Part shown: positions 1 to 64,000 of the stretch, one piece after another
Layout: the number at the start of each line of letters is the position of its first letter
Position numbering within the stretch: the first letter of the stretch is position 1
Assembly: GCA_016936075.1 (NCBI GenBank)
Contig: JAFGPS010000049.1
Span: forward strand, 1-64,000
Direction: 5' to 3'
Source: Sedimentisphaerales bacterium
GTDB lineage: Bacteria > Planctomycetota > Phycisphaerae > Sedimentisphaerales > Anaerobacaceae
Length of the DNA stretch: 64,000 nt
Position numbers and translations under genes: made by a program
The notes under the pieces: model-generated
The model's input: only the letters and a program-made list of their open reading frames with translations
What the model was told of the DNA's origin: nothing
The model's database searches: none

Positions 1-82
1 AAATGAAAGATTTGGATTCGAAATAGAATTGAATTATTATAAGAACACTATAAATGTTTTGAGAAACTGCTTTGGCAACAAG

Positions 83-102
83 CCCCTTCGCGGGTATGAC
101 AA
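83..102. repeat. Solo half of a dispersed palindromic (REP-like) repeat
   Basis: The stretch ccccttcgcgggtatgacaa followed by aaagtcg closely matches the right arm of the larger inverted repeat at 63767-63838 (ccttcgcgagaatgacaa then agtcg). The core can fold as a small CCC-CTTC-GGG hairpin. It lies in the leader of the first gene, so it may sit in the 5' untranslated region. It resembles the short palindromic repeats that are scattered through many bacterial genomes; no mobility gene is nearby. Confidence 0.45.
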
Positions 103-159
103 AAAGTCGGTCAATTTGAATTAATAGTTAAATATGATCGCAAAATTCAGGAGGTTTTT

Positions 160-1233
160 ATGACTAATTATTCAGGATCATCGGATAATAAAACCTTAAT
201 TGGTATCGTAATAGGAATTGTCTGCATCGTAGGAATAATCTCTGTATTTCGATTTGACGCTACAGGCAAAAAAGGCAGCGGCTTAGGTTCGGATTTCGAG
301 TATAACATCGAAGAACTATCAAAAATTGATCCCAACCTGATAAATTATAAAGAATCTGTGTCACCCATTACTACCGGTTTTTCCGTAACACATGCCGTTG
401 CGGTCGATGAAACGGGAGCTATTTATGTAGCAGGTGATAAAGCAATCAGAAATTTTGACGACAAAGGCAAAAAGCTTGACGAAATCGAATTGAATTCTGA
501 GCCGCGATGCCTGGCGATTGAAAACGAAAAAAATGGTAAGGCAATCTATATCGGAATGAAGGACCATGTAGAAATTTATCGCGATGGAAAGTTATCGAAA
601 ACATGGCAGAACCTCGGTGACAAATCAGTACTTTCGAGTATTGCGGTTTCCGATGAAGATGTCTTCATCGCTGATGCGGGAAATCGTATCGTAATTCGTT
701 TCGATAAAGAAGGTAATATCGTAAATAAAATCGGCGAAAAAGACGAATCCAGGAATATCTCTGGTTTTGTTATACCAAGTCCATATTTCGATTTAGCGAT
801 TGCCCGGGACGGCCTGTTACGAGTTGTAAATCCCGGAATACAAAAAATAGAAGCATACACTTTCGCCGGCGACCTCGAATTTTCATGGGGCGAGTATTCC
901 AACAAAGTCGAAGGTTTCTGCGGCTGCTGCAACCCGGTAAACATCGCAATCCTGTATGGCGACGACCCATCAGGTGACGAGGATAGTTTTATAACAAGCG
1001 AAAAAGGACTAACAAGAATAAAAGCATATAACAACGAAGGAAAATTTGTCTCAGTCGTAGCCGGTCCCGAACAATTGATAGAAGGTGGAAAAGTAGAGGT
1101 TTGCGATAATCCGGAAGAATGTCATCTCGGCGGCTTCGACGTAGCGGTCGATTCGTCAGGCCGAGTAATTGTATTGGATACAATCAAAAATATAGTCAGA
1201 ATATTTTCAGCTATTAATAAGAGCGATAATTGA
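160..1233 (+). CDS. Membrane-anchored NHL-type beta-propeller protein with cysteine cluster
   Basis: Predicted 357-residue protein with one N-terminal membrane segment (about residues 13-30) and an outside domain of NHL/six-bladed-propeller-like repeats. Repeat signatures include AVAVDETGAIYVAG, VSDEDVFIADAGNRIV and VAVDSSGRVIVLDT. A cysteine cluster FCGCCNP lies near residue 250, with two more cysteines in VCDNPEECHLGG. These could bind metal or form disulfides; no CxxCH haem motif is present. The ATG follows a strong ribosome site (caggaggttttt). The gene lies about 2.7 kb upstream of a redox operon that contains another propeller, so a role in envelope electron transfer or scaffolding is possible but inferred. 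The propeller fold is likely; the function is unknown. Confidence 0.75.
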   Translation: MTNYSGSSDNKTLIGIVIGIVCIVGIISVFRFDATGKKGSGLGSDFEYNIEELSKIDPNLINYKESVSPITTGFSVTHAVAVDETGAIYVAGDKAIRNFDDKGKKLDEIELNSEPRCLAIENEKNGKAIYIGMKDHVEIYRDGKLSKTWQNLGDKSVLSSIAVSDEDVFIADAGNRIVIRFDKEGNIVNKIGEKDESRNISGFVIPSPYFDLAIARDGLLRVVNPGIQKIEAYTFAGDLEFSWGEYSNKVEGFCGCCNPVNIAILYGDDPSGDEDSFITSEKGLTRIKAYNNEGKFVSVVAGPEQLIEGGKVEVCDNPEECHLGGFDVAVDSSGRVIVLDTIKNIVRIFSAINKSDN

Positions 1234-1284
1234 CAAATTATAATTATCCTATTTTTAAGAAAGACAATATTGAGAGGATTCTAA

Positions 1285-2415
1285 ATGTATATAGAAAGAA
1301 ATAGAGTGAGGTTATTTAAGCGGTCAATTTTTATATTGTTACTTTTATCATGTATTATAAATGCAAATGCTTCTGAATTAAAAAATAATGTTTCACCAAA
1401 TAATGATTTATTCGTTAAATTCGCAGATTCAAATTCAGCTTCTGGAGATTATTCAGTTATCTTAAAGCAACTTTGTGAAGAAACTGAAATTGGTACAATA
1501 CATAGCTATAGGTATTATAAAAATACAGGACAACTTAATTCTGATGGTAAGGCACCTCAAGTGATAAAAGCACAGAAGATATTGAAGGGACTTGCGAATA
1601 TAGCTTATAGTTATATGATGGGAAAAATAGATTCGCAAATACGTCTTGCAAATCTTGAAGAACTGGTGCTTCTCGAAAAGCATGTCTTAAATGCAAAACC
1701 TTTAGGTGTAAATAATATTCAATTAGCAGATAGTATATCAATGTTAATCGATGCATTAATTTTTCAGGAAGAAGCAGTTTCCAAAACCCAGAATTTAGAA
1801 AAAATAAAATCGTATCTGGAAAGGAACATACTTGAGACTTATTACACTCCTCAAGTTCTTAGTGATATATTCGAACGGGAAATAAATTATAAATCTGAAA
1901 CAAAATACGATTCTCAATATGATTTAATAATTAATATGCTAATTAAAGCATCTCCGGAATTTGCAAAAAATTATACAAATAAAAAAGGTATTCTCAATAC
2001 GATTATGAGCTATATGATGACTTCTTATAAATCCGATCCCGAAAAATCAAGAAATTCGTTTATTGATATTGATCCGTTTGATTTTTCCTCGAATTTTTTC
2101 GCAGTAAGATATGCTGAATCATGTACACGATTTTCCTTGGATTGGCTCAAACGTCCAAAAGACCCAAATGACACAGAGAAATCTTATTCATTTTATTTAC
2201 AATTTCAAAAACAACTTCCTGATAAGATGACGGATTTCGAAAAGCAAATTTTCGGAAATCCGGAAACAGAAAATGAAAAAAGAGATGTTATTCTGGAAAT
2301 CATCGGGCAAATTAGAGATAATACTAGTTCTGAAGGAAAACGCATTCTTGAACAAGAATATAGACGTTTCCTTCATCTAAGCAGTAAGAATGACCTTCCT
2401 GAATTAAAATCATAG
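1285..2415 (+). CDS. Secreted protein of unknown function
   Basis: 376 residues. A basic N-terminus (RNRVRLFKRS) followed by a hydrophobic stretch ending NANAS looks like a Sec signal peptide. The rest is mostly helical and charged, with no motif I recognise and no obvious repeats. The start ATG has a good ribosome site (gagaggattcta). The coding sequence is distinctly A+T-richer than the flanking DUF1593 gene, which could mean separate ancestry. It is 51 bases after the propeller gene and 14 bases before the next gene, so the three may be co-transcribed. No function is proposed. Confidence 0.7.
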   Translation: MYIERNRVRLFKRSIFILLLLSCIINANASELKNNVSPNNDLFVKFADSNSASGDYSVILKQLCEETEIGTIHSYRYYKNTGQLNSDGKAPQVIKAQKILKGLANIAYSYMMGKIDSQIRLANLEELVLLEKHVLNAKPLGVNNIQLADSISMLIDALIFQEEAVSKTQNLEKIKSYLERNILETYYTPQVLSDIFEREINYKSETKYDSQYDLIINMLIKASPEFAKNYTNKKGILNTIMSYMMTSYKSDPEKSRNSFIDIDPFDFSSNFFAVRYAESCTRFSLDWLKRPKDPNDTEKSYSFYLQFQKQLPDKMTDFEKQIFGNPETENEKRDVILEIIGQIRDNTSSEGKRILEQEYRRFLHLSSKNDLPELKS

Positions 2416-2429
2416 AAAGGGAAAATAAA

Positions 2430-3833
2430 ATGTTAAAAAGAAACATAATAACGATAATTTTGCTTATATCATTTCTGGTATTAACAAACACCTTATCCGC
2501 TGCTGATCTTAAGCCGCGGCTGGTTGTGCTTACTGATATTTCGCCGGACAGGGTCGAGCCAGATGATATGGAATCTATGATTCGGCTTCTCGTTCACGCC
2601 GACCTGTTCGAAATCGAAGCTCTTATTCATTCGACCGGCTGGAGTATCTCTGGTAACGCCGGTGATACTGGTTTAAATCTGATTAAGGAAGATATTGATT
2701 TATACGAAAAAGATTTGCCTAATCTGATGAAACGCTCCAATCAGGAAGGGCATATACATGACAACGATAAACAGGAAATCGGATATTGGCCGAGTCCTGA
2801 TTATTTGAGGGCGCGTACTTTGTTGGGAAGCAAAAACAGGGGCCAGCGGTTTATCGGTGCAGAAAATAATTCAGATGGCAGCAATAAAATTATTGAACTT
2901 GCTGATGAAAACGATGCTCGTCCTATCTGGGTAACTGTATGGGGCGGCGGAAATACTCTCGCGCAGGCGTGCTGGAAAGTTCAGCAGGAAAGAACGCCGG
3001 AACAACTCAAGGCGTTTCTTAATAAGATTCGCGTTTATACGATAACCGATCAGGATGGAGCACAAAAACCCGGTAATACAATCGATTGGCCGGAAAGTTC
3101 TCATCAATGGATGCGCAAAGAATTTGAAAAGGACCTGTTCTTTATCTGGGACGAATCCGCATGGCGTTATCAAAATGGTACCGGCTCGAGAAACTGGCAG
3201 AAATACGCGGATAATATACAGGGACATGGCAACCTTGGCGGCAGATACCCGAAATATAAATATGGAGTAGAAGGTGACACTCCGGCATTTCTTCATCTCA
3301 TACCGACAGGGCTGAACAATCCGGACGTCCCGAACCAGGTAGGCTGGGGCGGCTATTTCGTATTCGGACAATGCAAGGATAATGAAACCAAATCCTATCA
3401 AAATCATGCCGGTGACGAAAATGCAGTTTCCGGAAAATATCAACGATATTTCTATGAAGCAACTTTCAATAATTTCGCCGCTCGAATGGACTGGGCAAAA
3501 GACGGCAAAGGAAACAGAAATCCAGTCGTAGTCGTTAATGGTGACAGTAGTCTTGCAATTATCAAGCTTACTCCAGAACAGGGCACTTCAGTTACGCTCG
3601 ATGCCTCGGCGACAAAAGATCCTGATGGCGATAATCTGAAATTCAAATGGTGGATTTTGCCTGAAGCCGGAACTTATACTCAGGAAATTATAATTTCTGG
3701 CAGCGATACAAATCGCGCGACAATTCAGGTTCCGTCTGACTCTGTAGGAAAGAGTTTTCACGTAATTTGCGAAGTAATAGACGACGGCGTACATAATCTA
3801 AGTTCGTATCGCAGAATTATTTTCGAGCCATAG
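2430..3833 (+). CDS. DUF1593 (nucleoside-hydrolase-like, Sde182-type) secreted protein
   Basis: 467 residues with an N-terminal signal peptide (hydrophobic core about residues 6-22, cleavage near LSAAD). The mature start KPRLVVLTDISPDRVEPDD, with its acidic residues, is the signature of the DUF1593 domain, which is structurally related to nucleoside hydrolases. This domain fills about residues 25-350. The C-terminal 100 residues (ATKDPDGDNLKFKWW and following) form an Ig/cadherin-like beta domain, as in Sde182-type proteins. Members are found in polysaccharide-degrading bacteria and may act on glycosides outside the cell, but the substrate is not known. Ribosome site aaaggg lies ahead of the ATG. 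There is no clear functional link to the redox genes downstream. Confidence 0.85.
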   Translation: MLKRNIITIILLISFLVLTNTLSAADLKPRLVVLTDISPDRVEPDDMESMIRLLVHADLFEIEALIHSTGWSISGNAGDTGLNLIKEDIDLYEKDLPNLMKRSNQEGHIHDNDKQEIGYWPSPDYLRARTLLGSKNRGQRFIGAENNSDGSNKIIELADENDARPIWVTVWGGGNTLAQACWKVQQERTPEQLKAFLNKIRVYTITDQDGAQKPGNTIDWPESSHQWMRKEFEKDLFFIWDESAWRYQNGTGSRNWQKYADNIQGHGNLGGRYPKYKYGVEGDTPAFLHLIPTGLNNPDVPNQVGWGGYFVFGQCKDNETKSYQNHAGDENAVSGKYQRYFYEATFNNFAARMDWAKDGKGNRNPVVVVNGDSSLAIIKLTPEQGTSVTLDASATKDPDGDNLKFKWWILPEAGTYTQEIIISGSDTNRATIQVPSDSVGKSFHVICEVIDDGVHNLSSYRRIIFEP

Positions 3834-3962
3834 CGAATAGCCTAAAAACCTTGCAAAAAATTAAAAAAACGTGTAGAAAGTAACAAATAATCGGCGATTA
3901 CGAACCGAATTGCAGGCTTTTCGTAAAGCGTATAGTTGAAATGTATTATTGATAGGTATTTT

Positions 3963-4601
3963 ATGGCTGAAAAATCCCCAGATAGGCCAGATAGACGACA
4001 ATTTCTTGCCGAGACGATGAGGTACGCCGCTTTGGGCGTGTTTGGCGCTATTGGTGGAATTACGCTCGCCAAAAGACACCGGCTTGTCAAGGAAGGTTTG
4101 TGTACCGAAGATGGTCCGTGTTCCGGCTGTTCGCAATTCGTAAAATGTTACAGGCCGCAGGTTTGGCAGATTGACCCTTATAAATGTACCGCGTGCGGCA
4201 ACTGCGCCACTCATTGCGTGCTTGAAGAATCGGCGGTTAAATGTGTGCAGGTTTATCCAATCTGCGGCTATTGTAAAATATGTTTCGGATTTTTCGAGCC
4301 GAACCCATACGAAATAGATGAGGGAGCGGAAAATCAGCTCTGTCCAACCGGCGCGATTCTGCGCGAATTCATCGAGGACCCGTACTACGAATATACAATC
4401 GATGAGTCACTATGTATAGGTTGCGGCAAATGCGTAAAGGGGTGCAATACTTTCGGCAACGGCTCGTTTTTCCTACAAGTACGTCACGATAGATGCGAAA
4501 ACTGTAACGAGTGTGCCATCGCGGCCGCTTGTCCTTCAGATGCTTTTGTTCGTGTACCCGCTGATAATCCATACCTATTGAAAAAAGCGGGGCACTCTTA
4601 A
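3963..4601 (+). CDS. Tat-exported polyferredoxin, MauM/NapG-like
   Basis: 212 residues from the ATG at 3963. An in-frame TTG at 3936 is possible, but it would put nine residues before the Tat signal. The N-terminus carries a twin-arginine motif (DRRQFL, R11-R12) followed by a hydrophobic stretch, so the folded Fe-S protein is probably exported. Cysteine sets suggest about four [4Fe-4S] clusters: C75/C78/C81/C85, a spaced set C94-C127 including CGYCKIC, C151/C154/C157/C161, and C178/C181/C184/C190. This matches the NapG/MauM type of periplasmic electron-transfer ferredoxin, which partners a NapH-type membrane protein. Its stop codon overlaps the start of the NapH-like gene by one base, implying translational coupling. 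No terminal reductase is adjacent. Confidence 0.85.
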   Translation: MAEKSPDRPDRRQFLAETMRYAALGVFGAIGGITLAKRHRLVKEGLCTEDGPCSGCSQFVKCYRPQVWQIDPYKCTACGNCATHCVLEESAVKCVQVYPICGYCKICFGFFEPNPYEIDEGAENQLCPTGAILREFIEDPYYEYTIDESLCIGCGKCVKGCNTFGNGSFFLQVRHDRCENCNECAIAAACPSDAFVRVPADNPYLLKKAGHS

Positions 4602-5893
4602 TGATTCGATTCAGGTATATTGTAATAGGTTTAGCTGCGGTGTTGATTCTCGGCGGTCTGGTCCGAGCCGCAGAGTCGAGATTTCCGCCTCCTGAATTCG
4701 AGAACGGCCACGAATTTCCGCAGACTACAACTCCGCAAACCCGCGAAGGTGTGTTCGCATATATCGATTCGATAGTTCTATTAGGCACGCTTGGCCTGGC
4801 GACGTATCTTGCATTGAAAAAACGGAGAAGAAAGGCAATTTTGGGATTAACTGTTTTTTCCCTGCTTTACTTTGGATTCTATCGCGAAGGTTGTATTTGT
4901 CCGATAGGTGCAATTCAAAATGTCACCATGTCTTTTTTTGATCCGTTATATGCCGTCCCGATAGTAGTAATAATATTTTTCTTATTACCGCTTATTTTCA
5001 CACTGTTTTTCGGAAGAACATTCTGTTCGAGTGTATGTCCGCTTGGCGCGATTCAGGAAATAGTTTTATTAAAACCAATTTCTGTGCCGCGATGGCTCGA
5101 AAGCGGCTTGCGATTATTTGCGTATCTTTACCTTGGATTAGCGATTTTATTTGCTGCGACTGGAAGTGCTTTTTTGATTTGCAGGTACGACCCGTTTGTG
5201 GGATTTTTCAGGTTGAGCGGAAACGCGAATATCCTGGTTTTCGGTGCATGTTTTTTGATTGTGGGAATGTTTGTCGGCAGACCTTACTGCAGATTTTTAT
5301 GCCCGCTTGGAGTAATATTCAGGCAAATATCGAGAATCTCGAAAAAACGTGTCACTATAACTCCCGATGAATGTATCAAGTGCAGGTTGTGTGAAGAATC
5401 TTGTCCATACGGCGCTATACAAAAACCAGCGGAGCAATGGACGAAAGAGCAATATAAAAAGAGCAAAATACGAATTGCGTTCCTGCTAATACTTTTACCT
5501 GTATTGATTTTTCTCGGAGGCATGATCGGGAAAAGCGTGAAAAATACATTAGCACAAATGCATCCGACTGTACGATTAGCCGAGCGAGTTCGAATGGAAG
5601 AAACAGGACAGGTCGAAGGCACAACAGATGCAAGTGACGCATTCAGAACTACCGGCGTGGAAAACGTGGAACTATACGAGCAGGCATCTAATATACGCCA
5701 AAGTTTCGGATTAGGTGGAATATTATTGGGAGCATTCTTAGGATTTATAATTGGAATGAAACTTATATTAGTTTCTGTCTGGAGAGAAAGAAAGGATTAC
5801 GAAGCGGACAGGGCGAGTTGTTTCGCATGTGGAAGATGCTTCGAGTATTGTCCCGTAGAACATAAAAAAAGAAATGAACGAAAACAACAATAA
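4601..5893 (+). CDS. NapH/NosR-like polytopic membrane Fe-S protein
   Basis: 430 residues with about six to eight membrane segments (for example around 5-22, 55-70, 120-138, 177-200, 211-226, 291-310 and 374-396). It has membrane-proximal motifs of the CxxxCP type: CICP (C98, C100), CSSVCP (C142, C146) and CRFLCP (C230, C234). It also has two classical ferredoxin sites, C258/C261/C264/C268 and C407/C410/C413/C417. This is the NapH/NosR C-terminal type of integral membrane ferredoxin, which usually relays electrons across or along the membrane. There is no FMN-binding domain as in NosR or RnfG. It overlaps both neighbours (1 base upstream, 20 bases downstream), so it is part of one translational unit. 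Confidence 0.85.
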   Translation: MIRFRYIVIGLAAVLILGGLVRAAESRFPPPEFENGHEFPQTTTPQTREGVFAYIDSIVLLGTLGLATYLALKKRRRKAILGLTVFSLLYFGFYREGCICPIGAIQNVTMSFFDPLYAVPIVVIIFFLLPLIFTLFFGRTFCSSVCPLGAIQEIVLLKPISVPRWLESGLRLFAYLYLGLAILFAATGSAFLICRYDPFVGFFRLSGNANILVFGACFLIVGMFVGRPYCRFLCPLGVIFRQISRISKKRVTITPDECIKCRLCEESCPYGAIQKPAEQWTKEQYKKSKIRIAFLLILLPVLIFLGGMIGKSVKNTLAQMHPTVRLAERVRMEETGQVEGTTDASDAFRTTGVENVELYEQASNIRQSFGLGGILLGAFLGFIIGMKLILVSVWRERKDYEADRASCFACGRCFEYCPVEHKKRNERKQQ

Positions 5894-7607
5894 AAATACG
5901 AATAACAATACAATGAGCCAGTGGTACAAAACCGCGATTTCAACCGCGGCTGTAGCCGGGATATTTTCATTTGTTGTAATTATATTTCTATTTGCAAATT
6001 TCGTTCGTTCGAGCATAGTCGAAGCAAAGCAGGAGCAGGAGTTAGTAAATCTAAAAGCTGAGATTGTAAAAAATCCTGATGATACGGCGCTTTTGGAGAA
6101 AATACGGCAGCGAGATTTGCGATACAGGCAAAATTTATTCTCAAGAATGGATTTCAACCATAAAGGTGCGCATTTTCTTTTGGCTTCTGTCGTGATAATG
6201 CTGATTAGTTTTAAAATTGCGTTTTCACTTAGTAAGAAATTGCCAGCTCCACAACATGGCGGTGACAATCTTAAGGAACAGATTCGCGATGCGTTTTTAT
6301 CTCGATGGTCGGTTACAGCCGCTTTGGGAATTCTTGCGTTTGGAGCAATTTTATTTGCAGGCAGGGCATACGTAGCATTCTATGAAGAGCAAGCGGGTGA
6401 AGTCACTTTCCCGACTGATGAAGAAATTGCACAAAACTGGCCCCGTTTTCGTGGACCCGGCGGGCTTGGTATAAATGCTTATACGAATATTCCGGAAAGC
6501 TGGAACGCGGAAAAAGATGAAAATATTTTATGGAAATCTCCAGTCCCGCTGTCCGGAAGAAACTCCCCTGTTGTATGGAACGATAAAGTGTTTTTAGCCG
6601 GTGGCGACCCGAACGCTTTCAGTGTATTTTGTTACGATGCCAACTCCGGCTCACTTCTCTGGACCGGTGACGTCACGAACCTTTTTGCGCAAAGCGAAGA
6701 GGAGCCTTTCGAAGTATTTGAAGATACAGGATATTCTGCTCCTACTGTTACAACAGACGGCCGGAGAGTCTATGCGATTTTCGTTACGGGAATTGTAGCG
6801 TGTTTTGATTTCGACGGTAATAAAGTATGGGAAAAGGACCTCGGAATCCCTGACAGTATGTATGGCTATGCGAGTTCTCTGACTATGTTTCAAAATATGC
6901 TCCTGATTCAGTTCGACCAGGGTGACGGCGAAGATGGGAAATCGAAGATAATATTCCTGGATGGTGCTACTTCTCGTGTCATAAGAGAGGTACAAAGATT
7001 TGTACCCGGTTCGTGGACGACTCCGATTGTAGCGAAAATTGGCGATGGTTACCAATATATAACCGCCGCGGATCCATGGGTTATTTCGTATAATCCTGAA
7101 AATGGCAAGGAGCTTTGGCGTGCGGATTGCCTCGGAACTGATGTTGCTCCTTCGCCGATATACGGTGCCGGGCTTGTATTTGGAATCAGGCCTTACAGTG
7201 AACTGGTTGCGATAAAACCAGATGGCAAAGGTGATGTCACTGAGACACATATCGCATGGTCCGCAGGCGGAAACGCACCTGATATATGTTCACCTGTTTG
7301 CGATGGTGAATATGTATATTCATTGACTATGGATGGCTATCTGAGTTGTTTCAGGGCTTCGGATGGAGAAGAAATATATGAGCAGGATGTCGGAGATTAT
7401 TTCCAGGCGTCACCCAGTCTCGTTGGTAACAAGTTATATCTGCTCAGTGATTCGGGTGTAATGTTCATAGCTCAGGCCGGAAGCGAATATAAAGAGCTTG
7501 CAAAGTGTGAACTTGGTGAGAAATGCTTTGCATCGCCTGCGTTTATGGATGGCAGAATTTATATCAGGAGTGAGCAAAACCTGTTCTGTATTGAAAAAAA
7601 GAATTAA
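5874..7607 (+). CDS. Membrane-anchored PQQ-like beta-propeller protein
   Basis: 577 residues. The first 175 hold three membrane segments (about 18-41, 101-121 and 148-170) with a charged coiled stretch between the first two. Residues 190-577 form a PQQ-enzyme-like eight-bladed propeller that opens NWPRFRGPGG and shows repeated blade motifs such as NSGSLLW, GNKVWEKD and ENGKELWR. The propeller half is clearly related to the protein at 18534-19832. Family members often scaffold complexes or bind quinones; here no dehydrogenase active site is recognisable. The first ATG at 5874 overlaps the NapH-like gene by 20 bases; an alternative ATG at 5913 has no better ribosome site. Its stop overlaps the next start by one base. 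Confidence 0.8.
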   Translation: MNENNNKNTNNNTMSQWYKTAISTAAVAGIFSFVVIIFLFANFVRSSIVEAKQEQELVNLKAEIVKNPDDTALLEKIRQRDLRYRQNLFSRMDFNHKGAHFLLASVVIMLISFKIAFSLSKKLPAPQHGGDNLKEQIRDAFLSRWSVTAALGILAFGAILFAGRAYVAFYEEQAGEVTFPTDEEIAQNWPRFRGPGGLGINAYTNIPESWNAEKDENILWKSPVPLSGRNSPVVWNDKVFLAGGDPNAFSVFCYDANSGSLLWTGDVTNLFAQSEEEPFEVFEDTGYSAPTVTTDGRRVYAIFVTGIVACFDFDGNKVWEKDLGIPDSMYGYASSLTMFQNMLLIQFDQGDGEDGKSKIIFLDGATSRVIREVQRFVPGSWTTPIVAKIGDGYQYITAADPWVISYNPENGKELWRADCLGTDVAPSPIYGAGLVFGIRPYSELVAIKPDGKGDVTETHIAWSAGGNAPDICSPVCDGEYVYSLTMDGYLSCFRASDGEEIYEQDVGDYFQASPSLVGNKLYLLSDSGVMFIAQAGSEYKELAKCELGEKCFASPAFMDGRIYIRSEQNLFCIEKKN

Positions 7608-9970
7608 TGGAAACGATAGATTTGAAATTTGTTGACGAAGCTGTAGAGCGAATAGGTAAAGGCAGTGAGAAAGTTCTCGAACTGCTTCAGGCTATACAGG
7701 GACATTACGGCTATTTGCCTAAAGAAGCACTCGAGCGAGTTTGTGAATTGACGCAAATTACTCCTGCTTCTATAGCCGGTGTATCGACTTTCTACGACCA
7801 GTTTCGTCACTCGCCCGCGGGCAAGCATATAATTCATGTATGCACAGGTACGGCGTGTCACGTAAAGGGAAGCGACCTTGTTTATGATGCTTTCCTGCGT
7901 TTCCTGAAAATTCCTAAAGGCGAAGATACAGATTCGGATAAATTATTCACAGTAGAAAAAATCGCATGTCTGGGTTGCTGCACATTAGCTCCGGCTGTTC
8001 AGATAGGCCCGGTGACATATGGACATTTAACTTCTGAGGCTGTTCCGAATGTTATAAGCGATTATCTGAAATATGAAGAATCGCGAGCTTCTCAAAAAGG
8101 TCGCGGCGGTGGGATAGAATCCCACCCTACGAAAAAAGATTTTGCTGGCGAAATCAGATTAGGACTTGGTTCATGCTGTGTTGCTCGCGGCAGTGGAAAA
8201 TTACGCGAAGCACTCGACCAGGTATTGAAAGAAACAGGGCTTAATCTTGCAATCAAACGAGTGGGATGTGTTGGAATGTGTTTCCAGACTCCTTTGCTCG
8301 AAGTCGTAATGCCGGATAACAAATCTTATTTATATGCAAGAGTAGAACCTGAAGATGCGAAAGCCATAATAACAAAACATTTCAAAGTTGGTCTTGCCCG
8401 GAAGCTGGTTGACTCTACTTCTGTTTTACTCGATAGAGTTTTGACGGACAAGCAGAGGGAGCCGGTGACACGTTACGAGATAAATGTGCGAGAAAATGAA
8501 GTAGCGGATTTTTTGGACAGGCAGGTTCATATTGCTACTGAGTATGGCGGTGTACTTGATCCGGTCGATATCGACGAATATATCGAAAAAGATGGTTTCG
8601 CCGCGATGCAGAAATGTTTGAGCGAACCTGAGCCGAGAAATATTATTTCACAAATAGAACAGAGCGGACTGCGGGGAAGAGGTGGTGCGGGTTTCCCAAC
8701 GCATTTGAAATGGACTGCCGTAAGAAATGCAAAAACAGACAGTATAAAATATATCGTATGTAATGGTGACGAAGGTGACCCTGGAGCGTTTATGGACAGG
8801 ATGCTCATGGAGTCATACCCGTATCGTATTATCGAAGGAATGGTAATCGCGGCTTATAGCGTGGGTGCGAACGAAGGTTACCTTTATATTCGTGCGGAAT
8901 ATCCGCTTGCACTTAAGAGAATAAAAAACGCGATAGAAAATTGTAAAAAGCGTGGTTACCTGGGTGACAATATTTTGCAGAGCGGCTTTTCGCTGAATCT
9001 TAATATAATGCCCGGCGCAGGAGCGTTTGTCTGCGGTGAAGAAACCGCACTTATGGCGAGTATCGAAGGGCGAAGAGGAATGCCTCGATACCGGCCTCCA
9101 TATCCGGCGACGAGCGGCTTATGGGGAAAACCCACTCTTATCAATAATGTCGAGACGTATTGTGTTGTGCCGTGGATTATACGCAATGGAGCAGAATCAT
9201 TCGCGAAACATGGAACCGGCCGCAGTAAAGGAACAAAGGTTTTTGCTCTTGCCGGAAAAATTGCCAACGGCGGATTAATCGAAGTTCCTATGGGTATTTC
9301 TGTAAGAACAATTATCGAAGATATCGGTGGCGGAATTGGCGGCGGTTTAAAACTTAAAGCAGTTCAGATCGGTGGGCCGTCAGGTGGTTGTGTTCCTGAA
9401 CATTTGTCACATACCTCTGTTGATTATGAAACTTTAAAAGACGTTGGCGCAATGATGGGTTCCGGCGGAATGGTCGCACTCGATGAGACGGATTGCATGG
9501 TAGATATCGCGAGATATTTCCTTGTGTTCACGCAGGACCAATCTTGCGGCAAATGTACTTTCTGTCGAATCGGTACAAAGAGAATGCTCGAAATTTTAGA
9601 GAGACTCTGCTCTGGACAAGGAAAGAAAACTGATATACAGGACCTTGAGAATCTCGCGAAGATTATTCAAAACTCCAGTATGTGCGCATTGGGTAAAACC
9701 GCGCCGAATCCTGTTCTATCGACTATAAAATATTTCCGCGAAGAATACGAAGCTCATATAGAAAAAAGATGTCCCGCGGGTAAGTGCAAAGCTATGATTA
9801 CATACTCGGTGACAGATGATTGTATCGGGTGTACTTTATGTGCCCAGCATTGCCCGGTTGAAGCAATCGCTATGGCACCTTACCAGAAACATGAAATAGA
9901 TACGGAAAAATGTATTCGCTGCGGCGGGTGTAAAAATGTTTGTCCCGACAACGCTGTGAAAGTTCAATAA
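7607..9970 (+). CDS. NuoE-NuoF-type fusion with C-terminal 2[4Fe-4S] domain (HydB/HndC-like)
   Basis: 787 residues. In order: a NuoE-like thioredoxin-fold [2Fe-2S] domain (C79/C84 and C121/C125); a linker with an unusual glycine-rich insert (about 165-177); a second thioredoxin-like [2Fe-2S] domain (C190 or C191, C221, C225); a NuoF flavoprotein domain with FMN/NADH signature GRGGAGFP (357-364) and an SLBB region; the NuoF [4Fe-4S] site (C647/C650/C653 and C693); and two ferredoxin clusters (C739-C749 and C769-C779). This architecture is that of the NAD(P)H-handling beta subunit of HydABC/HndABCD-type, often electron-bifurcating, enzymes. No hydrogenase catalytic subunit is present in the window. 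One-base overlap with the propeller gene; three-base gap to the next gene. Confidence 0.9.
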   Translation: METIDLKFVDEAVERIGKGSEKVLELLQAIQGHYGYLPKEALERVCELTQITPASIAGVSTFYDQFRHSPAGKHIIHVCTGTACHVKGSDLVYDAFLRFLKIPKGEDTDSDKLFTVEKIACLGCCTLAPAVQIGPVTYGHLTSEAVPNVISDYLKYEESRASQKGRGGGIESHPTKKDFAGEIRLGLGSCCVARGSGKLREALDQVLKETGLNLAIKRVGCVGMCFQTPLLEVVMPDNKSYLYARVEPEDAKAIITKHFKVGLARKLVDSTSVLLDRVLTDKQREPVTRYEINVRENEVADFLDRQVHIATEYGGVLDPVDIDEYIEKDGFAAMQKCLSEPEPRNIISQIEQSGLRGRGGAGFPTHLKWTAVRNAKTDSIKYIVCNGDEGDPGAFMDRMLMESYPYRIIEGMVIAAYSVGANEGYLYIRAEYPLALKRIKNAIENCKKRGYLGDNILQSGFSLNLNIMPGAGAFVCGEETALMASIEGRRGMPRYRPPYPATSGLWGKPTLINNVETYCVVPWIIRNGAESFAKHGTGRSKGTKVFALAGKIANGGLIEVPMGISVRTIIEDIGGGIGGGLKLKAVQIGGPSGGCVPEHLSHTSVDYETLKDVGAMMGSGGMVALDETDCMVDIARYFLVFTQDQSCGKCTFCRIGTKRMLEILERLCSGQGKKTDIQDLENLAKIIQNSSMCALGKTAPNPVLSTIKYFREEYEAHIEKRCPAGKCKAMITYSVTDDCIGCTLCAQHCPVEAIAMAPYQKHEIDTEKCIRCGGCKNVCPDNAVKVQ
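8108..8126. repeat. Perfect 8-bp palindrome inside the NuoE-NuoF coding sequence
   Basis: ggtgggat-aga-atcccacc is an exact inverted repeat with a three-base loop. It encodes the odd Gly-rich linker segment GRGGGIESHPTKK between the two thioredoxin-like domains. Short palindromes of this form are often dispersed repeats; here one appears to have been tolerated in frame in an interdomain linker. No second copy was noticed in the window. Confidence 0.6.
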
Positions 9971-9973
9971 ACA

Positions 9974-11551
9974 ATGCCTGTACTAACTATAGATAATCGT
10001 AAAGTTGAAATCGAAGAAGGCAAGACGATTCTCGAAGCCGCGGAGAAAATCGGTATTGAGATTCCGACTATGTGCTTTCTTAAAGGTTTCAGGCCTTCGA
10101 CAAGTTGTATGATTTGCGTTGTGAAAGTAGAAGGAAAAGCGGGTTTTATTCCATCATGTGCGACTATTGTAGAAGAAGGTATGGTTGTCCAGACTTGTTC
10201 GCAGGAAATAGACCTTGCTCGAAAAGCCGCGCTTGAACTTTTGCTCAGTGACCATTTGGGTGATTGCATGGGGCCGTGCCATGTCACTTGTCCGGCGAAT
10301 ATGAATATTCCTTTAATGATTCGTCAGATTTCACAAGGCAAACTTGAAGATGCAATCGTTACGGTGAAAAAAGATATTGCATTACCGGCAGTGCTTGGAA
10401 GAATTTGTCCTGCGCCATGCGAAAAGGCATGCAGGCGTGATAGTCTGGATGGGGGAGTATCAATTTGCTTATTGAAACGATACGTTGCGGATATCGATTT
10501 GGATTCAAAAAAATCTTATCTGCCGAAATGTAAAGAAAAGAAAAATAAAAGTGTCGCAATTATCGGGGCAGGTCCTGCCGGATTAGCGGCTGCTTATTAT
10601 TTAGCGCAGGAAGGTTACGATAGTACGATTTTCGATGAGCATGAAAAGCCCGGCGGAATGCTGCAATATGGAGTTCCTGAAAACGAGCTTCCGAGAGATA
10701 TACTCGATAAGGAAATTGCGCAAGTTGAAAAACTTGGAGTGAAGTTCAAGCTCAAAACTCGAATTGGTACAAATATAATGCTTGAAAACTTGCGAGAAGA
10801 TTTCGATGCGGTTTTTGTTGCTACAGGCAAGCTTAAAGATGAAGCCGATTCGATGGGATTGCAAACAAAAGCTAACGCGATAGTTATTGATTTCCAGACA
10901 TATCAGACAAATGTTCCGGGAGTTTTCTCTGGTGGTGATGCGGTTCGCAAAAGAAAAGTTGCTGTACGTGCTGTTGCGGATGGCAAGGAAGCATGTGCCG
11001 CGATAAGTCAATATTTATCAGGTGAAGAAGTCACTGGTAAGGCTAAAGAGTTTAACACGAGAATTGGAAAACTTGACGCAGAGGAAGTTGAGAAATTTAC
11101 AGCCGGACATAGCAGGGAATCGAGAGTAGAACCTGCGAATAAAGAAAACGGTTTCAGTAATGATGAAGCTGTTAAAGAAGCCGCACGTTGCTTGCATTGT
11201 GATTGCAGAAAACCGGTGAATTGTAAATTAAGAAAATACTCGGATCAATACAACGCAAAACCGAATCAATATAAAGGTGAGAATCGTTCTTTTGTTCAGC
11301 TTGCCGAGCATAGCGAATTAATTTTTGAGCCGGGCAAGTGTATCGACTGCGGCTTGTGCATTGAAATAACCGCCAAAGCCGGCGAAAAAACGGGCTTAGC
11401 TTTTACCGGCCGGGGATTCAAAGTGCGTGTTGCGATTCCGTTCGAGCGTTCTATACTGGACGCGATAAAACAGACAAACACCGCAAAAGAATGCGTTAAA
11501 GCCTGCCCAACCGGGGCGCTGTCATTCAAAATATCAGATAGTGACAAATAA
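9974..11551 (+). CDS. 2Fe-2S / GltD-like FAD iron-sulfur protein lacking the second nucleotide-binding domain
   Basis: 525 residues. Residues 1-75 form a NuoG/HydA-type [2Fe-2S] ferredoxin (C34, C45, C48, C62). About 95-165 is the GltD N-terminal Fe-S region (CMGPCHVTC, CPAPCEKAC). About 190-215 is an FAD Rossmann motif GAGPAGLAAAYYLAQEG. The usual second Rossmann domain that binds NAD(P)H in GltD is missing: the chain goes from VFVATGK almost directly to NVPGVFSGGDA, which closes the FAD fold. The C-terminus has a modified ferredoxin-like set (CIDCGLC with CVKACP). In the operon it probably exchanges electrons with the NuoF-type fusion, which supplies the NAD(H) site. It ends the operon. Confidence 0.85.
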   Translation: MPVLTIDNRKVEIEEGKTILEAAEKIGIEIPTMCFLKGFRPSTSCMICVVKVEGKAGFIPSCATIVEEGMVVQTCSQEIDLARKAALELLLSDHLGDCMGPCHVTCPANMNIPLMIRQISQGKLEDAIVTVKKDIALPAVLGRICPAPCEKACRRDSLDGGVSICLLKRYVADIDLDSKKSYLPKCKEKKNKSVAIIGAGPAGLAAAYYLAQEGYDSTIFDEHEKPGGMLQYGVPENELPRDILDKEIAQVEKLGVKFKLKTRIGTNIMLENLREDFDAVFVATGKLKDEADSMGLQTKANAIVIDFQTYQTNVPGVFSGGDAVRKRKVAVRAVADGKEACAAISQYLSGEEVTGKAKEFNTRIGKLDAEEVEKFTAGHSRESRVEPANKENGFSNDEAVKEAARCLHCDCRKPVNCKLRKYSDQYNAKPNQYKGENRSFVQLAEHSELIFEPGKCIDCGLCIEITAKAGEKTGLAFTGRGFKVRVAIPFERSILDAIKQTNTAKECVKACPTGALSFKISDSDK

Positions 11552-11569
11552 AATAAACTATTGAGTATT

Positions 11570-11592
11570 AAGCATTTAAAATACGAATGCTT
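11570..11592 (+). terminator. Weak hairpin after the redox operon
   Basis: aagcatt and aatgctt form a 7-bp stem around a 9-base loop, 19 bases after the stop codon. The following bases are T-rich but have no true T run, so this is at best a weak terminator or an mRNA 3' stabiliser. Confidence 0.3.
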
Positions 11593-11602
11593 GTTAGTTA
11601 TA

Positions 11603-11630
11603 TTGATAATTGATACAATGCGGGTATTCT
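11603..11630 (+). promoter_or_regulatory. Possible sigma70-type promoter for the sigma factor/kinase pair
   Basis: TTGATA (11603-11608) and TATTCT (11625-11630) are separated by 16 bases, ahead of the sigma factor ATG at 11696. A second overlapping reading, TTGATA 11610 with TATGTT 11633, has 17-base spacing. The region is A+T-rich, so chance matches are likely. Confidence 0.3.
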
Positions 11631-11695
11631 TTTATGTTTTGAATTGAATGTAAATTCCTAAAGCATGAATTGAATATAAGATATTGAGTGTAAAA

Positions 11696-12250
11696 ATGAA
11701 TGAAGTGACTCGCATATTAAATGCAATTAGTCAGGGAAAAGCGCAAGCTGCGGATGAGTTGCTTCCACTGGTTTATGATGAACTGCGACTTCTTGCTGCT
11801 CAGAAGTTAAAACGTGAGCAACCTGGCCAGACACTTCAAGCTACTGCTCTTGTTCATGAAGCTTATATTCGATTGGCAGGCGAAGAATCCCAGAATTGGA
11901 ATGGTCGAAAACATTTTTTTAGAGCCGCTGCCGAAGCGATGCGGCGGATTCTCATCGATAACGCACGCCGCAAAAAGAGCCTTAAACATGGGGGAGAGCA
12001 TCAAAAGATTGAGTATGATGAATCTATTCTGAATCAAAATTGTAATTCATCCGCTGATGATTTGATAGCTTTGGATGAGGCTCTTGTAAGACTATCTGCT
12101 GAAGATGAAATAAGAGCGGAAGTAGTCAAACTTCGTTATTTTGCCGGATTGACTGTTGAGCAAACAGCGGAAGTCCTGGGGATTTCTCCTCCAACAGTCA
12201 AACGTTATTGGGCTTATGCTCGTGCATGGCTGCTTCGTGAAATTGGATAA
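11696..12250 (+). CDS. ECF sigma factor, TIGR02999-like (kinase-linked)
   Basis: 184 residues from ATG 11696; an upstream TTG at 11684 adds four residues. Sigma region 2 is seen in LLPLVYDELRLLAAQKL, LQATALVHEAYIRL and FFRAAAEAMRRILIDNAR. Sigma region 4 is LRYFAGLTVEQTAEVLGIS followed by PTVKRYWAYARAWL. This is the ECF group abundant in planctomycetes and acidobacteria that sits next to Ser/Thr kinases. No anti-sigma factor is present, and the adjacent downstream kinase is the likely controlling partner, probably by phosphorylation. The pairing is established for the group; the target regulon here is unknown. Confidence 0.9.
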   Translation: MNEVTRILNAISQGKAQAADELLPLVYDELRLLAAQKLKREQPGQTLQATALVHEAYIRLAGEESQNWNGRKHFFRAAAEAMRRILIDNARRKKSLKHGGEHQKIEYDESILNQNCNSSADDLIALDEALVRLSAEDEIRAEVVKLRYFAGLTVEQTAEVLGISPPTVKRYWAYARAWLLREIG

Positions 12251-12374
12251 AATTAAAAAATAGTCCACATTTGCATTAGAAAAAGCTTTTTTAAAAAATA
12301 TTTAAAAATATTGATCCCAGTCGGAGTTAATTTACGCGTTATATGATAGTACCATATTGTAAAGGAATTTGATT

Positions 12375-15300
12375 GTGGGAATTGACAGAAAGAAAGAAAA
12401 GGCAATTTTTGATGCTGCGATGGAATTTGAAAATCCAGAAGAGCGGAATGCTTATGTAATAAAAGCATGCGGCGATGATGTCGAACTACTTTCCAGTATC
12501 CAGAAATTATTAGAGTATCATGATTCGAGTAGTTTTCTTGATGCTCCTGTTTTTGAATCAGATACTATAATTGATATAACTCCCATTTCCGAAGACTCTG
12601 GTACAGTAATAGGTAGATACAAACTGCTTGAAAAAATTGGTGAAGGGGGAATGGCAACCGTCTATATGGCCGAACAGGAACGCCCTATGCACCGTCGTGT
12701 TGCTTTGAAGATTATTAAATTGGGCATGGATACAAAGCAGGTTATAGGCCGCTTTGAGGCAGAACGTCAGGCTCTCGCGATGATGGACCATCCAAATATT
12801 GCAACCGTTTTGGATGCTGGAACAACCGAAACTGGTCGGCCATACTTTGTTATGGAATTGGTCCGGGGACTTCCTATAATTGAGTTCTGCGACAAAAACA
12901 ATTTGAATACAGAGGAACGCCTTGAATTATTCATTTCAGTTTGCCATGCCGTACAGCATGCCCATCAGCGAGGAATCATTCATAGAGATATTAAGCCCTC
13001 AAATGTGCTGGTTACTCTTCACGATGGTAAGCCGGTAGCTAAGGTTATTGATTTTGGAATTGCCAAGGCCCTTAATCAGCGGCTAACTGAAAAAACCGTT
13101 TTTACCCGATATTCTCAGATGATAGGTACGCCGGAGTATATGAGTCCTGAACAGGCGGAAATGAGCGGGCTTGATATTGATACAAGGTCTGATGTATTCT
13201 CGCTGGGTGTACTCCTATATGAATTACTTACTGGTGCAACTCCATTCAATTCGGAGTACTTGCTGCGCAAAGGTTATGGAGAAATGCAGAGGATTATTCG
13301 GGAAGAAGAACCGATGCGTCCATCCACAAAAATGAGTACTATTGGAGAAGCTTTGACCGAAGTTGCGCAGCATCGCAAAACTACACCTGAAGTTCTCAGA
13401 AAAACTGTTCGCGGTGACCTCGATTGGATTGTGATGAAAACTTTGGAAAAAGACAGGGCTCATCGCTACCAGACGGTATATGCTTTAGCTGAAGACATTG
13501 CAAGACATCTAAAAAATGAGCCGATAACCGCATCTTCACCGGGTACATTCTATCGAATTCATAAATTTATTAAGAGAAATCGAGTTAAAGTAATGATGTG
13601 GTCGTCTGCGGCTGTTATTGTTATTGGTTTTTTATTTGTATTTAATTTGTATTTTCACTTCAGGACCGAACGAAATAAAAACGACCATATCAGGTCTATT
13701 TCATTGGTTGAAGATTTAATTACTAACGGAGACTATGAAAATGCGCTTACTGAAGTTCAGCCTTACCTTTCCAGTAAGTTCGTTGGGTCAAAAGCCCAGC
13801 TCTTGAATGCGCGTATACTATTGGAACTTCAAAGGCCGGATGCCAGTATAGAGCAATTGAATAAGCTGCTTAACGAACAGTCAGAAATCGCTGCCAACGC
13901 GCATTTACTTCTTGCGAGAATTTATCTGGAGTCGGCATCAGGCGATCCTCATATGGAAGACAAAGCTGACGTTCACATGGAGCAGGGCGAAAAACTGATG
14001 CCGAGCACTGCTGAAGCTTATCTGCTGCGTGCCATGATATCACAGACTGTACAAGAGACACTCGGATGGCTTGCTGACGCGCTGGAGTTAGATCCTTCCA
14101 ATTACAGTGCACGGCGCACTCGTGCCTTAACTTATTATGCGCTTGGCGAATATCGTGAGATGGAGACAGAAACTTCTGTTATGGTGGGCAGTCAGCCTAA
14201 GAATCCGGCGGGTTATTCTCTTCGTGCTATTGCAAGACGTGAACTTGCATTGCAGCAAAATAATAGTGAAATGCTCAACGAAGCTCTTGATGATCATAAT
14301 CGTGCAGTAGGACTTACGTCACCAAGTGATAAACGTCTGGAAGAAATCTGTTATCAGCGATATCAGACTCTTATGAAGATGAGCAAATATGATTATGCTC
14401 TAACCGATATTCAGACATGTATGAATATTCAGCCGGAAGAGCCGCTATATCATTTTAATATGTTCTGCACTTTATTGGCGATGGGTGATTATGAAGAAGC
14501 CCAGGCAGAATATGACAATATTCAAAATTCACGTCTTATGGATAGAATGCGTTTTGATAATATGATTGCAAAATATGTTTTTGATAGTTTATGTTCACAA
14601 GTTTCATTTTATCCGAAGAACAGGCCGCCGGAAGGGAAAGCCTTTGTTAGTATGTATGAAGCTGTCAGGCAATACAACCAGCTTGCTGAGCGGGCCAGGC
14701 GTGTCGTAGCAGAAGGTTTTCATCCGAGTATCTCACCGGATGGGACTAAGTTGGCATACAGTCGAGGTGTGCTTGGTGCCAGTGCTATTGAAATACTTAA
14801 TCTAAGTACAGGTAAGACTCAGTTGCTAACTGTTCCCGGCAAAGACCCGGCGTGGTCACCTGATGGAGAATATATTCTTTATGTTCGTGACAGGCATGTT
14901 TTATCAATTAAGGGCTTGACATCTCCAGGTGAATTGGCGCATCAGCCTTTCGAACAGGAAGAAATTTGGATTATCAAAGCCGAAGGTAAAGAACGTCCAC
15001 GATTTCTTGCACAGGGTGGTTGGCCAAACTGGACAAGCGATTCGAGCAGGTTTTACTACAAAAGCCGTTTGAACAACATGGTCTATTCTTTATCTTTGGA
15101 TTCTAACAATACAGAACCAAGGGAAGTTTTTGTGTGTAATTCAACTTTTCCGGTTGTATCACCTGATGAGAATTTAATAGCTTTCACTGATAAAAAGAGC
15201 GGTACGTTACAAGTAGTGGATTTAATAAGTCAATCAGTTTTAGCATCCTGGTCGGGGCCTAAAGGAAAGATAAATGAAATGACTTTTATCAGCTGGTCTC

Positions 15301-15530
15301 CTGATGGAAAACAACTGGCGATAGGATCTTATTTAGATGAAGGCCTATGGATTTATGATATTGACAATAAGACTGCTGCCAAACTGATTGATGGTTTTTA
15401 TGCATGGTGTGGATGGTCCGCTCATGATAATAACAAAATGTTTATCGAACGTGTATATGGGTCATGGCATCATGAAATCTGGATTGCTGATGTTGCAAAA
15501 GACGGCATTCCTGTAGTTAACCCAAAATAA
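12375..15530 (+). CDS. Membrane Ser/Thr protein kinase with TPR and TolB-like propeller domains
   Basis: 1051 residues from GTG 12375, chosen because aaagga lies eight bases upstream; a TTG at 12369 is too close to it. Kinase domain about 78-370: glycine loop GEGGMATVY, catalytic Lys in VALKII (about 112), HRDIKPSN (about 202), DFG near 226 and GTPEYMSPEQ. A single membrane helix lies about 405-427. The outside half has TPR-like repeats (about 440-740) and a WD40/TolB-like beta-propeller (about 780-1051, with SPDGTKLAYSRG and SWSPDGKQLAIGS). It follows its ECF sigma factor by about 120 bases. The architecture fits a sensor kinase that reads an envelope signal and acts on the sigma factor. Confidence 0.9.
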   Translation: MGIDRKKEKAIFDAAMEFENPEERNAYVIKACGDDVELLSSIQKLLEYHDSSSFLDAPVFESDTIIDITPISEDSGTVIGRYKLLEKIGEGGMATVYMAEQERPMHRRVALKIIKLGMDTKQVIGRFEAERQALAMMDHPNIATVLDAGTTETGRPYFVMELVRGLPIIEFCDKNNLNTEERLELFISVCHAVQHAHQRGIIHRDIKPSNVLVTLHDGKPVAKVIDFGIAKALNQRLTEKTVFTRYSQMIGTPEYMSPEQAEMSGLDIDTRSDVFSLGVLLYELLTGATPFNSEYLLRKGYGEMQRIIREEEPMRPSTKMSTIGEALTEVAQHRKTTPEVLRKTVRGDLDWIVMKTLEKDRAHRYQTVYALAEDIARHLKNEPITASSPGTFYRIHKFIKRNRVKVMMWSSAAVIVIGFLFVFNLYFHFRTERNKNDHIRSISLVEDLITNGDYENALTEVQPYLSSKFVGSKAQLLNARILLELQRPDASIEQLNKLLNEQSEIAANAHLLLARIYLESASGDPHMEDKADVHMEQGEKLMPSTAEAYLLRAMISQTVQETLGWLADALELDPSNYSARRTRALTYYALGEYREMETETSVMVGSQPKNPAGYSLRAIARRELALQQNNSEMLNEALDDHNRAVGLTSPSDKRLEEICYQRYQTLMKMSKYDYALTDIQTCMNIQPEEPLYHFNMFCTLLAMGDYEEAQAEYDNIQNSRLMDRMRFDNMIAKYVFDSLCSQVSFYPKNRPPEGKAFVSMYEAVRQYNQLAERARRVVAEGFHPSISPDGTKLAYSRGVLGASAIEILNLSTGKTQLLTVPGKDPAWSPDGEYILYVRDRHVLSIKGLTSPGELAHQPFEQEEIWIIKAEGKERPRFLAQGGWPNWTSDSSRFYYKSRLNNMVYSLSLDSNNTEPREVFVCNSTFPVVSPDENLIAFTDKKSGTLQVVDLISQSVLASWSGPKGKINEMTFISWSPDGKQLAIGSYLDEGLWIYDIDNKTAAKLIDGFYAWCGWSAHDNNKMFIERVYGSWHHEIWIADVAKDGIPVVNPK

Positions 15531-15565
15531 TATAGCTCAACATAAATTCTAAAAGGAGTAAGTAA

Positions 15566-16477
15566 ATGAATGCTAAAGTGATATTAATAACAGTAATTTT
15601 AATGGTGGTAACTTGCGGAACTCTGGCTGCGGACTGGCCTCAGTATCTTGGGCCCGATAGAAACAGCACTTCATCTGAGACGGGTATTTTACGTTCATGG
15701 CCTGAAGGAGGGCCGGAAGTTCTATGGACTGTTTCCGTTGGTAAAGGTTTTGGTGGACCTGTAATCAAAGATGGCAAAGTTTATCTGCTCGACAGGGATG
15801 ATGAGGTCGGCGATACAATGCGTTGTTTTAATCTTTCCGATGGCGAAGAAATATGGAAATTTGGTTACGAAGCTAAGGGTTCAGTTATGTTTCCGGGTTC
15901 GCGAAGTGTCCCAATCGTTGAAGGGAATTTTGTTTATTCGTGCGGCCACAACGGTAATTTGTATTGTATAGATATCAACACACACAAGCCTCTCTGGAAT
16001 AAGAACGTATGGAAAGATTTTGGTGGTGGTTCACTTCCGACATGGGCAATTACACAGTGTCCTGTTATTTATGGAGATTTACTTATTGTAGGTTCGCAAG
16101 CACCACAAGCCGGTGTTGTAGCTTACGATAAACTCACAGGTGAAGTTAAATGGAAATCACCATCTCTCGGCCCAGTCGGATATGTTAGTCCGGAGATTGT
16201 AAAAATTGGCGAAAATGACCAGGTTGTAATGATTACGGCCTCAGAAGATAGAGGCGGCGGTAGTCAAGGTGTGTTTGGATTAAATCCGAAAAATGGTGAA
16301 GTCCTTTGGAATTATCCTGATTTTAAGTGCATTATTCCTGTATCGAGTGCTTTTTATGTCGGTGAAGATAGAATTCTGATTATAGGTGGATACAACGCTG
16401 GTGCTGTGATGCTGAAAATTGAACCACAGGAAGATGGCAGCTATAAGGTAAATGTATTAAGGTTAATGAATAATTAA
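15566..16477 (+). CDS. C-terminally truncated secreted PQQ-like beta-propeller protein
   Basis: 303 residues with a signal peptide (cleavage near TLAADWPQ) and strong protein and DNA similarity to the 445-residue protein at 17162-18496. They share DWPQYLGPDRNSTS, GSVMFPGSRSVP and YSCGHNG. Similarity stops at QEDGSYKVNV, where the paralogue continues for another 140 or so residues (about two propeller blades). The copy therefore ends early with an altered tail (LRLMNN). It may be a decaying duplicate or a shortened functional variant. Ribosome site aaaggag lies ahead of the ATG. It is followed after 35 bases by an ECF sigma factor that separates it from its full-length relative. Confidence 0.75.
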   Translation: MNAKVILITVILMVVTCGTLAADWPQYLGPDRNSTSSETGILRSWPEGGPEVLWTVSVGKGFGGPVIKDGKVYLLDRDDEVGDTMRCFNLSDGEEIWKFGYEAKGSVMFPGSRSVPIVEGNFVYSCGHNGNLYCIDINTHKPLWNKNVWKDFGGGSLPTWAITQCPVIYGDLLIVGSQAPQAGVVAYDKLTGEVKWKSPSLGPVGYVSPEIVKIGENDQVVMITASEDRGGGSQGVFGLNPKNGEVLWNYPDFKCIIPVSSAFYVGEDRILIIGGYNAGAVMLKIEPQEDGSYKVNVLRLMNN

Positions 16478-16512
16478 TTTAATTTCTATGGCTAATATTT
16501 GAGTAGAATTCT

Positions 16513-17148
16513 ATGGAAGTCTTACAATTACAAAAGCATTTATCTATAGTTGATACAGCCTTTAAAAAACTTTCTGATAATGAACTTCTTAAGCGATATT
16601 CAGTAGGTGATGAAAGTGCATTTCGAGAGTTGGTTGTTCGTTATAAAAACAGCCTGTATTCTTTTTTAAGAATGTTTCTTTATAGAGATGACCATGTAGA
16701 GGATGTTTTTCAAGAGACATTTTTACAGTTCTTTAAGAGTTTGGATCTCTTTGATATGAACAGGCCTGTACGCCCATGGCTATTCATGATTGCTGCTAAT
16801 AAAGCGAAGGATGCTATTCGTAAATTACAGCAGATACATGAAGTACCTTTTGTAATGCTCGCAGATTCAGAGGAGAATTGTTTTGAAGACTTTTTTAATG
16901 CCATTGTAAGTGATAATTCAACACCAGCTGTTAAACTTGAAGAACGCGAATACGTATTACTTGTTAGAGAAGTCATATCGATTATGCCAGTACATTATAG
17001 GGAAATATTACTTCTTGCCTATTTTAATAAATTTTCTTATAAACAAATTGCTGATATACTAAGTATACCAGTCGGGACTGTTAAAAGCAGGCTCCATAGC
17101 GCTGTTAGGCATTTTGCTAAATTGTGGAGTGAGTCTGTGTATCATTGA
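16513..17148 (+). CDS. ECF RNA polymerase sigma factor
   Basis: 211 residues, canonical ECF layout. Region 2: LLKRYSVGDESAFRELVVRY, VEDVFQETFLQFFKS and RPWLFMIAANKAKD. Region 4: MPVHYREILLLAYFNKFSYK then QIADILSIPVGTVKSRLHSA. There is no anti-sigma gene next to it and no C-terminal extension, unlike the three fusions at the right end of the window. It is only 13 bases ahead of the full-length propeller gene at 17162, so the two are probably co-transcribed, and it could drive the propeller cluster (inferred). Confidence 0.9.
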   Translation: MEVLQLQKHLSIVDTAFKKLSDNELLKRYSVGDESAFRELVVRYKNSLYSFLRMFLYRDDHVEDVFQETFLQFFKSLDLFDMNRPVRPWLFMIAANKAKDAIRKLQQIHEVPFVMLADSEENCFEDFFNAIVSDNSTPAVKLEEREYVLLVREVISIMPVHYREILLLAYFNKFSYKQIADILSIPVGTVKSRLHSAVRHFAKLWSESVYH

Positions 17149-17161
17149 AAGGAACAAAGAC

Positions 17162-18496
17162 ATGAAAGCCAATATAAAAGTTATTTTTTTTCTTTTACTA
17201 TCCCTATTTTGGATTGGGAATACATTTGTTTCGGATTGGCCTCAGTATCTTGGGCCCGATAGAAACAGTACATCTCCTGAGAAAGGTATTTTGCGTTCAT
17301 GGCCTGAAGGTGGGCCGGAAGTTCTGTGGAGAGTTGCCGTTAACAGAGGTTTTGGCGGTCCCGTAATCAAAGATAATAAAGTATATCTGCTCGATCGGGA
17401 TGATGAAGTCGGTGACACTATGCGTTGTTTTAACCTTTCCAATGGTGAAGAACTCTGGAAATTTGGTTACGAAGCTAAAGGGTCGGTTATGTTTCCTGGC
17501 TCCCGAAGTGTGCCGGTCGTCGATGGCAATTATGTTTATTCGTGCGGCCACAACGGCGATGTGTATTGCATAGATATTAATACACACAAGCCTCTCTGGA
17601 ATAAAAACGTCTGGACAGATTTTGGTGGTGACAGTCTTCCTATTTGGGCGATTACACAATGTCCCCTTATTTATAATGATTTACTTATTGTAGCATCGCA
17701 AGCTCCTGAAGCCGGCGTTGTAGCTTACGATAAACTTACCGGTGATGTAAAATGGAAAACAGCTAATCTTGGCAATGAATCTTATGCCAGTCCTTCACTT
17801 GCGAAAATAGACGGACAGGACCATATTGTAATGGTTATTTCTTCTACTAATCCAGTCGGCAATCGAGATTTGCCGCAAACTCTGGGTAATATTGTAGGGA
17901 TAGAACCTCTTTCAGGAAAAATTCTCTGGCAATACAAAGATTGGCAAAATCATATTTCCGTACCGAGTGCATATGATGCCAGTGACAATAAAGTGCTTGT
18001 TGCGGGCGGATATGAAACCGGCGTAGTTATGTTGGAGATTAAAAAACAGGAAGATGGCAGTTACAATGCTGTTGAACTTTTTAAACATAATAATTTCGGT
18101 GACCATACCAAACCACCGATAATGCATAACGGCTATTTCTACGCTCAATATTCAACCAATAGCGCGCGCGACGGACTGGTATGTATGAATATGGATGGTG
18201 AGATTATGTGGAAAACACAACGTTCACCTGCATTCGATAAAGGCAGTATGATTCTTGTCGATGGATTAATTATCAGTACCGATGGCAGAACCACGTTGTA
18301 TCTGATTGAGCCGAGTCCATCTGAATTCAAACCGTTAGCGTCTGCAGAATTGCTTAATCAGGGAGGAACGGACAGCGAAGGTATTGCTTTACAAGTTGGA
18401 GGTTCAACACAAAACTGGGCGCCTTTGGCACTTTCAAACGGCAAGCTTCTAATCAGGGATCAAAAACAGTTAATGTGTGTTAAAGTAGCCGAATAA
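17162..18496 (+). CDS. Secreted PQQ-like beta-propeller protein, full length
   Basis: 444 residues from ATG 17162, preceded by aaagga; longer readings into the sigma gene have no signal peptide at their start. Signal peptide about 1-24, then DWPQYLGPDRNSTS and repeated PQQ-like blade motifs (GEELWKFG, THKPLWNK, GDVKWKT, SGKILWQYK, DGEIMWKTQ). The complete eight-blade pattern is present. The gene is the intact relative of 15566-16477. Planctomycete genomes carry many such proteins; most have no known enzymatic activity, and the PQQ label refers to the fold. Likely periplasmic, substrate unknown. Confidence 0.85.
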   Translation: MKANIKVIFFLLLSLFWIGNTFVSDWPQYLGPDRNSTSPEKGILRSWPEGGPEVLWRVAVNRGFGGPVIKDNKVYLLDRDDEVGDTMRCFNLSNGEELWKFGYEAKGSVMFPGSRSVPVVDGNYVYSCGHNGDVYCIDINTHKPLWNKNVWTDFGGDSLPIWAITQCPLIYNDLLIVASQAPEAGVVAYDKLTGDVKWKTANLGNESYASPSLAKIDGQDHIVMVISSTNPVGNRDLPQTLGNIVGIEPLSGKILWQYKDWQNHISVPSAYDASDNKVLVAGGYETGVVMLEIKKQEDGSYNAVELFKHNNFGDHTKPPIMHNGYFYAQYSTNSARDGLVCMNMDGEIMWKTQRSPAFDKGSMILVDGLIISTDGRTTLYLIEPSPSEFKPLASAELLNQGGTDSEGIALQVGGSTQNWAPLALSNGKLLIRDQKQLMCVKVAE

Positions 18497-18533
18497 TTTC
18501 AATTAAATTGTGCTGTTTCAGGCGGAGATTTGT

Positions 18534-19832
18534 ATGACCAGAAAAGGGATTGTTTTTAGCGTTATAGGATTGGTTGTTATACTACTTGTCGTTTTTGTTT
18601 TCACTCAAAGAAAAATTGGTCAGCTTCCTTCTGCTAATAACGTAACCGATTTTCCTCCTTATGAAGAGGTTTTGAGGAACTGGCCAAATTTTCGTGGACC
18701 CGGTTCTAATGGACATGCGATTAATGCAAATCCGCCATTAAATTGTAATGTAGAGGATGGTAATAATATTCTATGGAAAACCGAGATTCCAAAACCGGGT
18801 ATGAATTCGCCGGTGGTTTGGGATGATAAACTTTTCTTAACTGGAGCTGACGAATCAAGCCGCCAAATATATTGTTTTGATACAAACACTGGAAATATAC
18901 TATGGGAACATGATGTGGTTAATATCCCCGGCTCTCCTTCTGAGAAGGATATACCGGAAGTGATGGAAGATACAACTCTGGCGGCACCAACTATGATAAC
19001 TGACGGCCGATATGCAGCGGCGATTTTTGCAACCGGTGATTTGGTTTGTGTAAATATGCAGGGCAAGCGGGTATGGGCTAAAAATCTCGGAATTCCAGAT
19101 AACACATACGGCTATGCTTCGTCTTTAATCAGCTATGAGAATTTGCTCTTTGTTCAATATGACCAGAAAAGTAATTCAAAACTTTTTGCTTTTGATATTT
19201 CGTCGGGAAATCCTGCATGGCAAGTCACTCGTACTGAAATTTCATGGTCATCTCCTATCCTCATTGACAATAATGGAAGGATGGAACTTATTCTGACTAA
19301 TTGTGAATCTGTCGATAGTTATGATCCTGAAACCGGACAACTACTCTGGCATGTGAAATGCCTCAGCGGCGAGGTTGCTTCTTCAGCGGCCTATGCAAAT
19401 GGAATTGTGTTTGTGGGTAATGAGTATTCTATAGCTTCAGCAATTGATATAAGCAATCATAGTACAGAGCCGAAAATTATCTGGCAATGGGATGAGATAT
19501 TACCCAACGCATCGAGTCTTCTGGCTAATGACGATTATCTTATTATACCTTCAAGTTATGGTATCGTTGATTGTCTTAATGTAAAAAATGGAGAAGTTTT
19601 CTGGGAACATGAATTTGATGATGGATTTTACAGTTCACCAATCCTTGTGAATGATCGAGTCTATATCATAGAATTATCCGGGGTAATGAGGGTATTTAAA
19701 ATGGATCAAAAGTTTGAGCTGCTTGGAACTTCTGCGTTGGGGGAACGTATATATGCTACACCGGCTTTTGTTGGCGGCAGAATCTATATAAGAGGTATGA
19801 AAAATCTGTTCTGTATTGGGCAGAAGGAATGA
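18534..19832 (+). CDS. Single-pass membrane PQQ-like beta-propeller protein
   Basis: 432 residues from ATG 18534 (ribosome site ggcggag). One N-terminal membrane segment (about 6-26), not cleaved. The propeller opens NWPNFRGPG and runs in parallel with the propeller half of the redox-operon protein at 5874-7607: both share the NSPVVW-D-KLFL core, TNTGNILWEHD-type blades and an almost identical end (RIYIRxxxNLFCI). It can be seen as a version of that protein without two of the membrane helices. It may serve the same partner or be a paralogous scaffold. Confidence 0.85.
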   Translation: MTRKGIVFSVIGLVVILLVVFVFTQRKIGQLPSANNVTDFPPYEEVLRNWPNFRGPGSNGHAINANPPLNCNVEDGNNILWKTEIPKPGMNSPVVWDDKLFLTGADESSRQIYCFDTNTGNILWEHDVVNIPGSPSEKDIPEVMEDTTLAAPTMITDGRYAAAIFATGDLVCVNMQGKRVWAKNLGIPDNTYGYASSLISYENLLFVQYDQKSNSKLFAFDISSGNPAWQVTRTEISWSSPILIDNNGRMELILTNCESVDSYDPETGQLLWHVKCLSGEVASSAAYANGIVFVGNEYSIASAIDISNHSTEPKIIWQWDEILPNASSLLANDDYLIIPSSYGIVDCLNVKNGEVFWEHEFDDGFYSSPILVNDRVYIIELSGVMRVFKMDQKFELLGTSALGERIYATPAFVGGRIYIRGMKNLFCIGQKE

Positions 19833-19875
19833 TTTAATATAATTTTTCTATTAAAATGTGATGAAAATTTAATAT

Positions 19876-19905
19876 ACTGTATGTTATAAAATACAGTTTT
19901 TTTTT
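19876..19905 (+). terminator. Rho-independent terminator
   Basis: actgtat (19876-19882) pairs with atacagt (19891-19897) around an 8-base loop, followed by nine consecutive T. It lies 43 bases after the 18534-19832 stop and just before the ribosome site of the next gene. It probably ends the upstream transcript or attenuates read-through into the next propeller genes. Confidence 0.7.
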
Positions 19906-19926
19906 AACTTTTAAAGGAGCAAATAG

Positions 19927-21159
19927 ATGGAAACTAAGAGGAATTTAGTTTTAATTTTAATCGTATCATTATTTCTCATAGAAAGTTCTATTGCCGAAGA
20001 TTGGCCGCAATGGCGTGGACCTGATTATAATGGAATATCCAAAGAAACGGATTGGTCTTCGAGTTGGTCGGGTGATGAGCCCAAAGTGCTTTGGGAAAAA
20101 TCTATCGGGATTGGATTTGCGTCAATTACAATAAGTAAGGGCAAAGCTTATACGATGGGAAATAAAGACGGCAAAGATTATGTTTATTGCTTTAACGCCG
20201 AAACTGGTGATGAGATATGGAGCAAATCTTACGAATGTCCTTTGTACAATAATTTGCACGAAGGCGGCCCGTGTGCTTCTGTGACTGTAGATGGTGACGT
20301 TGTTTATACTTTGAGCAAGAAAGGTGATATTATTTGTTTTAAAGCTGATACGGGTGATATTGTCTGGCAGAAAAATATCCAGGATGAATTTGAATGTGTG
20401 CCGCCTCAATGGCATTTTTCAAGTTCACCTCTGATTATTGGTGATTTACTTATTCTCAACGCGGGTGCAAAGGGTCTTGCTCTCGATAAATCTGATGGAA
20501 GTAAAAAATGGCAAAACGGAGGAGGTATCGGGGCATATTCGACTGGAGTGACATTTGATTTGGATGGTAAGAAAAGTTTGGCAATGCTTGTGGAGAAGGA
20601 ATTTGTCGGGCTTGATGTCGAGAGCGGAAAAGTTCTCTGGCAAATTCCCTGGGAAACTTACGGCCAGATAAATGCTACTGATATAATAATTTCGAATAAT
20701 AAAATGTTTGTTTCGACCGGGTATAATACCGGCTGTGCGCTTTATGAATTGAAATCGGGCAAGCCGGAAGAAATTTATAAGAACAAGGAAATTAGTACGC
20801 AACTCAATAGCGCTGTTTTGTGGGAAGGCTATCTTTATGGTTTCGATGGCAATATTGGTATGAACAGCCCGGGCAGAGGCAACTTGAAATGTGTTGAATT
20901 TGAGACGGGCAAAGTAAAATGGTCACAAGGCGGAATGGGAACTGGCTCGCTTATGCTTGCGGATGAAAAGTTGATTATTCTCAGTGAGGATGGCAAGTTG
21001 ATAATAGCAGAAGCTTCGCCGGAAGGATTCAAGGAATTGGCATCGAAGCAAATTCTGACATATCAGTGCTGGACAGTTCCTGTTCTGGTTAATGGAAGAA
21101 TTTACGCTCGCAATACAGAAGGGAAATTAGTCTGCGTTGATGTAAGTAAAAATAACTGA
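19927..21159 (+). CDS. Secreted PQQ-like beta-propeller protein
   Basis: 410 residues. Signal peptide about 1-23 (cleavage near SIAEDWPQ), then WRGPDYNGISKETDW and blade motifs such as TGDEIWSK, TGDIVWQKN, SGKVLWQIP and TGKVKWSQ. Ribosome site aaaggagcaaatag. It starts right after a terminator, so it may have its own promoter or depend on read-through. Closest relative in the window is the next gene. Function unknown; probably periplasmic. Confidence 0.85.
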   Translation: METKRNLVLILIVSLFLIESSIAEDWPQWRGPDYNGISKETDWSSSWSGDEPKVLWEKSIGIGFASITISKGKAYTMGNKDGKDYVYCFNAETGDEIWSKSYECPLYNNLHEGGPCASVTVDGDVVYTLSKKGDIICFKADTGDIVWQKNIQDEFECVPPQWHFSSSPLIIGDLLILNAGAKGLALDKSDGSKKWQNGGGIGAYSTGVTFDLDGKKSLAMLVEKEFVGLDVESGKVLWQIPWETYGQINATDIIISNNKMFVSTGYNTGCALYELKSGKPEEIYKNKEISTQLNSAVLWEGYLYGFDGNIGMNSPGRGNLKCVEFETGKVKWSQGGMGTGSLMLADEKLIILSEDGKLIIAEASPEGFKELASKQILTYQCWTVPVLVNGRIYARNTEGKLVCVDVSKNN

Positions 21160-21211
21160 TTAGGTCGTTCAGTTAGATATAAATATGAATTCAATATTAA
21201 GGTACAATTAG

Positions 21212-22507
21212 ATGAATAAGATGCAATTTGTGAGAAGTAGTATAGTTGTTTTGTTAATAAGTATTTTTATCGCAGTTAATACAAATGCTCAGGATTGGGC
21301 ACAATGGCGAGGACCAAAGCAGGATGCGGTTTGCACGGAAACTGGATTACTTCAAAGCTGGCCGGAAGGCGGCCCTGAACTTCTTTGGGAAGTGTCCGGT
21401 CTTGGAGCAGGTTATTCAACTGTTTCGATATGTGATGGAAAATTATTTACGATGGGTGATTTGAAAGTTGACGGCCAGGATGCTCAATGCGTTATCGCGG
21501 TCGATATGGAAACTCATGAAATACTCTGGATAACGAAAATTGGCCCGATACATAAAGATGAAAGAGGCGGGCCAAGATGTACTCCTACAATTGATGACGG
21601 TCTTGTTTATGTGATTGGTACTTCAGGTGATTTGGCCTGTTTAAGTGCGGATAAGGGTGACATTGTCTGGAGTAAAGATTTGGTTGAAGATTTTGATGGT
21701 AAAAGTCCGAACTGGAAATTTTGCGAATCTCCTTTTATAGACGGTGACATGGCTTTATGTTCTTCGGGCAATAGTAATGCGATTATGATTGCTTTCAATA
21801 AAAAGACCGGTGACTTGATATGGAAATGTTCAATGCCTGATATCGGAGAAATCGGCAAAGAAGACGCGGGTTATACACCTGTTATTATCAGTAATGGCGG
21901 GGGTGTAAAGCAATACCTGAAAATGGTTGGTAAAGGATTGATAAGCGTTTCAACTGATGGTAAATTTCTCTGGGGATATAACAAGGTAGCAAATCGCGCA
22001 GCTACAGTTCCGATTCCGGTTGTTGATGGTGACTATATTTTTGGTGTATCAGGATACAACGCCGGAGCGGCTTTACTGAAACTTAGTCCAGACGGTGACG
22101 GTGTGAAAATGGAAGAGGTTTATTTTATTGACGGCAAAGATTTTCAGAATCATCACGGCTGTGTTGTAAAAGTTGGAGATTATATTTACGGTGGTCATGG
22201 TCAAAACAAGAGTGAGCCTACCTGTATTGATTTTAAGACGGGAAAAATAATGTGGCAGGAAGATCAGCCGGGAAAAGGTTCGGCGGGTGTTTTATATGCG
22301 GATGGTCATGTCTATTTCCGTTATGAGGATAATAAATTAGTCTTGGTTGAAGCGAATCCGGAAAAGTTTGTTGTCAAAAGTACTTTCACTCCCGCCAAAA
22401 GCGATGGAGCAACCGGACAAGCCTGGGCGCATCCGGTAATTCTTGACGGAAAGCTTTATTTGAGATATGCTGATGTCTTGATGGTTTATAATGTAAAGGC
22501 AGAATAG
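21212..22507 (+). CDS. Secreted PQQ-like beta-propeller protein
   Basis: 431 residues with signal peptide (about 1-26, cleavage near TNAQDWAQ). The mature chain begins DWAQWRGPKQDAV and contains blade motifs (HEILWITK, KGDIVWSKD, TGDLIWKCS, TGKIMWQED). A GGPRC segment near residue 115 is shared in position with the preceding gene (GGPCA). It is 52 bases after that gene and a few tens of bases before a cysteine-rich membrane protein gene, suggesting a three-gene unit. Catalytic activity cannot be inferred. Confidence 0.85.
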   Translation: MNKMQFVRSSIVVLLISIFIAVNTNAQDWAQWRGPKQDAVCTETGLLQSWPEGGPELLWEVSGLGAGYSTVSICDGKLFTMGDLKVDGQDAQCVIAVDMETHEILWITKIGPIHKDERGGPRCTPTIDDGLVYVIGTSGDLACLSADKGDIVWSKDLVEDFDGKSPNWKFCESPFIDGDMALCSSGNSNAIMIAFNKKTGDLIWKCSMPDIGEIGKEDAGYTPVIISNGGGVKQYLKMVGKGLISVSTDGKFLWGYNKVANRAATVPIPVVDGDYIFGVSGYNAGAALLKLSPDGDGVKMEEVYFIDGKDFQNHHGCVVKVGDYIYGGHGQNKSEPTCIDFKTGKIMWQEDQPGKGSAGVLYADGHVYFRYEDNKLVLVEANPEKFVVKSTFTPAKSDGATGQAWAHPVILDGKLYLRYADVLMVYNVKAE

Positions 22508-22545
22508 ATAAATTGAGGTAAATGCAAATATTTAAGGGAGTGAAT

Positions 22546-23115
22546 GTGTCTGTAAATATAGAGAATAAGGAACAGGCGGCAGAAGAAAAAAACACAATGC
22601 CTGAATATACTCCGTTGCAGGAGGTAATAGATAATATTCCTTATGCGGTTATGACATTGGTTGGGATGATAATTTTCATAACGGCTTTTCATAATTCTAT
22701 ATGGGGAACGATAGCCGGATTTGCATATTTGTTTTACGGCATAGCAGGCGCTGTATGGATAATGATCTTTGTATGTCCTTATTGCAGGTACTGGAATACA
22801 AAGTCATGTCCCTGTGGGTATGGACGAATCGCTTCCCGGTTCCGGCCCAAAAGCACAGTCGAATGTTTCTCTGAAAAATTCAAGAAACATATCCCTGTTA
22901 TTGTTCCTTTATGGTTCATTCCTTTAATAGCAGCTATTCCTGTTGTTGTGAAAAGTTTTTCATGGCCGCTTTTGATATTACTTATCATATTTGCTATTGA
23001 TGCTTTTGTTATTTTACCTTTGATTTCGACCAAACACGGCTGCAAGGAATGTCCGCAGAAGGAAACCTGTCCATGGATGAAACACAAGATAAAGCCGGCT
23101 TCTGTAAAAGTATAG
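22546..23115 (+). CDS. Membrane protein with conserved-looking cysteine clusters
   Basis: 189 residues from GTG 22546, which has an ideal ribosome site (aagggag, 5-base spacing); ATG 22522 would add eight residues but its site is too close. A charged N-terminal 30 residues is followed by four or so membrane segments. After the second segment comes CPYCRYW...CPCGYG, and near the C-terminus CKECPQKETCPWM. Eight cysteines in CxxC/CxC spacing point to Fe-S or zinc binding at the membrane face. I do not recognise the family. Its place at the end of a propeller run, in a window where another propeller sits with NapGH-like proteins, hints at a redox role. Confidence 0.7.
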   Translation: MSVNIENKEQAAEEKNTMPEYTPLQEVIDNIPYAVMTLVGMIIFITAFHNSIWGTIAGFAYLFYGIAGAVWIMIFVCPYCRYWNTKSCPCGYGRIASRFRPKSTVECFSEKFKKHIPVIVPLWFIPLIAAIPVVVKSFSWPLLILLIIFAIDAFVILPLISTKHGCKECPQKETCPWMKHKIKPASVKV

Positions 23116-23187
23116 TTTTTAGAGTCATTTAAAAATCCGATATAAAAGTAAAGTCCCGTTTACAATATTCGGGAACATATTTCTTTT

Positions 23188-23216
23188 TTGACATAAAGGT
23201 ATATAAGGATTATACT
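23188..23216 (+). promoter_or_regulatory. Strong sigma70-type promoter, apparently leaderless
   Basis: TTGACA (23188-23193), exactly 17 bases, then TATACT (23211-23216). The expected transcription start, about 7 bases past the -10 box, coincides with the ATG at 23223. The sugar-transferase mRNA would therefore have almost no leader. An imperfect hairpin (gtcccg...cgggaac, 23152-23176) with a T-rich tail just upstream may terminate the previous transcript. Confidence 0.65.
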
Positions 23217-23222
23217 TATATT

Positions 23223-23858
23223 ATGAAGTTATTCAATATATGCAGTATGGCCAGGCTCATCTGCAAACGCGGATTTGATTTTTTGATATCATTATTGGCA
23301 TTGGTAATACTGTGTCCATTTTGGATTGTAATCGCTATTGTAATCAGATTTGAGAGCAAAGGAGCGTCGATTTTTCAGCAGGAAAGGGCGGGAAAGTCCG
23401 GAAAACCCTTTGTTTTTTACAAATTCAGGACTATGAGGCAGGACGCTGATCCTTATGGTCCAAGCCCAAAATCCGGGCAGGATGCCAGGTTAACAAAAAT
23501 CGGAAAATTTTTACGTGAATATTCACTTGATGAGTTGCCGCAATTGTATAATATTTTAAAAGGTGATATGAGTCTCGTCGGGCCCAGGCCTTTGTATATT
23601 TCACAGATGGCCGAATGGAACGACAGGCAGAAAAAACGTCTTCTTGTGAGACCTGGTTTGACTGGTCTTGCGCAGGTTAACGGCAGGGGTGAATTGACAC
23701 AGGAAGAAAAACTCGAACTTGATGTTCAGTATGTTGAAACAGTGAGTTTTTGGAATGATTTAAAAATATTAACGGCTACTTTCTTTATGGTATTTGGAAA
23801 GAAAAATATCTATGAAAAAAGATATTCTCGCACTGAACATACCAGGGGTGGAAAGTAA
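23223..23858 (+). CDS. Undecaprenyl-phosphate sugar-1-phosphate transferase (PglC/WcaJ-type)
   Basis: 211 residues, a small monotopic phosphoglycosyl transferase. One N-terminal re-entrant hydrophobic helix (KRGFDFLISLLALVILCPFW), then FYKFRTMRQDAD, the catalytic Asp-Glu pair in SLDELPQL, and DMSLVGPRPL and RPGLTGLAQVNGRG. It transfers a sugar-1-phosphate from a nucleotide sugar to undecaprenyl phosphate, the first membrane step of surface-glycan assembly. It lacks the large N-terminal domain of WbaP/WcaJ and is of PglC size. An alternative ATG at 23247 would remove eight residues before the basic patch. It probably initiates the glycan exported by the ABC system downstream. Confidence 0.9.
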   Translation: MKLFNICSMARLICKRGFDFLISLLALVILCPFWIVIAIVIRFESKGASIFQQERAGKSGKPFVFYKFRTMRQDADPYGPSPKSGQDARLTKIGKFLREYSLDELPQLYNILKGDMSLVGPRPLYISQMAEWNDRQKKRLLVRPGLTGLAQVNGRGELTQEEKLELDVQYVETVSFWNDLKILTATFFMVFGKKNIYEKRYSRTEHTRGGK

Positions 23859-23893
23859 TGGATAGTGATTTTTAAAGAATAGGACGGCTAATA

Positions 23894-25147
23894 GTGACCA
23901 GAATAATAAAAACGGTATTATTATTTTTCATAATAATCAGCGGTCTGACTTATGCGCTTGAACCAAATGAAATTCTGGTAATAGCGAACAGTGAAATTCC
24001 TGTATCTGAGCATATCGCGCAATATTATTGTCAGCAGAGAGCAGTGCCTGCTGATAATCTTGTTCTTTTACCTCTCGGGAAGAAACCAGCAAATTCGATA
24101 AGCAGAACAGATTATGACGAAAAAATTGTTAATCCGCTTCGTAATGTTTTGAACAGTGAAAAATTTAGCGGGAAAATCAAATGCCTTCTGACGATATACG
24201 GAGTACCAGTAACGGTTGGCGGCAGGGGACAGTTAAAGGGAAATGAAGAGCAGTTAAAAAAGATTAATGAGCTTATTGCACAAGGCAAAAAAGTGCAGGA
24301 GAAACTAAAAGACCAAATTGTAAAAAATACAACCGAGCAGAAAAATGTCGAAACAAAGCTTGCTCAACTTCAGGCTATGGTAGACATAATAAAAGGGAAA
24401 GAGACAAATGCTTCATTGGACAGCGAGCTTTCCATGGTTCTTATCGAAGGTTATGAACTGTATCGCTGGCAGGTTAATCCTCTTCAAATTGCAATTTCAC
24501 ATATTGCAGATTCTAACGATAAGTTGGCTTCTATCAGGGACAAAATTATGATGGTGAGTCGGCTTGATGGACCTTCTGAAGAGATAATAATGTCGCTTAT
24601 TGATAAGGCGATTAGAACGGAAAAAACAGGACTTAAAGGTATCGCTTATTTCGATTCGAGAGCGATTATTGACAAGGACCGATACGGCGAATATGACCAG
24701 TCATTACGTGATATAGGTTTTGTGGCAAATACATTGTCAGGCTTACCTGTCAAGCAGGAACAGTCGAAAACCCTTTTTGAACCTAATTCTTGCCCAGAAA
24801 CAGCGATTTATTGCGGCTGGTATAGTCTTAAAAAATACATTGATGCTTTTGATTTTGTTGACGGTGCGGTCGGTTATCATATAGCCAGTTTTGAAGCACA
24901 AGGCCTTCGTGATATAAACTCACAAACATGGTGTCCTGCAATGCTAAAAGATGGTATTACCGCAACATTGGGGCCAGTGGCGGAGCCGTATCTTCATACG
25001 TTCCCCAAGCCAAAGGATTTTTTTACAGAGCTTTTTAATGGCTACTGTCTTGTTGAAACATACTACAGAACGAAGCCTTATAACTCATGGATGATGGTTT
25101 TAATTGGCGATCCGCTGTACAAACCTTTTAAGCAACGCGTTAATTAG
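23894..25147 (+). CDS. TIGR03790 family secreted protein
   Basis: 417 residues from a GTG start. Signal peptide about 1-20 (cleavage near LTYALEP). The mature N-terminus PNEILVIANSEIPVSEHIAQ followed by YYCQQRAVPADNLVLLPLG is the TIGR03790 signature. A charged, probably coiled-coil insert covers about 110-160. Near the C-terminus are YCGWYSL and WMMVLIGDPLYKPF, also typical of the family. The biochemical function of TIGR03790 proteins is not established. The last eight bases overlap the convergent VanZ-like gene. Confidence 0.85.
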   Translation: MTRIIKTVLLFFIIISGLTYALEPNEILVIANSEIPVSEHIAQYYCQQRAVPADNLVLLPLGKKPANSISRTDYDEKIVNPLRNVLNSEKFSGKIKCLLTIYGVPVTVGGRGQLKGNEEQLKKINELIAQGKKVQEKLKDQIVKNTTEQKNVETKLAQLQAMVDIIKGKETNASLDSELSMVLIEGYELYRWQVNPLQIAISHIADSNDKLASIRDKIMMVSRLDGPSEEIIMSLIDKAIRTEKTGLKGIAYFDSRAIIDKDRYGEYDQSLRDIGFVANTLSGLPVKQEQSKTLFEPNSCPETAIYCGWYSLKKYIDAFDFVDGAVGYHIASFEAQGLRDINSQTWCPAMLKDGITATLGPVAEPYLHTFPKPKDFFTELFNGYCLVETYYRTKPYNSWMMVLIGDPLYKPFKQRVN

Positions 25148-25865
25148 ACTTGGTTCGTTTGGTAACAACAACCAGCAAATACCTGGCTGCTGCGATTGTT
25201 ATGATGGCGGTGATTGGTATAATAAAATATTCCAGATTAGATACCCTTCCAAGTAAGAATGAAGAGAATCTTACCATGAGGAGAAAACATATTGGCATAC
25301 CAACAGCTATTATCAACCATTTGAGTTTTTCGGGCTTTTTCGTGAAAATTAAATCCATATTTAAAATCCAAAACGAAGTGAATATTGAATACGCGAAGAA
25401 ATAAAATACACCATATGCAAGGGGAAATAATTCTGTAAGGTCAGTTTTCGCTACATTAGAAATACCAAAAATCACAATACCTGAGATTAAGAGAGCTGCA
25501 GGCAGGAAAGACAGGAATGTCAGGAGCAGGAGGCTAAACAATATACTTACAAAGTTTGTTGCTAAATCCATTGCATCGCAACTTCGCCCTATCTGGCCCT
25601 GAATTACTTCATCAATTGCGCCGTACGCCGTCAAACAGAAGAATATTAGCCATACTGGAAGTTTTCGCCAGTTAACTTTTTCTTGAGGTTTTATCGAAAA
25701 CCAAACCAGAAACGCCAAAACGAGATAAGCCTGAAAATGTAAGCTTTTATCGGATACATTAGCACCTCGTACTGACGCTGGAACAGGAATATGTGCAAAA
25801 ACTATCAAAGCGGGCCAATAAAGGGCAAGAGTTAATAAAGCTAATTTTCGTTGGGGAATTTCCAT
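25140..25865 (-). CDS. VanZ-like membrane protein
   Basis: 241 residues with seven or so membrane helices. The first half matches the VanZ pattern: short cytoplasmic N-terminus, LYWPALIVFAHIP, DKSLHFQAYLVLAFLVWF, then AYGAIDEVIQGQIGRSCDAMD. That last acidic segment is the most conserved part of the family. The extra C-terminal helices extend it beyond a minimal VanZ. Family members are linked to envelope glycan processing or glycopeptide tolerance, mostly without defined chemistry. It is the only minus-strand gene in the glycan locus and converges on the TIGR03790 gene with an 8-base overlap. Confidence 0.8.
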   Translation of the reverse strand: MEIPQRKLALLTLALYWPALIVFAHIPVPASVRGANVSDKSLHFQAYLVLAFLVWFSIKPQEKVNWRKLPVWLIFFCLTAYGAIDEVIQGQIGRSCDAMDLATNFVSILFSLLLLTFLSFLPAALLISGIVIFGISNVAKTDLTELFPLAYGVFYFFAYSIFTSFWILNMDLIFTKKPEKLKWLIIAVGMPICFLLMVRFSSFLLGRVSNLEYFIIPITAIITIAAARYLLVVVTKRTKSN

Positions 25866-25901
25866 AGATATTATCCAAGAAAAACTGATTTCTGTTTTTA
25901 G

Positions 25902-25968
25902 AGCATAGTGTATGCTATTTTTGTTATTTTTCTATAAGAATTGTTAATTATTTTTATTTATAACAATT
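25902..25968. promoter_or_regulatory. Inverted repeats in the divergent VanZ / ABC exporter gap
   Basis: The 242-base gap between divergent genes (25866-26107) is very A+T-rich. It contains agcata-gtg-tatgct (25902-25916), an 8-bp inverted repeat aattgtta...taacaatt (25939-25968) and a palindrome taattc-ga-gaatta (26067-26080). These could be operator or hairpin elements for the two divergent promoters. I could not pick a convincing -35/-10 pair, and short inverted repeats arise easily in such composition. Confidence 0.3.
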
Positions 25969-26107
25969 ATTTATCAGGTTTGCAGCATTTATGTCAAAAT
26001 CAAAAAAAGTTTGATAAATATTCGAAGAATGAATACTATATTGCTCTAATCGAGTATGAATAACCCTAATTCGAGAATTATTATTTGTATAGAATTATTT
26101 ATAACTT

Positions 26108-26917
26108 ATGGTCGCTAACGACAAAATTATTTCTGGAAGCAGTGAGCCGCATAGAAAGAACTATCTTTTTATGACTTTCGTGATAGCCTTCACGGACTTT
26201 AAAATCAAATACGATAATTCTATTTTAGGATATTTCTGGAGCCTGCTTAAACCATTATTGATGTTTGGTACGCTTTATTTAGTATTTTCGAAATTTATAA
26301 GATGGGAAGTTGAAAATTATCGACTATATCTTCTTCTTGGAATTATTCTATGGAATTTCTTTGCAGAAGTAACGTTGAATAGCATGGTTCTTCTTGAAGG
26401 GAAGGGAGCTATCTTAAAGAAAATTAATTTTCCTCGCTGGATTATCATTATATCTTCTTCTTTAACGTCCTTACTTACATTACTACTTAATCTGATTGTA
26501 TTTTTTATTTTTTTTATCTTTTCAGGTGCAGATTTTCATATATCGAATTTATTGCTCTTTGTATATTTAATCGAACTTTATATTTTTTCTGTAGGGATAG
26601 CGTTTCTTCTAAGTGCTCTATATCCCAGGTTCAGGGACATTCATCATATATGGGAAGTTTTCGCACAGCTTGGATTCTGGCTTACCCCGATCATATATCC
26701 TATCACGCAAGTACCGGAAAAATATCACAGGTGGATATTTTTGAATCCCGCTGCTCGTATTATACAGGGTTCAAGACAGGCTCTCATTGAAGGCCAGGGA
26801 AGCGGATTTTTAACCTTGAAAAGCCACCTCTTCGTAATTTTTATGGCCGGATTCCTGTTTGCAGTCGGCTTGAGTTTGTATAACAAACTATCAGAAAACT
26901 TTGCGGAGGAATTATGA
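26108..26917 (+). CDS. ABC-2 type polysaccharide exporter, permease (Wzm-like)
   Basis: 269 residues with six membrane helices. It has the conserved N-terminal segment of O-antigen/teichoic-acid exporters ([20 protein letters not shown]) and a C-terminal half with [20 protein letters not shown]-type sequence and [15 protein letters not shown]. It forms the channel that flips undecaprenyl-linked glycan across the membrane. The stop codon overlaps the ATPase start by four bases (ATGA), so the subunits are translationally coupled. Confidence 0.9.
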
Positions 26918-27642
26918 TTAAGGTTGAAAATGTCAGCAAAACCTTCCGCCTGCCTCATGAAAGAAAATATACATTGCGACAGAGATTTGTAAGCATTTTT
27001 CAAAAGAACACATATGAGAATTTTAATGCTTTAAGGGATGTGAGTTTTGAAGTCAAGAGCGGCGAGTTTTTTGGCATAATAGGAAGAAACGGTGCCGGCA
27101 AATCAACTCTGCTAAAGATAATCGCGGGTGTATTTCAGCCAAGTGCAGGTAGAGTATTTTACGATGGTTCTATAGCTCCATTCCTTGAGCTTGGAACAGG
27201 ATTCCAAGGTGACTTGAGTGTCAAAGATAACATTCTTTTATATGGTGCTTTACTTGGTTTAAGCAGGCAGCAGATAAAAGACAGGTATGACTGGATTATT
27301 GATTTTTCAGGCCTTGAGAATTTTGTCGATGCCAAACTGAAGAATCTCTCATCTGGTATGCTTGTTCGTTTGGGTTTTTCTATAACGGTTAGCGTTGAGT
27401 GCCCAATACTATTGGTTGATGAGGTTCTTGCTGTTGGCGATATTGATTTTCAAAGAAAGTGTTACGATTCATTTAATAATTTCAAGAAAACAGGCCGGAC
27501 TATTGTTTTTGTTAGCCATGATTTGAATGCCATTGGAAATTTCTGTGACAAGGTAATTCAGATAGAAAACGGCCATTCTCTTCCAGAATTACCTGTAGAT
27601 GAGACAATTAAAAGATATATAGATATGCAAGAGAAAAAATAA
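26914..27642 (+). CDS. ABC polysaccharide exporter, ATPase (Wzt/TagH-like)
   Basis: 242 residues. Walker [10 protein letters not shown], signature LSSGM, Walker [13 protein letters not shown], and H-loop FVSHD. The LSSGM form and the conserved DEVLAVGD are typical for polysaccharide-exporting ABC ATPases. It is short and lacks the C-terminal carbohydrate-binding domain of O9a-type Wzt, so it probably does not read a terminal glycan modification. Strong ribosome site gcggaggaatt. Confidence 0.92.
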
Positions 27643-27644
27643 TA

Positions 27645-29963
27645 ATGTTTGGCAAGTTACAAAATTACATAAAAGAAATATATGTTATCCGAACAATAAA
27701 ACGTAGCGGCTTATTCGACAAAGAATATTATCTAAAAAACAATCTCGACATAGCAAAAAGCTGCATGAATCCAATAAAGCACTATGTCTGTCAAGGATGG
27801 AATGAAGGAACAAATCCAAGTAAATATTTTAATACAAAATGGTATCTGAAAAAATATCCAGACGTTAAAAAATTAAATATAAATCCGTTCTTTCACTATA
27901 TAAAATATGGTATTAAAGAGCATAGGAAACCATCTGTCAATTATTCACATCATGATTATTGTGGGAATCGTTTTGTTTCTGAACATACAATTGATAAGAT
28001 TCCTTTGGATTTGCTTAGCCATGTACAATACCCACTCAATAGTCGGTATAAAGATAAAAAAGTAACAATTGTAATACCTATCTATAATGCATACGAGTGC
28101 CTGGAAAAACTATTGGAATCAATTTATCTAAACAGTGATATTTCTTTCGAAATCATCGCGATCGATGATAAGAGTACAGACACAAGAATAATACCTTTGA
28201 TTCAAAAATATTCTCAACAACATAAAAATTTCAGTGTATTGTACAATAAAGAAAATTTGGGTTTTGTTAAAAGTGTAAATAGAGGGATTAAAAATGCCGA
28301 AAACACAGATGTTCTGATTATTAATAGTGACGTTGAAGTACCTTCCAATTGGCTTTCAAGAATGTTTCATCCAATATGGTCAATGGAAAAGATTGCAAGT
28401 GTAACTCCAATATCAAATTCAGCGACCATAATGAGTTTCCCTAAAACTTCTTATAATAATTTGTTTGGCAGAATGTCATTGCAAGAAATTGATGATGAAT
28501 TTCAAAAATTGAATCCTGACAGTGATATATATATTGAAACTCCAACTGGTCATGGTTTTTGTATGGCCATGTCAAAAACATCTATAGACCAATTAGGCTT
28601 ATTTGATGAATTGGCTTTTGGAAAAGGGTATGGTGAAGAAAATGATTGGTGCCAAAGAGCTCAGTCTCAGGGATTTAAAAACCTGATAACGACCAATCTT
28701 TACGTTTATCATAAAGAAACAGCAAGTTTTGAACATGCAAGTAAAAATGACTATATTCGGAAAAATCTTAAGGTTATCCAAAATCGCTACCCTGATTATC
28801 CTGCTAAGGTAAATGCAACAGCTAATAATAGAGATTATAATAAAATCCGAAATCTTCTTCTATTTCTGATTATTTCACATGATGCGAAGGAAACTATTTT
28901 AAGATTTGATTCGGATCTTAAAGGCGGTTCATTTAATGTCGCTCAAGATGAAATTATGAACACTATCAATACTGTAGCAAATATCACTCTTAGATATTTG
29001 CCTGACAAAAAATGCTTTTCTTTAACTATTGTATATAAGGAATATAAAGCAGAATTCTCTTTAACAGATATTACCGAATTGGAATCCTTCTTGACTTATA
29101 TTAAAGTCGACAGGATTATAATTAATCAGTTGGTAGGTTATGATCTTCAAGTGATACTACCTCGCATAACCATGATAAGCAAAAAGTATGCATTGTCAAT
29201 TGAATTTATTACTCATGATTTCTTCTTATTGTGTCCAGATTTCAATCTTATGTATATGGGAAAGAAATTTTGCGTAAATGATAAATCACTCAAGTGCGAA
29301 TATTGCTATAACCATAATCATGTAATAAAACGATTTAAAAAAGCACTCTTAAGCAAAAAAGAATGGCAGGCAATGTGGAGAACATTTTTGTTAAACACAA
29401 CATCAATTATTGTCTTTTCAGAGTTTACAAAATCTATAATCGTAAAAAATTACCCTGAACTGAGTGATAAAATTGTTGAAAGGCCTATCAATGTTAACTA
29501 TCTTCGCAAGGTTAATATAAAGAAAACGAGAAATATTAATATTGCGATTATTGGAGGGATTAATTACCATAAAGGAAGCCAAATAGTATGGGAAATGCAT
29601 AAACTAATAAGAAATTCACAAAATTATAAAAATATCAAATTATTTCTTTTCGGAGAAACAGATAACTTTTTGCTCCGAGAAAGTAAAATATATAAAGGTC
29701 TGTATTCTCGGGGACAATTACCGGAACTAATGGAAAAGAATCATATTAACCTGATTTTTATTCCATCAATATGGGGAGAAACTTTTTGCATAACAGCTCA
29801 GGAAGCTATTGAAATGGATATACCAGTAGCAGTTTTTAATATAGGTGCTGTACCTAAAAGGGTTTGTAATTATAATAAAGGCTTGGTTATAGATAAGATA
29901 GATTCTAAATATGCCCTTAACTCTATAATTCAATTTGTCACGGAATTCAATGAAAATATATAA
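27645..29963 (+). CDS. Two-domain glycosyltransferase (GT2 + GT4-like)
   Basis: 772 residues. The first 105 contain two copies of a short repeat (FDKEYYLKNNLDIA...NPIKHYVCQGWNEGTNPS and FNTKWYLKKYPDV...NPFFHYIKYG), a motif often found at the front of cell-surface glycosyltransferases. About 135-390 is a GT-A domain: VTIVIPIYNAYECLEKLLES, IIAIDDKSTD, INSDVEVP and ETPTGHGFCMAM, closing with a GYGEENDWC acidic motif. About 570-772 is a GT-B/GT4-like half (AIIGGINYHKGSQI, FIPSIWGETFCITAQEAI). It probably adds two sugars in succession. The gene is distinctly A+T-rich. Confidence 0.85.
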   Translation: MFGKLQNYIKEIYVIRTIKRSGLFDKEYYLKNNLDIAKSCMNPIKHYVCQGWNEGTNPSKYFNTKWYLKKYPDVKKLNINPFFHYIKYGIKEHRKPSVNYSHHDYCGNRFVSEHTIDKIPLDLLSHVQYPLNSRYKDKKVTIVIPIYNAYECLEKLLESIYLNSDISFEIIAIDDKSTDTRIIPLIQKYSQQHKNFSVLYNKENLGFVKSVNRGIKNAENTDVLIINSDVEVPSNWLSRMFHPIWSMEKIASVTPISNSATIMSFPKTSYNNLFGRMSLQEIDDEFQKLNPDSDIYIETPTGHGFCMAMSKTSIDQLGLFDELAFGKGYGEENDWCQRAQSQGFKNLITTNLYVYHKETASFEHASKNDYIRKNLKVIQNRYPDYPAKVNATANNRDYNKIRNLLLFLIISHDAKETILRFDSDLKGGSFNVAQDEIMNTINTVANITLRYLPDKKCFSLTIVYKEYKAEFSLTDITELESFLTYIKVDRIIINQLVGYDLQVILPRITMISKKYALSIEFITHDFFLLCPDFNLMYMGKKFCVNDKSLKCEYCYNHNHVIKRFKKALLSKKEWQAMWRTFLLNTTSIIVFSEFTKSIIVKNYPELSDKIVERPINVNYLRKVNIKKTRNINIAIIGGINYHKGSQIVWEMHKLIRNSQNYKNIKLFLFGETDNFLLRESKIYKGLYSRGQLPELMEKNHINLIFIPSIWGETFCITAQEAIEMDIPVAVFNIGAVPKRVCNYNKGLVIDKIDSKYALNSIIQFVTEFNENI

Positions 29964-30051
29964 TGATCTTATTCTTCATTATTTTAAAGACAACTATAAG
30001 ATTAAAAAGAGATCTTAATTACAAAAGTTAATAAATATTTATAGGATTGCA

Positions 30052-31260
30052 ATGGTGAAAATAGTTGATACAAGGTATGGTTCTTTTGAGCTTGTTGAAC
30101 ATGACAATCTAATATGCAGGTCTCTTGAAAATTATGGTGAGTGGGCTCAGAATGAGCTGGAAGTAATATCACATTTTATACAAAAAAATGACCACGTCCT
30201 TGATGTTGGAGCATTTATTGGAACTCATACAGCAGTCTTTAGCTCTTTAGTTGGCTCTGAAGGTAAAGTATATTCTTTTGAACCTGTAGAATATATTTTT
30301 AATATTCTTTCTAAAAATATCCAGCGAAATCATTTCGAGAATACAATTTTATTTAACGTAGCTTTAGGCTCCAGAGAAAATATTATTTCTACTCCAATTA
30401 TTGACTTTAACAAAACAAAAAATTACGGCTCCTTTTCTCTCAAAGAGAAGTACGAATTAAAAGAGCAGTTAAGCAATAATATAAAAGTTGAATTTATTGA
30501 TAAATACGACTTCAAAAAAGTTGATTTTATAAAAATAGATGTTGAGGGAATGGAATATGATGTCCTAAGGGGAGGCATAAATACTATTCAACGTTATAGG
30601 CCATATATTTTTTCTGAAGCTAATTCACTTGAAGACGGTATCGCTGTTCTTAACCTCAGCCGAGATATTCATTATAAGGCTTACGGAGTGTTAACTTTTG
30701 CATATTGTAAAAATAATTTCAGAAAAAATCAGACGAATATCTTTGATGAAGCACAAGAGCTTGGCCTGTTACTAATACCTGAAGAAAATATAGCCAAACA
30801 TGCTGAATTATTTACCATTAAACATATACCTGAAATTGTTAAAGCCGATGACTTGGGATTTATGCTTAACCATAAACCACAATATCCTTATGAGATACTT
30901 TCAAATTCTTTGTTGGCAAAAACATTTGATATACGTGGATATCATTTTGTCAAAGCTCAACAAAGGAATGAAGAGCTAATGTCAGAAAAATTAAATATGA
31001 AAAATGTTATATCAGAAAAAGTTATTGAAATAGACCGCTATCGAGATGAACTATATCGTGTCTATACTTCATGTTCATGGCGATATACTGCTCTTTTTCG
31101 AAAAATAGGAAGTTTTATTAAACGGGTATTATTAATAGCACATCGGCCACGTATGCGTTTGGTTATTAAACGCTTTTATTTCTTGATACCTGTGCGGATT
31201 CGTAACAGCCGTACTATGGAAAAACTTAAGAACCGTTTTAAAAATGCAGAATTAAAATGA
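30052..31260 (+). CDS. FkbM-family SAM methyltransferase with C-terminal coiled-coil tail
   Basis: 402 residues. Methyltransferase motif I VLDVGAFIGTHTAVFSSLVG, then VYSFEPVEYIF and FIKIDVEGMEYDVLRGG, are typical of FkbM enzymes, which O-methylate sugars or other glycans. After about residue 300 comes a charged coiled-coil and the SCSWRYTALFRKIGSF element. That SxSWRxTxPLR-like signature often ends glycan-locus proteins. Ribosome site aggattgca. The last four bases overlap the start of the next glycosyltransferase. Confidence 0.85.
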   Translation: MVKIVDTRYGSFELVEHDNLICRSLENYGEWAQNELEVISHFIQKNDHVLDVGAFIGTHTAVFSSLVGSEGKVYSFEPVEYIFNILSKNIQRNHFENTILFNVALGSRENIISTPIIDFNKTKNYGSFSLKEKYELKEQLSNNIKVEFIDKYDFKKVDFIKIDVEGMEYDVLRGGINTIQRYRPYIFSEANSLEDGIAVLNLSRDIHYKAYGVLTFAYCKNNFRKNQTNIFDEAQELGLLLIPEENIAKHAELFTIKHIPEIVKADDLGFMLNHKPQYPYEILSNSLLAKTFDIRGYHFVKAQQRNEELMSEKLNMKNVISEKVIEIDRYRDELYRVYTSCSWRYTALFRKIGSFIKRVLLIAHRPRMRLVIKRFYFLIPVRIRNSRTMEKLKNRFKNAELK

Positions 31261-32183
31261 TGATCGATATCTTATTAGCTACATATAATTCATCAAAATA
31301 TCTTGAGCAAACTATAGAATCCATATTAAAACAGGAGTTTCAGAACTGGCGGTTATTAATTCGAGATGGAGGCTCAAATGACAATACTCTCAAAATTATT
31401 GAAAAATATACACAAAACTATAAAGGCAAAATAATTTATTATTCTTCTACAGGAAATGCTTGCGCCATTGATAATTTTTCGGCTTTATTATTGCAAAGCT
31501 CTTCTGATTACATAATGTTCTGTGACCATGATGATGTATGGCTTCCGAACAAAATCTCAAAATCAATTTCGATAATAAAGAAAAACGAAGATGATTCTGG
31601 TAAGAACGTCCCATTCATGCTGTTCACAGATAAATACGTGGTGAACAGTGATCTGTCTGTTATTAGTAATTCTTATTTAAAGTATCAGAAATTGAATCCT
31701 GAAAGAATAAAACTTAATTATCTTCTTGTTCAAAATGTCCCCAGCGGCTGTACAATTTTGATCAACCGAGCCTTTGCCGATTTATGTGGAGAGATTCCGA
31801 ACCAGGCAGTCATGCACGACCATTGGCTTGCATTAATAGGAGCAACATTGGGTAAAATGATTTATTTGGATGAGCCTACTTTGCTTTATCGCCAGCATGC
31901 TAAAAACTATTTAGGAGCCTCGAAATATGGATGGGCATATTTTTTTAGTAAATTTACCAGCGGCATAAAAGCTGCCAGAAAACGTTTTTATGAAAATGTA
32001 GAGCAGTCAAAAAGTTTTGTCGAGCATTTTGGAAATCAATTAAATAACGAAGATTTACAATTGTTAATGGAATTTTCATCTTTAGATAATTATAACTGGC
32101 TAAATAGGCGTAAAATATTGCTTCGCCATAGGATTTTCAAAACTGGCCTGAGACGAAATTTAGGAATGTTTTTGATAATATAA
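31257..32183 (+). CDS. Family 2 glycosyltransferase, rhamnosyltransferase-like
   Basis: 308 residues. GT-A fold start IDILLATYNSSKYLEQTIES, then LLIRDGGSNDNT, the metal-binding motif MFCDHDDVWLPNKI, and PSGCTILINRAF with the later HDHWLALIGA. This pattern is that of the RgpA/WbbL-like inverting GT2 group that often transfers rhamnose; the actual sugar cannot be read from the sequence. ATG 31257 or 31260 (two consecutive Met codons) overlaps the previous stop. Confidence 0.88.
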   Translation: MMIDILLATYNSSKYLEQTIESILKQEFQNWRLLIRDGGSNDNTLKIIEKYTQNYKGKIIYYSSTGNACAIDNFSALLLQSSSDYIMFCDHDDVWLPNKISKSISIIKKNEDDSGKNVPFMLFTDKYVVNSDLSVISNSYLKYQKLNPERIKLNYLLVQNVPSGCTILINRAFADLCGEIPNQAVMHDHWLALIGATLGKMIYLDEPTLLYRQHAKNYLGASKYGWAYFFSKFTSGIKAARKRFYENVEQSKSFVEHFGNQLNNEDLQLLMEFSSLDNYNWLNRRKILLRHRIFKTGLRRNLGMFLII

Positions 32184-32209
32184 AATTTATTAACAGGTGT
32201 ACGCTATTT

Positions 32210-34153
32210 ATGAAAAAAAATAATATTACATTTGAATATGTACTAAACCTATATAAAAAATTCAGCAGTGAATTTATAGCAACCATTGTGTTTATAGTTA
32301 TTGCTTTTCATACTCTACCAATTTTATTGCGTTTGAGTTCAACCGGGCTTGATCACTCATGGTTAGAAGGATTAAACATGGCATTTATCAAAAAAATGCA
32401 GTTTGGAAAGGATATTATAATAACATTTGGGCCATTAGGCTTTCTCTTTTTGCCTGAATTTAATAACTTTAATACATGGATAATTTCTCTTACGTTTGCT
32501 TTGTTTGTACATCTTCTTCTTGTATATTCGATATATATGATGATAAAAAATCTGTCTCTTAATTTATTGGATTTATTGGTTTTGGTAATTATCCTGGTAT
32601 TTGCTTTGCCGATTCTTCCTGTTGAATATAAGCTATTGTATAGCATTACAGCTTTATTATATTTGTCTGTTGCAGATGAACGTGTTTCTAAATATGGATT
32701 TCTTATATGTATTCTAATATGCATTTTAATGGCTGTTGTTTCTCTATTAAAATTTACTGCAGCAATAACCAGCTTTAGTATTTTGTTATTTATAGCTGTG
32801 TATTATCTATATAGAAAAAAATATGTTTATATTCCTGTTGTATTGGGTACATATGTCGGTTCGATTCTTTTATTGTTGTATATGATAGGACAGGATGTAG
32901 TTAATTTTCTGGCATATTTGGTTAATAGTTTTGAAATTTCCAGTGGGTATAATTCTGCTATGTCCACAACGGGCAATAATGAAGATGTTATTGCCGGTTT
33001 TTGTGTTATTGGTTTATTATTAATTATATTGGTGGATTCTATCCTGAAACGAAAAAAGGATTTGGTACTTTTTCTTTTAATAAATTCGGGTTTCATTTTT
33101 ATAAGTTTTAAGCATGGTTTTGTCAGGCATGATAGTGGGCACATATATATTTTCTTTTCAAATATGCTTTTGCTATTAATTATCGCAGCTTTCACACTTA
33201 AAGCTGAATCCAGAGCGTTTTTGCAGCATTCTTCATTTGTTCTTATTTGTGTTTTAATAGGATTTATTTATCATCAATATCCACACTCACTAAAGCCAAG
33301 GTTTTCAGAACAATACAGAAACATTTATTCTACCGTGTCTACAATCAATAGTAGCCCTCAAGAAAGAGATAAGATTCTTGATGACAATAAAGATAATATG
33401 AAGAGATTTTATGATTTGAGTGAAAGAACACTTGATTACATAAATAATAAAACAATGGACATACTACCGTGGGAAGTATCCCTTGCATATGCTTATAATC
33501 TGAATTGGGCCCCAAGGCCTGTTTTTCAGAGTTACACTGCTTATACACAAAAACTTGATATTATGAATGCCGAATATTATGAAAAAAACATTTCGCCGGA
33601 TATTCTTCTATATGGTTTGGAAACAATAGATGGAAGGTATAATCTTTTCGACACTCCAGGAACTTTTAGAACTATACTAACTTATTATGAACCGGTATTA
33701 ATTGATAAAGGGTATTTGTTATTGCAGAAAAGTGATATGCCGAATTTGGCATCTTCCGAACAGGTTTCTTCTATTGATGCTAAAATCGGAGAATCGATAC
33801 CTATTCCAAAGATAGATGAAGGATTTATATTCGCTAATATTTATCTGGATTACAATCCGGCCGGTAAAATATTGAATATCCTGTACAAAGCTCCTTATGC
33901 TATGATAAAAATAAAGTCGGGCGAGAAGGAATATAATCACAGGATTATTTTTTCAACTGCGCAAAACGGTATTTTTCTGTCGCAGTATATAACTAACGTT
34001 GAAGAATTAAAACAGGTATGGAATAATAAGCCGCTAAATAACCTTGATTCTTTTACTATATCGGTTGGAAATAAGAGTTTTTATAATGAAAATATACATG
34101 TGAACTTTTTTTTGGTTAAGCCCGCGATATTCGCTTTGTCTAAGGGGAATTAA
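32210..34153 (+). CDS. Polytopic membrane protein, probable GT-C-like glycan enzyme
   Basis: 647 residues with about ten membrane helices in the first 390 and a soluble C-terminal 250. Early charged motif GLDHSWLEGLNMA on the first outside loop, then FGKDIIITFGPLGFL and later KHGFVRHDSGHIYIF. An acidic or His-containing first loop in a multi-helix protein is the layout of GT-C glycosyltransferases that use polyprenyl-linked sugars, or of large ligase-type glycan enzymes. I do not recognise a named family. It belongs to the glycan locus by position and composition. Confidence 0.65.
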   Translation: MKKNNITFEYVLNLYKKFSSEFIATIVFIVIAFHTLPILLRLSSTGLDHSWLEGLNMAFIKKMQFGKDIIITFGPLGFLFLPEFNNFNTWIISLTFALFVHLLLVYSIYMMIKNLSLNLLDLLVLVIILVFALPILPVEYKLLYSITALLYLSVADERVSKYGFLICILICILMAVVSLLKFTAAITSFSILLFIAVYYLYRKKYVYIPVVLGTYVGSILLLLYMIGQDVVNFLAYLVNSFEISSGYNSAMSTTGNNEDVIAGFCVIGLLLIILVDSILKRKKDLVLFLLINSGFIFISFKHGFVRHDSGHIYIFFSNMLLLLIIAAFTLKAESRAFLQHSSFVLICVLIGFIYHQYPHSLKPRFSEQYRNIYSTVSTINSSPQERDKILDDNKDNMKRFYDLSERTLDYINNKTMDILPWEVSLAYAYNLNWAPRPVFQSYTAYTQKLDIMNAEYYEKNISPDILLYGLETIDGRYNLFDTPGTFRTILTYYEPVLIDKGYLLLQKSDMPNLASSEQVSSIDAKIGESIPIPKIDEGFIFANIYLDYNPAGKILNILYKAPYAMIKIKSGEKEYNHRIIFSTAQNGIFLSQYITNVEELKQVWNNKPLNNLDSFTISVGNKSFYNENIHVNFFLVKPAIFALSKGN

Positions 34154-34158
34154 AAAAA

Positions 34159-35493
34159 ATGATGTCAAAAAAAACAATAAAATGGTTGACCTGGACAGGC
34201 ATTGTGATGCCGATTATATTTGTTTTCTATTTTGTAAATAAATATGGCTTTACTGTTCCATTTTGGGACGAATGGGATTATGTAATTCTGCTCGAAAAGT
34301 TTCATAATCATACGCTTACTTTTACAGATATGTGGGTTCAGCACAACGAGCATCGCATGTTTTTTACAAATATCCAGATGCTTTTTTTAGCAAATCTTTC
34401 GGGCTGGAATATTATGCTTGAGTTGTATTGCAGTATAATATATGCCGCTTTGAGTCTTTATTTTCTAATATCTTTACTCGATGATACAATAAGTTCAGAG
34501 AGCAGCTATATACTAAAGATTGTTATTTCTTTTTTAATGTTTTCGATGATACAGTATGAAAACTGGTCAATGGGTTTTTCAGTCCAATATTATATGGCAA
34601 TGACAGGAGTAATAGTTTCAATATGGTCGATAAATAAATGGCAGGGACAAATGCGGGGCTTAATTATAGCGGTGCTCGCGTCAATATTTGCTATTTTTTC
34701 ATTTGGCGCAGGTTTATTTATATGCCCCGTTATTTTATTTATGTTAATTTTTCAAAAGAAATGGAAATTGAAACATATTCTAATTTGGATCGCAACTTGT
34801 TTTGTAATTACTTGTGTTTATTATTATAACTATAATATTTTAGAGGGCAACCCTTCTTTATCATACTCATTAAGTCACCCGGTTTTATTTATTCGTTATG
34901 TTCTTGTATATTTAGGTTCGCCTTTGGGGCAAACTATTGTCTATTCAAGTTTAGTGACAATAATTTTGTTTGTCATATCAGTATTGGCAATATTTGATAT
35001 CATGTGGTTGGATAAAGATCAATTGATAAGGCTGATTCCATGGATTGCTTTAATGATATACACGATAATATGTGCTTGTGTAATATATTTAGGACGAATA
35101 AATTATGGAGTTCATCAGGCTTTGGATAGCAGATATACTACAATTTCGACTCTTTTTATAATTTCTGTTATTGTTTTACTATACAACTCGATAATACTGC
35201 ATCTTGGGAGAAATAAAGCTCTTAAAAGGAATAAGATTGTGCTTATAAAAGATATGCTTTTTATAGTATCAGTTGTTTTGTTATTTTGTTGTTCATATAT
35301 AAAAAGCTATCAATTCGGAATGAAGGAAATGAAAAGAAGATACGAAGTAATTAATCGTGCGGCTGTATCCCTGAATGATCCGGAGAATGCTTCTGATGAA
35401 GACCTGAAAAAATTATGTTGGAATCCAGATATTGTAAGGGAAAGAATGAAAATCCTTAATGAGTTGGGAATCGAGTTCAATAAAGAAAAATAG
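34159..35493 (+). CDS. Polytopic membrane protein, GT-C-like, paralogue A
   Basis: 444 residues with ten or so membrane helices. The first outside loop holds VPFWDEWDYV followed by QHNEHRMFF. The acidic WDEW and the His/Arg motif are reminiscent of the catalytic first loop of GT-C enzymes. The next gene is a close paralogue: both share the WDEW, QHxEHR and KWQGQMRGLIIA segments and similar C-termini (WNPDIVRERMKILNELGI versus YPNPDVVRQRIKIL). Five bases separate it from the preceding gene. Function not assigned beyond membrane glycan enzyme. Confidence 0.65.
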   Translation: MMSKKTIKWLTWTGIVMPIIFVFYFVNKYGFTVPFWDEWDYVILLEKFHNHTLTFTDMWVQHNEHRMFFTNIQMLFLANLSGWNIMLELYCSIIYAALSLYFLISLLDDTISSESSYILKIVISFLMFSMIQYENWSMGFSVQYYMAMTGVIVSIWSINKWQGQMRGLIIAVLASIFAIFSFGAGLFICPVILFMLIFQKKWKLKHILIWIATCFVITCVYYYNYNILEGNPSLSYSLSHPVLFIRYVLVYLGSPLGQTIVYSSLVTIILFVISVLAIFDIMWLDKDQLIRLIPWIALMIYTIICACVIYLGRINYGVHQALDSRYTTISTLFIISVIVLLYNSIILHLGRNKALKRNKIVLIKDMLFIVSVVLLFCCSYIKSYQFGMKEMKRRYEVINRAAVSLNDPENASDEDLKKLCWNPDIVRERMKILNELGIEFNKEK

Positions 35494-35554
35494 ATTTCAA
35501 AAGATAGCTTATTTAAGACTATTATGCCTCAATGTTCTGAAGTAAAGGAATAAT

Positions 35555-36871
35555 ATGTTATCAGTAAGAACTGTAAAATGGCTTACCAGAACAGGCATAG
35601 TTTTGCCGGTATTACTTGCATTCTATTTTGTATATAAATATGGAATACATGTTCCATATTGGGATGAATGGGAATTTGTGACTTTGCTTGAAAAGTTTCA
35701 TAACCATACATTGACGATAGGTGATTTCTGGGCTCAGCATAGCGAACATCGTATATTTTTTCCGAGACTTTTAATGCTTCTTTTTGCTCATATTTCAGGT
35801 TGGAATATTTATTATGAATTATTCTTTAGTATAATTTTCGCGACGATAAGTCTTTGTTTTTTATTTTCTTTGCTCGACAACACACAAGCGTCTAAAAATA
35901 ATTCTATAATAAAAGTTATTATTTCCTTATTAATATTTTCAATGGCTCAATACGAAAACTGGTCATTTGGTTGGGCGATTCAAATATTTATGTCAATGAC
36001 GGGTGTAATCGCCGCAATATGGTCAGTTGATAAATGGCAGGGCCAAATGCGAGGTTTAATTATAGCAATCTTTGCGGCTATATTTGCAAATTATTCTTTT
36101 GGCTCTGGAATATTAATATGGCCTTCTGTATTATTCATGTTAGTTTTTCAAAAAAAGTGGAAATTGAAACATATTATAATATGGTTGGTGACTGGCTGTG
36201 CTACTGTTGGCTCGTATTATTATAAACATACAAGCTCATCATTTGATACACCAATGATGTACTTTCTTAGTCACCCCATTATGTTTGCAGAATATGTGTT
36301 TGGTTATTTAGGCTCGCCTTTAGCGAGGAGTATTTTTTCATCTGTGTTTATCGCACTGGTTTTGGTTATTATCATTATTTTATCATTTCTTGATATAAGG
36401 AAGTTGGATAAGGAACAGTCTCTCAGAATGATTCCATGGTTGGCTTTTATTGTTTTTGCCGTTCTTTCCGCATGTTTAACTGGTTTTGGCCGGGTTGGTT
36501 TCGGAGTCAGGCAAGCTATGACAAGCAGATATATTACAATTTCTACCCTTTTTGTAATTTCGGCCGCAGTTTTACTCTACAATTCAACAATACTTAATCT
36601 TAAGATGAATAGAATGCCAGTCTTTAAAGATAAGCTTTTTATCGTGATAACCGCTTCAATTTTTATCATTACATATTCCATTAGCTATAGGCATGGTGTA
36701 AAGGGAATGATTGAGAAACAGCAGCAAATTAATCCAGCACTCAATTGTTTTGAAAATCCTGATAGTGCATCAGAGGAAAACCTTGAAATATTATATCCGA
36801 ATCCTGATGTAGTTCGGCAAAGAATTAAAATCCTTTCCGAGATGGGAATAGGATTTGCCCAGGAAAAATAG
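35555..36871 (+). CDS. Polytopic membrane protein, GT-C-like, paralogue B
   Basis: 438 residues, the tandem paralogue of the preceding gene. Colinear motifs include TGIVLPVLLAFYFVYKYGI, VPYWDEWEFV, QHSEHRIFFPRL and KWQGQMRGLIIA. The two differ enough that both are probably maintained, perhaps to act on different acceptors. Ribosome site aaagga about 9 bases before the ATG. Last gene of the A+T-rich glycan block. Confidence 0.65.
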   Translation: MLSVRTVKWLTRTGIVLPVLLAFYFVYKYGIHVPYWDEWEFVTLLEKFHNHTLTIGDFWAQHSEHRIFFPRLLMLLFAHISGWNIYYELFFSIIFATISLCFLFSLLDNTQASKNNSIIKVIISLLIFSMAQYENWSFGWAIQIFMSMTGVIAAIWSVDKWQGQMRGLIIAIFAAIFANYSFGSGILIWPSVLFMLVFQKKWKLKHIIIWLVTGCATVGSYYYKHTSSSFDTPMMYFLSHPIMFAEYVFGYLGSPLARSIFSSVFIALVLVIIIILSFLDIRKLDKEQSLRMIPWLAFIVFAVLSACLTGFGRVGFGVRQAMTSRYITISTLFVISAAVLLYNSTILNLKMNRMPVFKDKLFIVITASIFIITYSISYRHGVKGMIEKQQQINPALNCFENPDSASEENLEILYPNPDVVRQRIKILSEMGIGFAQEK

Positions 36872-37062
36872 ATTCAGGAAAAAACTTACAATTCTTAATA
36901 ATTCATTTAAAATCCTTACTTATCCGCAAATAACACGTTTTTTTTAACATCGTATGGGAATTACTCTGATTTTGCTAATATTTCAAGGCTTGCAAAATTC
37001 CTCGAAAAAGGTTAGTTTATTGTGATTATTTTATAATTGATTGGATAAAACAGGGTAATAAA

Positions 37063-38331
37063 ATGGCTAAACAAACTACGAATAAATCGTCTAAAGCGGT
37101 TTGCAGCTTCTGCGGCAAGCCGTCTAATCAGTCCGAAACGCTTATAGAAGGGCCGAACAAAGTATTCATATGTCCTGAATGCGTGGACCTTTGCTCGACT
37201 ATCATTAAGCAGGATCGCAAACGTACATCTTCAGATATTAAACTGGATAAAATGCCCAAACCCAGAGAAATAAAGGAATATCTCGATGAATATGTAATTG
37301 GGCAGGAACATGCGAAAAAATATCTTTCCGTCGCGGTGCATAATCATTATAAGCGTTTACTGCATCATTCCAGCGATGACATCAATATTGAGATTGATAA
37401 ATCCAACGTTCTTTTAATAGGCCCGACAGGCTCAGGCAAAACCCTGCTCGCCAAAACGCTCGCTCGCAAGCTTGATGTACCGTTTGCGATATGCGATGCG
37501 ACTACCGTAACTGAAGCAGGCTATGTCGGCGAGGATGTCGAGAACTTCCTGCTGCGTCTGCTCCAGAATGCTGATTTTGATATCGAAGCCGCTCAAAAAG
37601 GAATTGTCTATATCGATGAGATTGATAAAATCGGAAAGACAAGCCAGAACGTTTCGATTACTCGTGACGTATCCGGCGAGGGTGTCCAGCAGGCTTTGTT
37701 GAAAATGCTCGAAGGAACCATCTCAAATATTCCACCACAGGGCGGCAGAAAACACCCGGAACAATCTTACATACAGATAGATACTTCGCAGATTCTCTTT
37801 ATATGCGGCGGAACTTTTGTCGGCTTGGAAAATATTATCAAAAAGAGACTCGGCAAAAAAATGATTGGATTCGATTCCGAGCTTTCAAAAGCTGTAAATG
37901 TACAGGCAGAGTTATCGAATTTTCTCGAACAGGTTATACCCGAAGATGTTATCGAGTACGGAATGATTCCTGAGATGGTAGGCCGCCTTCCAGTTATTAC
38001 AACTCTCTCTGCTCTGGATGAAGAAGCGCTTATCGAGATTTTGACCAAGCCGAAAAACGCGTTGAGCAAACAATACCAGAGATTTTTCGAGATGGAAGAC
38101 GCCGAGTTGGAATTTACCGAAGGTGCTTTGCACGCTTTAGCGAAAAAAGCACTCATGCGTGACACCGGCGCCAGGGCCTTGCGTTCAATTACAGAGGAAC
38201 TGATGATTGATTTGATGTACCAGCTTCCCGAAGAGCCCAAGCCGGCGAAATATGTTATAACGCCGGAAGTAGTTGAAGGTAAAGCCAGCTTGTTCGATTT
38301 GAAGAAAAAAACTAAAAAAGAGTCTGCATAA
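37063..38331 (+). CDS. clpX: ATP-dependent Clp protease ATP-binding subunit ClpX
   Basis: 422 residues, full length. N-terminal zinc-binding domain with C14/C17/C37/C40; Walker A GPTGSGKT; pore loop GYVGED; Walker [11 protein letters not shown]; and a C-terminal small domain ([13 protein letters not shown]). It unfolds tagged substrates, including tmRNA-tagged proteins, and feeds them to ClpP. No clpP or tig lies next to it here, unlike the common tig-clpP-clpX order; smpB, part of the tagging system, is about 10 kb downstream. A TATAAT box at 37032-37037 is a plausible -10 element. The next gene follows after 11 bases, so the methyltransferase is likely co-transcribed. Confidence 0.97.
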
Positions 38332-38342
38332 AGGATTGATTC

Positions 38343-39299
38343 GTGTCGAAAATCCGTGCGCCGAGAAACAGGACGATTACTCTAACTGAAGAAGAGAAAA
38401 ACCTTTTCACAAATGATTTGATACAGATTGCAGAGTCTGTAAAGGTAAGCACTATAACAAATCAAATTGCGAATCAGGACGTTTTTCAGATAGCGGAATA
38501 TTTACCTGAAAAATTCGCGGACCTTTTGATACTTGATCCGCCGTACAATCTTACAAAAACTTTTAACTCTTCGACTTTCAAAAAAAGAAGCATCGAGCAA
38601 TACGCTCAGTGGTTCGAGAATTTATTAGTCAAATTATTGCCGACCCTCAAAAATACTGCTTCAGTTTATGTCTGCTCGGAGTGGTTCACTTCGACCGCGA
38701 TTCATCTTGTATTGGAAAAATATCTGACGGTACGAAACAGAATCACATGGGAACGTGAAAAGGGGAGGGGTGCGAAAAAGAACTGGAAAAATGCTTCCGA
38801 AGATATATGGTTCGCGAGTGTCTCCGATGATTATGTATTCAATCTCGAAGATGTTAAACTCAAACGAAAAGTACTCGCTCCCTATACCCATTCCAACGGC
38901 GAACCTAAAGACTGGAAAAAAACTGAAAATGGGAGTTTTCGTGTCACTCATCCATCGAATTTATGGAACGATATAACAGTTCCATTCTGGTCCATGCCTG
39001 AAAACACCGACCATCCTACCCAAAAACCGGAGAAGCTTTTAGCCAAACTGATTCTTGCAAGCACAAATAAAAACGATTTTGTTTTCGACCCATTCATGGG
39101 CACAGGAAGCTCGATAGTTACGGCAAAAAAACTTGGCCGCAATTTCTTTGCAATCGAATTAGAAAAAGAATATTGCCTCTTAGCCGCAAAACGCTTAAAC
39201 CTCACAGAAACCGACAACTCAATCCAGGGCTACTCCTCCGGAGTCTTCTACGAAAGAAACACCCCAAACTTTCAAAAGAATAAGCACTTATCTGAATAA
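38343..39299 (+). CDS. Orphan DNA methyltransferase, beta-class N6-adenine/N4-cytosine type
   Basis: 318 residues from a GTG start with ribosome site aaaggattgattc. Motif IV DPPYN at 65-69 precedes motif I FDPFMGTGSS near 255, the beta-class order. Other conserved parts: ITWEREKGRGAKKNWKN, PSNLWNDI, PFWSMPENTDHPTQKPE and FFAIELEKEYCLLAAKRL. DPPY favours adenine methylation; the recognition site cannot be predicted. No restriction endonuclease gene is next to it, so it may be a housekeeping or regulatory methylase. Co-transcription with clpX is unusual and is reported below. Confidence 0.9.
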   Translation: MSKIRAPRNRTITLTEEEKNLFTNDLIQIAESVKVSTITNQIANQDVFQIAEYLPEKFADLLILDPPYNLTKTFNSSTFKKRSIEQYAQWFENLLVKLLPTLKNTASVYVCSEWFTSTAIHLVLEKYLTVRNRITWEREKGRGAKKNWKNASEDIWFASVSDDYVFNLEDVKLKRKVLAPYTHSNGEPKDWKKTENGSFRVTHPSNLWNDITVPFWSMPENTDHPTQKPEKLLAKLILASTNKNDFVFDPFMGTGSSIVTAKKLGRNFFAIELEKEYCLLAAKRLNLTETDNSIQGYSSGVFYERNTPNFQKNKHLSE

Positions 39300-39478
39300 T
39301 TTACCGCTGAGTTCGCTGAGAATGCAGAGATATTCAAAATAAATAAGGATTTATGGAAATTAAATTACTCAAACTGAGGCAGGAATAAAACGTTGTTGCC
39401 TAATTTCTGGTTTTATCATAAGATGAATCAGAATTAATTAAGAAATATAAGATATTTTATAATTTAGGAAAATAAAAA

Positions 39479-39820
39479 ATGAGAATTATAACAACTGCCT
39501 GTTTTTTGGTTATATTTGCTTGCATTGGATGCGGAAATCAGACTTATTGGTATAATAAAGACAATACCTATTATAGCGCAAGAAGTGATTGCTGGGAGTG
39601 TTTGTCCCAGGTAAAAAATGAAATTGCTGATACCGAAATACAGGAAGAAAAAGAATCCGGTGATTCTGCAAAAGTTTCTAAAACTAACTGGCAAAAACTT
39701 ATCGAGAAGTGCATGAAAGATAAAGGTTATAAAGAAACCTGGGATTATAAGCTGGATTATAATATCAGGAAGGGATTTGTTTCATACAACAATAATATGT
39801 ACCCCGTAGCCGGGAAATAA
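39479..39820 (+). CDS. Small predicted lipoprotein
   Basis: 113 residues. An N-terminal hydrophobic stretch ends in FACIGCGNQ, a plausible signal-peptidase-II lipobox with the lipidated Cys before GN. The mature part is polar and has an SDCWECLSQV segment. Ribosome site aggaaaataaaaa. It does not resemble a family I know. It sits alone between the methyltransferase and the convergent metal-transport operon, after 179 bases in which I see nothing clear. Confidence 0.65.
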   Translation: MRIITTACFLVIFACIGCGNQTYWYNKDNTYYSARSDCWECLSQVKNEIADTEIQEEKESGDSAKVSKTNWQKLIEKCMKDKGYKETWDYKLDYNIRKGFVSYNNNMYPVAGK

Positions 39821-39874
39821 TCCCCCAAACAAATTTATAGGGTTTGATTTATCAGGTTCTTGTAAGAAAAAAAA

Positions 39875-40594
39875 TTATAGTCCGAGGAATGCAATAGCCA
39901 AGCCGCAAAGTAATATACTCGCGCCGGCTATTAAATGCGAATATCGCTGTGCGTGTTTGAGGGGGATAAGGTTTATTCCTGCTCTTGCTAACATAACCAT
40001 CCCAAGCATTGTAGATATTGTTACTATTCCAAAAACAGCCGTTATGAAAATCAAGCTTGAGACACTATGTTCTGCGGCGGGGTACATTAAAATGGGAATT
40101 AATGGTTCGCATGGCCCAAAAATGAAAATGATAAACAAGACCCATGGTGTTACATTTACAGTTTTATCTTCATTGTGAATATGGACGTGACCTTCCTGAT
40201 GGCTATGAATATGTTTATGAACAAATTTGTCCACGTGAGCGTGACTATGTTCGTGAGGTTTGTTCCTGATTGCCTGTCGCAATCCCCAAACCATATACAC
40301 TAATCCAAAAGCGATAAGAAGCCACGCGGCTATATTACCCCTGAAAGATTCGATATCAACGAGACCTTTAACCGCCCAGCCAAGCAATATACCTATAAAA
40401 CCAAGTACAATTGAGCTTCCGATATGACCTAAACCGCAAAGAAATGTTATAAAAGCTGTTTTCAGGTTAGACCACTTGCGTGCCCAGGAAATCATTATAA
40501 AAGGTAAATAATGATCAGGCCCGAACAATGTATGAAAAAAGCCGATAGTCGCGGCGGTAACTGCTAAAGCACCCAATTCCTTTGTCATATACAA
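39875..40594 (-). CDS. Histidine-rich six-helix transporter, UreH/NicO/TauE-like
   Basis: 239 residues with six or so membrane helices. Start FFHTLFGPDHYLPFIMISWA resembles the HxxxxxDH motif of NicO/UreH-type nickel/cobalt transporters and related sulfite-exporter-like proteins. The central loop is His-rich (HEHSHAHVDKFVHKHIHSHQ and following HVHIH), suited to metal binding. It is the last gene, about 90 bases after znuB-type permease, of a metal-uptake operon. A role in metal efflux or delivery (Ni, Co or Zn) is likely. Confidence 0.8.
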   Translation of the reverse strand: MYMTKELGALAVTAATIGFFHTLFGPDHYLPFIMISWARKWSNLKTAFITFLCGLGHIGSSIVLGFIGILLGWAVKGLVDIESFRGNIAAWLLIAFGLVYMVWGLRQAIRNKPHEHSHAHVDKFVHKHIHSHQEGHVHIHNEDKTVNVTPWVLFIIFIFGPCEPLIPILMYPAAEHSVSSLIFITAVFGIVTISTMLGMVMLARAGINLIPLKHAQRYSHLIAGASILLCGLAIAFLGL

Positions 40595-40685
40595 CCCTTA
40601 AGAAAACTAAAGTATTTTAACAAAATATGCGAATTAGAACAATTTAATTATTACGTAAGACATGCTGCAAATGTTTGGAATCATT

Positions 40686-41510
40686 TTAATCATTCTGGCC
40701 GGATATGTGCTTATATAGTGTTGTAAGTGCAAAAATCACAACGCTAACGATGACAATACATGCTCCAGTAGGTAAATTGAGGTAGTATGAAATGAAAAAG
40801 CCCGCCAAAGTACTTAGCATTCCGAAGCAGGCTGATGTGATGACAACCGGGACATATCCTTTGCAAATCTGGTAAGCTGCAGCGGCGGGGCAGGTAATAA
40901 GGCTGAAAATCATCAGGCCGCCAATTAGCGGCATATTAACCGCTAAAATGATGCCGCACAGGGTCAGGAAAATGCTATAAACAAAACTTTCATGAACGCC
41001 AGTCGCAGCCGCAATCGACCTGCTGAATAAAAGAACTTTCATTTCTTTATTGAAGAGTACTACAAAAAGAACGAGTAAAACTGCAAGAACGGCTATTGTT
41101 ATAGTTCTTGTTGTGTTCACGAAAAGAATATTGCCCCAGAGCAAGCCAAGCATATCAGTTCGACTGCCCTGGTTCAGTCCAAGTCCCAAAAATGTGATTC
41201 CAAGCATGAAGCAGAAAATAATCGCAAGGCCGACATTTTTATCGAGTCTTGTTTTGTCTTCCCTTATTGTTGCTAAACTCAAAGCCGAAATAATAGATGC
41301 CACTATGCCGCCCAAAGAAGTGGTAATCGGCCATAGTGTCGGATTATTGAATGAAAGCAGGCCGCCCCAAATAAAACCTGCCATAGATGCGTGCGAAATG
41401 CACGTACCAATAAAAGGCATGCGCAGGCCGATTATGAATGCACCTAACATTCCAGTGCTTGCTCCGGCTATAACGCCGGCTATTATTACTGTAATGAAAT
41501 AAGAATCCAT
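40686..41510 (-). CDS. Metal ABC transporter permease (ZnuB/MntB-like)
   Basis: 274 residues with eight or so membrane helices of the ABC-3 family. Typical features: GMLGAFIIGLRMPFIGTCIS (early helix), KEMKVLLFSRSIAAATGVHE in the cytoplasmic loop that contacts the ATPase, and PLIGGLMIFSLITCPAAAAY. It forms the channel for zinc or manganese uptake with the ATPase and binding-protein genes directly upstream. It starts 17 bases after the ATPase stop. Confidence 0.9.
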   Translation of the reverse strand: MDSYFITVIIAGVIAGASTGMLGAFIIGLRMPFIGTCISHASMAGFIWGGLLSFNNPTLWPITTSLGGIVASIISALSLATIREDKTRLDKNVGLAIIFCFMLGITFLGLGLNQGSRTDMLGLLWGNILFVNTTRTITIAVLAVLLVLFVVLFNKEMKVLLFSRSIAAATGVHESFVYSIFLTLCGIILAVNMPLIGGLMIFSLITCPAAAAYQICKGYVPVVITSACFGMLSTLAGFFISYYLNLPTGACIVIVSVVIFALTTLYKHISGQND

Positions 41511-41527
41511 ATGTATTAATACTTTAG

Positions 41528-42316
41528 TTATTTTCTAATTGTATATCTTCTTCCGCCAAGGGTTACTGTCTCGAACTGTGAACCATAGGCTTGTTGAAAT
41601 TCGCTTGATTCAAGCACGTTGTCTGTGTCACCATCTGCGATGAGGCTGCCTTTGTGCATAAGAATCGCACGGTTGCAGCATGAAGGCAAAAGACTTGTCT
41701 CGTGCGATACCATCAAGACAGTGACTTTTGTTATATTATAAAGCTGTTCGATAATATCTGTAATTTGATATTTCCAGTTAAAATCAAGATTCGAGCAAGG
41801 CTCATCGAGCATCAGTATGCTCGGATTTTGTGACATTGCTCGTGCTATTAATGCTTTTTGCTGCTCGCCGCCAGAAAGACTTCTGAAAGTCTGATTTCGA
41901 TTGTCTGCCAGGCCGAGCTTATCAATCCACTCGTCAACAATTTCATAATCATTATTGTCGAGTCTCTGTAAGAGCGGCTTAATACTTGTTCTTCCCATCG
42001 CTACTACTTCACGCAAAGTGAAAGGCAGGTCGGGATTATATTCCGCCTGTTGGGGAATATAGCCGATGTGTTTCCTGAAGTCGCTTTTTTTCCATGCGTT
42101 CAGGTTGGTGAGATTTATATCATCTAATTTAATTGTACCTTTATTTGGTTTAATCAAGCCGCAGCAAAGTCGAAGAAGAGTAGTTTTTCCAGCACCGTTT
42201 GTGCCTATTATTCCGAGAAAGTCACCTGAGTTGATTTGCAGATTTTCAATATTCAGAATAACTTTGCCTGAACGAACAATGTTGATATGTGTCAGAAGCA
42301 AATTACCTGATATCAT
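41528..42316 (-). CDS. Metal ABC transporter ATPase (ZnuC-like)
   Basis: 262 residues. Walker A GTNGAGKTT, signature LSGGEQQ, Walker B ILMLDEP and H-loop MVSHE. Similar in size and motifs to ZnuC/MntA-type ATPases. Its start overlaps the stop codon of the binding-protein gene by four bases (ATGA), showing translational coupling. Confidence 0.92.
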   Translation of the reverse strand: MISGNLLLTHINIVRSGKVILNIENLQINSGDFLGIIGTNGAGKTTLLRLCCGLIKPNKGTIKLDDINLTNLNAWKKSDFRKHIGYIPQQAEYNPDLPFTLREVVAMGRTSIKPLLQRLDNNDYEIVDEWIDKLGLADNRNQTFRSLSGGEQQKALIARAMSQNPSILMLDEPCSNLDFNWKYQITDIIEQLYNITKVTVLMVSHETSLLPSCCNRAILMHKGSLIADGDTDNVLESSEFQQAYGSQFETVTLGGRRYTIRK

Positions 42317-43140
42317 TTCTGAGCGGCCTCAATAATTGCGTTTACGTTTTGCTGCACTAATGTATCAAAACCTGTTGTATCAGGAAAGTTACTGAAAATA
42401 ACAGTATTTATATTTAGTCTGTCCGCAAGTGAATCAGAAAGATATGTCCCTTCCTGTTTGTTGGCTATGATAAATTTCACATCATTTTGTTTAGCTGCGT
42501 TAAGACAGTTATTAATATTATTTGGTGTTTCCGAATCGCTGCCGGAGAATTTTGCTACAGTCTCAAGTCCGAGCCAGTTTACAAATTCCGATTGATGGCC
42601 CGATGCAATAATCTGCATAGAAGAAAGTCCCGAATCTTTAATCAGAGTTTGGATATCTGTGCTTAGCGTTTCGATTCGCTCACGGACAAGATTCAATCTC
42701 TGCTCGAAAAAGTCTTTTTTCTCCGGAAACTCCGCAGAGAGAATATTGCAAATTTCTTCACATGTATCAAGATATACCTGTGGTATGCACATTCCCGGAT
42801 AAGATTTTATTAAAACCGTTTTCAATCCTTTTTCTTTCAGTCCTGATAGTGTATTTTCCACTTTGCTCTGAAAATCGAATAGCAAAAGCATCTTACAGCG
42901 GCTAAGCTGACTCACCTGTGAAGGAGAAATATCGAAATGTCCCGGGCACATACCGGGAGGTGCAAGACAAAATCCCTCATCTGTATTGCCGCAAATATCC
43001 TGTACGGCACATTGAAGGTAAGAATTTGTCACTGCAATTTCAGATTGGTTTGTCGGACTATTTTTGTCTGTACAGCCTGAAAGTGACACACCTGTGAGAA
43101 TTGTAAAAGTTAGTATATACAAAGAAATTGTTTTTTGCAT
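42313..43140 (-). CDS. Metal ABC transporter substrate-binding lipoprotein (ZnuA-like, Cys-rich)
   Basis: 275 residues. Lipobox LSGC near residue 23 anchors it to the membrane. It shows the overall bilobed cluster-A-I pattern with a central helix (EKKDFFEQRLNLVRERIE) but a reduced His ligand set: PGHFDISPSQ and SGHQSEF are the two clear His positions. At least seven further cysteines (CAVQDICG, CLAPPGMCPGH, PGMCIPQ, CEEIC) lie in the N-terminal lobe. The histidine-rich loop of classic ZnuA is absent. The metal is therefore uncertain (Zn, Mn, Cu or another thiophilic metal). Confidence 0.8.
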   Translation of the reverse strand: MQKTISLYILTFTILTGVSLSGCTDKNSPTNQSEIAVTNSYLQCAVQDICGNTDEGFCLAPPGMCPGHFDISPSQVSQLSRCKMLLLFDFQSKVENTLSGLKEKGLKTVLIKSYPGMCIPQVYLDTCEEICNILSAEFPEKKDFFEQRLNLVRERIETLSTDIQTLIKDSGLSSMQIIASGHQSEFVNWLGLETVAKFSGSDSETPNNINNCLNAAKQNDVKFIIANKQEGTYLSDSLADRLNINTVIFSNFPDTTGFDTLVQQNVNAIIEAAQK

Positions 43141-43144
43141 TTTA

Positions 43145-43783
43145 TCAATTTTCGAATGTACCTATCTGGTTACCGTTATTAAGACGCATCCGGACAATAA
43201 CGCCGCTGCGTTCTCCTGGATTATACCATGTTTGTTTAGGAACTGGATATTTTTGTTCTTTCATGCGGCTCAAATCGAAATTCGGGCCCTGACTGTAAAG
43301 AACCCAACTTACGGGGGATTCTCTCAAATCATAATAATTGCTTCCTTCTTCTGATTGACCGTTTGGGAAATTATCCGGAACCCATATATAAGCACCTTTC
43401 TTTTCGACTGTCGTTCGGTTGTAAATTAAAGTTCCCACCGAACGATATTTATAAGTGTATCCCTGATTGAACCTGTCTTCTATACCTGCCGCCATGTCAC
43501 TGTCCTGTGCGGCTTTGGGAAGATATTTGCCGTCAACCAATTCTATTGGAAGCTGATAAAAATGATCCCCCAGAGCGCAATCTACTCGTGTAGGAGGATA
43601 CAACTCATCATTATCAAGAGAATAGGCCTCGAGGGCGAGGCCTATATCTCTTAGTTCGGCGTTTACAGTTAAAATTTTGGCTTGAAGGCGCACTTTATTC
43701 GCAACGGGGAACAATATCCCCATGAGCACAGAAATAATTGCTATAACAACCAGTAATTCAATTAAAGTAAAAGCGCGTTTCAA
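43145..43783 (-). CDS. Type II secretion-type pseudopilin
   Basis: 212 residues. The N-terminus KRAFTLIELLVVIAIISVLM is the classic prepilin-peptidase signature (cleavage after A before FTLIE, with Glu5). It is followed by a helix and a C-terminal head domain (SVGTLIYNRT, SNYYDLRESPVSWVLYSQGP). Planctomycetes carry many such proteins. It lies between a dockerin-tailed secreted protein and the metal-binding protein, 26 and 4 bases away, so it is co-transcribed with the transporter. Its role in metal uptake, if any, is unknown. Confidence 0.9.
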   Translation of the reverse strand: MKRAFTLIELLVVIAIISVLMGILFPVANKVRLQAKILTVNAELRDIGLALEAYSLDNDELYPPTRVDCALGDHFYQLPIELVDGKYLPKAAQDSDMAAGIEDRFNQGYTYKYRSVGTLIYNRTTVEKKGAYIWVPDNFPNGQSEEGSNYYDLRESPVSWVLYSQGPNFDLSRMKEQKYPVPKQTWYNPGERSGVIVRMRLNNGNQIGTFEN

Positions 43784-43809
43784 TAAATTCCTTCCGTTTT
43801 TTTCAATAT

Positions 43810-44796
43810 TTATTTTAGCCAGTCTTCAAGGAGTTTTAACACATCATCTTCATTAACAATGCCATTCAAATCGAGGTCGCCGGGCTTATCTGCTCTGCGA
43901 TGCTCTGTGCTTGCCAATACAGAACCATTTCCATCATAGTTCATTACGTAAAGACGATAGCCGTCGGTCATGTTCGAACTTTCCTGGTCCAAAATTCCAA
44001 TCACATCGAAAGGCTCAGTCAGGTTGTTCGAGCCTGCATATATTCCATTGCCCCGTCCTAATTTAACCGGGAACGTTTTTGTTCCATCAGTAACTAAAAA
44101 TTCACCGTTCGGTTTCCAGTTTTCCATAGTAGCTGCAGCATCAACAAAATTGACATCCTTGATTTTTATAAGTCTGCTCTGGTAATATTCACAGCCGAAA
44201 AGTCTGGATTCATGAAAAACGAAATTATCCGATTCATTTTTTAAGTCATCCAGTGTTACAAGTTCCGGCCTTGGTATTCCCACGCCTTTTTCTACCAGTT
44301 CAATGGTAAAATCATGGTCAGAATTTTTATTATGTTGTTCATTTATATTATCTTTTCCTTTATATGATAGATAATAGCCTGTAACTCTAATTCTATCACC
44401 AGGAGCAAATTGAGCTGCATTTATGCGATTAAGCTCGGCAACGAATTCTCCGTTCGAATATCCACCTGTATCTACCCAAGGCAGATTATCATATCGCTGT
44501 GCTATAAAAACTGCCGTACCAGCATGATCATCGCCTTCGCCCTGAAAGAAAAACTGCCATTGTGCACTAAGATTGTAGGTTTGGGTAATGGTGTCATCAG
44601 GTGTTGGATCCAGCATTTCAGCAGGATTATGAAGTAGAATACCTTCAAGAGTTACTTCGTCGGTAGCATTATAAGTATGTTCGCCTGTTTCATCTACTGC
44701 CTGAAACTCCGAATGCGTTACCTGGGCTGCTTCGGCTTGCATAGTTCCTATAAGAACAAAACACATCAAAGCCATTACAAAAAATAAATTTTTCAT
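43810..44796 (-). CDS. Secreted protein with dockerin-like C-terminal motif
   Basis: 328 residues from the ATG at 44796, chosen because a strong cggaggataaa site lies before it and the signal peptide (MKNLFFVMALMCF to QAEAA) starts there; a longer reading exists. The body has beta-rich, OB-fold-like segments (VTLEGILLHNPAEMLDP, GDRIRVTGYYLSY, FPVKLGRGNGIYAG). The last 25 residues, GDLDLNGIVNEDDVLKLLED, have the Ca-binding loop of a dockerin type I/EF-hand-like repeat. It is the first gene of the metal-transport operon. A candidate surface or periplasmic protein; ligand unknown. Confidence 0.8.
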   Translation of the reverse strand: MKNLFFVMALMCFVLIGTMQAEAAQVTHSEFQAVDETGEHTYNATDEVTLEGILLHNPAEMLDPTPDDTITQTYNLSAQWQFFFQGEGDDHAGTAVFIAQRYDNLPWVDTGGYSNGEFVAELNRINAAQFAPGDRIRVTGYYLSYKGKDNINEQHNKNSDHDFTIELVEKGVGIPRPELVTLDDLKNESDNFVFHESRLFGCEYYQSRLIKIKDVNFVDAAATMENWKPNGEFLVTDGTKTFPVKLGRGNGIYAGSNNLTEPFDVIGILDQESSNMTDGYRLYVMNYDGNGSVLASTEHRRADKPGDLDLNGIVNEDDVLKLLEDWLK

Positions 44797-44850
44797 TTTA
44801 TCCTCCGAATAAAGACATAATAATATAAAAAACGTATTACTGCGCATAAA

Positions 44851-44878
44851 ATACTACATATCGTGTTACGGTGTCAAT
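44851..44878 (-). promoter_or_regulatory. Promoter of the metal-transport operon
   Basis: On the minus strand, TTGACA (44878-44873) is followed after 16 bases by TAGTAT (44856-44851); TATTTT with 19-base spacing is the alternative. It lies about 55 bases upstream of the dockerin-protein ATG. A partial inverted repeat gtatt...aatac (44834-44854) overlaps the -10 region and could be an operator, but it does not match a Zur or MntR box that I recognise. Confidence 0.45.
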
Positions 44879-44885
44879 AAAATAA

Positions 44886-44912
44886 TTGACAAAAACGAGA
44901 AAATTTTATAAA
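44886..44912 (+). promoter_or_regulatory. Promoter of the cupin gene
   Basis: TTGACA (44886-44891) and TATAAA (44907-44912) separated by 15 bases, a little short. It is back to back with the TTGACA of the metal operon (only 7 bases between the two -35 boxes). An apparent TTG start of the cupin frame at 44886 is this -35 box, which supports the ATG at 44952 as the true start. Confidence 0.4.
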
Positions 44913-44951
44913 AAGCTCTTTTTAATATTAAAATTTAGATTTGGAGACAAT

Positions 44952-45287
44952 ATGGCTTCGTCACAGAAAGTATTCATTGAAAAGTTGAACAGTAACCCAG
45001 AATATCAAAAACTACTAAGCGGAGAGCCTCAAACCTGCGGTATGAGGTCCGGAAGAGTGTATCTGAAGCCTGGTGAAGAATGCGGCCAACACAGTACAAA
45101 AGCGCATGAGGAATTGCTGGTTTTTCTTTCAGGTAACGGAGAAGCAATTATTGGCGGGAGTGAAAAATATGAAGTCGGCGTTGGTAAAGTCTCTTATATT
45201 CCGCCCCATACAGAACACAATATTAAAAATACAGGTTCAGAGCCGCTCGTATATATATATTGTGTTGCGCCAATTAAAGAAAATTGA
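44952..45287 (+). CDS. Single-domain cupin protein
   Basis: 111 residues from ATG 44952 with ribosome site ggagacaat. One conserved beta-barrel cupin: RVYLKPGEECGQHSTKAHEE, LVFLSGNGEAIIGG, then SYIPPHTEHNIKNTG. The H/H/E and late H are the usual metal ligands. The substrate cannot be inferred; small cupins are often sugar isomerases, dioxygenases or sensors. It is transcribed divergently from the metal operon, so it may be under the same control. Confidence 0.85.
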   Translation: MASSQKVFIEKLNSNPEYQKLLSGEPQTCGMRSGRVYLKPGEECGQHSTKAHEELLVFLSGNGEAIIGGSEKYEVGVGKVSYIPPHTEHNIKNTGSEPLVYIYCVAPIKEN

Positions 45288-45324
45288 TGACATCATAAAA
45301 ATTACAAAATCAAGATATTATAAT

Positions 45325-45359
45325 CACTTATGGGACTATTGAGAGGAGTTCCATAAGTG
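45325..45359 (+). terminator. Stable hairpin between cupin and histidine-kinase genes
   Basis: cacttatgg (45325-45333) pairs perfectly with ccataagtg (45351-45359). With one G.T pair the stem extends to 13 bp around a nine-base loop. There is no T run after it, so it could be a rho-independent terminator without tail, a regulatory RNA structure, or a protein-binding palindrome for the kinase promoter. Confidence 0.45.
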
Positions 45360-45503
45360 GTTCATTTCAAAAATTCTTTCGGGCGGATCTTTCTAATACA
45401 AAATTAACAAAACTATTCCTTCCTGATTAAGACCGTTTCCAGTATTGTCGATATTTGTCTAACTGTAAGTTTTTTTGGTACTTTTATGATTTAGAGTTTT
45501 AAA

Positions 45504-47825
45504 ATGCAATTTGATATAAACACAGAAATTCAAAAAAACAAATCTTCATGCCAGATTGGTGAAGCAGCATCATGGGATATTCATGAGTTTTATGATGCAC
45601 TTATGAATGACTCTATTTTGGGTATTACAGTAGTTGATACTAATTATAAAATAGTTTTAACAAACTCAATGTTCTGCAAATTATTTAAAAAATCCAAGGA
45701 TGAATTTGTAGGTAAGTATTGCTTTAAAGAATATGAAAAGCGTGATGAAGTATGTCCACATTGTCCCGGCAGACAGGCAATGGCTACCGGATCTCCTTCG
45801 GAAGTCGAAACACAAGCTGTACTGGATGATGGCACACGTGTACATGTAAGAAATCGCGCTATTCCAATTTTCTCTAATGATGGACAAGTAAAAGGATTTA
45901 TCGAGATGGTAGAGGATATCGATAAGAGAAAAAAAGCGGAATTAGAATTAAAAAGGACTTTGTCACTATATACTGCAACACTTGAGTCAACTGCTGATGG
46001 AATTCTTGTTGTTGATATAAATGGAAAGATTCAAAGCTGCAATAAAAAGTTTCTTCAGCTATGGAATCTACCAGAAAAAATAATCGAAGATAAAGATGAT
46101 GAAAAATTGCTTAATTTTGTATTGAACCAGCTATCAGACCCTGAAGGTTTTATTAAGAAAGTGCATAGATATTATTCTCATCCAGAAGAGACATCATGCG
46201 ATATATTAGAATTTAAGGATGGGCGTATTTTCGAGAGATATTCTCAATCGCAAAAGATTGATGGCGAAATTGTCGGAAGAGTCTGGAGTTTTCGTGATAT
46301 AACAGAACAAAAAAAGACAGAGGAAAAGTTAAGAAATAATGAAGAGCATCTAAGTATTATCTTAAATTCTATATTGGCCGGCGTGGTAATGCTTGATGCA
46401 GAAACACATCAAATAGTGAATTGCAATTTGCAGTTCCAGAAAATGGTTGGATTGCCAAAAGAAGAAATAGTCGGCAAAGTCTGTCATAAATTTATATGTC
46501 CAGCAGAGCAAGGCAAATGTCCTATAAGCGATTTGTGTCAAACAGTTGATATGTCTGAACGTGTTTTGTTAAGAACAGGAAAAGAGAAAATTCCTATTTT
46601 GAAAACTGTTACACCGATAAATTGGCAAAATCATTCTTATTTGATTGAGAGTTTTATCGATATAACACAACTAAAAGATGCGGAAAAAGCGTTATGGACA
46701 TCAGAAGAACGTTTTCGTATAGCCGCTAAGCTGGCAAGTGACTTGATATGGGAACTTGATGTTAAAACAGGGCTTATGGAATGGTTCGGTGACATTGACG
46801 GCAAACTCGGTTATGAAAAAGGCGAATTTCCGAGAACTTTACAGGCGTGGGAAAGTATAATTCATCCGGATGATTATCGTGGTGTTATTAATCGTAAGGA
46901 AGGACATATTAAAGGTATCAAGCCGTTTGACACTGAATATCGAGTAAAGAGAAAAGATGGTAAATTTCTTTATTGGACAGATTGCGGAACAATTATATCC
47001 GATAAAGCAGGAAAATCTGAGAGGATGATTGGCGTATGTTCGGATATTACTAATCGCAGGGAATCCGAACACAAACAAACGAAATTACTCGAACAGCTTG
47101 AAAAAGTTAATGATGAATTAAAAAGTTTTGCTTATATCGTATCACATGATTTAAAAGCTCCTCTTCGAGGCGTAAAAGTATTGGCTGACTGGCTATGTGC
47201 TGATTATGCAGACAAGCTCGGTCAGGAGGGTAAAGAACAGTTCGAATTGCTTGTTTCACGTGTGGATCGTATGCAAAATCTTATCAATGGAATACTTCAA
47301 TATTCCAGAATAGGGCGTGTTGAGGAATATATTAGTGAAATCGATACAAGAGAAATTATTGCAGATGTTATTGATGCAATTTCACCTCCTGAGAATATTA
47401 AAATTATCATTAATGAACAAATGCCTGTTGTCATGTATGAAAGAACCAGAATTTTTCAGGTTTTTCAAAATCTTATCAGTAATGCTGTAAAATATATGGA
47501 TAAGGAAGAAGGAATAATAAAAATAGATTTTACCGAAGATGAAGATTTCTGGAAATTTAGTATCAATGATAACGGTCCTGGTATAAAAGAAAATTATTTT
47601 GAGAAAATTTTCCAAATGTTCCAGACTTTATCACCTCGTGACCAATTCGAGAGTACAGGTGTCGGTCTTACAGTTGTGAAAAAGATTATCGAATTATACG
47701 GTGGAAGAATATGGGTTGAATCACAAGTTAAAAATGGGAGCACATTTTTATTTACAATACCCAAACATAAATTGGAAGATGAGAGGATATCAAATGAAGA
47801 ACTTCACACCAATTCTGTTAGTTGA
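45504..47825 (+). CDS. Multi-PAS hybrid-free sensor histidine kinase
   Basis: 773 residues, no membrane segment. Four PAS domains at about 25-145, 150-275, 280-395 and 405-525. PAS1 has CPHCPGRQA and PAS3 has CHKFICPAEQGKCPISDLC, suggesting a metal or redox-sensitive site. Then HisKA with FAYIVSHDLKAPLRGV (phospho-His near 550), N box NLISNAVKYM, G1 DNGPGI and G2 GVGLTVVKK. No receiver domain. Its partners are probably the two overlapping response regulators downstream. The final 32 bases overlap the first of them. Confidence 0.92.
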   Translation: MQFDINTEIQKNKSSCQIGEAASWDIHEFYDALMNDSILGITVVDTNYKIVLTNSMFCKLFKKSKDEFVGKYCFKEYEKRDEVCPHCPGRQAMATGSPSEVETQAVLDDGTRVHVRNRAIPIFSNDGQVKGFIEMVEDIDKRKKAELELKRTLSLYTATLESTADGILVVDINGKIQSCNKKFLQLWNLPEKIIEDKDDEKLLNFVLNQLSDPEGFIKKVHRYYSHPEETSCDILEFKDGRIFERYSQSQKIDGEIVGRVWSFRDITEQKKTEEKLRNNEEHLSIILNSILAGVVMLDAETHQIVNCNLQFQKMVGLPKEEIVGKVCHKFICPAEQGKCPISDLCQTVDMSERVLLRTGKEKIPILKTVTPINWQNHSYLIESFIDITQLKDAEKALWTSEERFRIAAKLASDLIWELDVKTGLMEWFGDIDGKLGYEKGEFPRTLQAWESIIHPDDYRGVINRKEGHIKGIKPFDTEYRVKRKDGKFLYWTDCGTIISDKAGKSERMIGVCSDITNRRESEHKQTKLLEQLEKVNDELKSFAYIVSHDLKAPLRGVKVLADWLCADYADKLGQEGKEQFELLVSRVDRMQNLINGILQYSRIGRVEEYISEIDTREIIADVIDAISPPENIKIIINEQMPVVMYERTRIFQVFQNLISNAVKYMDKEEGIIKIDFTEDEDFWKFSINDNGPGIKENYFEKIFQMFQTLSPRDQFESTGVGLTVVKKIIELYGGRIWVESQVKNGSTFLFTIPKHKLEDERISNEELHTNSVS

Positions 47826-48255
47826 TGATGACGATATTGATGCGTTATCGGTCAGGCGGGCATTCAAAGAATTAAATATCACCAATAAGCTTGTGCGTTC
47901 AGTTAATGGTGAGGAAGCTTTGAAATATCTTGATGATCAATGCAATGAAATGCCGTGCATGATTTTACTTGATTTGAATATGCCCAAAATGAACGGTATA
48001 GAATTCCTTAGTATTATAAAAGAAGATGATAAATTGAAGTGTATCCCAGTGATTGTTCTTACTACTTCAACGGAGGAGTGTGATGTTAAGGAATCTTTCA
48101 AATACAGTGTAGGTGGTTATGTAGTTAAGCCTGTTGATTATAAAAGTTTTGTCGAGGCAATCAGAACAGTAAACATGTATTGGTCGCTGAGCGAATTGCC
48201 TTCTCAGGAAGAGAGGTTAACTAATGCTAAATGCGAAATCAATTCTATTGGTTGA
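47794..48255 (+). CDS. Response regulator (Rcp1/CheY-like), copy 1
   Basis: 153 residues from ATG 47794 (ribosome site gagaggat). Receiver domain only: acidic pocket LLVDDDDID, phospho-Asp in MILLDLNMPKMNGIEF, Thr in VLTTST, and Lys in YVVKPVDY. The Rcp1-like LDLNMP and long C-terminal helix suit single-domain regulators that partner PAS or GAF kinases. It overlaps the kinase by 32 bases, and copy 2 overlaps it by the same 32 bases in the same frame offset. This marks a tandem duplication that created its last 15 or so residues. Confidence 0.92.
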   Translation: MKNFTPILLVDDDDIDALSVRRAFKELNITNKLVRSVNGEEALKYLDDQCNEMPCMILLDLNMPKMNGIEFLSIIKEDDKLKCIPVIVLTTSTEECDVKESFKYSVGGYVVKPVDYKSFVEAIRTVNMYWSLSELPSQEERLTNAKCEINSIG

Positions 48256-48643
48256 AGATGATAATATCGATGCAATGACGGTTCAACGTTCTCTTCGTGA
48301 CCTGGGCTCGAAAGTGTCGCTTGTTCGTTCTACTAATGGTGAAGAGGCGCTGAAATATTTACAGGATTCGATAAATGAAAAGCCATGCATTATCCTTCTG
48401 GATTTGAATATGCCAAAAATGAATGGTATAGAATTTCTAAGGGTTATGAAAACTGATGAGAAACTCAAGCATATCCCTGTTATAGTATTTACGGCGTCCA
48501 AAGAAGAATATGATGTTATAAAAAGCTTTGAGCTAAGTGTTGCCGGGTATATAATCAAGTCCTTTGATTATCAGCAATTTCTGGAATCGATGAGAATGCT
48601 CCACACTTACTGGAATCTATGTTTGCTGCCTCAAAACATATAA
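48224..48643 (+). CDS. Response regulator (Rcp1/CheY-like), copy 2
   Basis: 139 residues from ATG 48224 (ribosome site agagg). Receiver domain with LLVEDDNID, phospho-Asp in IILLDLNMPKMNGIEF, and FTASK. The conserved Lys is followed by Ser rather than Pro (YIIKSFDY), unlike copy 1 (KPVDY), so signalling output may differ. It lacks the C-terminal extension of copy 1. Both are output-less and probably act through protein contacts or phosphotransfer. Confidence 0.9.
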   Translation: MLNAKSILLVEDDNIDAMTVQRSLRDLGSKVSLVRSTNGEEALKYLQDSINEKPCIILLDLNMPKMNGIEFLRVMKTDEKLKHIPVIVFTASKEEYDVIKSFELSVAGYIIKSFDYQQFLESMRMLHTYWNLCLLPQNI

Positions 48644-48688
48644 TTCATAAAAATACTGCACACAATTAATTACTTCTAATAGCATATC

Positions 48689-48717
48689 TTGCAAAATGCG
48701 ACATTAGCCGCTATTAT
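48689..48717 (+). promoter_or_regulatory. smpB promoter giving a leaderless or near-leaderless mRNA
   Basis: TTGCAA (48689-48694), exactly 17 bases, TATTAT (48712-48717). The ATG at 48718 touches the -10 box, so the expected start of transcription falls on the second ATG at 48724. Confidence 0.55.
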
Positions 48718-48723
48718 ATGGAG

Positions 48724-49209
48724 ATGTCAGCAAAATCGAATAATAAAAAGGACAAAAAGGGACCAATTGCGGTCAATAAAAAAGCCTTCATGAATTTCGA
48801 GATAATCGAGAAATTCGAGGCCGGGCTTTCGCTTTTGGGTACGGAAGTTAAATCGCTTCGCATCGGAGCAGTAGACCTTAGTGGTTCATACGCGAGAATC
48901 GATGGTGAGCAATGCTGGCTGTGTGGTACAAGTATTAATCTGTATCAGCAGGCTGGAGCCAGACCTCATGATCCGGCTCGTAAAAGAAAACTGCTCCTGC
49001 ATAAAGCTGAGATTCGCAAAATAAAAATAAAACTCGAACAAAGAGGTTTTACCTTTGTACCGCTGAAAATATATTTTAATGACAGAGGTATTGCTAAAAT
49101 TGAACTTGGTCTGGCAAGAGGCAAAAGACAATACGATAAAAGAAAAACAATTACCGAGCGTGACCAGAAACGTGATTTAGACAGGAATATGAAAAAATAT
49201 CATAGATAA
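48724..49209 (+). CDS. smpB: SsrA-binding protein SmpB
   Basis: 161 residues from ATG 48724; ATG 48718 would add two residues but lies at the -10 box of the best promoter. Signature ...VNKKAFMNFEIIEKFEAGLS, LLGTEVKSLR, YARIDGEQCWLCG, RKLLLHKAEI and the basic tail GKRQYDKRKTI...RDQKRDLDR. It brings tmRNA to stalled ribosomes; ClpX (37063) degrades the tagged products. No ssrA gene was noticed in the neighbouring gaps. Confidence 0.95.
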   Translation: MSAKSNNKKDKKGPIAVNKKAFMNFEIIEKFEAGLSLLGTEVKSLRIGAVDLSGSYARIDGEQCWLCGTSINLYQQAGARPHDPARKRKLLLHKAEIRKIKIKLEQRGFTFVPLKIYFNDRGIAKIELGLARGKRQYDKRKTITERDQKRDLDRNMKKYHR

Positions 49210-49322
49210 AAGTATACTAAAGTAATTAAAGTGAGCTAACGTTTTAAGGTGAAATTCAAAATATAACTTTAGTCACTTATAACTTTAAGTAATTTAGGCA
49301 CTTTTTAGTTTTGGAGACAATT

Positions 49323-49703
49323 ATGGCTGATTCAGAAAACAAAGAAGAGAAAAAAATTATTATTGATGAAGACTGGAAGCAGGAAGCTCAAAAAGAAAAA
49401 GAAATATTAGCAGCCGAAGAAGAAAAGGAAGAGATGGAAGATACAGGCCGCGGCCCATTACCTCCAGGAGATTTCGCCGCTCTTATCAGTATGCTCATGA
49501 CACAGTCGCTTTTTGCTATGGGTTTTCTACAGGTACAGGGACAGGAACCTAAAGAGCCTGATTTGGAAATGGCAAAATATAATATTGATATGCTACAGAC
49601 TCTTGAAGATAAAACAAAAGGAAATCTTACGGAGCAGGAGCAGAAAGTTCTGTCGGACACACTCAATCAACTTCGAATGGCTTATGTTAAAGTTGCAGGG
49701 TAA
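49323..49703 (+). CDS. DUF1844 domain protein
   Basis: 126 residues from ATG 49323 with ribosome site ggagacaatt; a TTG at 49311 is inside the ribosome-site region. The N-terminal 45 residues are acidic and lysine-rich, probably disordered. Then FAALISMLMTQSLFAMGFLQ, DLEMAKYNIDMLQTLEDKT and LTEQEQKVLSDTLNQLRMAY, typical of DUF1844. It is found next to various housekeeping genes; the function is not known. It is followed after 5 bases by trpC. Confidence 0.85.
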   Translation: MADSENKEEKKIIIDEDWKQEAQKEKEILAAEEEKEEMEDTGRGPLPPGDFAALISMLMTQSLFAMGFLQVQGQEPKEPDLEMAKYNIDMLQTLEDKTKGNLTEQEQKVLSDTLNQLRMAYVKVAG

Positions 49704-49708
49704 TTAAA

Positions 49709-50515
49709 TTGGGAAATATATTAGATAAAATAATTGCTGATAAAAGATTTGAAGTCGAAGAACGAAAAACCGTAACAAGTCTTGATGAACTGAGAGATAA
49801 AATCACCAACTTGCCCAAATGCCGCAATTTTTATAAAGCTGTAACTGACAAGAATTCAAGAGGTATAAATGTTATTGCTGAAGTAAAAAAAGCCTCTCCG
49901 TCAGCGGGTTTAATTCGTGAAGATTTTGATCCGGTTGTTATAGCGCAAATATATAAAAGATGCGGCGCGAATGCTATCAGCGTTTTAACTGATGAAAAAT
50001 ATTTTCAAGGCAGGCTCGAATATGTTAAGCAGGTGCACGATGCAGTGGATTTACCTGTTCTTCGCAAGGATTTTATAATAGACGAGTGGCAGATTTTCGA
50101 AGCTCGAGCCGCGAGAGCAGACGCTATCTTGCTAATAGCCGATGCACTTTCATATGATGAATTGATGGATTTGATGATAGTCGCCGCTGAACTTTCTTTG
50201 ACTGTTCTGCTTGAAGTTCATAATGAAGATACATTGCTGGAAATCCGTAACCTGTTAGAATTTCCGCGAAAAGGATGCGTTGTTCTTGGTATAAATAATC
50301 GTGACTTAACGACAATGCAGGTGGATTTGAATACAACCGGGCAATTGGCCAAACTGCTGCGTGACACAGATAAACTCGTATCAGAAAGCGGCGTGAAAAC
50401 AAGAAGCGATGTCGAAGAACTCATTGAAGTTGGAGTAAAAGCTGTCTTAATTGGACAAACTCTTTGTGAACATCCGAATATCGAAGAGAAATTTATAGAG
50501 CTTTTTGGCAAGTAA
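49709..50515 (+). CDS. trpC: Indole-3-glycerol phosphate synthase
   Basis: 268 residues from a TTG start (agggt about 10 bases upstream). TIM-barrel signature motifs: NVIAEVKKASPSAGLI (catalytic Lys), ISVLTDEKYFQG, LPVLRKDFIID, LLEVHNEDTL, LGINNRDLTTM, SESGVKTRSDVEEL and AVLIGQTL. It converts carboxyphenylaminodeoxyribulose 5-phosphate to indole-3-glycerol phosphate in tryptophan synthesis. No other trp gene is nearby. Confidence 0.96.
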   Translation: MGNILDKIIADKRFEVEERKTVTSLDELRDKITNLPKCRNFYKAVTDKNSRGINVIAEVKKASPSAGLIREDFDPVVIAQIYKRCGANAISVLTDEKYFQGRLEYVKQVHDAVDLPVLRKDFIIDEWQIFEARAARADAILLIADALSYDELMDLMIVAAELSLTVLLEVHNEDTLLEIRNLLEFPRKGCVVLGINNRDLTTMQVDLNTTGQLAKLLRDTDKLVSESGVKTRSDVEELIEVGVKAVLIGQTLCEHPNIEEKFIELFGK

Positions 50516-50548
50516 TTTCTCGTTTTACTGAAAAAGGCGGTTCTCATT

Positions 50549-50908
50549 ATGTATATTATTCTTTATTTATTATTGGGTTTGTTTACGGGCACACTTAGCG
50601 GCCTGTTCGGAATCGGCGGGGCGGTAATTATAATTCCTACTCTCGTACTTTTATTCAAATTTAATCAGCATATGGCACAGGGTACAACACTCGCACTTAT
50701 GATCCCTCCGATAGGTTTGCTTGCTGCATTGACATATTACAAACAAGGTTTTGTCGATTTCAAAATAGCAGGCCTGATTTGCCTCGGATTTTTCATCGGA
50801 GGTCTCATCGGTGCAAAAGTAGCCGTTCAAATACCCGACCAGATACTAAAGAAAATGTTCGGCTTTTTTTTACTTCTCGTGTCGCTAAAAATGATTTTTA
50901 CCAAGTAA
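50549..50908 (+). CDS. Half-size TauE/SafE-like membrane protein
   Basis: 119 residues with four hydrophobic segments. The pattern LFTGTLSGLFGIGGAVIIIP, then GTTLALMIPPIGLLAALTYY and GFFIGGLIGAKVAV, is one repeat of the TauE/SafE (DUF81) family, which usually has two copies in about 250 residues. A single-repeat member would be expected to dimerise or pair with another half; no partner is adjacent. Substrate unknown (sulfite, sulfonate or other anions in the family). Confidence 0.8.
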   Translation: MYIILYLLLGLFTGTLSGLFGIGGAVIIIPTLVLLFKFNQHMAQGTTLALMIPPIGLLAALTYYKQGFVDFKIAGLICLGFFIGGLIGAKVAVQIPDQILKKMFGFFLLLVSLKMIFTK

Positions 50909-50946
50909 AAGAGATTTTATAATTTTCATCCAACAAATCTCTTTTA
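50906..50946. terminator. Bidirectional terminator-like hairpin between convergent genes
   Basis: taaaagagattt (50906-50917) pairs perfectly with aaatctctttta (50935-50946): 12 bp around a 17-base loop, beginning at the stop codon of the TauE-like gene. The A- and T-rich arms give T-rich tails on both strands. A second small hairpin, gtattg...caatac (50965-50984), follows. Confidence 0.6.
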
Positions 50947-51012
50947 GTAAAATACATAACCTCAGTATTGCCTGATGACAATACAAGCTCGATTAAATTA
51001 TATTTTAGTTTT

Positions 51013-51660
51013 TTAATCCAGCTTTTCATGGGAATTATTTTGCTTCAATGATTCCATTAAAGAAAAGAAGTACTTTGCTTCCATGGTTTTATGTAAATGA
51101 TACCAGGCTTCCAGAGTTTCCGTTTTCATTAGATTTGATTTTTTGAAGATTTCATACGAAAATTCTAAAGCGGCCAGACCGGTAGCTGTTATCAGGTTGT
51201 CATCCACGACTACAGGCTGATTTAAATAGAAATTCTCTCCGGAATATTCTGGACATGTCATTTTCAGAAATTCTTTATCATTGCTGGTATGTTTTCTATC
51301 ATTCAATAAACCTCTTTGTGCCAGAGCCATTGTAGCTCCGCAAATTGCTGCGATTATTACATTCTTATTTATCACATCTGCAACAAGATTCAATATCTTA
51401 TTATTACTCTCTTCAAGCCATGTATCGGCTCCGGGTAAAATAAGCAAGTCACCTTCCTGCAATTCTATATTATCAATACTTTCGTCCGGTGTAATAGCAA
51501 TTCCACCCATTGTCTTTATAGGTTCGAGAGTATTTCCAAGTTTAATAAGATTAACCGGCGTTTTTGTTTTATCCAGGAATCTGCCGCTGTTAATTTCAGC
51601 AGTTAAATAACCAATTTCCCAATCTGCCAATGTATTTAGTACGTATAAAAACGCTTTCAT
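51013..51660 (-). CDS. DJ-1/PfpI family protein
   Basis: 215 residues from ATG 51660 (ribosome site ggagaaattt). Nucleophile elbow AAICGATMALA with Cys, preceded by DLLILPGADTW, and FLYVLNTLADWEIGYLTAEI at the start. This places it in the DJ-1/PfpI superfamily near the ThiJ/YdeA-type intracellular amidase, glyoxalase or stress proteins. A third catalytic residue cannot be fixed by eye. It belongs to the minus-strand group that includes two GyrI-like genes. Confidence 0.88.
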   Translation of the reverse strand: MKAFLYVLNTLADWEIGYLTAEINSGRFLDKTKTPVNLIKLGNTLEPIKTMGGIAITPDESIDNIELQEGDLLILPGADTWLEESNNKILNLVADVINKNVIIAAICGATMALAQRGLLNDRKHTSNDKEFLKMTCPEYSGENFYLNQPVVVDDNLITATGLAALEFSYEIFKKSNLMKTETLEAWYHLHKTMEAKYFFSLMESLKQNNSHEKLD

Positions 51661-51763
51661 AAAATTTCTCCAATAATAAACGCATATAATCATTTATTAT
51701 CATATACTAATTGAAATGCGATTTTATTTCATCATAAATGAGGCTGATTGGATTAATTTTATT

Positions 51764-52393
51764 TCAATCCGGTTTTACTTTTCTTGCAGGCATGCGAAGA
51801 ATAGTTTTCAAACGTTCCGGCGGAACCCTGCGCGGGTCTGAAATATATATTTCATGGTGCTTGCCATATAGCTCCATTCCCTGTTCATTAGCAAAAGCTT
51901 TCATTATTTCCACTGTTTCGGGCTCTTTATCATAAGGTCCCACGTGCAGCATTTGAACGCACAATCCTTCGTCAATTGTTTCGAACTTTACTTGCTTTGC
52001 TTCCGGTGCATTGCCTTTTTCGATAAGTGCTTTTTGCGCTTTTACCAAATTCTCATTTGTGACAAAATCAGGCGTTCTTATAAACATTTTCCAGTTCCAT
52101 TGTTCCGGTTCGAAATCAGAATAGTCTGCTTTGTCATCATCGAGCCATAACTGATTTTCCAGCTTACAAACAACATAGTCACCTTTGCCTTCAAACTTTC
52201 GTGTCATCTTTATCGTAAACGCTGTGCCGTATAAAGCTCCGATTTTAGCTTCGAATTCCTTACCTCCAGGCGAGCCGGAACCAGATATCGCTAAGTATTT
52301 CGCCGGCTTTGTTTCGACAAATTTAGGTTTTTTCGGGCTTACGTATTCATCTTTATGCAATTTGAACAAATCAATTTTTTCAGTTTGTGGCAT
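51764..52393 (-). CDS. GyrI-like small-molecule-binding protein
   Basis: 209 residues. Matches the stand-alone GyrI-like group: EFEAKIGALYGTAFTIKM, WNWKMFIRTPDFV, VQMLHVGPYDKEPETVEIM and HHEIYISDPRRVPPERLKTI. No DNA-binding part. Ribosome site aaaggagaggttcaatt. It follows the AraC/GyrI regulator by 15 bases, so the two are co-transcribed. It may bind or modify the effector that the regulator senses. Confidence 0.88.
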   Translation of the reverse strand: MPQTEKIDLFKLHKDEYVSPKKPKFVETKPAKYLAISGSGSPGGKEFEAKIGALYGTAFTIKMTRKFEGKGDYVVCKLENQLWLDDDKADYSDFEPEQWNWKMFIRTPDFVTNENLVKAQKALIEKGNAPEAKQVKFETIDEGLCVQMLHVGPYDKEPETVEIMKAFANEQGMELYGKHHEIYISDPRRVPPERLKTILRMPARKVKPD

Positions 52394-52408
52394 AATTGAA
52401 CCTCTCCT

Positions 52409-53308
52409 TTATTTTTTAGGTTTAAGCGGTATACAAATATCGGTAACCAAATCTTCAGGTTCTGTATTATCCGGAGCATTTAGATAAAACTCCATACCCG
52501 GCTCGGAACGATATTCTCTGTCGCTTTGCACTAACCATTGGCCATAGAGTTTTGAATATGTCTCACCAAGTTTCTCGTAAGGTCCAAAATGAGTAGTTAC
52601 GGCGTATTCGCCGCCGCCTATTGTCTGAACGGCAATCTCATCTGTAGGAACAAAATTCTCGTCAACTGTAACACAGGCGTCGTAGCGGATTTTTTCAGGA
52701 GCGGTGACTTCCGGGTCATCGTAGCAAATACCAATAAACTGGCATTGCCCGCCGAGCAAGCCATCTTTTCCGAGGTACATACAAAGTTTTTCCCACGCGA
52801 TACCAACCTGGCCATAAGGCCCGACATGATGCACAAAAGCAACGCGCATTGGCTCAATTGTTTTAATTTCAACATCCATTTTTTCTTCTCCAATCAAAAT
52901 AGTAATATCATTTTCCTGTACATTGTCTTTGTAATGAATGCTTGTTTTGCCTATTTGTGTTACGAGAGTATTGTTCGATCTGAATTCCGAAGGCGAGGAG
53001 TCAAAAGCCTGCCTGAATGCACGCGAGAAAGCCTCATGTGTCTGATAACCTGCATCGAAAGCGATATCAGTGACAGTTTTTTCAGTGTACTTGAGACACG
53101 AAGCCGCACGTTCGAGCCTGAGCCTGCGAATATGCTCCTGAAGTGATTCTCCGACAAGGCCGCTAAAAATCCGATGAAAATGATACTGGGAAAAATGAGC
53201 TTTTTTAGCCAACTCTTCCAGAGACATTTCGTTGTCGAGATTCTTCTGGATATGCACAAGCACATGCATGATTCGCTTTACATAGACTTTTTCAGTTGAT
53301 CTCTTCAT
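52409..53308 (-). CDS. AraC-family regulator with GyrI-like effector domain
   Basis: 299 residues from ATG 53308 (MKRSTEKVYVK); a longer reading from 53353 has no better ribosome site. N-terminal double HTH: LAKKAHFSQYHFHRIFSGLV and VTDIAFDAGYQTHEAFSRAF. C-terminal GyrI-like domain of about 150 residues (MRVAFVHHVGPYGQVGIAWE, GEYAVTTHFGPYEKLGETY). The architecture is that of Rob/SoxS-related multidrug or stress sensors. It probably controls the two downstream genes (GyrI-like and DJ-1/PfpI) in response to a small hydrophobic or cationic molecule. Confidence 0.92.
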   Translation of the reverse strand: MKRSTEKVYVKRIMHVLVHIQKNLDNEMSLEELAKKAHFSQYHFHRIFSGLVGESLQEHIRRLRLERAASCLKYTEKTVTDIAFDAGYQTHEAFSRAFRQAFDSSPSEFRSNNTLVTQIGKTSIHYKDNVQENDITILIGEEKMDVEIKTIEPMRVAFVHHVGPYGQVGIAWEKLCMYLGKDGLLGGQCQFIGICYDDPEVTAPEKIRYDACVTVDENFVPTDEIAVQTIGGGEYAVTTHFGPYEKLGETYSKLYGQWLVQSDREYRSEPGMEFYLNAPDNTEPEDLVTDICIPLKPKK

Positions 53309-53470
53309 AACAAAACTTTCAAAACAATTATTCAATACAGGAAAATTATACAATCTGTATTATATAGCTGCTTGATAGTTTTTGCTATTTTTCTGAGATT
53401 ATTCTTCGATTTAATTATTCGAAGCTCAAGCTTATTTTATGAATAAAAAAGAAAATGTCTTTAATACTCT

Positions 53471-53887
53471 TTAATTATCAGACGTTTCTGCAAATTTGAT
53501 AAGACCAAGATTAGACATTTCTTTGAGAAGTTTGTTTTTTTCAATAGGTTTAATAAGGTATGCTTTACAGCCTTCTCTAAATGAACCCATAATGTTCTCA
53601 GAATCACTAAGAGCTGTGGTCATGATGACTTTAACACTATCAAAGCCGCCTATACCATGATCATCTTCTATTTTGCGAATAGTATTAAGTGCTGCGTGTC
53701 CATCCTTATTTGGCATCATAATATCAAGACAGATCAGGTCATAAGGCGCATTTTCATCCAAAGCACAGCGAAAAGCTTCTATTGCTACCTTACCATCTGA
53801 TGCAATATCACAATCGCCATAACATGAGAGATACTTATGCATGAGTTTTCGGGAAGCAAGATCATCTTCTGCAACTAAAATTTTCAT
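53471..53887 (-). CDS. Single-domain response regulator
   Basis: 138 residues, receiver domain only. Acidic pair ILVAEDD, phospho-Asp in LICLDIMMPNKDGHAAL, Thr in VIMTTALSD and Lys in KAYLIKPIEKNKL. The LDIMMP wording differs from the Rcp1-like pair at 47794-48643, so it is not a copy of them. No kinase gene is adjacent. It probably serves as a phosphotransfer or motility-type output through protein contact. Confidence 0.9.
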   Translation of the reverse strand: MKILVAEDDLASRKLMHKYLSCYGDCDIASDGKVAIEAFRCALDENAPYDLICLDIMMPNKDGHAALNTIRKIEDDHGIGGFDSVKVIMTTALSDSENIMGSFREGCKAYLIKPIEKNKLLKEMSNLGLIKFAETSDN

Positions 53888-54084
53888 ATTAATTTCCTAA
53901 TCGTCTTAATAGTTGTGGTTTTCATTGTACATTTATTTAAAAGTTACAGTTTTTGTTTTCATCGGTTATTAATAAGGACGCATTTATTAAATTTCAATTA
54001 ATAAAGAGGATATCTTGGCTTTTCCCGTTTCTTCATACAAGTAAAGTATATAAACCAACTTGCATTTGTCACTGTTGTTAGTAG

Positions 54085-55044
54085 TTATGGCTGTAGTATA
54101 TCTTCTGTGCGGCCGTCTATGGTAATGATAACTTCTCTGACAGTCGAGAACTGTTTTAATGTTTGTTCTATTTGCTCATATATAGATGCAATTCTTGAGG
54201 AACCTGCTACTTGAAATTCAAGTTGCGAACTAAAATCAACTCTTGCAACTCCGTTTATAATCGATAGTTTCTGAACTCTGACACCAGTATTAATCCTGGT
54301 ATAAAATCCAGCTTCTTTTTCCTGCTCTGTAGGTCCTTTTAATAGTTCTTCCAGAGCGGCTCTTGCGGTTGCCTGGGTTTTCTGTATGACACGAGTTGTA
54401 GCGTACACTTCGTCAAGCAACGGATCAGTATCAAGTTTATGATTTCCGAAAAAGACCTGAATCTCTATCATGTCGAAAAAAATAGGGATTCTTACTTCCC
54501 TATTATTTTCCACCAGGCCGGATGGATTATTATTGCAGAGAATTACCACACCGCTTCTTTCATAACCGGATGAAAATTCCAGTGTTGCGATGAATTGTAC
54601 GAAGTCCTCAGTCATCCAGTTAGACTTTGCTTTTGCATTGCCGCTGGCAATTATTTTGCCATCCGAATTAGCGAGCATTACAGGAAAATCCGCTTCGAAA
54701 AACCAGAATCCCCTCGCCTTCCCTTCAATAATATAAGGACTGGGTATTTTTTGATATGGAAGTGGGGAAGTGACAATAATTAAATCTTCTATGGAACGAT
54801 TCGCTAAAGGTGATTTTACTGCATTCTGCTTGGTTGGTTCTGGTTGTATTTCTATATATTTTGGTGCAACTTCACCTGTTTGCATATCACTGATATTTAT
54901 TGCACTCGGCGCCGGTTCACCTGGAAAATTTTCGCCTGAAGTAACATTAGCAGACTCATTATCATTGCTAAAGAAAACAAAAGCGAGAAAACCAAATATA
55001 AGTATAAGAATTATTGCTACAATAGCATTCGATTCACTATTCAT
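54085..55044 (-). CDS. Membrane-anchored Gmad2 / GerMN protein
   Basis: 319 residues from ATG 55044 (ribosome site aaggattgcctg). An N-terminal anchor helix about 5-25, then a low-complexity linker. Next a Gmad2 immunoglobulin-like domain (IIVTSPLPYQKIPSPYIIEG to SGVVILCNNNPSG, about 85-195). The C-terminal GerMN domain starts at IQVFFGN and contains RAALEELLKGPT, VQKLSIINGVARVDFSSQLE and QFSTVREVIITIDG. The pair occurs in GerM-type and other envelope proteins with an uncertain role in peptidoglycan or lipoprotein handling. It follows the three sigma fusions. Confidence 0.88.
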   Translation of the reverse strand: MNSESNAIVAIILILIFGFLAFVFFSNDNESANVTSGENFPGEPAPSAINISDMQTGEVAPKYIEIQPEPTKQNAVKSPLANRSIEDLIIVTSPLPYQKIPSPYIIEGKARGFWFFEADFPVMLANSDGKIIASGNAKAKSNWMTEDFVQFIATLEFSSGYERSGVVILCNNNPSGLVENNREVRIPIFFDMIEIQVFFGNHKLDTDPLLDEVYATTRVIQKTQATARAALEELLKGPTEQEKEAGFYTRINTGVRVQKLSIINGVARVDFSSQLEFQVAGSSRIASIYEQIEQTLKQFSTVREVIITIDGRTEDILQP

Positions 55045-55059
55045 CAGGCAATCCTTAAA

Positions 55060-55186
55060 AAAACAGCCGTAATTCATTGCGGCTTAAACATATAATGCCT
55101 GTGTTAATTGTACTCGAAAAACAAATTAAATCAAGCCGCCTGAATATAAAATTCCGAAATGGTTCAATCTCAAAACAGCCGTAATT
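55060..55186. repeat. Two copies of a 15-base direct repeat
   Basis: aaaacagccgtaatt occurs at 55060-55074 and 55172-55186, 112 bases apart, in the gap between the GerMN gene and a sigma fusion. The first copy lies just upstream of the GerMN ribosome site. This could be a repeated regulator-binding site or a remnant of a small duplication. Confidence 0.5.
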
Positions 55187-55221
55187 GTTATGAATTAAGA
55201 AAAAATGCAGGCAAAAGACCT

Positions 55222-56670
55222 TTAAGTTGATTCCTTTTGTCTATTGATGCTTTTTGTTCTCTGGTACAATTCGGTTATTAAAAATCCCAATACTAATACA
55301 GCTATAACCGCACAAATTGCAAAATTAACCTCACGAAGAGAATGGTTTGAAAAAAAATGTTTCTCACCGTACATAGACACCCACTTTTTCCATCGCAGAT
55401 TAACAACTAAAAGATTAATAAGACCAATAACAGCATATGTACCGACTGAAATAAAGTTATAATATTGCCTGTAACGTAAGCATATTTTTATGGATACAAT
55501 ATAAATTAACACTCCAATAATTGAGAGAAACAAGAGTATAAACCAGTCTTTGGCTTGAACTGAGATTAGGTAAGCCCACGAAAGAAAACCATAAATACCT
55601 CCGGCAAATGAGCTGTATATCTGGCCATTTGTTTTTATACGCTTATCTGGTTTTACATATGTGCCGTCTTCTATTTGAATATCCTTACGTTTTTGTTTTG
55701 ATAAATGTATCAAATAAAATACCGCAGAAAATGAAATTATAAACACAGCAGGAATACTCAAAAACTTTATCCCCGAGCCGGGATTCGTTAAGTTAAGAAT
55801 TAAAATAATTGTTAGCCCAATGAAGATGAACAACAGGGTAAAATAAGCCCTTTTCTTCATAAATTCATATTCTCTTAGTGACTTCGAATCATCGATATTT
55901 GCTTTAGTTCCGATGATGGAGCCAAGCAAACCAAGCAAAGGACCTAAGAACGCTCCAATAACACTTAAGTAAGCGGCAAATTTTGCTGCGGCTGAACCTT
56001 TCGCTGCTACGCTCAAAATAGCCGCACTTGCAACCTGCGGTGTAAGAGCCGGAAGAGCGGCAACAACCGCGATAGTAAATGCTTTCTTGGGTGAGGTTTT
56101 TCCGAGAATATCTTCGACGAGTGTTGACATTTCGGCTTTTAATAATTTGCGGCCGCGAGAGAGTCTTTGTTTGGTGACTTCTGCGGATAATTCGAGTTGA
56201 GCCGCGACCTGTTTTATGGATTGCTCTTCGCGATAGAAAAGCACCATAGGTTCGCGATAAGTTTCGGGTATTTCCTGAAGTGCCTGCCAGATTACTGTTT
56301 GCTGCTCTTTTGAAATAGCTATCTGGTCCGGCTGGGTTTTTGATGTTTCAGAAGCAGCCGCGTTTTCTATTGGTTGGGCGGAATCAATTACATCTTTGCT
56401 TTGTTTTCTGATGGATTGCCTGAGAAGATTTCTTGTGATAGTACAGAGCCATGCCCTGAATTTTCCCAGGTCCTTTAATTGTTTTAATTCTTTCCACGCT
56501 TGAATAAAAGTTTCCTGCGCAAGTTCCTCGCTTTTGGCAAAATCTCCTGTTGCGCTGTAAGTAATGCTGCAAACAAGCGACTGGTAATTCTCAACTATTG
56601 TGCCGAACGCTTCTTTATTGCCGCTCAAACTCGCGTTGAGCAAATCTATTTCGTTTGTGAAAGTATTCAT
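55222..56670 (-). CDS. ECF sigma factor fused to a polytopic membrane domain
   Basis: 482 residues. Sigma region 2 (about 5-95): GNKEAFGTIVENYQSLVCSI, EELAQETFIQAWKELKQL and FRAWLCTITRNLLRQ. Region 4 (about 125-190): IPETYREPMVLFYREEQSIK, QVAAQLELSAEVTKQRLSRG. Then a hydrophobic hinge PKKAFTIAVVAALPAL and six or more membrane helices to the C-terminus. The hinge is shared with the next two genes upstream. It could be a membrane-held sigma factor released by proteolysis or altered by sensing in the membrane. This is inferred; I see no separate anti-sigma gene. Confidence 0.85.
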   Translation of the reverse strand: MNTFTNEIDLLNASLSGNKEAFGTIVENYQSLVCSITYSATGDFAKSEELAQETFIQAWKELKQLKDLGKFRAWLCTITRNLLRQSIRKQSKDVIDSAQPIENAAASETSKTQPDQIAISKEQQTVIWQALQEIPETYREPMVLFYREEQSIKQVAAQLELSAEVTKQRLSRGRKLLKAEMSTLVEDILGKTSPKKAFTIAVVAALPALTPQVASAAILSVAAKGSAAAKFAAYLSVIGAFLGPLLGLLGSIIGTKANIDDSKSLREYEFMKKRAYFTLLFIFIGLTIILILNLTNPGSGIKFLSIPAVFIISFSAVFYLIHLSKQKRKDIQIEDGTYVKPDKRIKTNGQIYSSFAGGIYGFLSWAYLISVQAKDWFILLFLSIIGVLIYIVSIKICLRYRQYYNFISVGTYAVIGLINLLVVNLRWKKWVSMYGEKHFFSNHSLREVNFAICAVIAVLVLGFLITELYQRTKSINRQKEST

Positions 56671-56742
56671 CAGTTAAACCCTTTTTAACAAAAATACATT
56701 ATACATTCACAAACATAGATTCAAAAATGGAAAAAAGGTGAC

Positions 56743-56791
56743 AAAAAAAACAAACTGACCGAGACTATTTGTAATAAATCGGTCAGTTTGT
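56743..56791 (-). terminator. Rho-independent terminator after the 1271-residue sigma fusion
   Basis: On the minus strand, acaaactgaccga (56791-56779) and tcggtcagtttgt (56762-56750) form a perfect 13-bp stem, 36 bases after the stop at 56828. A run of eight T follows (complement of 56750-56743). A textbook terminator separating this gene from the sigma fusion downstream. Confidence 0.9.
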
Positions 56792-56827
56792 GTATTTGAG
56801 ACTTTTATTTTAGAGTAATTTTGACTT

Positions 56828-59800
56828 TTACTTAAGCTGGATGAATGTTTCGAAAGTTTCACCGCTTGAGATATTGTTTAAATTAATATCCATCTTGTAA
56901 ATTTTAGTTGCGTTTATACCGTCTTTTTCTGCTTGAATAATGAATTCACCGTCAGGAAGAAAAAATTCACTGCTATAGTTATCCTTTGAATCGGGCAATT
57001 TGTAGCTATTTTCTCCAGCGATCCAGACGTTCGCATTTTCAACCGACTGGCCATCCTGATCGAAAACCTGCACATAAAGATGTTCTTTGAGCTTTTCTAT
57101 AAGCTCATCAGTATCTAATTTCAAAGTAAATTCTGTAGAATCAGGAATTGTCACAACTATACTATCATTGAAATTCGGCAATTTCGGATTAAAGTAATAA
57201 GTTCCCGGGAGCAATCCATCTTTACTCTTATTATTGGTGATCGTTCCGGAAATACCATATTCGGAGTTGAAGAAACGAACACTTTTTATTTTTCCAGGAA
57301 GTGCTCCGGTTACTGTGACATTGCCTTCCTGAATTGGCAGAGTGACATCCATATTTATCTGGTCTTCGGGAATTTCGATTGGATATTGATATTCTTTTCC
57401 ATCATATCGAATACATGCATAATAAAGTCCCGGCTCAGGAATACTTATCTCGTAAGGTACATTTGATTTGGGTTCATCTTTCCAATAGATAATTGCACCT
57501 AAATAGGGTTCCTTCTGATGTAAATTGAGATTAGTTATAGATTTTTCTTGCTGCTCGGATGCTTCAACTGTAATTGTTAAAGTTTGCTTTTTGGCGGGTA
57601 CTATTCCCAGGTCGATATCGTCATAACCAACTACAATATCTGTGAGCTTTGTTGTTAATGTCATAGATTTTTGTGTTCTTCTCTCATAAGAAAGCGTATA
57701 GGTTCCGGGCAATTCCGCTGATACAATAAAACTGCCATTTTCATCAGTAAAGGCATTATATCTGTAAAGGCCGCTTGCGTCCGATTTGCCTAAAGTAAGC
57801 ATAATCTGTGTATCTTTTAATGGGCTGCCGTCAACTATTAGCCGGCCGCGAATAAGCGGGCCGTTTCCTAAGTCCTGATGAATTATCATATTATTCGATG
57901 GAATGATCGCACGTGCGGCTACACCGGTCTGCTCATATGCTCTTTTGCGGACAATATAACACAAATCCTCCGGCAAATTCTCCATACGGTAATAACCATT
58001 CGAATCCGTAATTTCCTGAGCATAAATTTTCTCTGAAGAAGAGTAAAGAAAATGATTTTTCGCATGTAAGGTCACTCCCGACTGGGGATTGCCCTGGCTA
58101 TCATAAACGAAACCTTCGACAATTCCGCCGTTATTGAGAGTAATCTGCCCTAAGTCACTAATTACTTCTTCTTCGACCAGGATATCTGGTATCATAGTAA
58201 AAGTGTAATCCGGATGAGTAATCTTTATAGTTTCAGTTCCGGCTGCGACGTTTTCAAGTGTAAACTGTCCGGACTCATCCGTAGTTACAAGACCTTCTTC
58301 GCTTTCAAATACAGGTTCGATATTTGTTTTAGGATCTCCGGCTAATGAGTAAGGTAAAACCTTAGCATTTACAACTGGATTTCCTTCTGAATCTACAACA
58401 ACGCCGGCTATCGAACCGCCGGGAGTCAGTTCGAGATGCAGTGACGTATCGGTTTCGGTCTCGTCACTCCACTTTGGAGCATATCCTTCTGCAATCGCCT
58501 GAACTTTACAAGTAGCTTTTCCATCACCAATTACATCTAAGGAAAAAGCTCCATCTTTATTTTTATATTGAATCCACTTCCCTTCGCTACTGTAATGAGT
58601 ACTTGTCATTCTCTGATAGCGAAGTCGGAATTCAGGTATTGGTTTACCGGTTAAAGCATCAGTGACAGTACCATAAAGCTTTTGATTTCTTGTTGTATTT
58701 ACATAATAATTCGGGACAGGCGTTGGCTTTTGAGGTATTGTCACCTCAAATAGTTTGTCCTGCTCCGAAGGCAGTTGCGCTGAAAACAATGTGATACCGA
58801 TGGAACCTCCTCCACCTTCTGGAATCAAGGCCTGGATACGATATGTCCCTGAAATGATTTGATTCATTGTGAAAAAACCATTCGGGTCAATATCAAATTG
58901 GGGTGGAACGAGATTACAGTGCCACCAGTCAGGATATGGAACAATTTTACATTCTTTGGCGGGTGTACCGTCATAATATTTGGCAAAACCGGAAACTTGC
59001 TCACCTTTGAGCAGGACAATCTCGCCGTATTCGATGACATTGGGATCGGTCAATTTAACTTTAAAATATCCGGGCGCAAAATCCAGGATATCTTCACGGA
59101 TTCTTTGGCCATTTTTTTCTTCCCAGTCACCTAATACGCTATGTATCGAAGTAAACAAATAAGGTTTGTCAGAAGGGGGAAAACCTCCCAATCGAATATA
59201 ACCATTTTCATCAGTTTTGTGTGAAGTATTAGTGTTGCCTACTTCTACGCCATGCTCATTTGCTAAAGATGTCACCCATATACGAGCATCACTTATCGGC
59301 ATTAATTCTTCGTCAACAACATAAAGGTCAATCATACATGCCTTTTCTAACTGGAAGTGTTGTACTGCCTGTCCGTCTTTCTCCAGGTGCATTTTGGGTT
59401 GTGTGTCGGAGCTTGTAAGTCCGATGAATTTATTTGAGTAAACGCCAATTGAGTAATCACCGGCCTGGTCTATTTTGCCAAAACTATAAAAGCCGTTCGC
59501 GTCGGTTTTGGTTTTATAGAGTCTGCCGGGACCGATAGATACCTCCGCATCTATTATCGGTTCGCCTGTTTTTGCATTTGTAATCAGTCCGCTTAATATT
59601 CCTTTGGGTACAAATTTATTCTCGATATTTTCTTTAATTACAACCGGTTCAGGTGATTTGACAACGAGTTCTTCATTTTCTAATTTGCTTTGAGTTTCAT
59701 TCATGGCTAACAATTGTGACGGATTCTCGACAGGTGCCTCAATTGCTTCTTCTATTTCAATTTCTGTTTCCTGCTCTTGTTCTTGTTCGGGAGAAATTGT

Positions 59801-60643
59801 TATTGCCGCAGATTGTGAAATATTCTGTTCCGGATTCGGCTTGGTAACATGTTTGTATGTCACTACTGCCCCGATACCAATAATCAATATTGCAGCGGTA
59901 GTAATTATCTTTGCCGTTACGCCGCTCATTATCGCGGCTGCGCCCGTGGTAGTTCCTGTCGTGGTTGAAGTTGCGGCAATACCGGCGGCTGCGGCGACAC
60001 TCGTGCCTGTTATTGCCAGGCCTGCAAGAGACGCCATAACAGCCGTAGCGAACGCCTTTTTAGGTCCTGAGATTGAAAGAGTTTCCTCAACGATAGAACT
60101 GAGCTGCTCTTTAATCATATTTCTACCACGTTGTAAACGTTGTTTTACGGTATCTTCAGATAAATCCAGTGACATCGCAACCTGCTTTACGGATTTTTGC
60201 TGACGGTAATATAAAATCAAAAGCTCTCGGTATTGTTCCGGAACCTGTTGAATTGCATCGTTGACGAGTTCTTTATATTCCTTTTTGATTGCCGATTCGA
60301 GCGGACTGGACTCATCGGCAGCTTTCTCGTTTATATTTTCCATAGGTTTGGCCTTTGCAATAATATCCCGTTGATTTTTGTTTAAAAAATTTCGTATGTT
60401 GTTTCGGGCTATAGAGCAAAGCCATGGACTGAACTTTGAAAGGTCCTTGAGTTGAGAAAGGTTTTTCCAGGCATTTATAAAGGTTTGATGTGCCAGTTCC
60501 TCACTCTGTTGAAGGTCCGCCGTGCCACTGTACGTGATTGCACAAACCAGGTCCTGGTAATTCGTTACAATTGCTTCAAAAGCCTGTAATTTGCCGTTAA
60601 GACATTGTTGTAATAGTTTTGTTTCTTTTGTCTTGCTTATCAT
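56828..60643 (-). CDS. ECF sigma factor fused to carboxypeptidase-regulatory-like repeats
   Basis: 1271 residues, far longer than a usual ECF sigma. Region 2: GKLQAFEAIVTNYQDLVCAI, EELAHQTFINAWKNLSQL and FSPWLCSIARNNIR. Region 4: VPEQYRELLILYYRQQKSVK then QVAMSLDLSEDTVKQRLQRG. Hydrophobic hinge (about 198-225), membrane helix about 246-262, then a low-complexity linker. The remaining 900 residues are many Ig-like carboxypeptidase-regulatory (CarboxypepD_reg) repeats: GLITNAKTGEPIIDAEVSIG, GTVTDALTGKPIPEFRL, GVVVDSEGNPVVNAKVLP and GFVYDSQGNPQSGVTLHAKN. The architecture predicts a cytoplasmic sigma tied to a large outside domain that could sense or bind glycans or peptides. Ribosome site aaaggagtctta. 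Confidence 0.9.
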   Translation of the reverse strand: MISKTKETKLLQQCLNGKLQAFEAIVTNYQDLVCAITYSGTADLQQSEELAHQTFINAWKNLSQLKDLSKFSPWLCSIARNNIRNFLNKNQRDIIAKAKPMENINEKAADESSPLESAIKKEYKELVNDAIQQVPEQYRELLILYYRQQKSVKQVAMSLDLSEDTVKQRLQRGRNMIKEQLSSIVEETLSISGPKKAFATAVMASLAGLAITGTSVAAAAGIAATSTTTGTTTGAAAIMSGVTAKIITTAAILIIGIGAVVTYKHVTKPNPEQNISQSAAITISPEQEQEQETEIEIEEAIEAPVENPSQLLAMNETQSKLENEELVVKSPEPVVIKENIENKFVPKGILSGLITNAKTGEPIIDAEVSIGPGRLYKTKTDANGFYSFGKIDQAGDYSIGVYSNKFIGLTSSDTQPKMHLEKDGQAVQHFQLEKACMIDLYVVDEELMPISDARIWVTSLANEHGVEVGNTNTSHKTDENGYIRLGGFPPSDKPYLFTSIHSVLGDWEEKNGQRIREDILDFAPGYFKVKLTDPNVIEYGEIVLLKGEQVSGFAKYYDGTPAKECKIVPYPDWWHCNLVPPQFDIDPNGFFTMNQIISGTYRIQALIPEGGGGSIGITLFSAQLPSEQDKLFEVTIPQKPTPVPNYYVNTTRNQKLYGTVTDALTGKPIPEFRLRYQRMTSTHYSSEGKWIQYKNKDGAFSLDVIGDGKATCKVQAIAEGYAPKWSDETETDTSLHLELTPGGSIAGVVVDSEGNPVVNAKVLPYSLAGDPKTNIEPVFESEEGLVTTDESGQFTLENVAAGTETIKITHPDYTFTMIPDILVEEEVISDLGQITLNNGGIVEGFVYDSQGNPQSGVTLHAKNHFLYSSSEKIYAQEITDSNGYYRMENLPEDLCYIVRKRAYEQTGVAARAIIPSNNMIIHQDLGNGPLIRGRLIVDGSPLKDTQIMLTLGKSDASGLYRYNAFTDENGSFIVSAELPGTYTLSYERRTQKSMTLTTKLTDIVVGYDDIDLGIVPAKKQTLTITVEASEQQEKSITNLNLHQKEPYLGAIIYWKDEPKSNVPYEISIPEPGLYYACIRYDGKEYQYPIEIPEDQINMDVTLPIQEGNVTVTGALPGKIKSVRFFNSEYGISGTITNNKSKDGLLPGTYYFNPKLPNFNDSIVVTIPDSTEFTLKLDTDELIEKLKEHLYVQVFDQDGQSVENANVWIAGENSYKLPDSKDNYSSEFFLPDGEFIIQAEKDGINATKIYKMDINLNNISSGETFETFIQLK

Positions 60644-60859
60644 ATTAAGACTCCTTTTAATCCAGTTTGTATTATAGCCTTAATAATAAAGAAAACGCAG
60701 AACAAAATCGGTGACAGAAAATCTGCTATTTTTGAAAAAAAATATAAAATATGCCATTTCTCGTGCAAAATTGCCATGACATAATCGAAAGGAAGGGAAT
60801 CCATATACAAATAGATTTTAAGTCGATTATCGAATTATATTTGATTGGCTAATATTTTA

Positions 60860-63607
60860 TTAAGGTATAATCTTCAAGTTATCAATATAAGGATTTTTTA
60901 CCTGAAGATTTTTAATTGCTTTTAAGCTGAAAGCATAATCAGATGTTAGTTCCAGTGATGTCAGAGCTGGTAAATTGCTTAAATAATCAAGCGACTTATC
61001 TGTGAAATGACCATCCATAATGGTCAGGCGATTTAGTTTTGACAAATCAGCCAGGCATTGTATTCCTTTGTCAGTTATGCCAACTTCACGAAGACATTGA
61101 ATACTTAAAGATTCAAGATTCTTCAAGCCTGATAAATATTTCATTCCATTATCAGTTATACCAAAACCGGAAATTTGTAACCTGTTGAGCTTGGTTAAAT
61201 TTGCAAGACAGGCCCAGTCTTCATCTCGAAACCGTGCAATATTTGAAAGTGATCCATCTCTATAGTTCATTTCAGCATTAAGAAATAGAATCATATCCAC
61301 CAACTCGGTTAAGCCGGAGATATCCATAATTTCGGAATTGTCCTGCTTAATTCCTTGCATATTTAGATATTTTAAGTTTTTGAAATTATTAAGATGTTTC
61401 AATCCAGAGACAGATATTGCATCGCCTCCAATTGCAAGTTCTATCAGGGACTTTAATGGTGCAAGTTCTTCTATTGCTTTGTTTGTCAATCGTTTGCCGG
61501 AAATATTAAGTTGTTTTAGATTTGTTAATTTAGCGATATACTTTATTCCTTCATCACTAATATCCGGCTTAATTACACTTAGTGATTCAAGATTTTTAAG
61601 CTCACTAATATAACGCAAAGACTCGTCGGTAACATTCCTGCTGTTAATAACAAGGCTTTCGAGTCGTTTGCATTTGGCGAGTTCAGCAACTCCCTTATCT
61701 GTATAAGTTCCGCCTACTCTATCAAGGTGTTTCAGCTTACTCATCCGGCCAAGATAACTTAAACCTTCATCACTAAAGGAATCAGGTAAGAATAAAGATT
61801 CAATGTTTTTACATTCCTGCAAATGAGATAAGCCTTCGTCAGAAAGTTTGCCTCTCAATGTACTGAAGGTCTTCAGATTTGGTAAGTTTTTTAAATATTT
61901 AACACCTTCATCAGTTATTCGATTATTCCAATACACATCTATGCTTTCCAATTGAGTCAGCCTGGCAAGATTTTTCATGCCCGAATCGTCGAATTGCTCG
62001 GAATCAATTTTAATTGCTCTCAGTGAAGATACATCTTTAAGGTATAAAGGAGCATTATTTGTGAAATTGCCGCTCAACATCAAATAATTTAAATTAGGGA
62101 GTTCGGAAAGCACCTTCAGTCCTTCGTCTGTTACGCGGACGGCGGGTATCTGGAGAATCCTTAATGATTTCAAATTTGTTAATTGTTTAAGTCCGGCATT
62201 CGTCATAGAGTTATCTTCGCTCATACGAATAACTTGAAGTGATTTAATTTTTCCAACCGCGGCCAGTCCCGAATCATAGACATTAGCTGGCGGACAAAAA
62301 CTCTTGAGCGATTTTAAACCGGCCAGAGATTCCAGTCCTTTGGTGGTAATGTTTGCCCCGTCAATATTCAGCGTTTTCAATTCTGACAAATGTAGAACAT
62401 AAGGCAAACACTTATCGTTCGGACTTTGACCTCCTATAGACCATTTCGGACTTAGAGTTAGTGAATAAATATCATCAGGTTTCAGTTTTTCTAACAGAGA
62501 TAAAGTAGAAGGATTTTGCCATGTCCAGGAATACAGGATTAACTGTAATATTTTACCTTTAGGTATTTTTACATCACCCTGTGCGCTGCCGAAACTTTCC
62601 CATTCGACTTCTTCAAAAGGATTTGGAACATCGGGTGCGGTTCCTTCATCTGCTATCGACAAACGACCTATCGAACGCTCTTTTGGAAAATGCAAAATAC
62701 GTTCACCGGTCTGTGTTTCGACTTGAAGTAAATCTAAAGAAGAATTTGATTCGGCAGGAGCATTTGAATCTGTATTTTTAATCAATCCCTGCCGCACTAA
62801 ATCCCATGCGCTTTGTGTGTTCATAGATGCTTTCAAAGCATTATTTGAGTTATGATATATTGCAACTGAGCCGACCGAAATTGTTATTATCGCCGCGGTA
62901 GCAATTATTTTTGCTTTAATGGCGGTGCTTACTCCTGCTGTTATACTCGCGCCGGTTACTACCTTGCTGCCTGCAATTGCGATTTTTCCGAGTTCTTTCA
63001 TTATAAAAGCCGGAGCGGCCTGGACTATGTTTTCAGTAAGCAGGGCACTCAGAATAGCGGCGGGTACTATCACACCTCGAGATGTTAATTTTTTACGCAA
63101 AGAATCTAATCCTGATTCTATTTTTCGTGATACTGTCGGTTGTGATATATCGAACTTTTCTGCGATTTCAGTCATCTTCTGACCTTCGAAGAAGTGCAGG
63201 ATAATAACCTCTCTTGTCAAAACGTCCAGCTTTTCAATTTCTTCATCGATATAAAACGAAATTTCACGCCAGGCGGCTTTGTTATCTTCGGATTCTGCAT
63301 TTTTGGAATCAGCAGCATATATCAATTCACGTTGTTTTCGTCGCGAATCACTTCGAACAAGATTAATTGCTTTATATGTCGCTACACTGTGCAACCAATT
63401 GGATAGAGAGTCGGTAATTTCCGCCGCATCACAAACCAGTTGGAAAAATGTATCCTGTACCACATCAGCTGCTATTTCTCTGTTTGAAAGGATACGAAGG
63501 CATACTCCATAAACCATTGGGGCATGTTGTTTAATAATTTGAGCAAAAGCCTCTGAGTCACCATTTCCCGAGAAACGTCTCAATAATATAAATTCACTTT
63601 CCGCCAT
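60860..63607 (-). CDS. ECF sigma factor fused to leucine-rich repeats
   Basis: 915 residues. Region 2: NGDSEAFAQIIKQHAPMVYG, IAADVVQDTFFQLVCDAAEI and SNWLHSVATYKAINLVRSD. Region 4: LDVLTREVIILHFFEGQKMT then EIAEKFDISQPTVSRKIESG. Hydrophobic segments about 175-200 and a membrane helix about 231-250. Residues about 330-905 are some 22 leucine-rich repeats with DEGLKxLxxLxNLxxLxLSG-type units (ITDEGVKYLKNLPNLKTF, LSDEGLSHLQECKNIESL). The LRR domain, probably outside, is a likely protein- or glycan-binding sensor. Good ribosome site ggagac. First of the three sigma fusions, transcribed toward the others. Confidence 0.9.
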   Translation of the reverse strand: MAESEFILLRRFSGNGDSEAFAQIIKQHAPMVYGVCLRILSNREIAADVVQDTFFQLVCDAAEITDSLSNWLHSVATYKAINLVRSDSRRKQRELIYAADSKNAESEDNKAAWREISFYIDEEIEKLDVLTREVIILHFFEGQKMTEIAEKFDISQPTVSRKIESGLDSLRKKLTSRGVIVPAAILSALLTENIVQAAPAFIMKELGKIAIAGSKVVTGASITAGVSTAIKAKIIATAAIITISVGSVAIYHNSNNALKASMNTQSAWDLVRQGLIKNTDSNAPAESNSSLDLLQVETQTGERILHFPKERSIGRLSIADEGTAPDVPNPFEEVEWESFGSAQGDVKIPKGKILQLILYSWTWQNPSTLSLLEKLKPDDIYSLTLSPKWSIGGQSPNDKCLPYVLHLSELKTLNIDGANITTKGLESLAGLKSLKSFCPPANVYDSGLAAVGKIKSLQVIRMSEDNSMTNAGLKQLTNLKSLRILQIPAVRVTDEGLKVLSELPNLNYLMLSGNFTNNAPLYLKDVSSLRAIKIDSEQFDDSGMKNLARLTQLESIDVYWNNRITDEGVKYLKNLPNLKTFSTLRGKLSDEGLSHLQECKNIESLFLPDSFSDEGLSYLGRMSKLKHLDRVGGTYTDKGVAELAKCKRLESLVINSRNVTDESLRYISELKNLESLSVIKPDISDEGIKYIAKLTNLKQLNISGKRLTNKAIEELAPLKSLIELAIGGDAISVSGLKHLNNFKNLKYLNMQGIKQDNSEIMDISGLTELVDMILFLNAEMNYRDGSLSNIARFRDEDWACLANLTKLNRLQISGFGITDNGMKYLSGLKNLESLSIQCLREVGITDKGIQCLADLSKLNRLTIMDGHFTDKSLDYLSNLPALTSLELTSDYAFSLKAIKNLQVKNPYIDNLKIIP

Positions 63608-63766
63608 TTTTTAAAGTCTCCATAACGCTATTATATTTGTTTTTCGTTCTCTTTACAAATATAAGTCGTTACCGGAGAAAATATTATTCATCAAAATGCG
63701 AAAGTTTTTAAAAATTCATTACTATTTCATCTGAAACGGTACTTTTTTAATCTAAAAAACGCATGA

Positions 63767-63838
63767 TTGTCATTCCGCACTTGTTGCGGAATCCAGAAAA
63801 TAACCAAATATGGATTCCCGCCTTCGCGAGAATGACAA
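63767..63838. repeat. Palindromic dispersed repeat (REP/MITE-like) with two inverted arms
   Basis: Arm 1 (63767-63795) runs ttgtcattccgcac...gcggaatcca and arm 2 (63811-63838) is its imperfect reverse complement, tggattcccgcc...gagaatgacaa. The outer ttgtcattc/gaatgacaa and inner aatcca/tggatt are exact. Each arm also folds on itself. Similar short inverted repeats are dispersed in many bacterial genomes. A solo half lies at 83-102. Confidence 0.7.
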
Positions 63839-63863
63839 AGTCGTATTTTCCGTGAATGGCTAA

Positions 63864-64000
63864 TTAATCTTTTATTTTTTCATCCAGTTCAGTTATTGAA
63901 AATCCCTCGGCGGTGACAATGTGATTTTTGTCTGTTAATATCAACCAGGGAACAGATTGTACTCCCCAACCATATCCAAGTCCTTTTAAACGAACTGTGC
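63864..64000 (-). CDS. C-terminal fragment of a thioredoxin/redoxin-like protein
   Basis: The last 45 residues of a protein whose start lies beyond the window. Reading shows GYGWGVQSVPWLILTDKNHI followed by VTAEGFSITELDEKI and the stop. A Val-Pro turn followed by a hydrophobic beta strand and an acidic final helix is typical for the C-terminal half of the thioredoxin fold in TlpA/ResA/AhpC-TSA-type proteins. The redox-active Cys pair is not in view, so this is a family-level call only. Confidence 0.7.
   Translation of the reverse strand, partial: TVRLKGLGYGWGVQSVPWLILTDKNHIVTAEGFSITELDEKIKD

Follow-up and report, generated by a model that had tools for sequence, protein, structure and literature searches.

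In the 64 000-nucleotide stretch of DNA analysed here (the window), the minus strand carries three consecutive open reading frames (55222–56670, 56828–60643 and 60860–63607, all exact on recheck), each of which encodes complete ECF sigma regions 2 and 4 followed by a hinge, membrane helices and a tail of its own. The genome belongs to a planctomycete, and its nearest named relatives are in Sedimentisphaerales/Phycisphaerae. Sigma-TM-tail fusions as such are of an already known kind; the hinge and the nearly private promoters of these genes appear to be new as far as the literature was checked. The preliminary description of three genes in a row was correct for the three consecutive genes but stopped short of the full row, which has at least five members: two further genes with the sigma-anchor-tail architecture lie on the same strand past the window, at L001:13865–16120 and L001:16270–18216, the latter incomplete at the contig end. 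All features given below by their positions in the window are on the minus strand.

The sigma heads consist of sigma2 and sigma4 only, joined by a short linker, which places them in group IV (ECF), and in all three proteins both regions score above the curated Pfam cut-offs. The core residues are intact, the AlphaFold models of the sigma core have pLDDT values >90, and Foldseek matches them to SigW, SigK and RpoE. In the sigma tree the head of P0003 (915 aa, 60860..63607) belongs to a lineage that we call type A, while those of P0002 (1271 aa, 56828..60643) and P0001 (482 aa, 55222..56670) fall on a well-separated branch, type B. Comparison of orthologues showed strong purifying selection on the heads (dN/dS of about 0.06), the slowest-evolving part of the protein, and fast divergence of the tails (dN/dS of about 0.3, 33–48% identity). 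Such constrained heads and diverging tails are the pattern expected of a conserved output combined with a changing input. Together with the conserved promoters described below, this selection points, if indirectly, to heads that may bind core RNA polymerase and direct transcription.

The tails proved to be of the three kinds originally proposed, as judged from Pfam matches and hydrophobic helices. P0003 has one membrane helix (about residues 232–250, 62858..62914) and an LRR tail (about residues 402–870, 60998..62404; LRR_14, E = 1e-26). The helix of P0002 (about residues 242–260, 59864..59920) is followed by five stretches of carboxypeptidase-regulatory (TTR-like) repeats (about residues 350–1019, 57587..59596; CarboxypepD_reg, E = 1.5e-41). 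Both proteins match the IutY-type order of sigma, TM and C-terminal domain; P0001 is polytopic, with 6–7 hydrophobic helices in its tail (residues 235–466, 55273..55968). In the upstream sister genes, weak Pfam matches to the LolA clan and fold comparison show tails with a LolA/MucB(RseB)-type fold, and a sequence search of the LolA-like tail against the PDB returned no match. This is the fold of the periplasmic sensor in the sigmaE/AlgU pathway. The tails are probably sensor domains, and the term 'outputs' previously applied to them is probably the wrong word, since they resemble inputs. A weak PD40 match was seen in a single congener protein, L143.

One recent duplication as the origin of the three genes is rejected: their heads belong to two sigma lineages that lie far apart, other genera within the order or class share the architectures of P0001 and P0002, and fusions of type B are old. 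The earlier proposal of duplication with module swapping therefore survives only in its second part, and within type A: heads that are 57–74% identical carry LRR, LolA/RseB-fold, TTR-like or thioredoxin-like tails, and this tail exchange is real. Tree conflict provided no proof of head/tail swapping in type A, the sigma tree being unresolved (AU p 0.43 and 0.36), and the uneven dS along the C139a/C203 pair (2.2 in sigma, 0.42 in the hinge-TM segment and 1.1 in the tail) only hints at exchange. Conservation of the three-gene order, one of the checks suggested at the outset, was not observed in the congener G001, where the homologues lie on separate contigs.

The hinges differ between the two types. 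The PKKAF motif reported for two of the three proteins is indeed shared by both type-B genes, at residues 194–198 in each (60050..60064 in P0002 and 56077..56091 in P0001). The type-A hinge is a conserved segment of ~38 residues of the form AAP...ELGK (residues 174–214 of P0003, 62966..63088), in which AAP (residues 197–199) and ELGK (205–208) are invariant or near-invariant. Its conservation equals that of the sigma domains (0.52–0.58 vs 0.49–0.58; 0.27 in the linker), and the linker that runs from sigma to the TM helix is of low complexity and variable. In a search across the phylum, a profile of this hinge was found only between an ECF sigma and a membrane anchor. AlphaFold placed the first hinge helix alone with fair confidence, and its model contains no confident inhibitory contact.

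The claim that sigma, anchor and tail form one polypeptide without a separate anti-sigma factor was borne out: no anti-sigma domain could be recognised within the chain, and the neighbouring genes encode none. Pfam searches of the three proteins gave no match to zf-HC2 (the 11 zf-HC2 matches of the genome are elsewhere), to the FecR-like periplasmic anti-sigma domain, to a SnoaL-like C-terminal domain or to a WD40 tail. We also considered a hidden anti-sigma domain and rejected it, as the hinge is too short and zf-HC2 is absent.

Conserved ECF-like promoters precede the type-A and type-B genes and are found almost nowhere else. The type-A promoter reads TGAATAA-N15-CGACTTAT and that of type B TGTCAC-N18-TCT, both located about 61–83 nt before the ATG. 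P0003 is preceded by TGAATAATATTTTCTCCGGTAACGACTTAT (63661..63690, starting 83 nt before its ATG), P0002 by TGTCACCGATTTTGTTCTGCGTTTTCTT (60689..60716) and P0001 by TGTCACCTTTTTTCCATTTTTGAATCTA (56716..56743), the last two each starting 73 nt before the ATG. The strict motif is present in 16 of the 33 A genes and 15 of the 26 B genes and absent in all four Hydrogenedentota members. In the genome-wide regulon search, which was pattern matching only, the strict type-A motif had no convincing target besides type-A genes, indicating a very small regulon. Promoters so nearly private to the genes they precede suggest autoregulation of the fusion genes. Two other elements were set aside. The type-A genes alone have in common TATAATAGCGTTATGGAG (63618..63635), a sigma70-like -10 and ribosome-binding region, which was rejected as a regulon marker, as a search allowing up to two mismatches places it solely before type-A genes; an inverted repeat at the type-A promoter was recognised by eye only, lacked compensatory support and was not retained as an operator.

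The model that best accommodates the domain order, the conservation, the promoter motifs and the proteases of the genome is a one-molecule transmembrane switch with IutY-like proteolytic release and no recognisable anti-sigma domain, and we put its chances at about even. The N-terminal ECF sigma domain would stay in the cytoplasm, inactive while the hinge and the TM helix keep it at the membrane, and the C-terminal tail (LRR, TTR-like repeats, LolA/RseB-like or polytopic), presumably outside, would sense the state of the envelope or membrane. A signal on the tail would lead to a first cut outside and then to a second one within the membrane, made by a site-2 protease of the RseP type; the freed sigma could bind RNA polymerase and transcribe from its lineage-specific promoter, foremost that of its own gene. 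The genome does encode proteases of the M50 (RseP-like) and S41 (Prc-like) families, which are housekeeping enzymes unlinked to the fusion genes. Precedents for such a switch are the activation of IutY through Prc and RseP (PMC5411451) and the recovery of planctomycete ECF sigmas in membrane/SDS fractions (PMC8567305). All type-A heads go with one promoter signature, so one active member could induce its sisters. A fuller version, in which the ~38-residue hinge, in place of an anti-sigma domain, silences the tethered sigma, the sensor tails are exchangeable, and the private type-A promoter drives the family only, so that any firing sensor induces all members of these one-gene circuits in a many-input positive-feedback gate, is a tentative proposal and less likely than not.

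No cleavage site was recognised in the fusion proteins, and this would also suit a sigma that is active while tethered: the tail would alter the conformation or clustering of the hinge, and RNA polymerase would be brought to the membrane with no proteolytic step, in the manner of one-component membrane activators such as ToxR and CadC. Conservation that lies in the hinge, rather than in the TM helix or linker, fits such an allosteric or protein-contact role, and planctomycete ECF sigmas, even SigA, have been recovered in membrane/SDS fractions (PMC8567305). However, the linker that joins sigma to the TM helix is variable and of low complexity, and in IutY, a characterised sigma-TM-periplasm fusion, activation comes about through RseP cleavage (PMC5411451); we consider tethered activity unlikely. 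A hairpin, with both hinge and TM in the membrane and a cytoplasmic tail contacting sigma like the SnoaL extension of ECF41 or the TPR extension of ECF42, is possible because the flanking charges of single-span members are indecisive as to topology (K/R 40 vs 35) and the hinge is marginally hydrophobic (mean hydropathy 1.55). Cytoplasmic LRR repeats also exist, and the K/R-rich loops in the P0001 family fit a membrane-crossing hinge. The type-A hinge, however, is broken by conserved E/N residues, AAP and ELGK and has a rough insertion score of +2.2, compared with -0.1 for the TM helix, and LolA-fold and TTR-like tails are typically extracytoplasmic, which makes the hairpin rather improbable. 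That the heads are relics or mere membrane anchors, with the tails working as structural or enzymatic envelope proteins, would agree with the very large size of some tails and with a type-A promoter that lacks convincing targets outside the family, but is very improbable given heads under such strong selection, with sigma core residues and folds intact and ECF-like promoters conserved alongside.

Planctomycetes have many ECF sigmas with C-terminal extensions, and the name ECF01-Gob is tied to such proteins. According to reviews, their control is unexplored outside a few studied groups (PMC8103513; PMC8999054). The predicted promoters offer a handle, as reporter tests could be run in E. coli without planctomycete genetics, and mutation of the AAP and ELGK residues could tell if a short linker can replace an anti-sigma factor. 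If the switch model is right, sensor and sigma would be exchangeable on that chain as modules.

Among known systems, the planctomycete ECF-WD40 proteins of Gemmataceae are similar in their long C-terminal tails, paralogue expansion, domain shuffling and membrane/SDS recovery (PMC8567305), although the tails described here are LRR, TTR-like, LolA/RseB-fold, thioredoxin-like or polytopic and not WD40; extended ECFs of other planctomycete families are matched by the type-A hinge profile. IutY of Pseudomonas putida (ECF243) likewise combines a cytosolic ECF sigma, a TM helix and a C-terminal domain, extracytoplasmic in IutY, in one chain, but that domain is FecR-like; the present proteins have tails of other classes, and the hinge of type A is a further difference. 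In SCO4117/ECF52, as in ECF48 and ECF53, all of Actinobacteria, the ECF sigma is followed by TM and tail, and proteolytic release has been proposed; ECF52, which is restricted to Actinobacteria, differs in that a zinc-finger domain of anti-sigma type separates its sigma from the TM helix. ECF41 likewise carries a regulatory part fused to the C-terminus of the sigma, lacks an anti-sigma, and shares the TGTCAC -35 element with type B, but it is soluble, with a SnoaL-like domain, and its promoter (TGTCACA-N16-CGTC) has CGTC after 16 nt where type B has TCT after 18 nt; the type-A promoter also differs from it. Finally, the RpoE-RseA-RseB and AlgU-MucA-MucB pathways join an envelope signal, a periplasmic component of LolA fold (a fold found here in the upstream sister genes) and an ECF sigma output, and they distribute among three proteins what is found here in one chain with no recognised RseA-like anti-sigma domain.

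P0003 (60860–63607, minus strand), P0002 (56828–60643, minus strand) and P0001 (55222–56670, minus strand), transcribed in this order from right to left, encode proteins of 915, 1271 and 482 aa, respectively. The preliminary description placed these reading frames exactly. All three proteins carry complete sigma regions 2 and 4 above the Pfam cut-offs, match ECF families in NCBIfam and have the tails ascribed to them: LRR repeats in P0003, carboxypeptidase-regulatory (TTR-like) repeats in P0002 and a polytopic domain in P0001. The row is longer than the three genes described, with at least five members, as two further genes with this architecture lie past the window, which covers bases 1–64000 of a 68216-base contig; the genome is fragmented (4.36 Mb) and has 93 sigma-region-2 matches. 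The contig end falls inside the fifth gene. An identical 87-nt stretch inside the sigma coding region joins the ends of contigs C92, C151 and C204 of this genome (G000), and the two contigs thus joined to the end of the row carry more extended ECF genes of this kind. Near-identical sigma genes have produced an assembly fork at this junction, and the true array may therefore exceed what the contig shows. Elsewhere in the window (11684–17148), a PF07638-type ECF sigma factor, a Ser/Thr kinase that carries TPR and PD40 repeats, a protein with a PQQ propeller and a second, plain ECF sigma factor form a row that resembles known kinase-linked ECF loci.

The proposal that the three genes arose by duplication with module swapping is contradicted by the sigma tree (110 sigma domains, quick method), which assigns them to two distant lineages. 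P0003 belongs to a type-A clade of 32 (support 100), whereas P0001 and P0002 fall, far from it, in a type-B clade of 26 (support 99). A congener protein of the same polytopic build is the sister of P0001, and similar polytopic proteins are present in several other genera; among the proteins of other genera in the order with which P0002 groups, two have long tails related to its own. The type-B fusions are therefore older than the row. Type-A hinge matches number 11 in this genome, whereas G001, a congener, has two strong type-A matches and G002 has none. The P0003 head finds its best named relatives in Sedimentisphaerales and other Phycisphaerae/Planctomycetota MAGs, followed by Hydrogenedentota. 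Gene order is not conserved, as the G001 homologues sit on separate contigs. The row brings together old fusions and adds a type A that has expanded locally. Type C, a third extended type, comprises four genes in a clade of their own (support 99); these include L007:12336–16345 (contig C67), L008:1479–3353 and L010:1990–3936, with two in tandem. Type C is unrelated to A and B and has one membrane helix and a common tail of an unassigned family (34–52% identical).

Within this genome, type-A heads are 57–74% identical and tails of different classes are unrelated. Module swapping thus stands in so far as similar type-A heads bear different tail classes, but a tree conflict that would prove recent head/tail swapping in type A was not obtained. 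An LRR tail occurs in P0003, whose linker is shared by a truncated C151 gene; LolA-fold plus thioredoxin-like tails occur in the pair of genes upstream of P0003 and in a C151 gene; TTR-like plus thioredoxin-like tails on C139 and C203; and short tails on C204. The thioredoxin-like domain, with weak Pfam thioredoxin/AhpC-TSA matches, is the same in the C139/C203 and LolA-fold tails (38–44% identity in the domain). For the tail of the gene adjoining P0003, the predicted structure (pLDDT 84.8, alignment of six sequences) retrieved a DUF1329 protein, many LolA structures and MucB bound to MucA in Foldseek, and Pfam LolA_like, DUF2092 and DUF4292 gave weak sequence support for a LolA-type fold. MucB/RseB is a periplasmic regulator of the AlgU/RpoE pathway. 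Carboxypeptidase-regulatory tails are found on both A and B heads. In G001, a type-B head (L143:3926–7480) bears a further tail class of ~950 aa with only a weak PD40 propeller match, and a 935-aa ECF sigma factor (L142:8406–11213) that has ~5 membrane helices and whose soluble C-terminus is unannotated lies close to the P0001 orthologue, on the other strand. An ECF sigma factor on contig C176 of this genome (L009:2268–3737) has a ~310-aa C-terminal extension with no membrane helix and no Pfam match.

The type-A proteins share, immediately after sigma4, the hinge consensus [RK]G[IV].V.A..L..LL.EN.V.AAPA....ELGK[IM]A[LIM].G. Mean column identity, calculated over 29 sequences of two phyla, is 0.52–0.58 in the hinge, 0.58 in sigma2 and 0.49 in sigma4, falling to 0.27 in the linker, 0.35 in the membrane helix and 0.11 after it. 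A 41-residue hinge profile alone found matches in 18 of 392 planctomycete genomes; all but one of the fetched matches listed are ECF sigma factors in which the hinge follows sigma4 immediately and precedes a membrane helix, and in the exception the fetched stretch ends short of the sigma region. AlphaFold scores exceed 90 in the sigma domain and reach ~86 in the first hinge helix; because the remainder is below 50, the model is uninformative for or against hinge docking to sigma. The PKKAF hinge of type B differs in sequence. The P0001 family conforms better to the positive-inside rule when the PKKAF hinge helix spans the membrane (7 spans). In single-span type A, flanking charges are even (40 vs 35), and only a rough insertion score, our own approximation, separates hinge (+2.2) from membrane helix (−0.1).

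Both types have ECF-like promoter motifs upstream. Inferring the targets of autoregulated ECFs from motifs enriched upstream of ECF genes is accepted practice (PMC8103513). TGAAT[AC]A-N15/16-C[GA][CA] precedes 16 of 33 type-A genes (0.08 expected in shuffles), in most cases 72–83 nt before the ATG. The fuller form, TGAATMA-N15/16-CGMCNNAT, has six sites in the whole genome, five before type-A genes and one within an ORF. Across 60 family genomes, sites that have a 15-nt spacer and end in CG[AC]C[CT][TA]AT (weaker sites followed only in part) lie mostly just before type-A genes, those of G015, G320, G674 and G685 being reached through the motif alone; one site (G016) is not before such a gene. 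A sigma70-like TTGnnn-N17-TATAAT next to the gene start is private to type A. The type-B motif, TGTCAC-N18-TCT, 61–78 nt before the ATG, contains the known ECF41 −35 element TGTCAC (PMC3426412). With spacing 17–19 it precedes 15 of 26 genes (0.12 expected), and 13 of its 14 matches among 910 ORFs are type-B genes. The three window genes are preceded by separate gaps (157, 216 and 256 nt), each with a predicted promoter, which makes a single operon unlikely.

In the comparison of this species with G001, identity is 93% for the P0001 sigma domain (dN/dS 0.059) and 33% for its tail (0.35); for C204a the values are 94% (0.058) and 48% (0.30). Such sequence comparisons indicate that the output (sigma) is conserved while the input (tail) changes. 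The low dN/dS of both sigma domains argues against a vestigial sigma.

Membrane-tethered, C-terminally extended ECF sigma factors are already known, namely IutY (PMC5411451), SCO4117/ECF52 and planctomycete ECF-WD40 proteins (PMC8567305). By analogy with IutY, the tethered sigma would be silent, with its tail outside the cell membrane, and would be freed in two cleavage steps, with an RseP-type protease making the second cut, to use the predicted promoters itself; such silence and two-cut release seem the most likely mechanism. M50 and S41 proteases are encoded in the genome. The idea of the preliminary description that there is no separate anti-sigma factor is supported: Pfam recognised no anti-sigma domain in the three chains, and the downstream neighbour of P0001, in the same direction, is a GerMN plus Gmad2 protein ('sporulation and spore germination' domains; 54085–55077, minus strand). 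As far as checked, which leaves aside planctomycete ECF group definitions, where parts of these findings may already be described, the new elements are the hinge found throughout the phylum, the private promoter signature of each type, the tail of LolA/RseB fold and the array in which one head carries many tails. The defining features of IutY, a FecR-like domain, and of ECF52, a zinc finger, are both absent from the window genes according to Pfam. Despite the missing FecR-like domain, an IutY-like mode of action is still the best model for these proteins.
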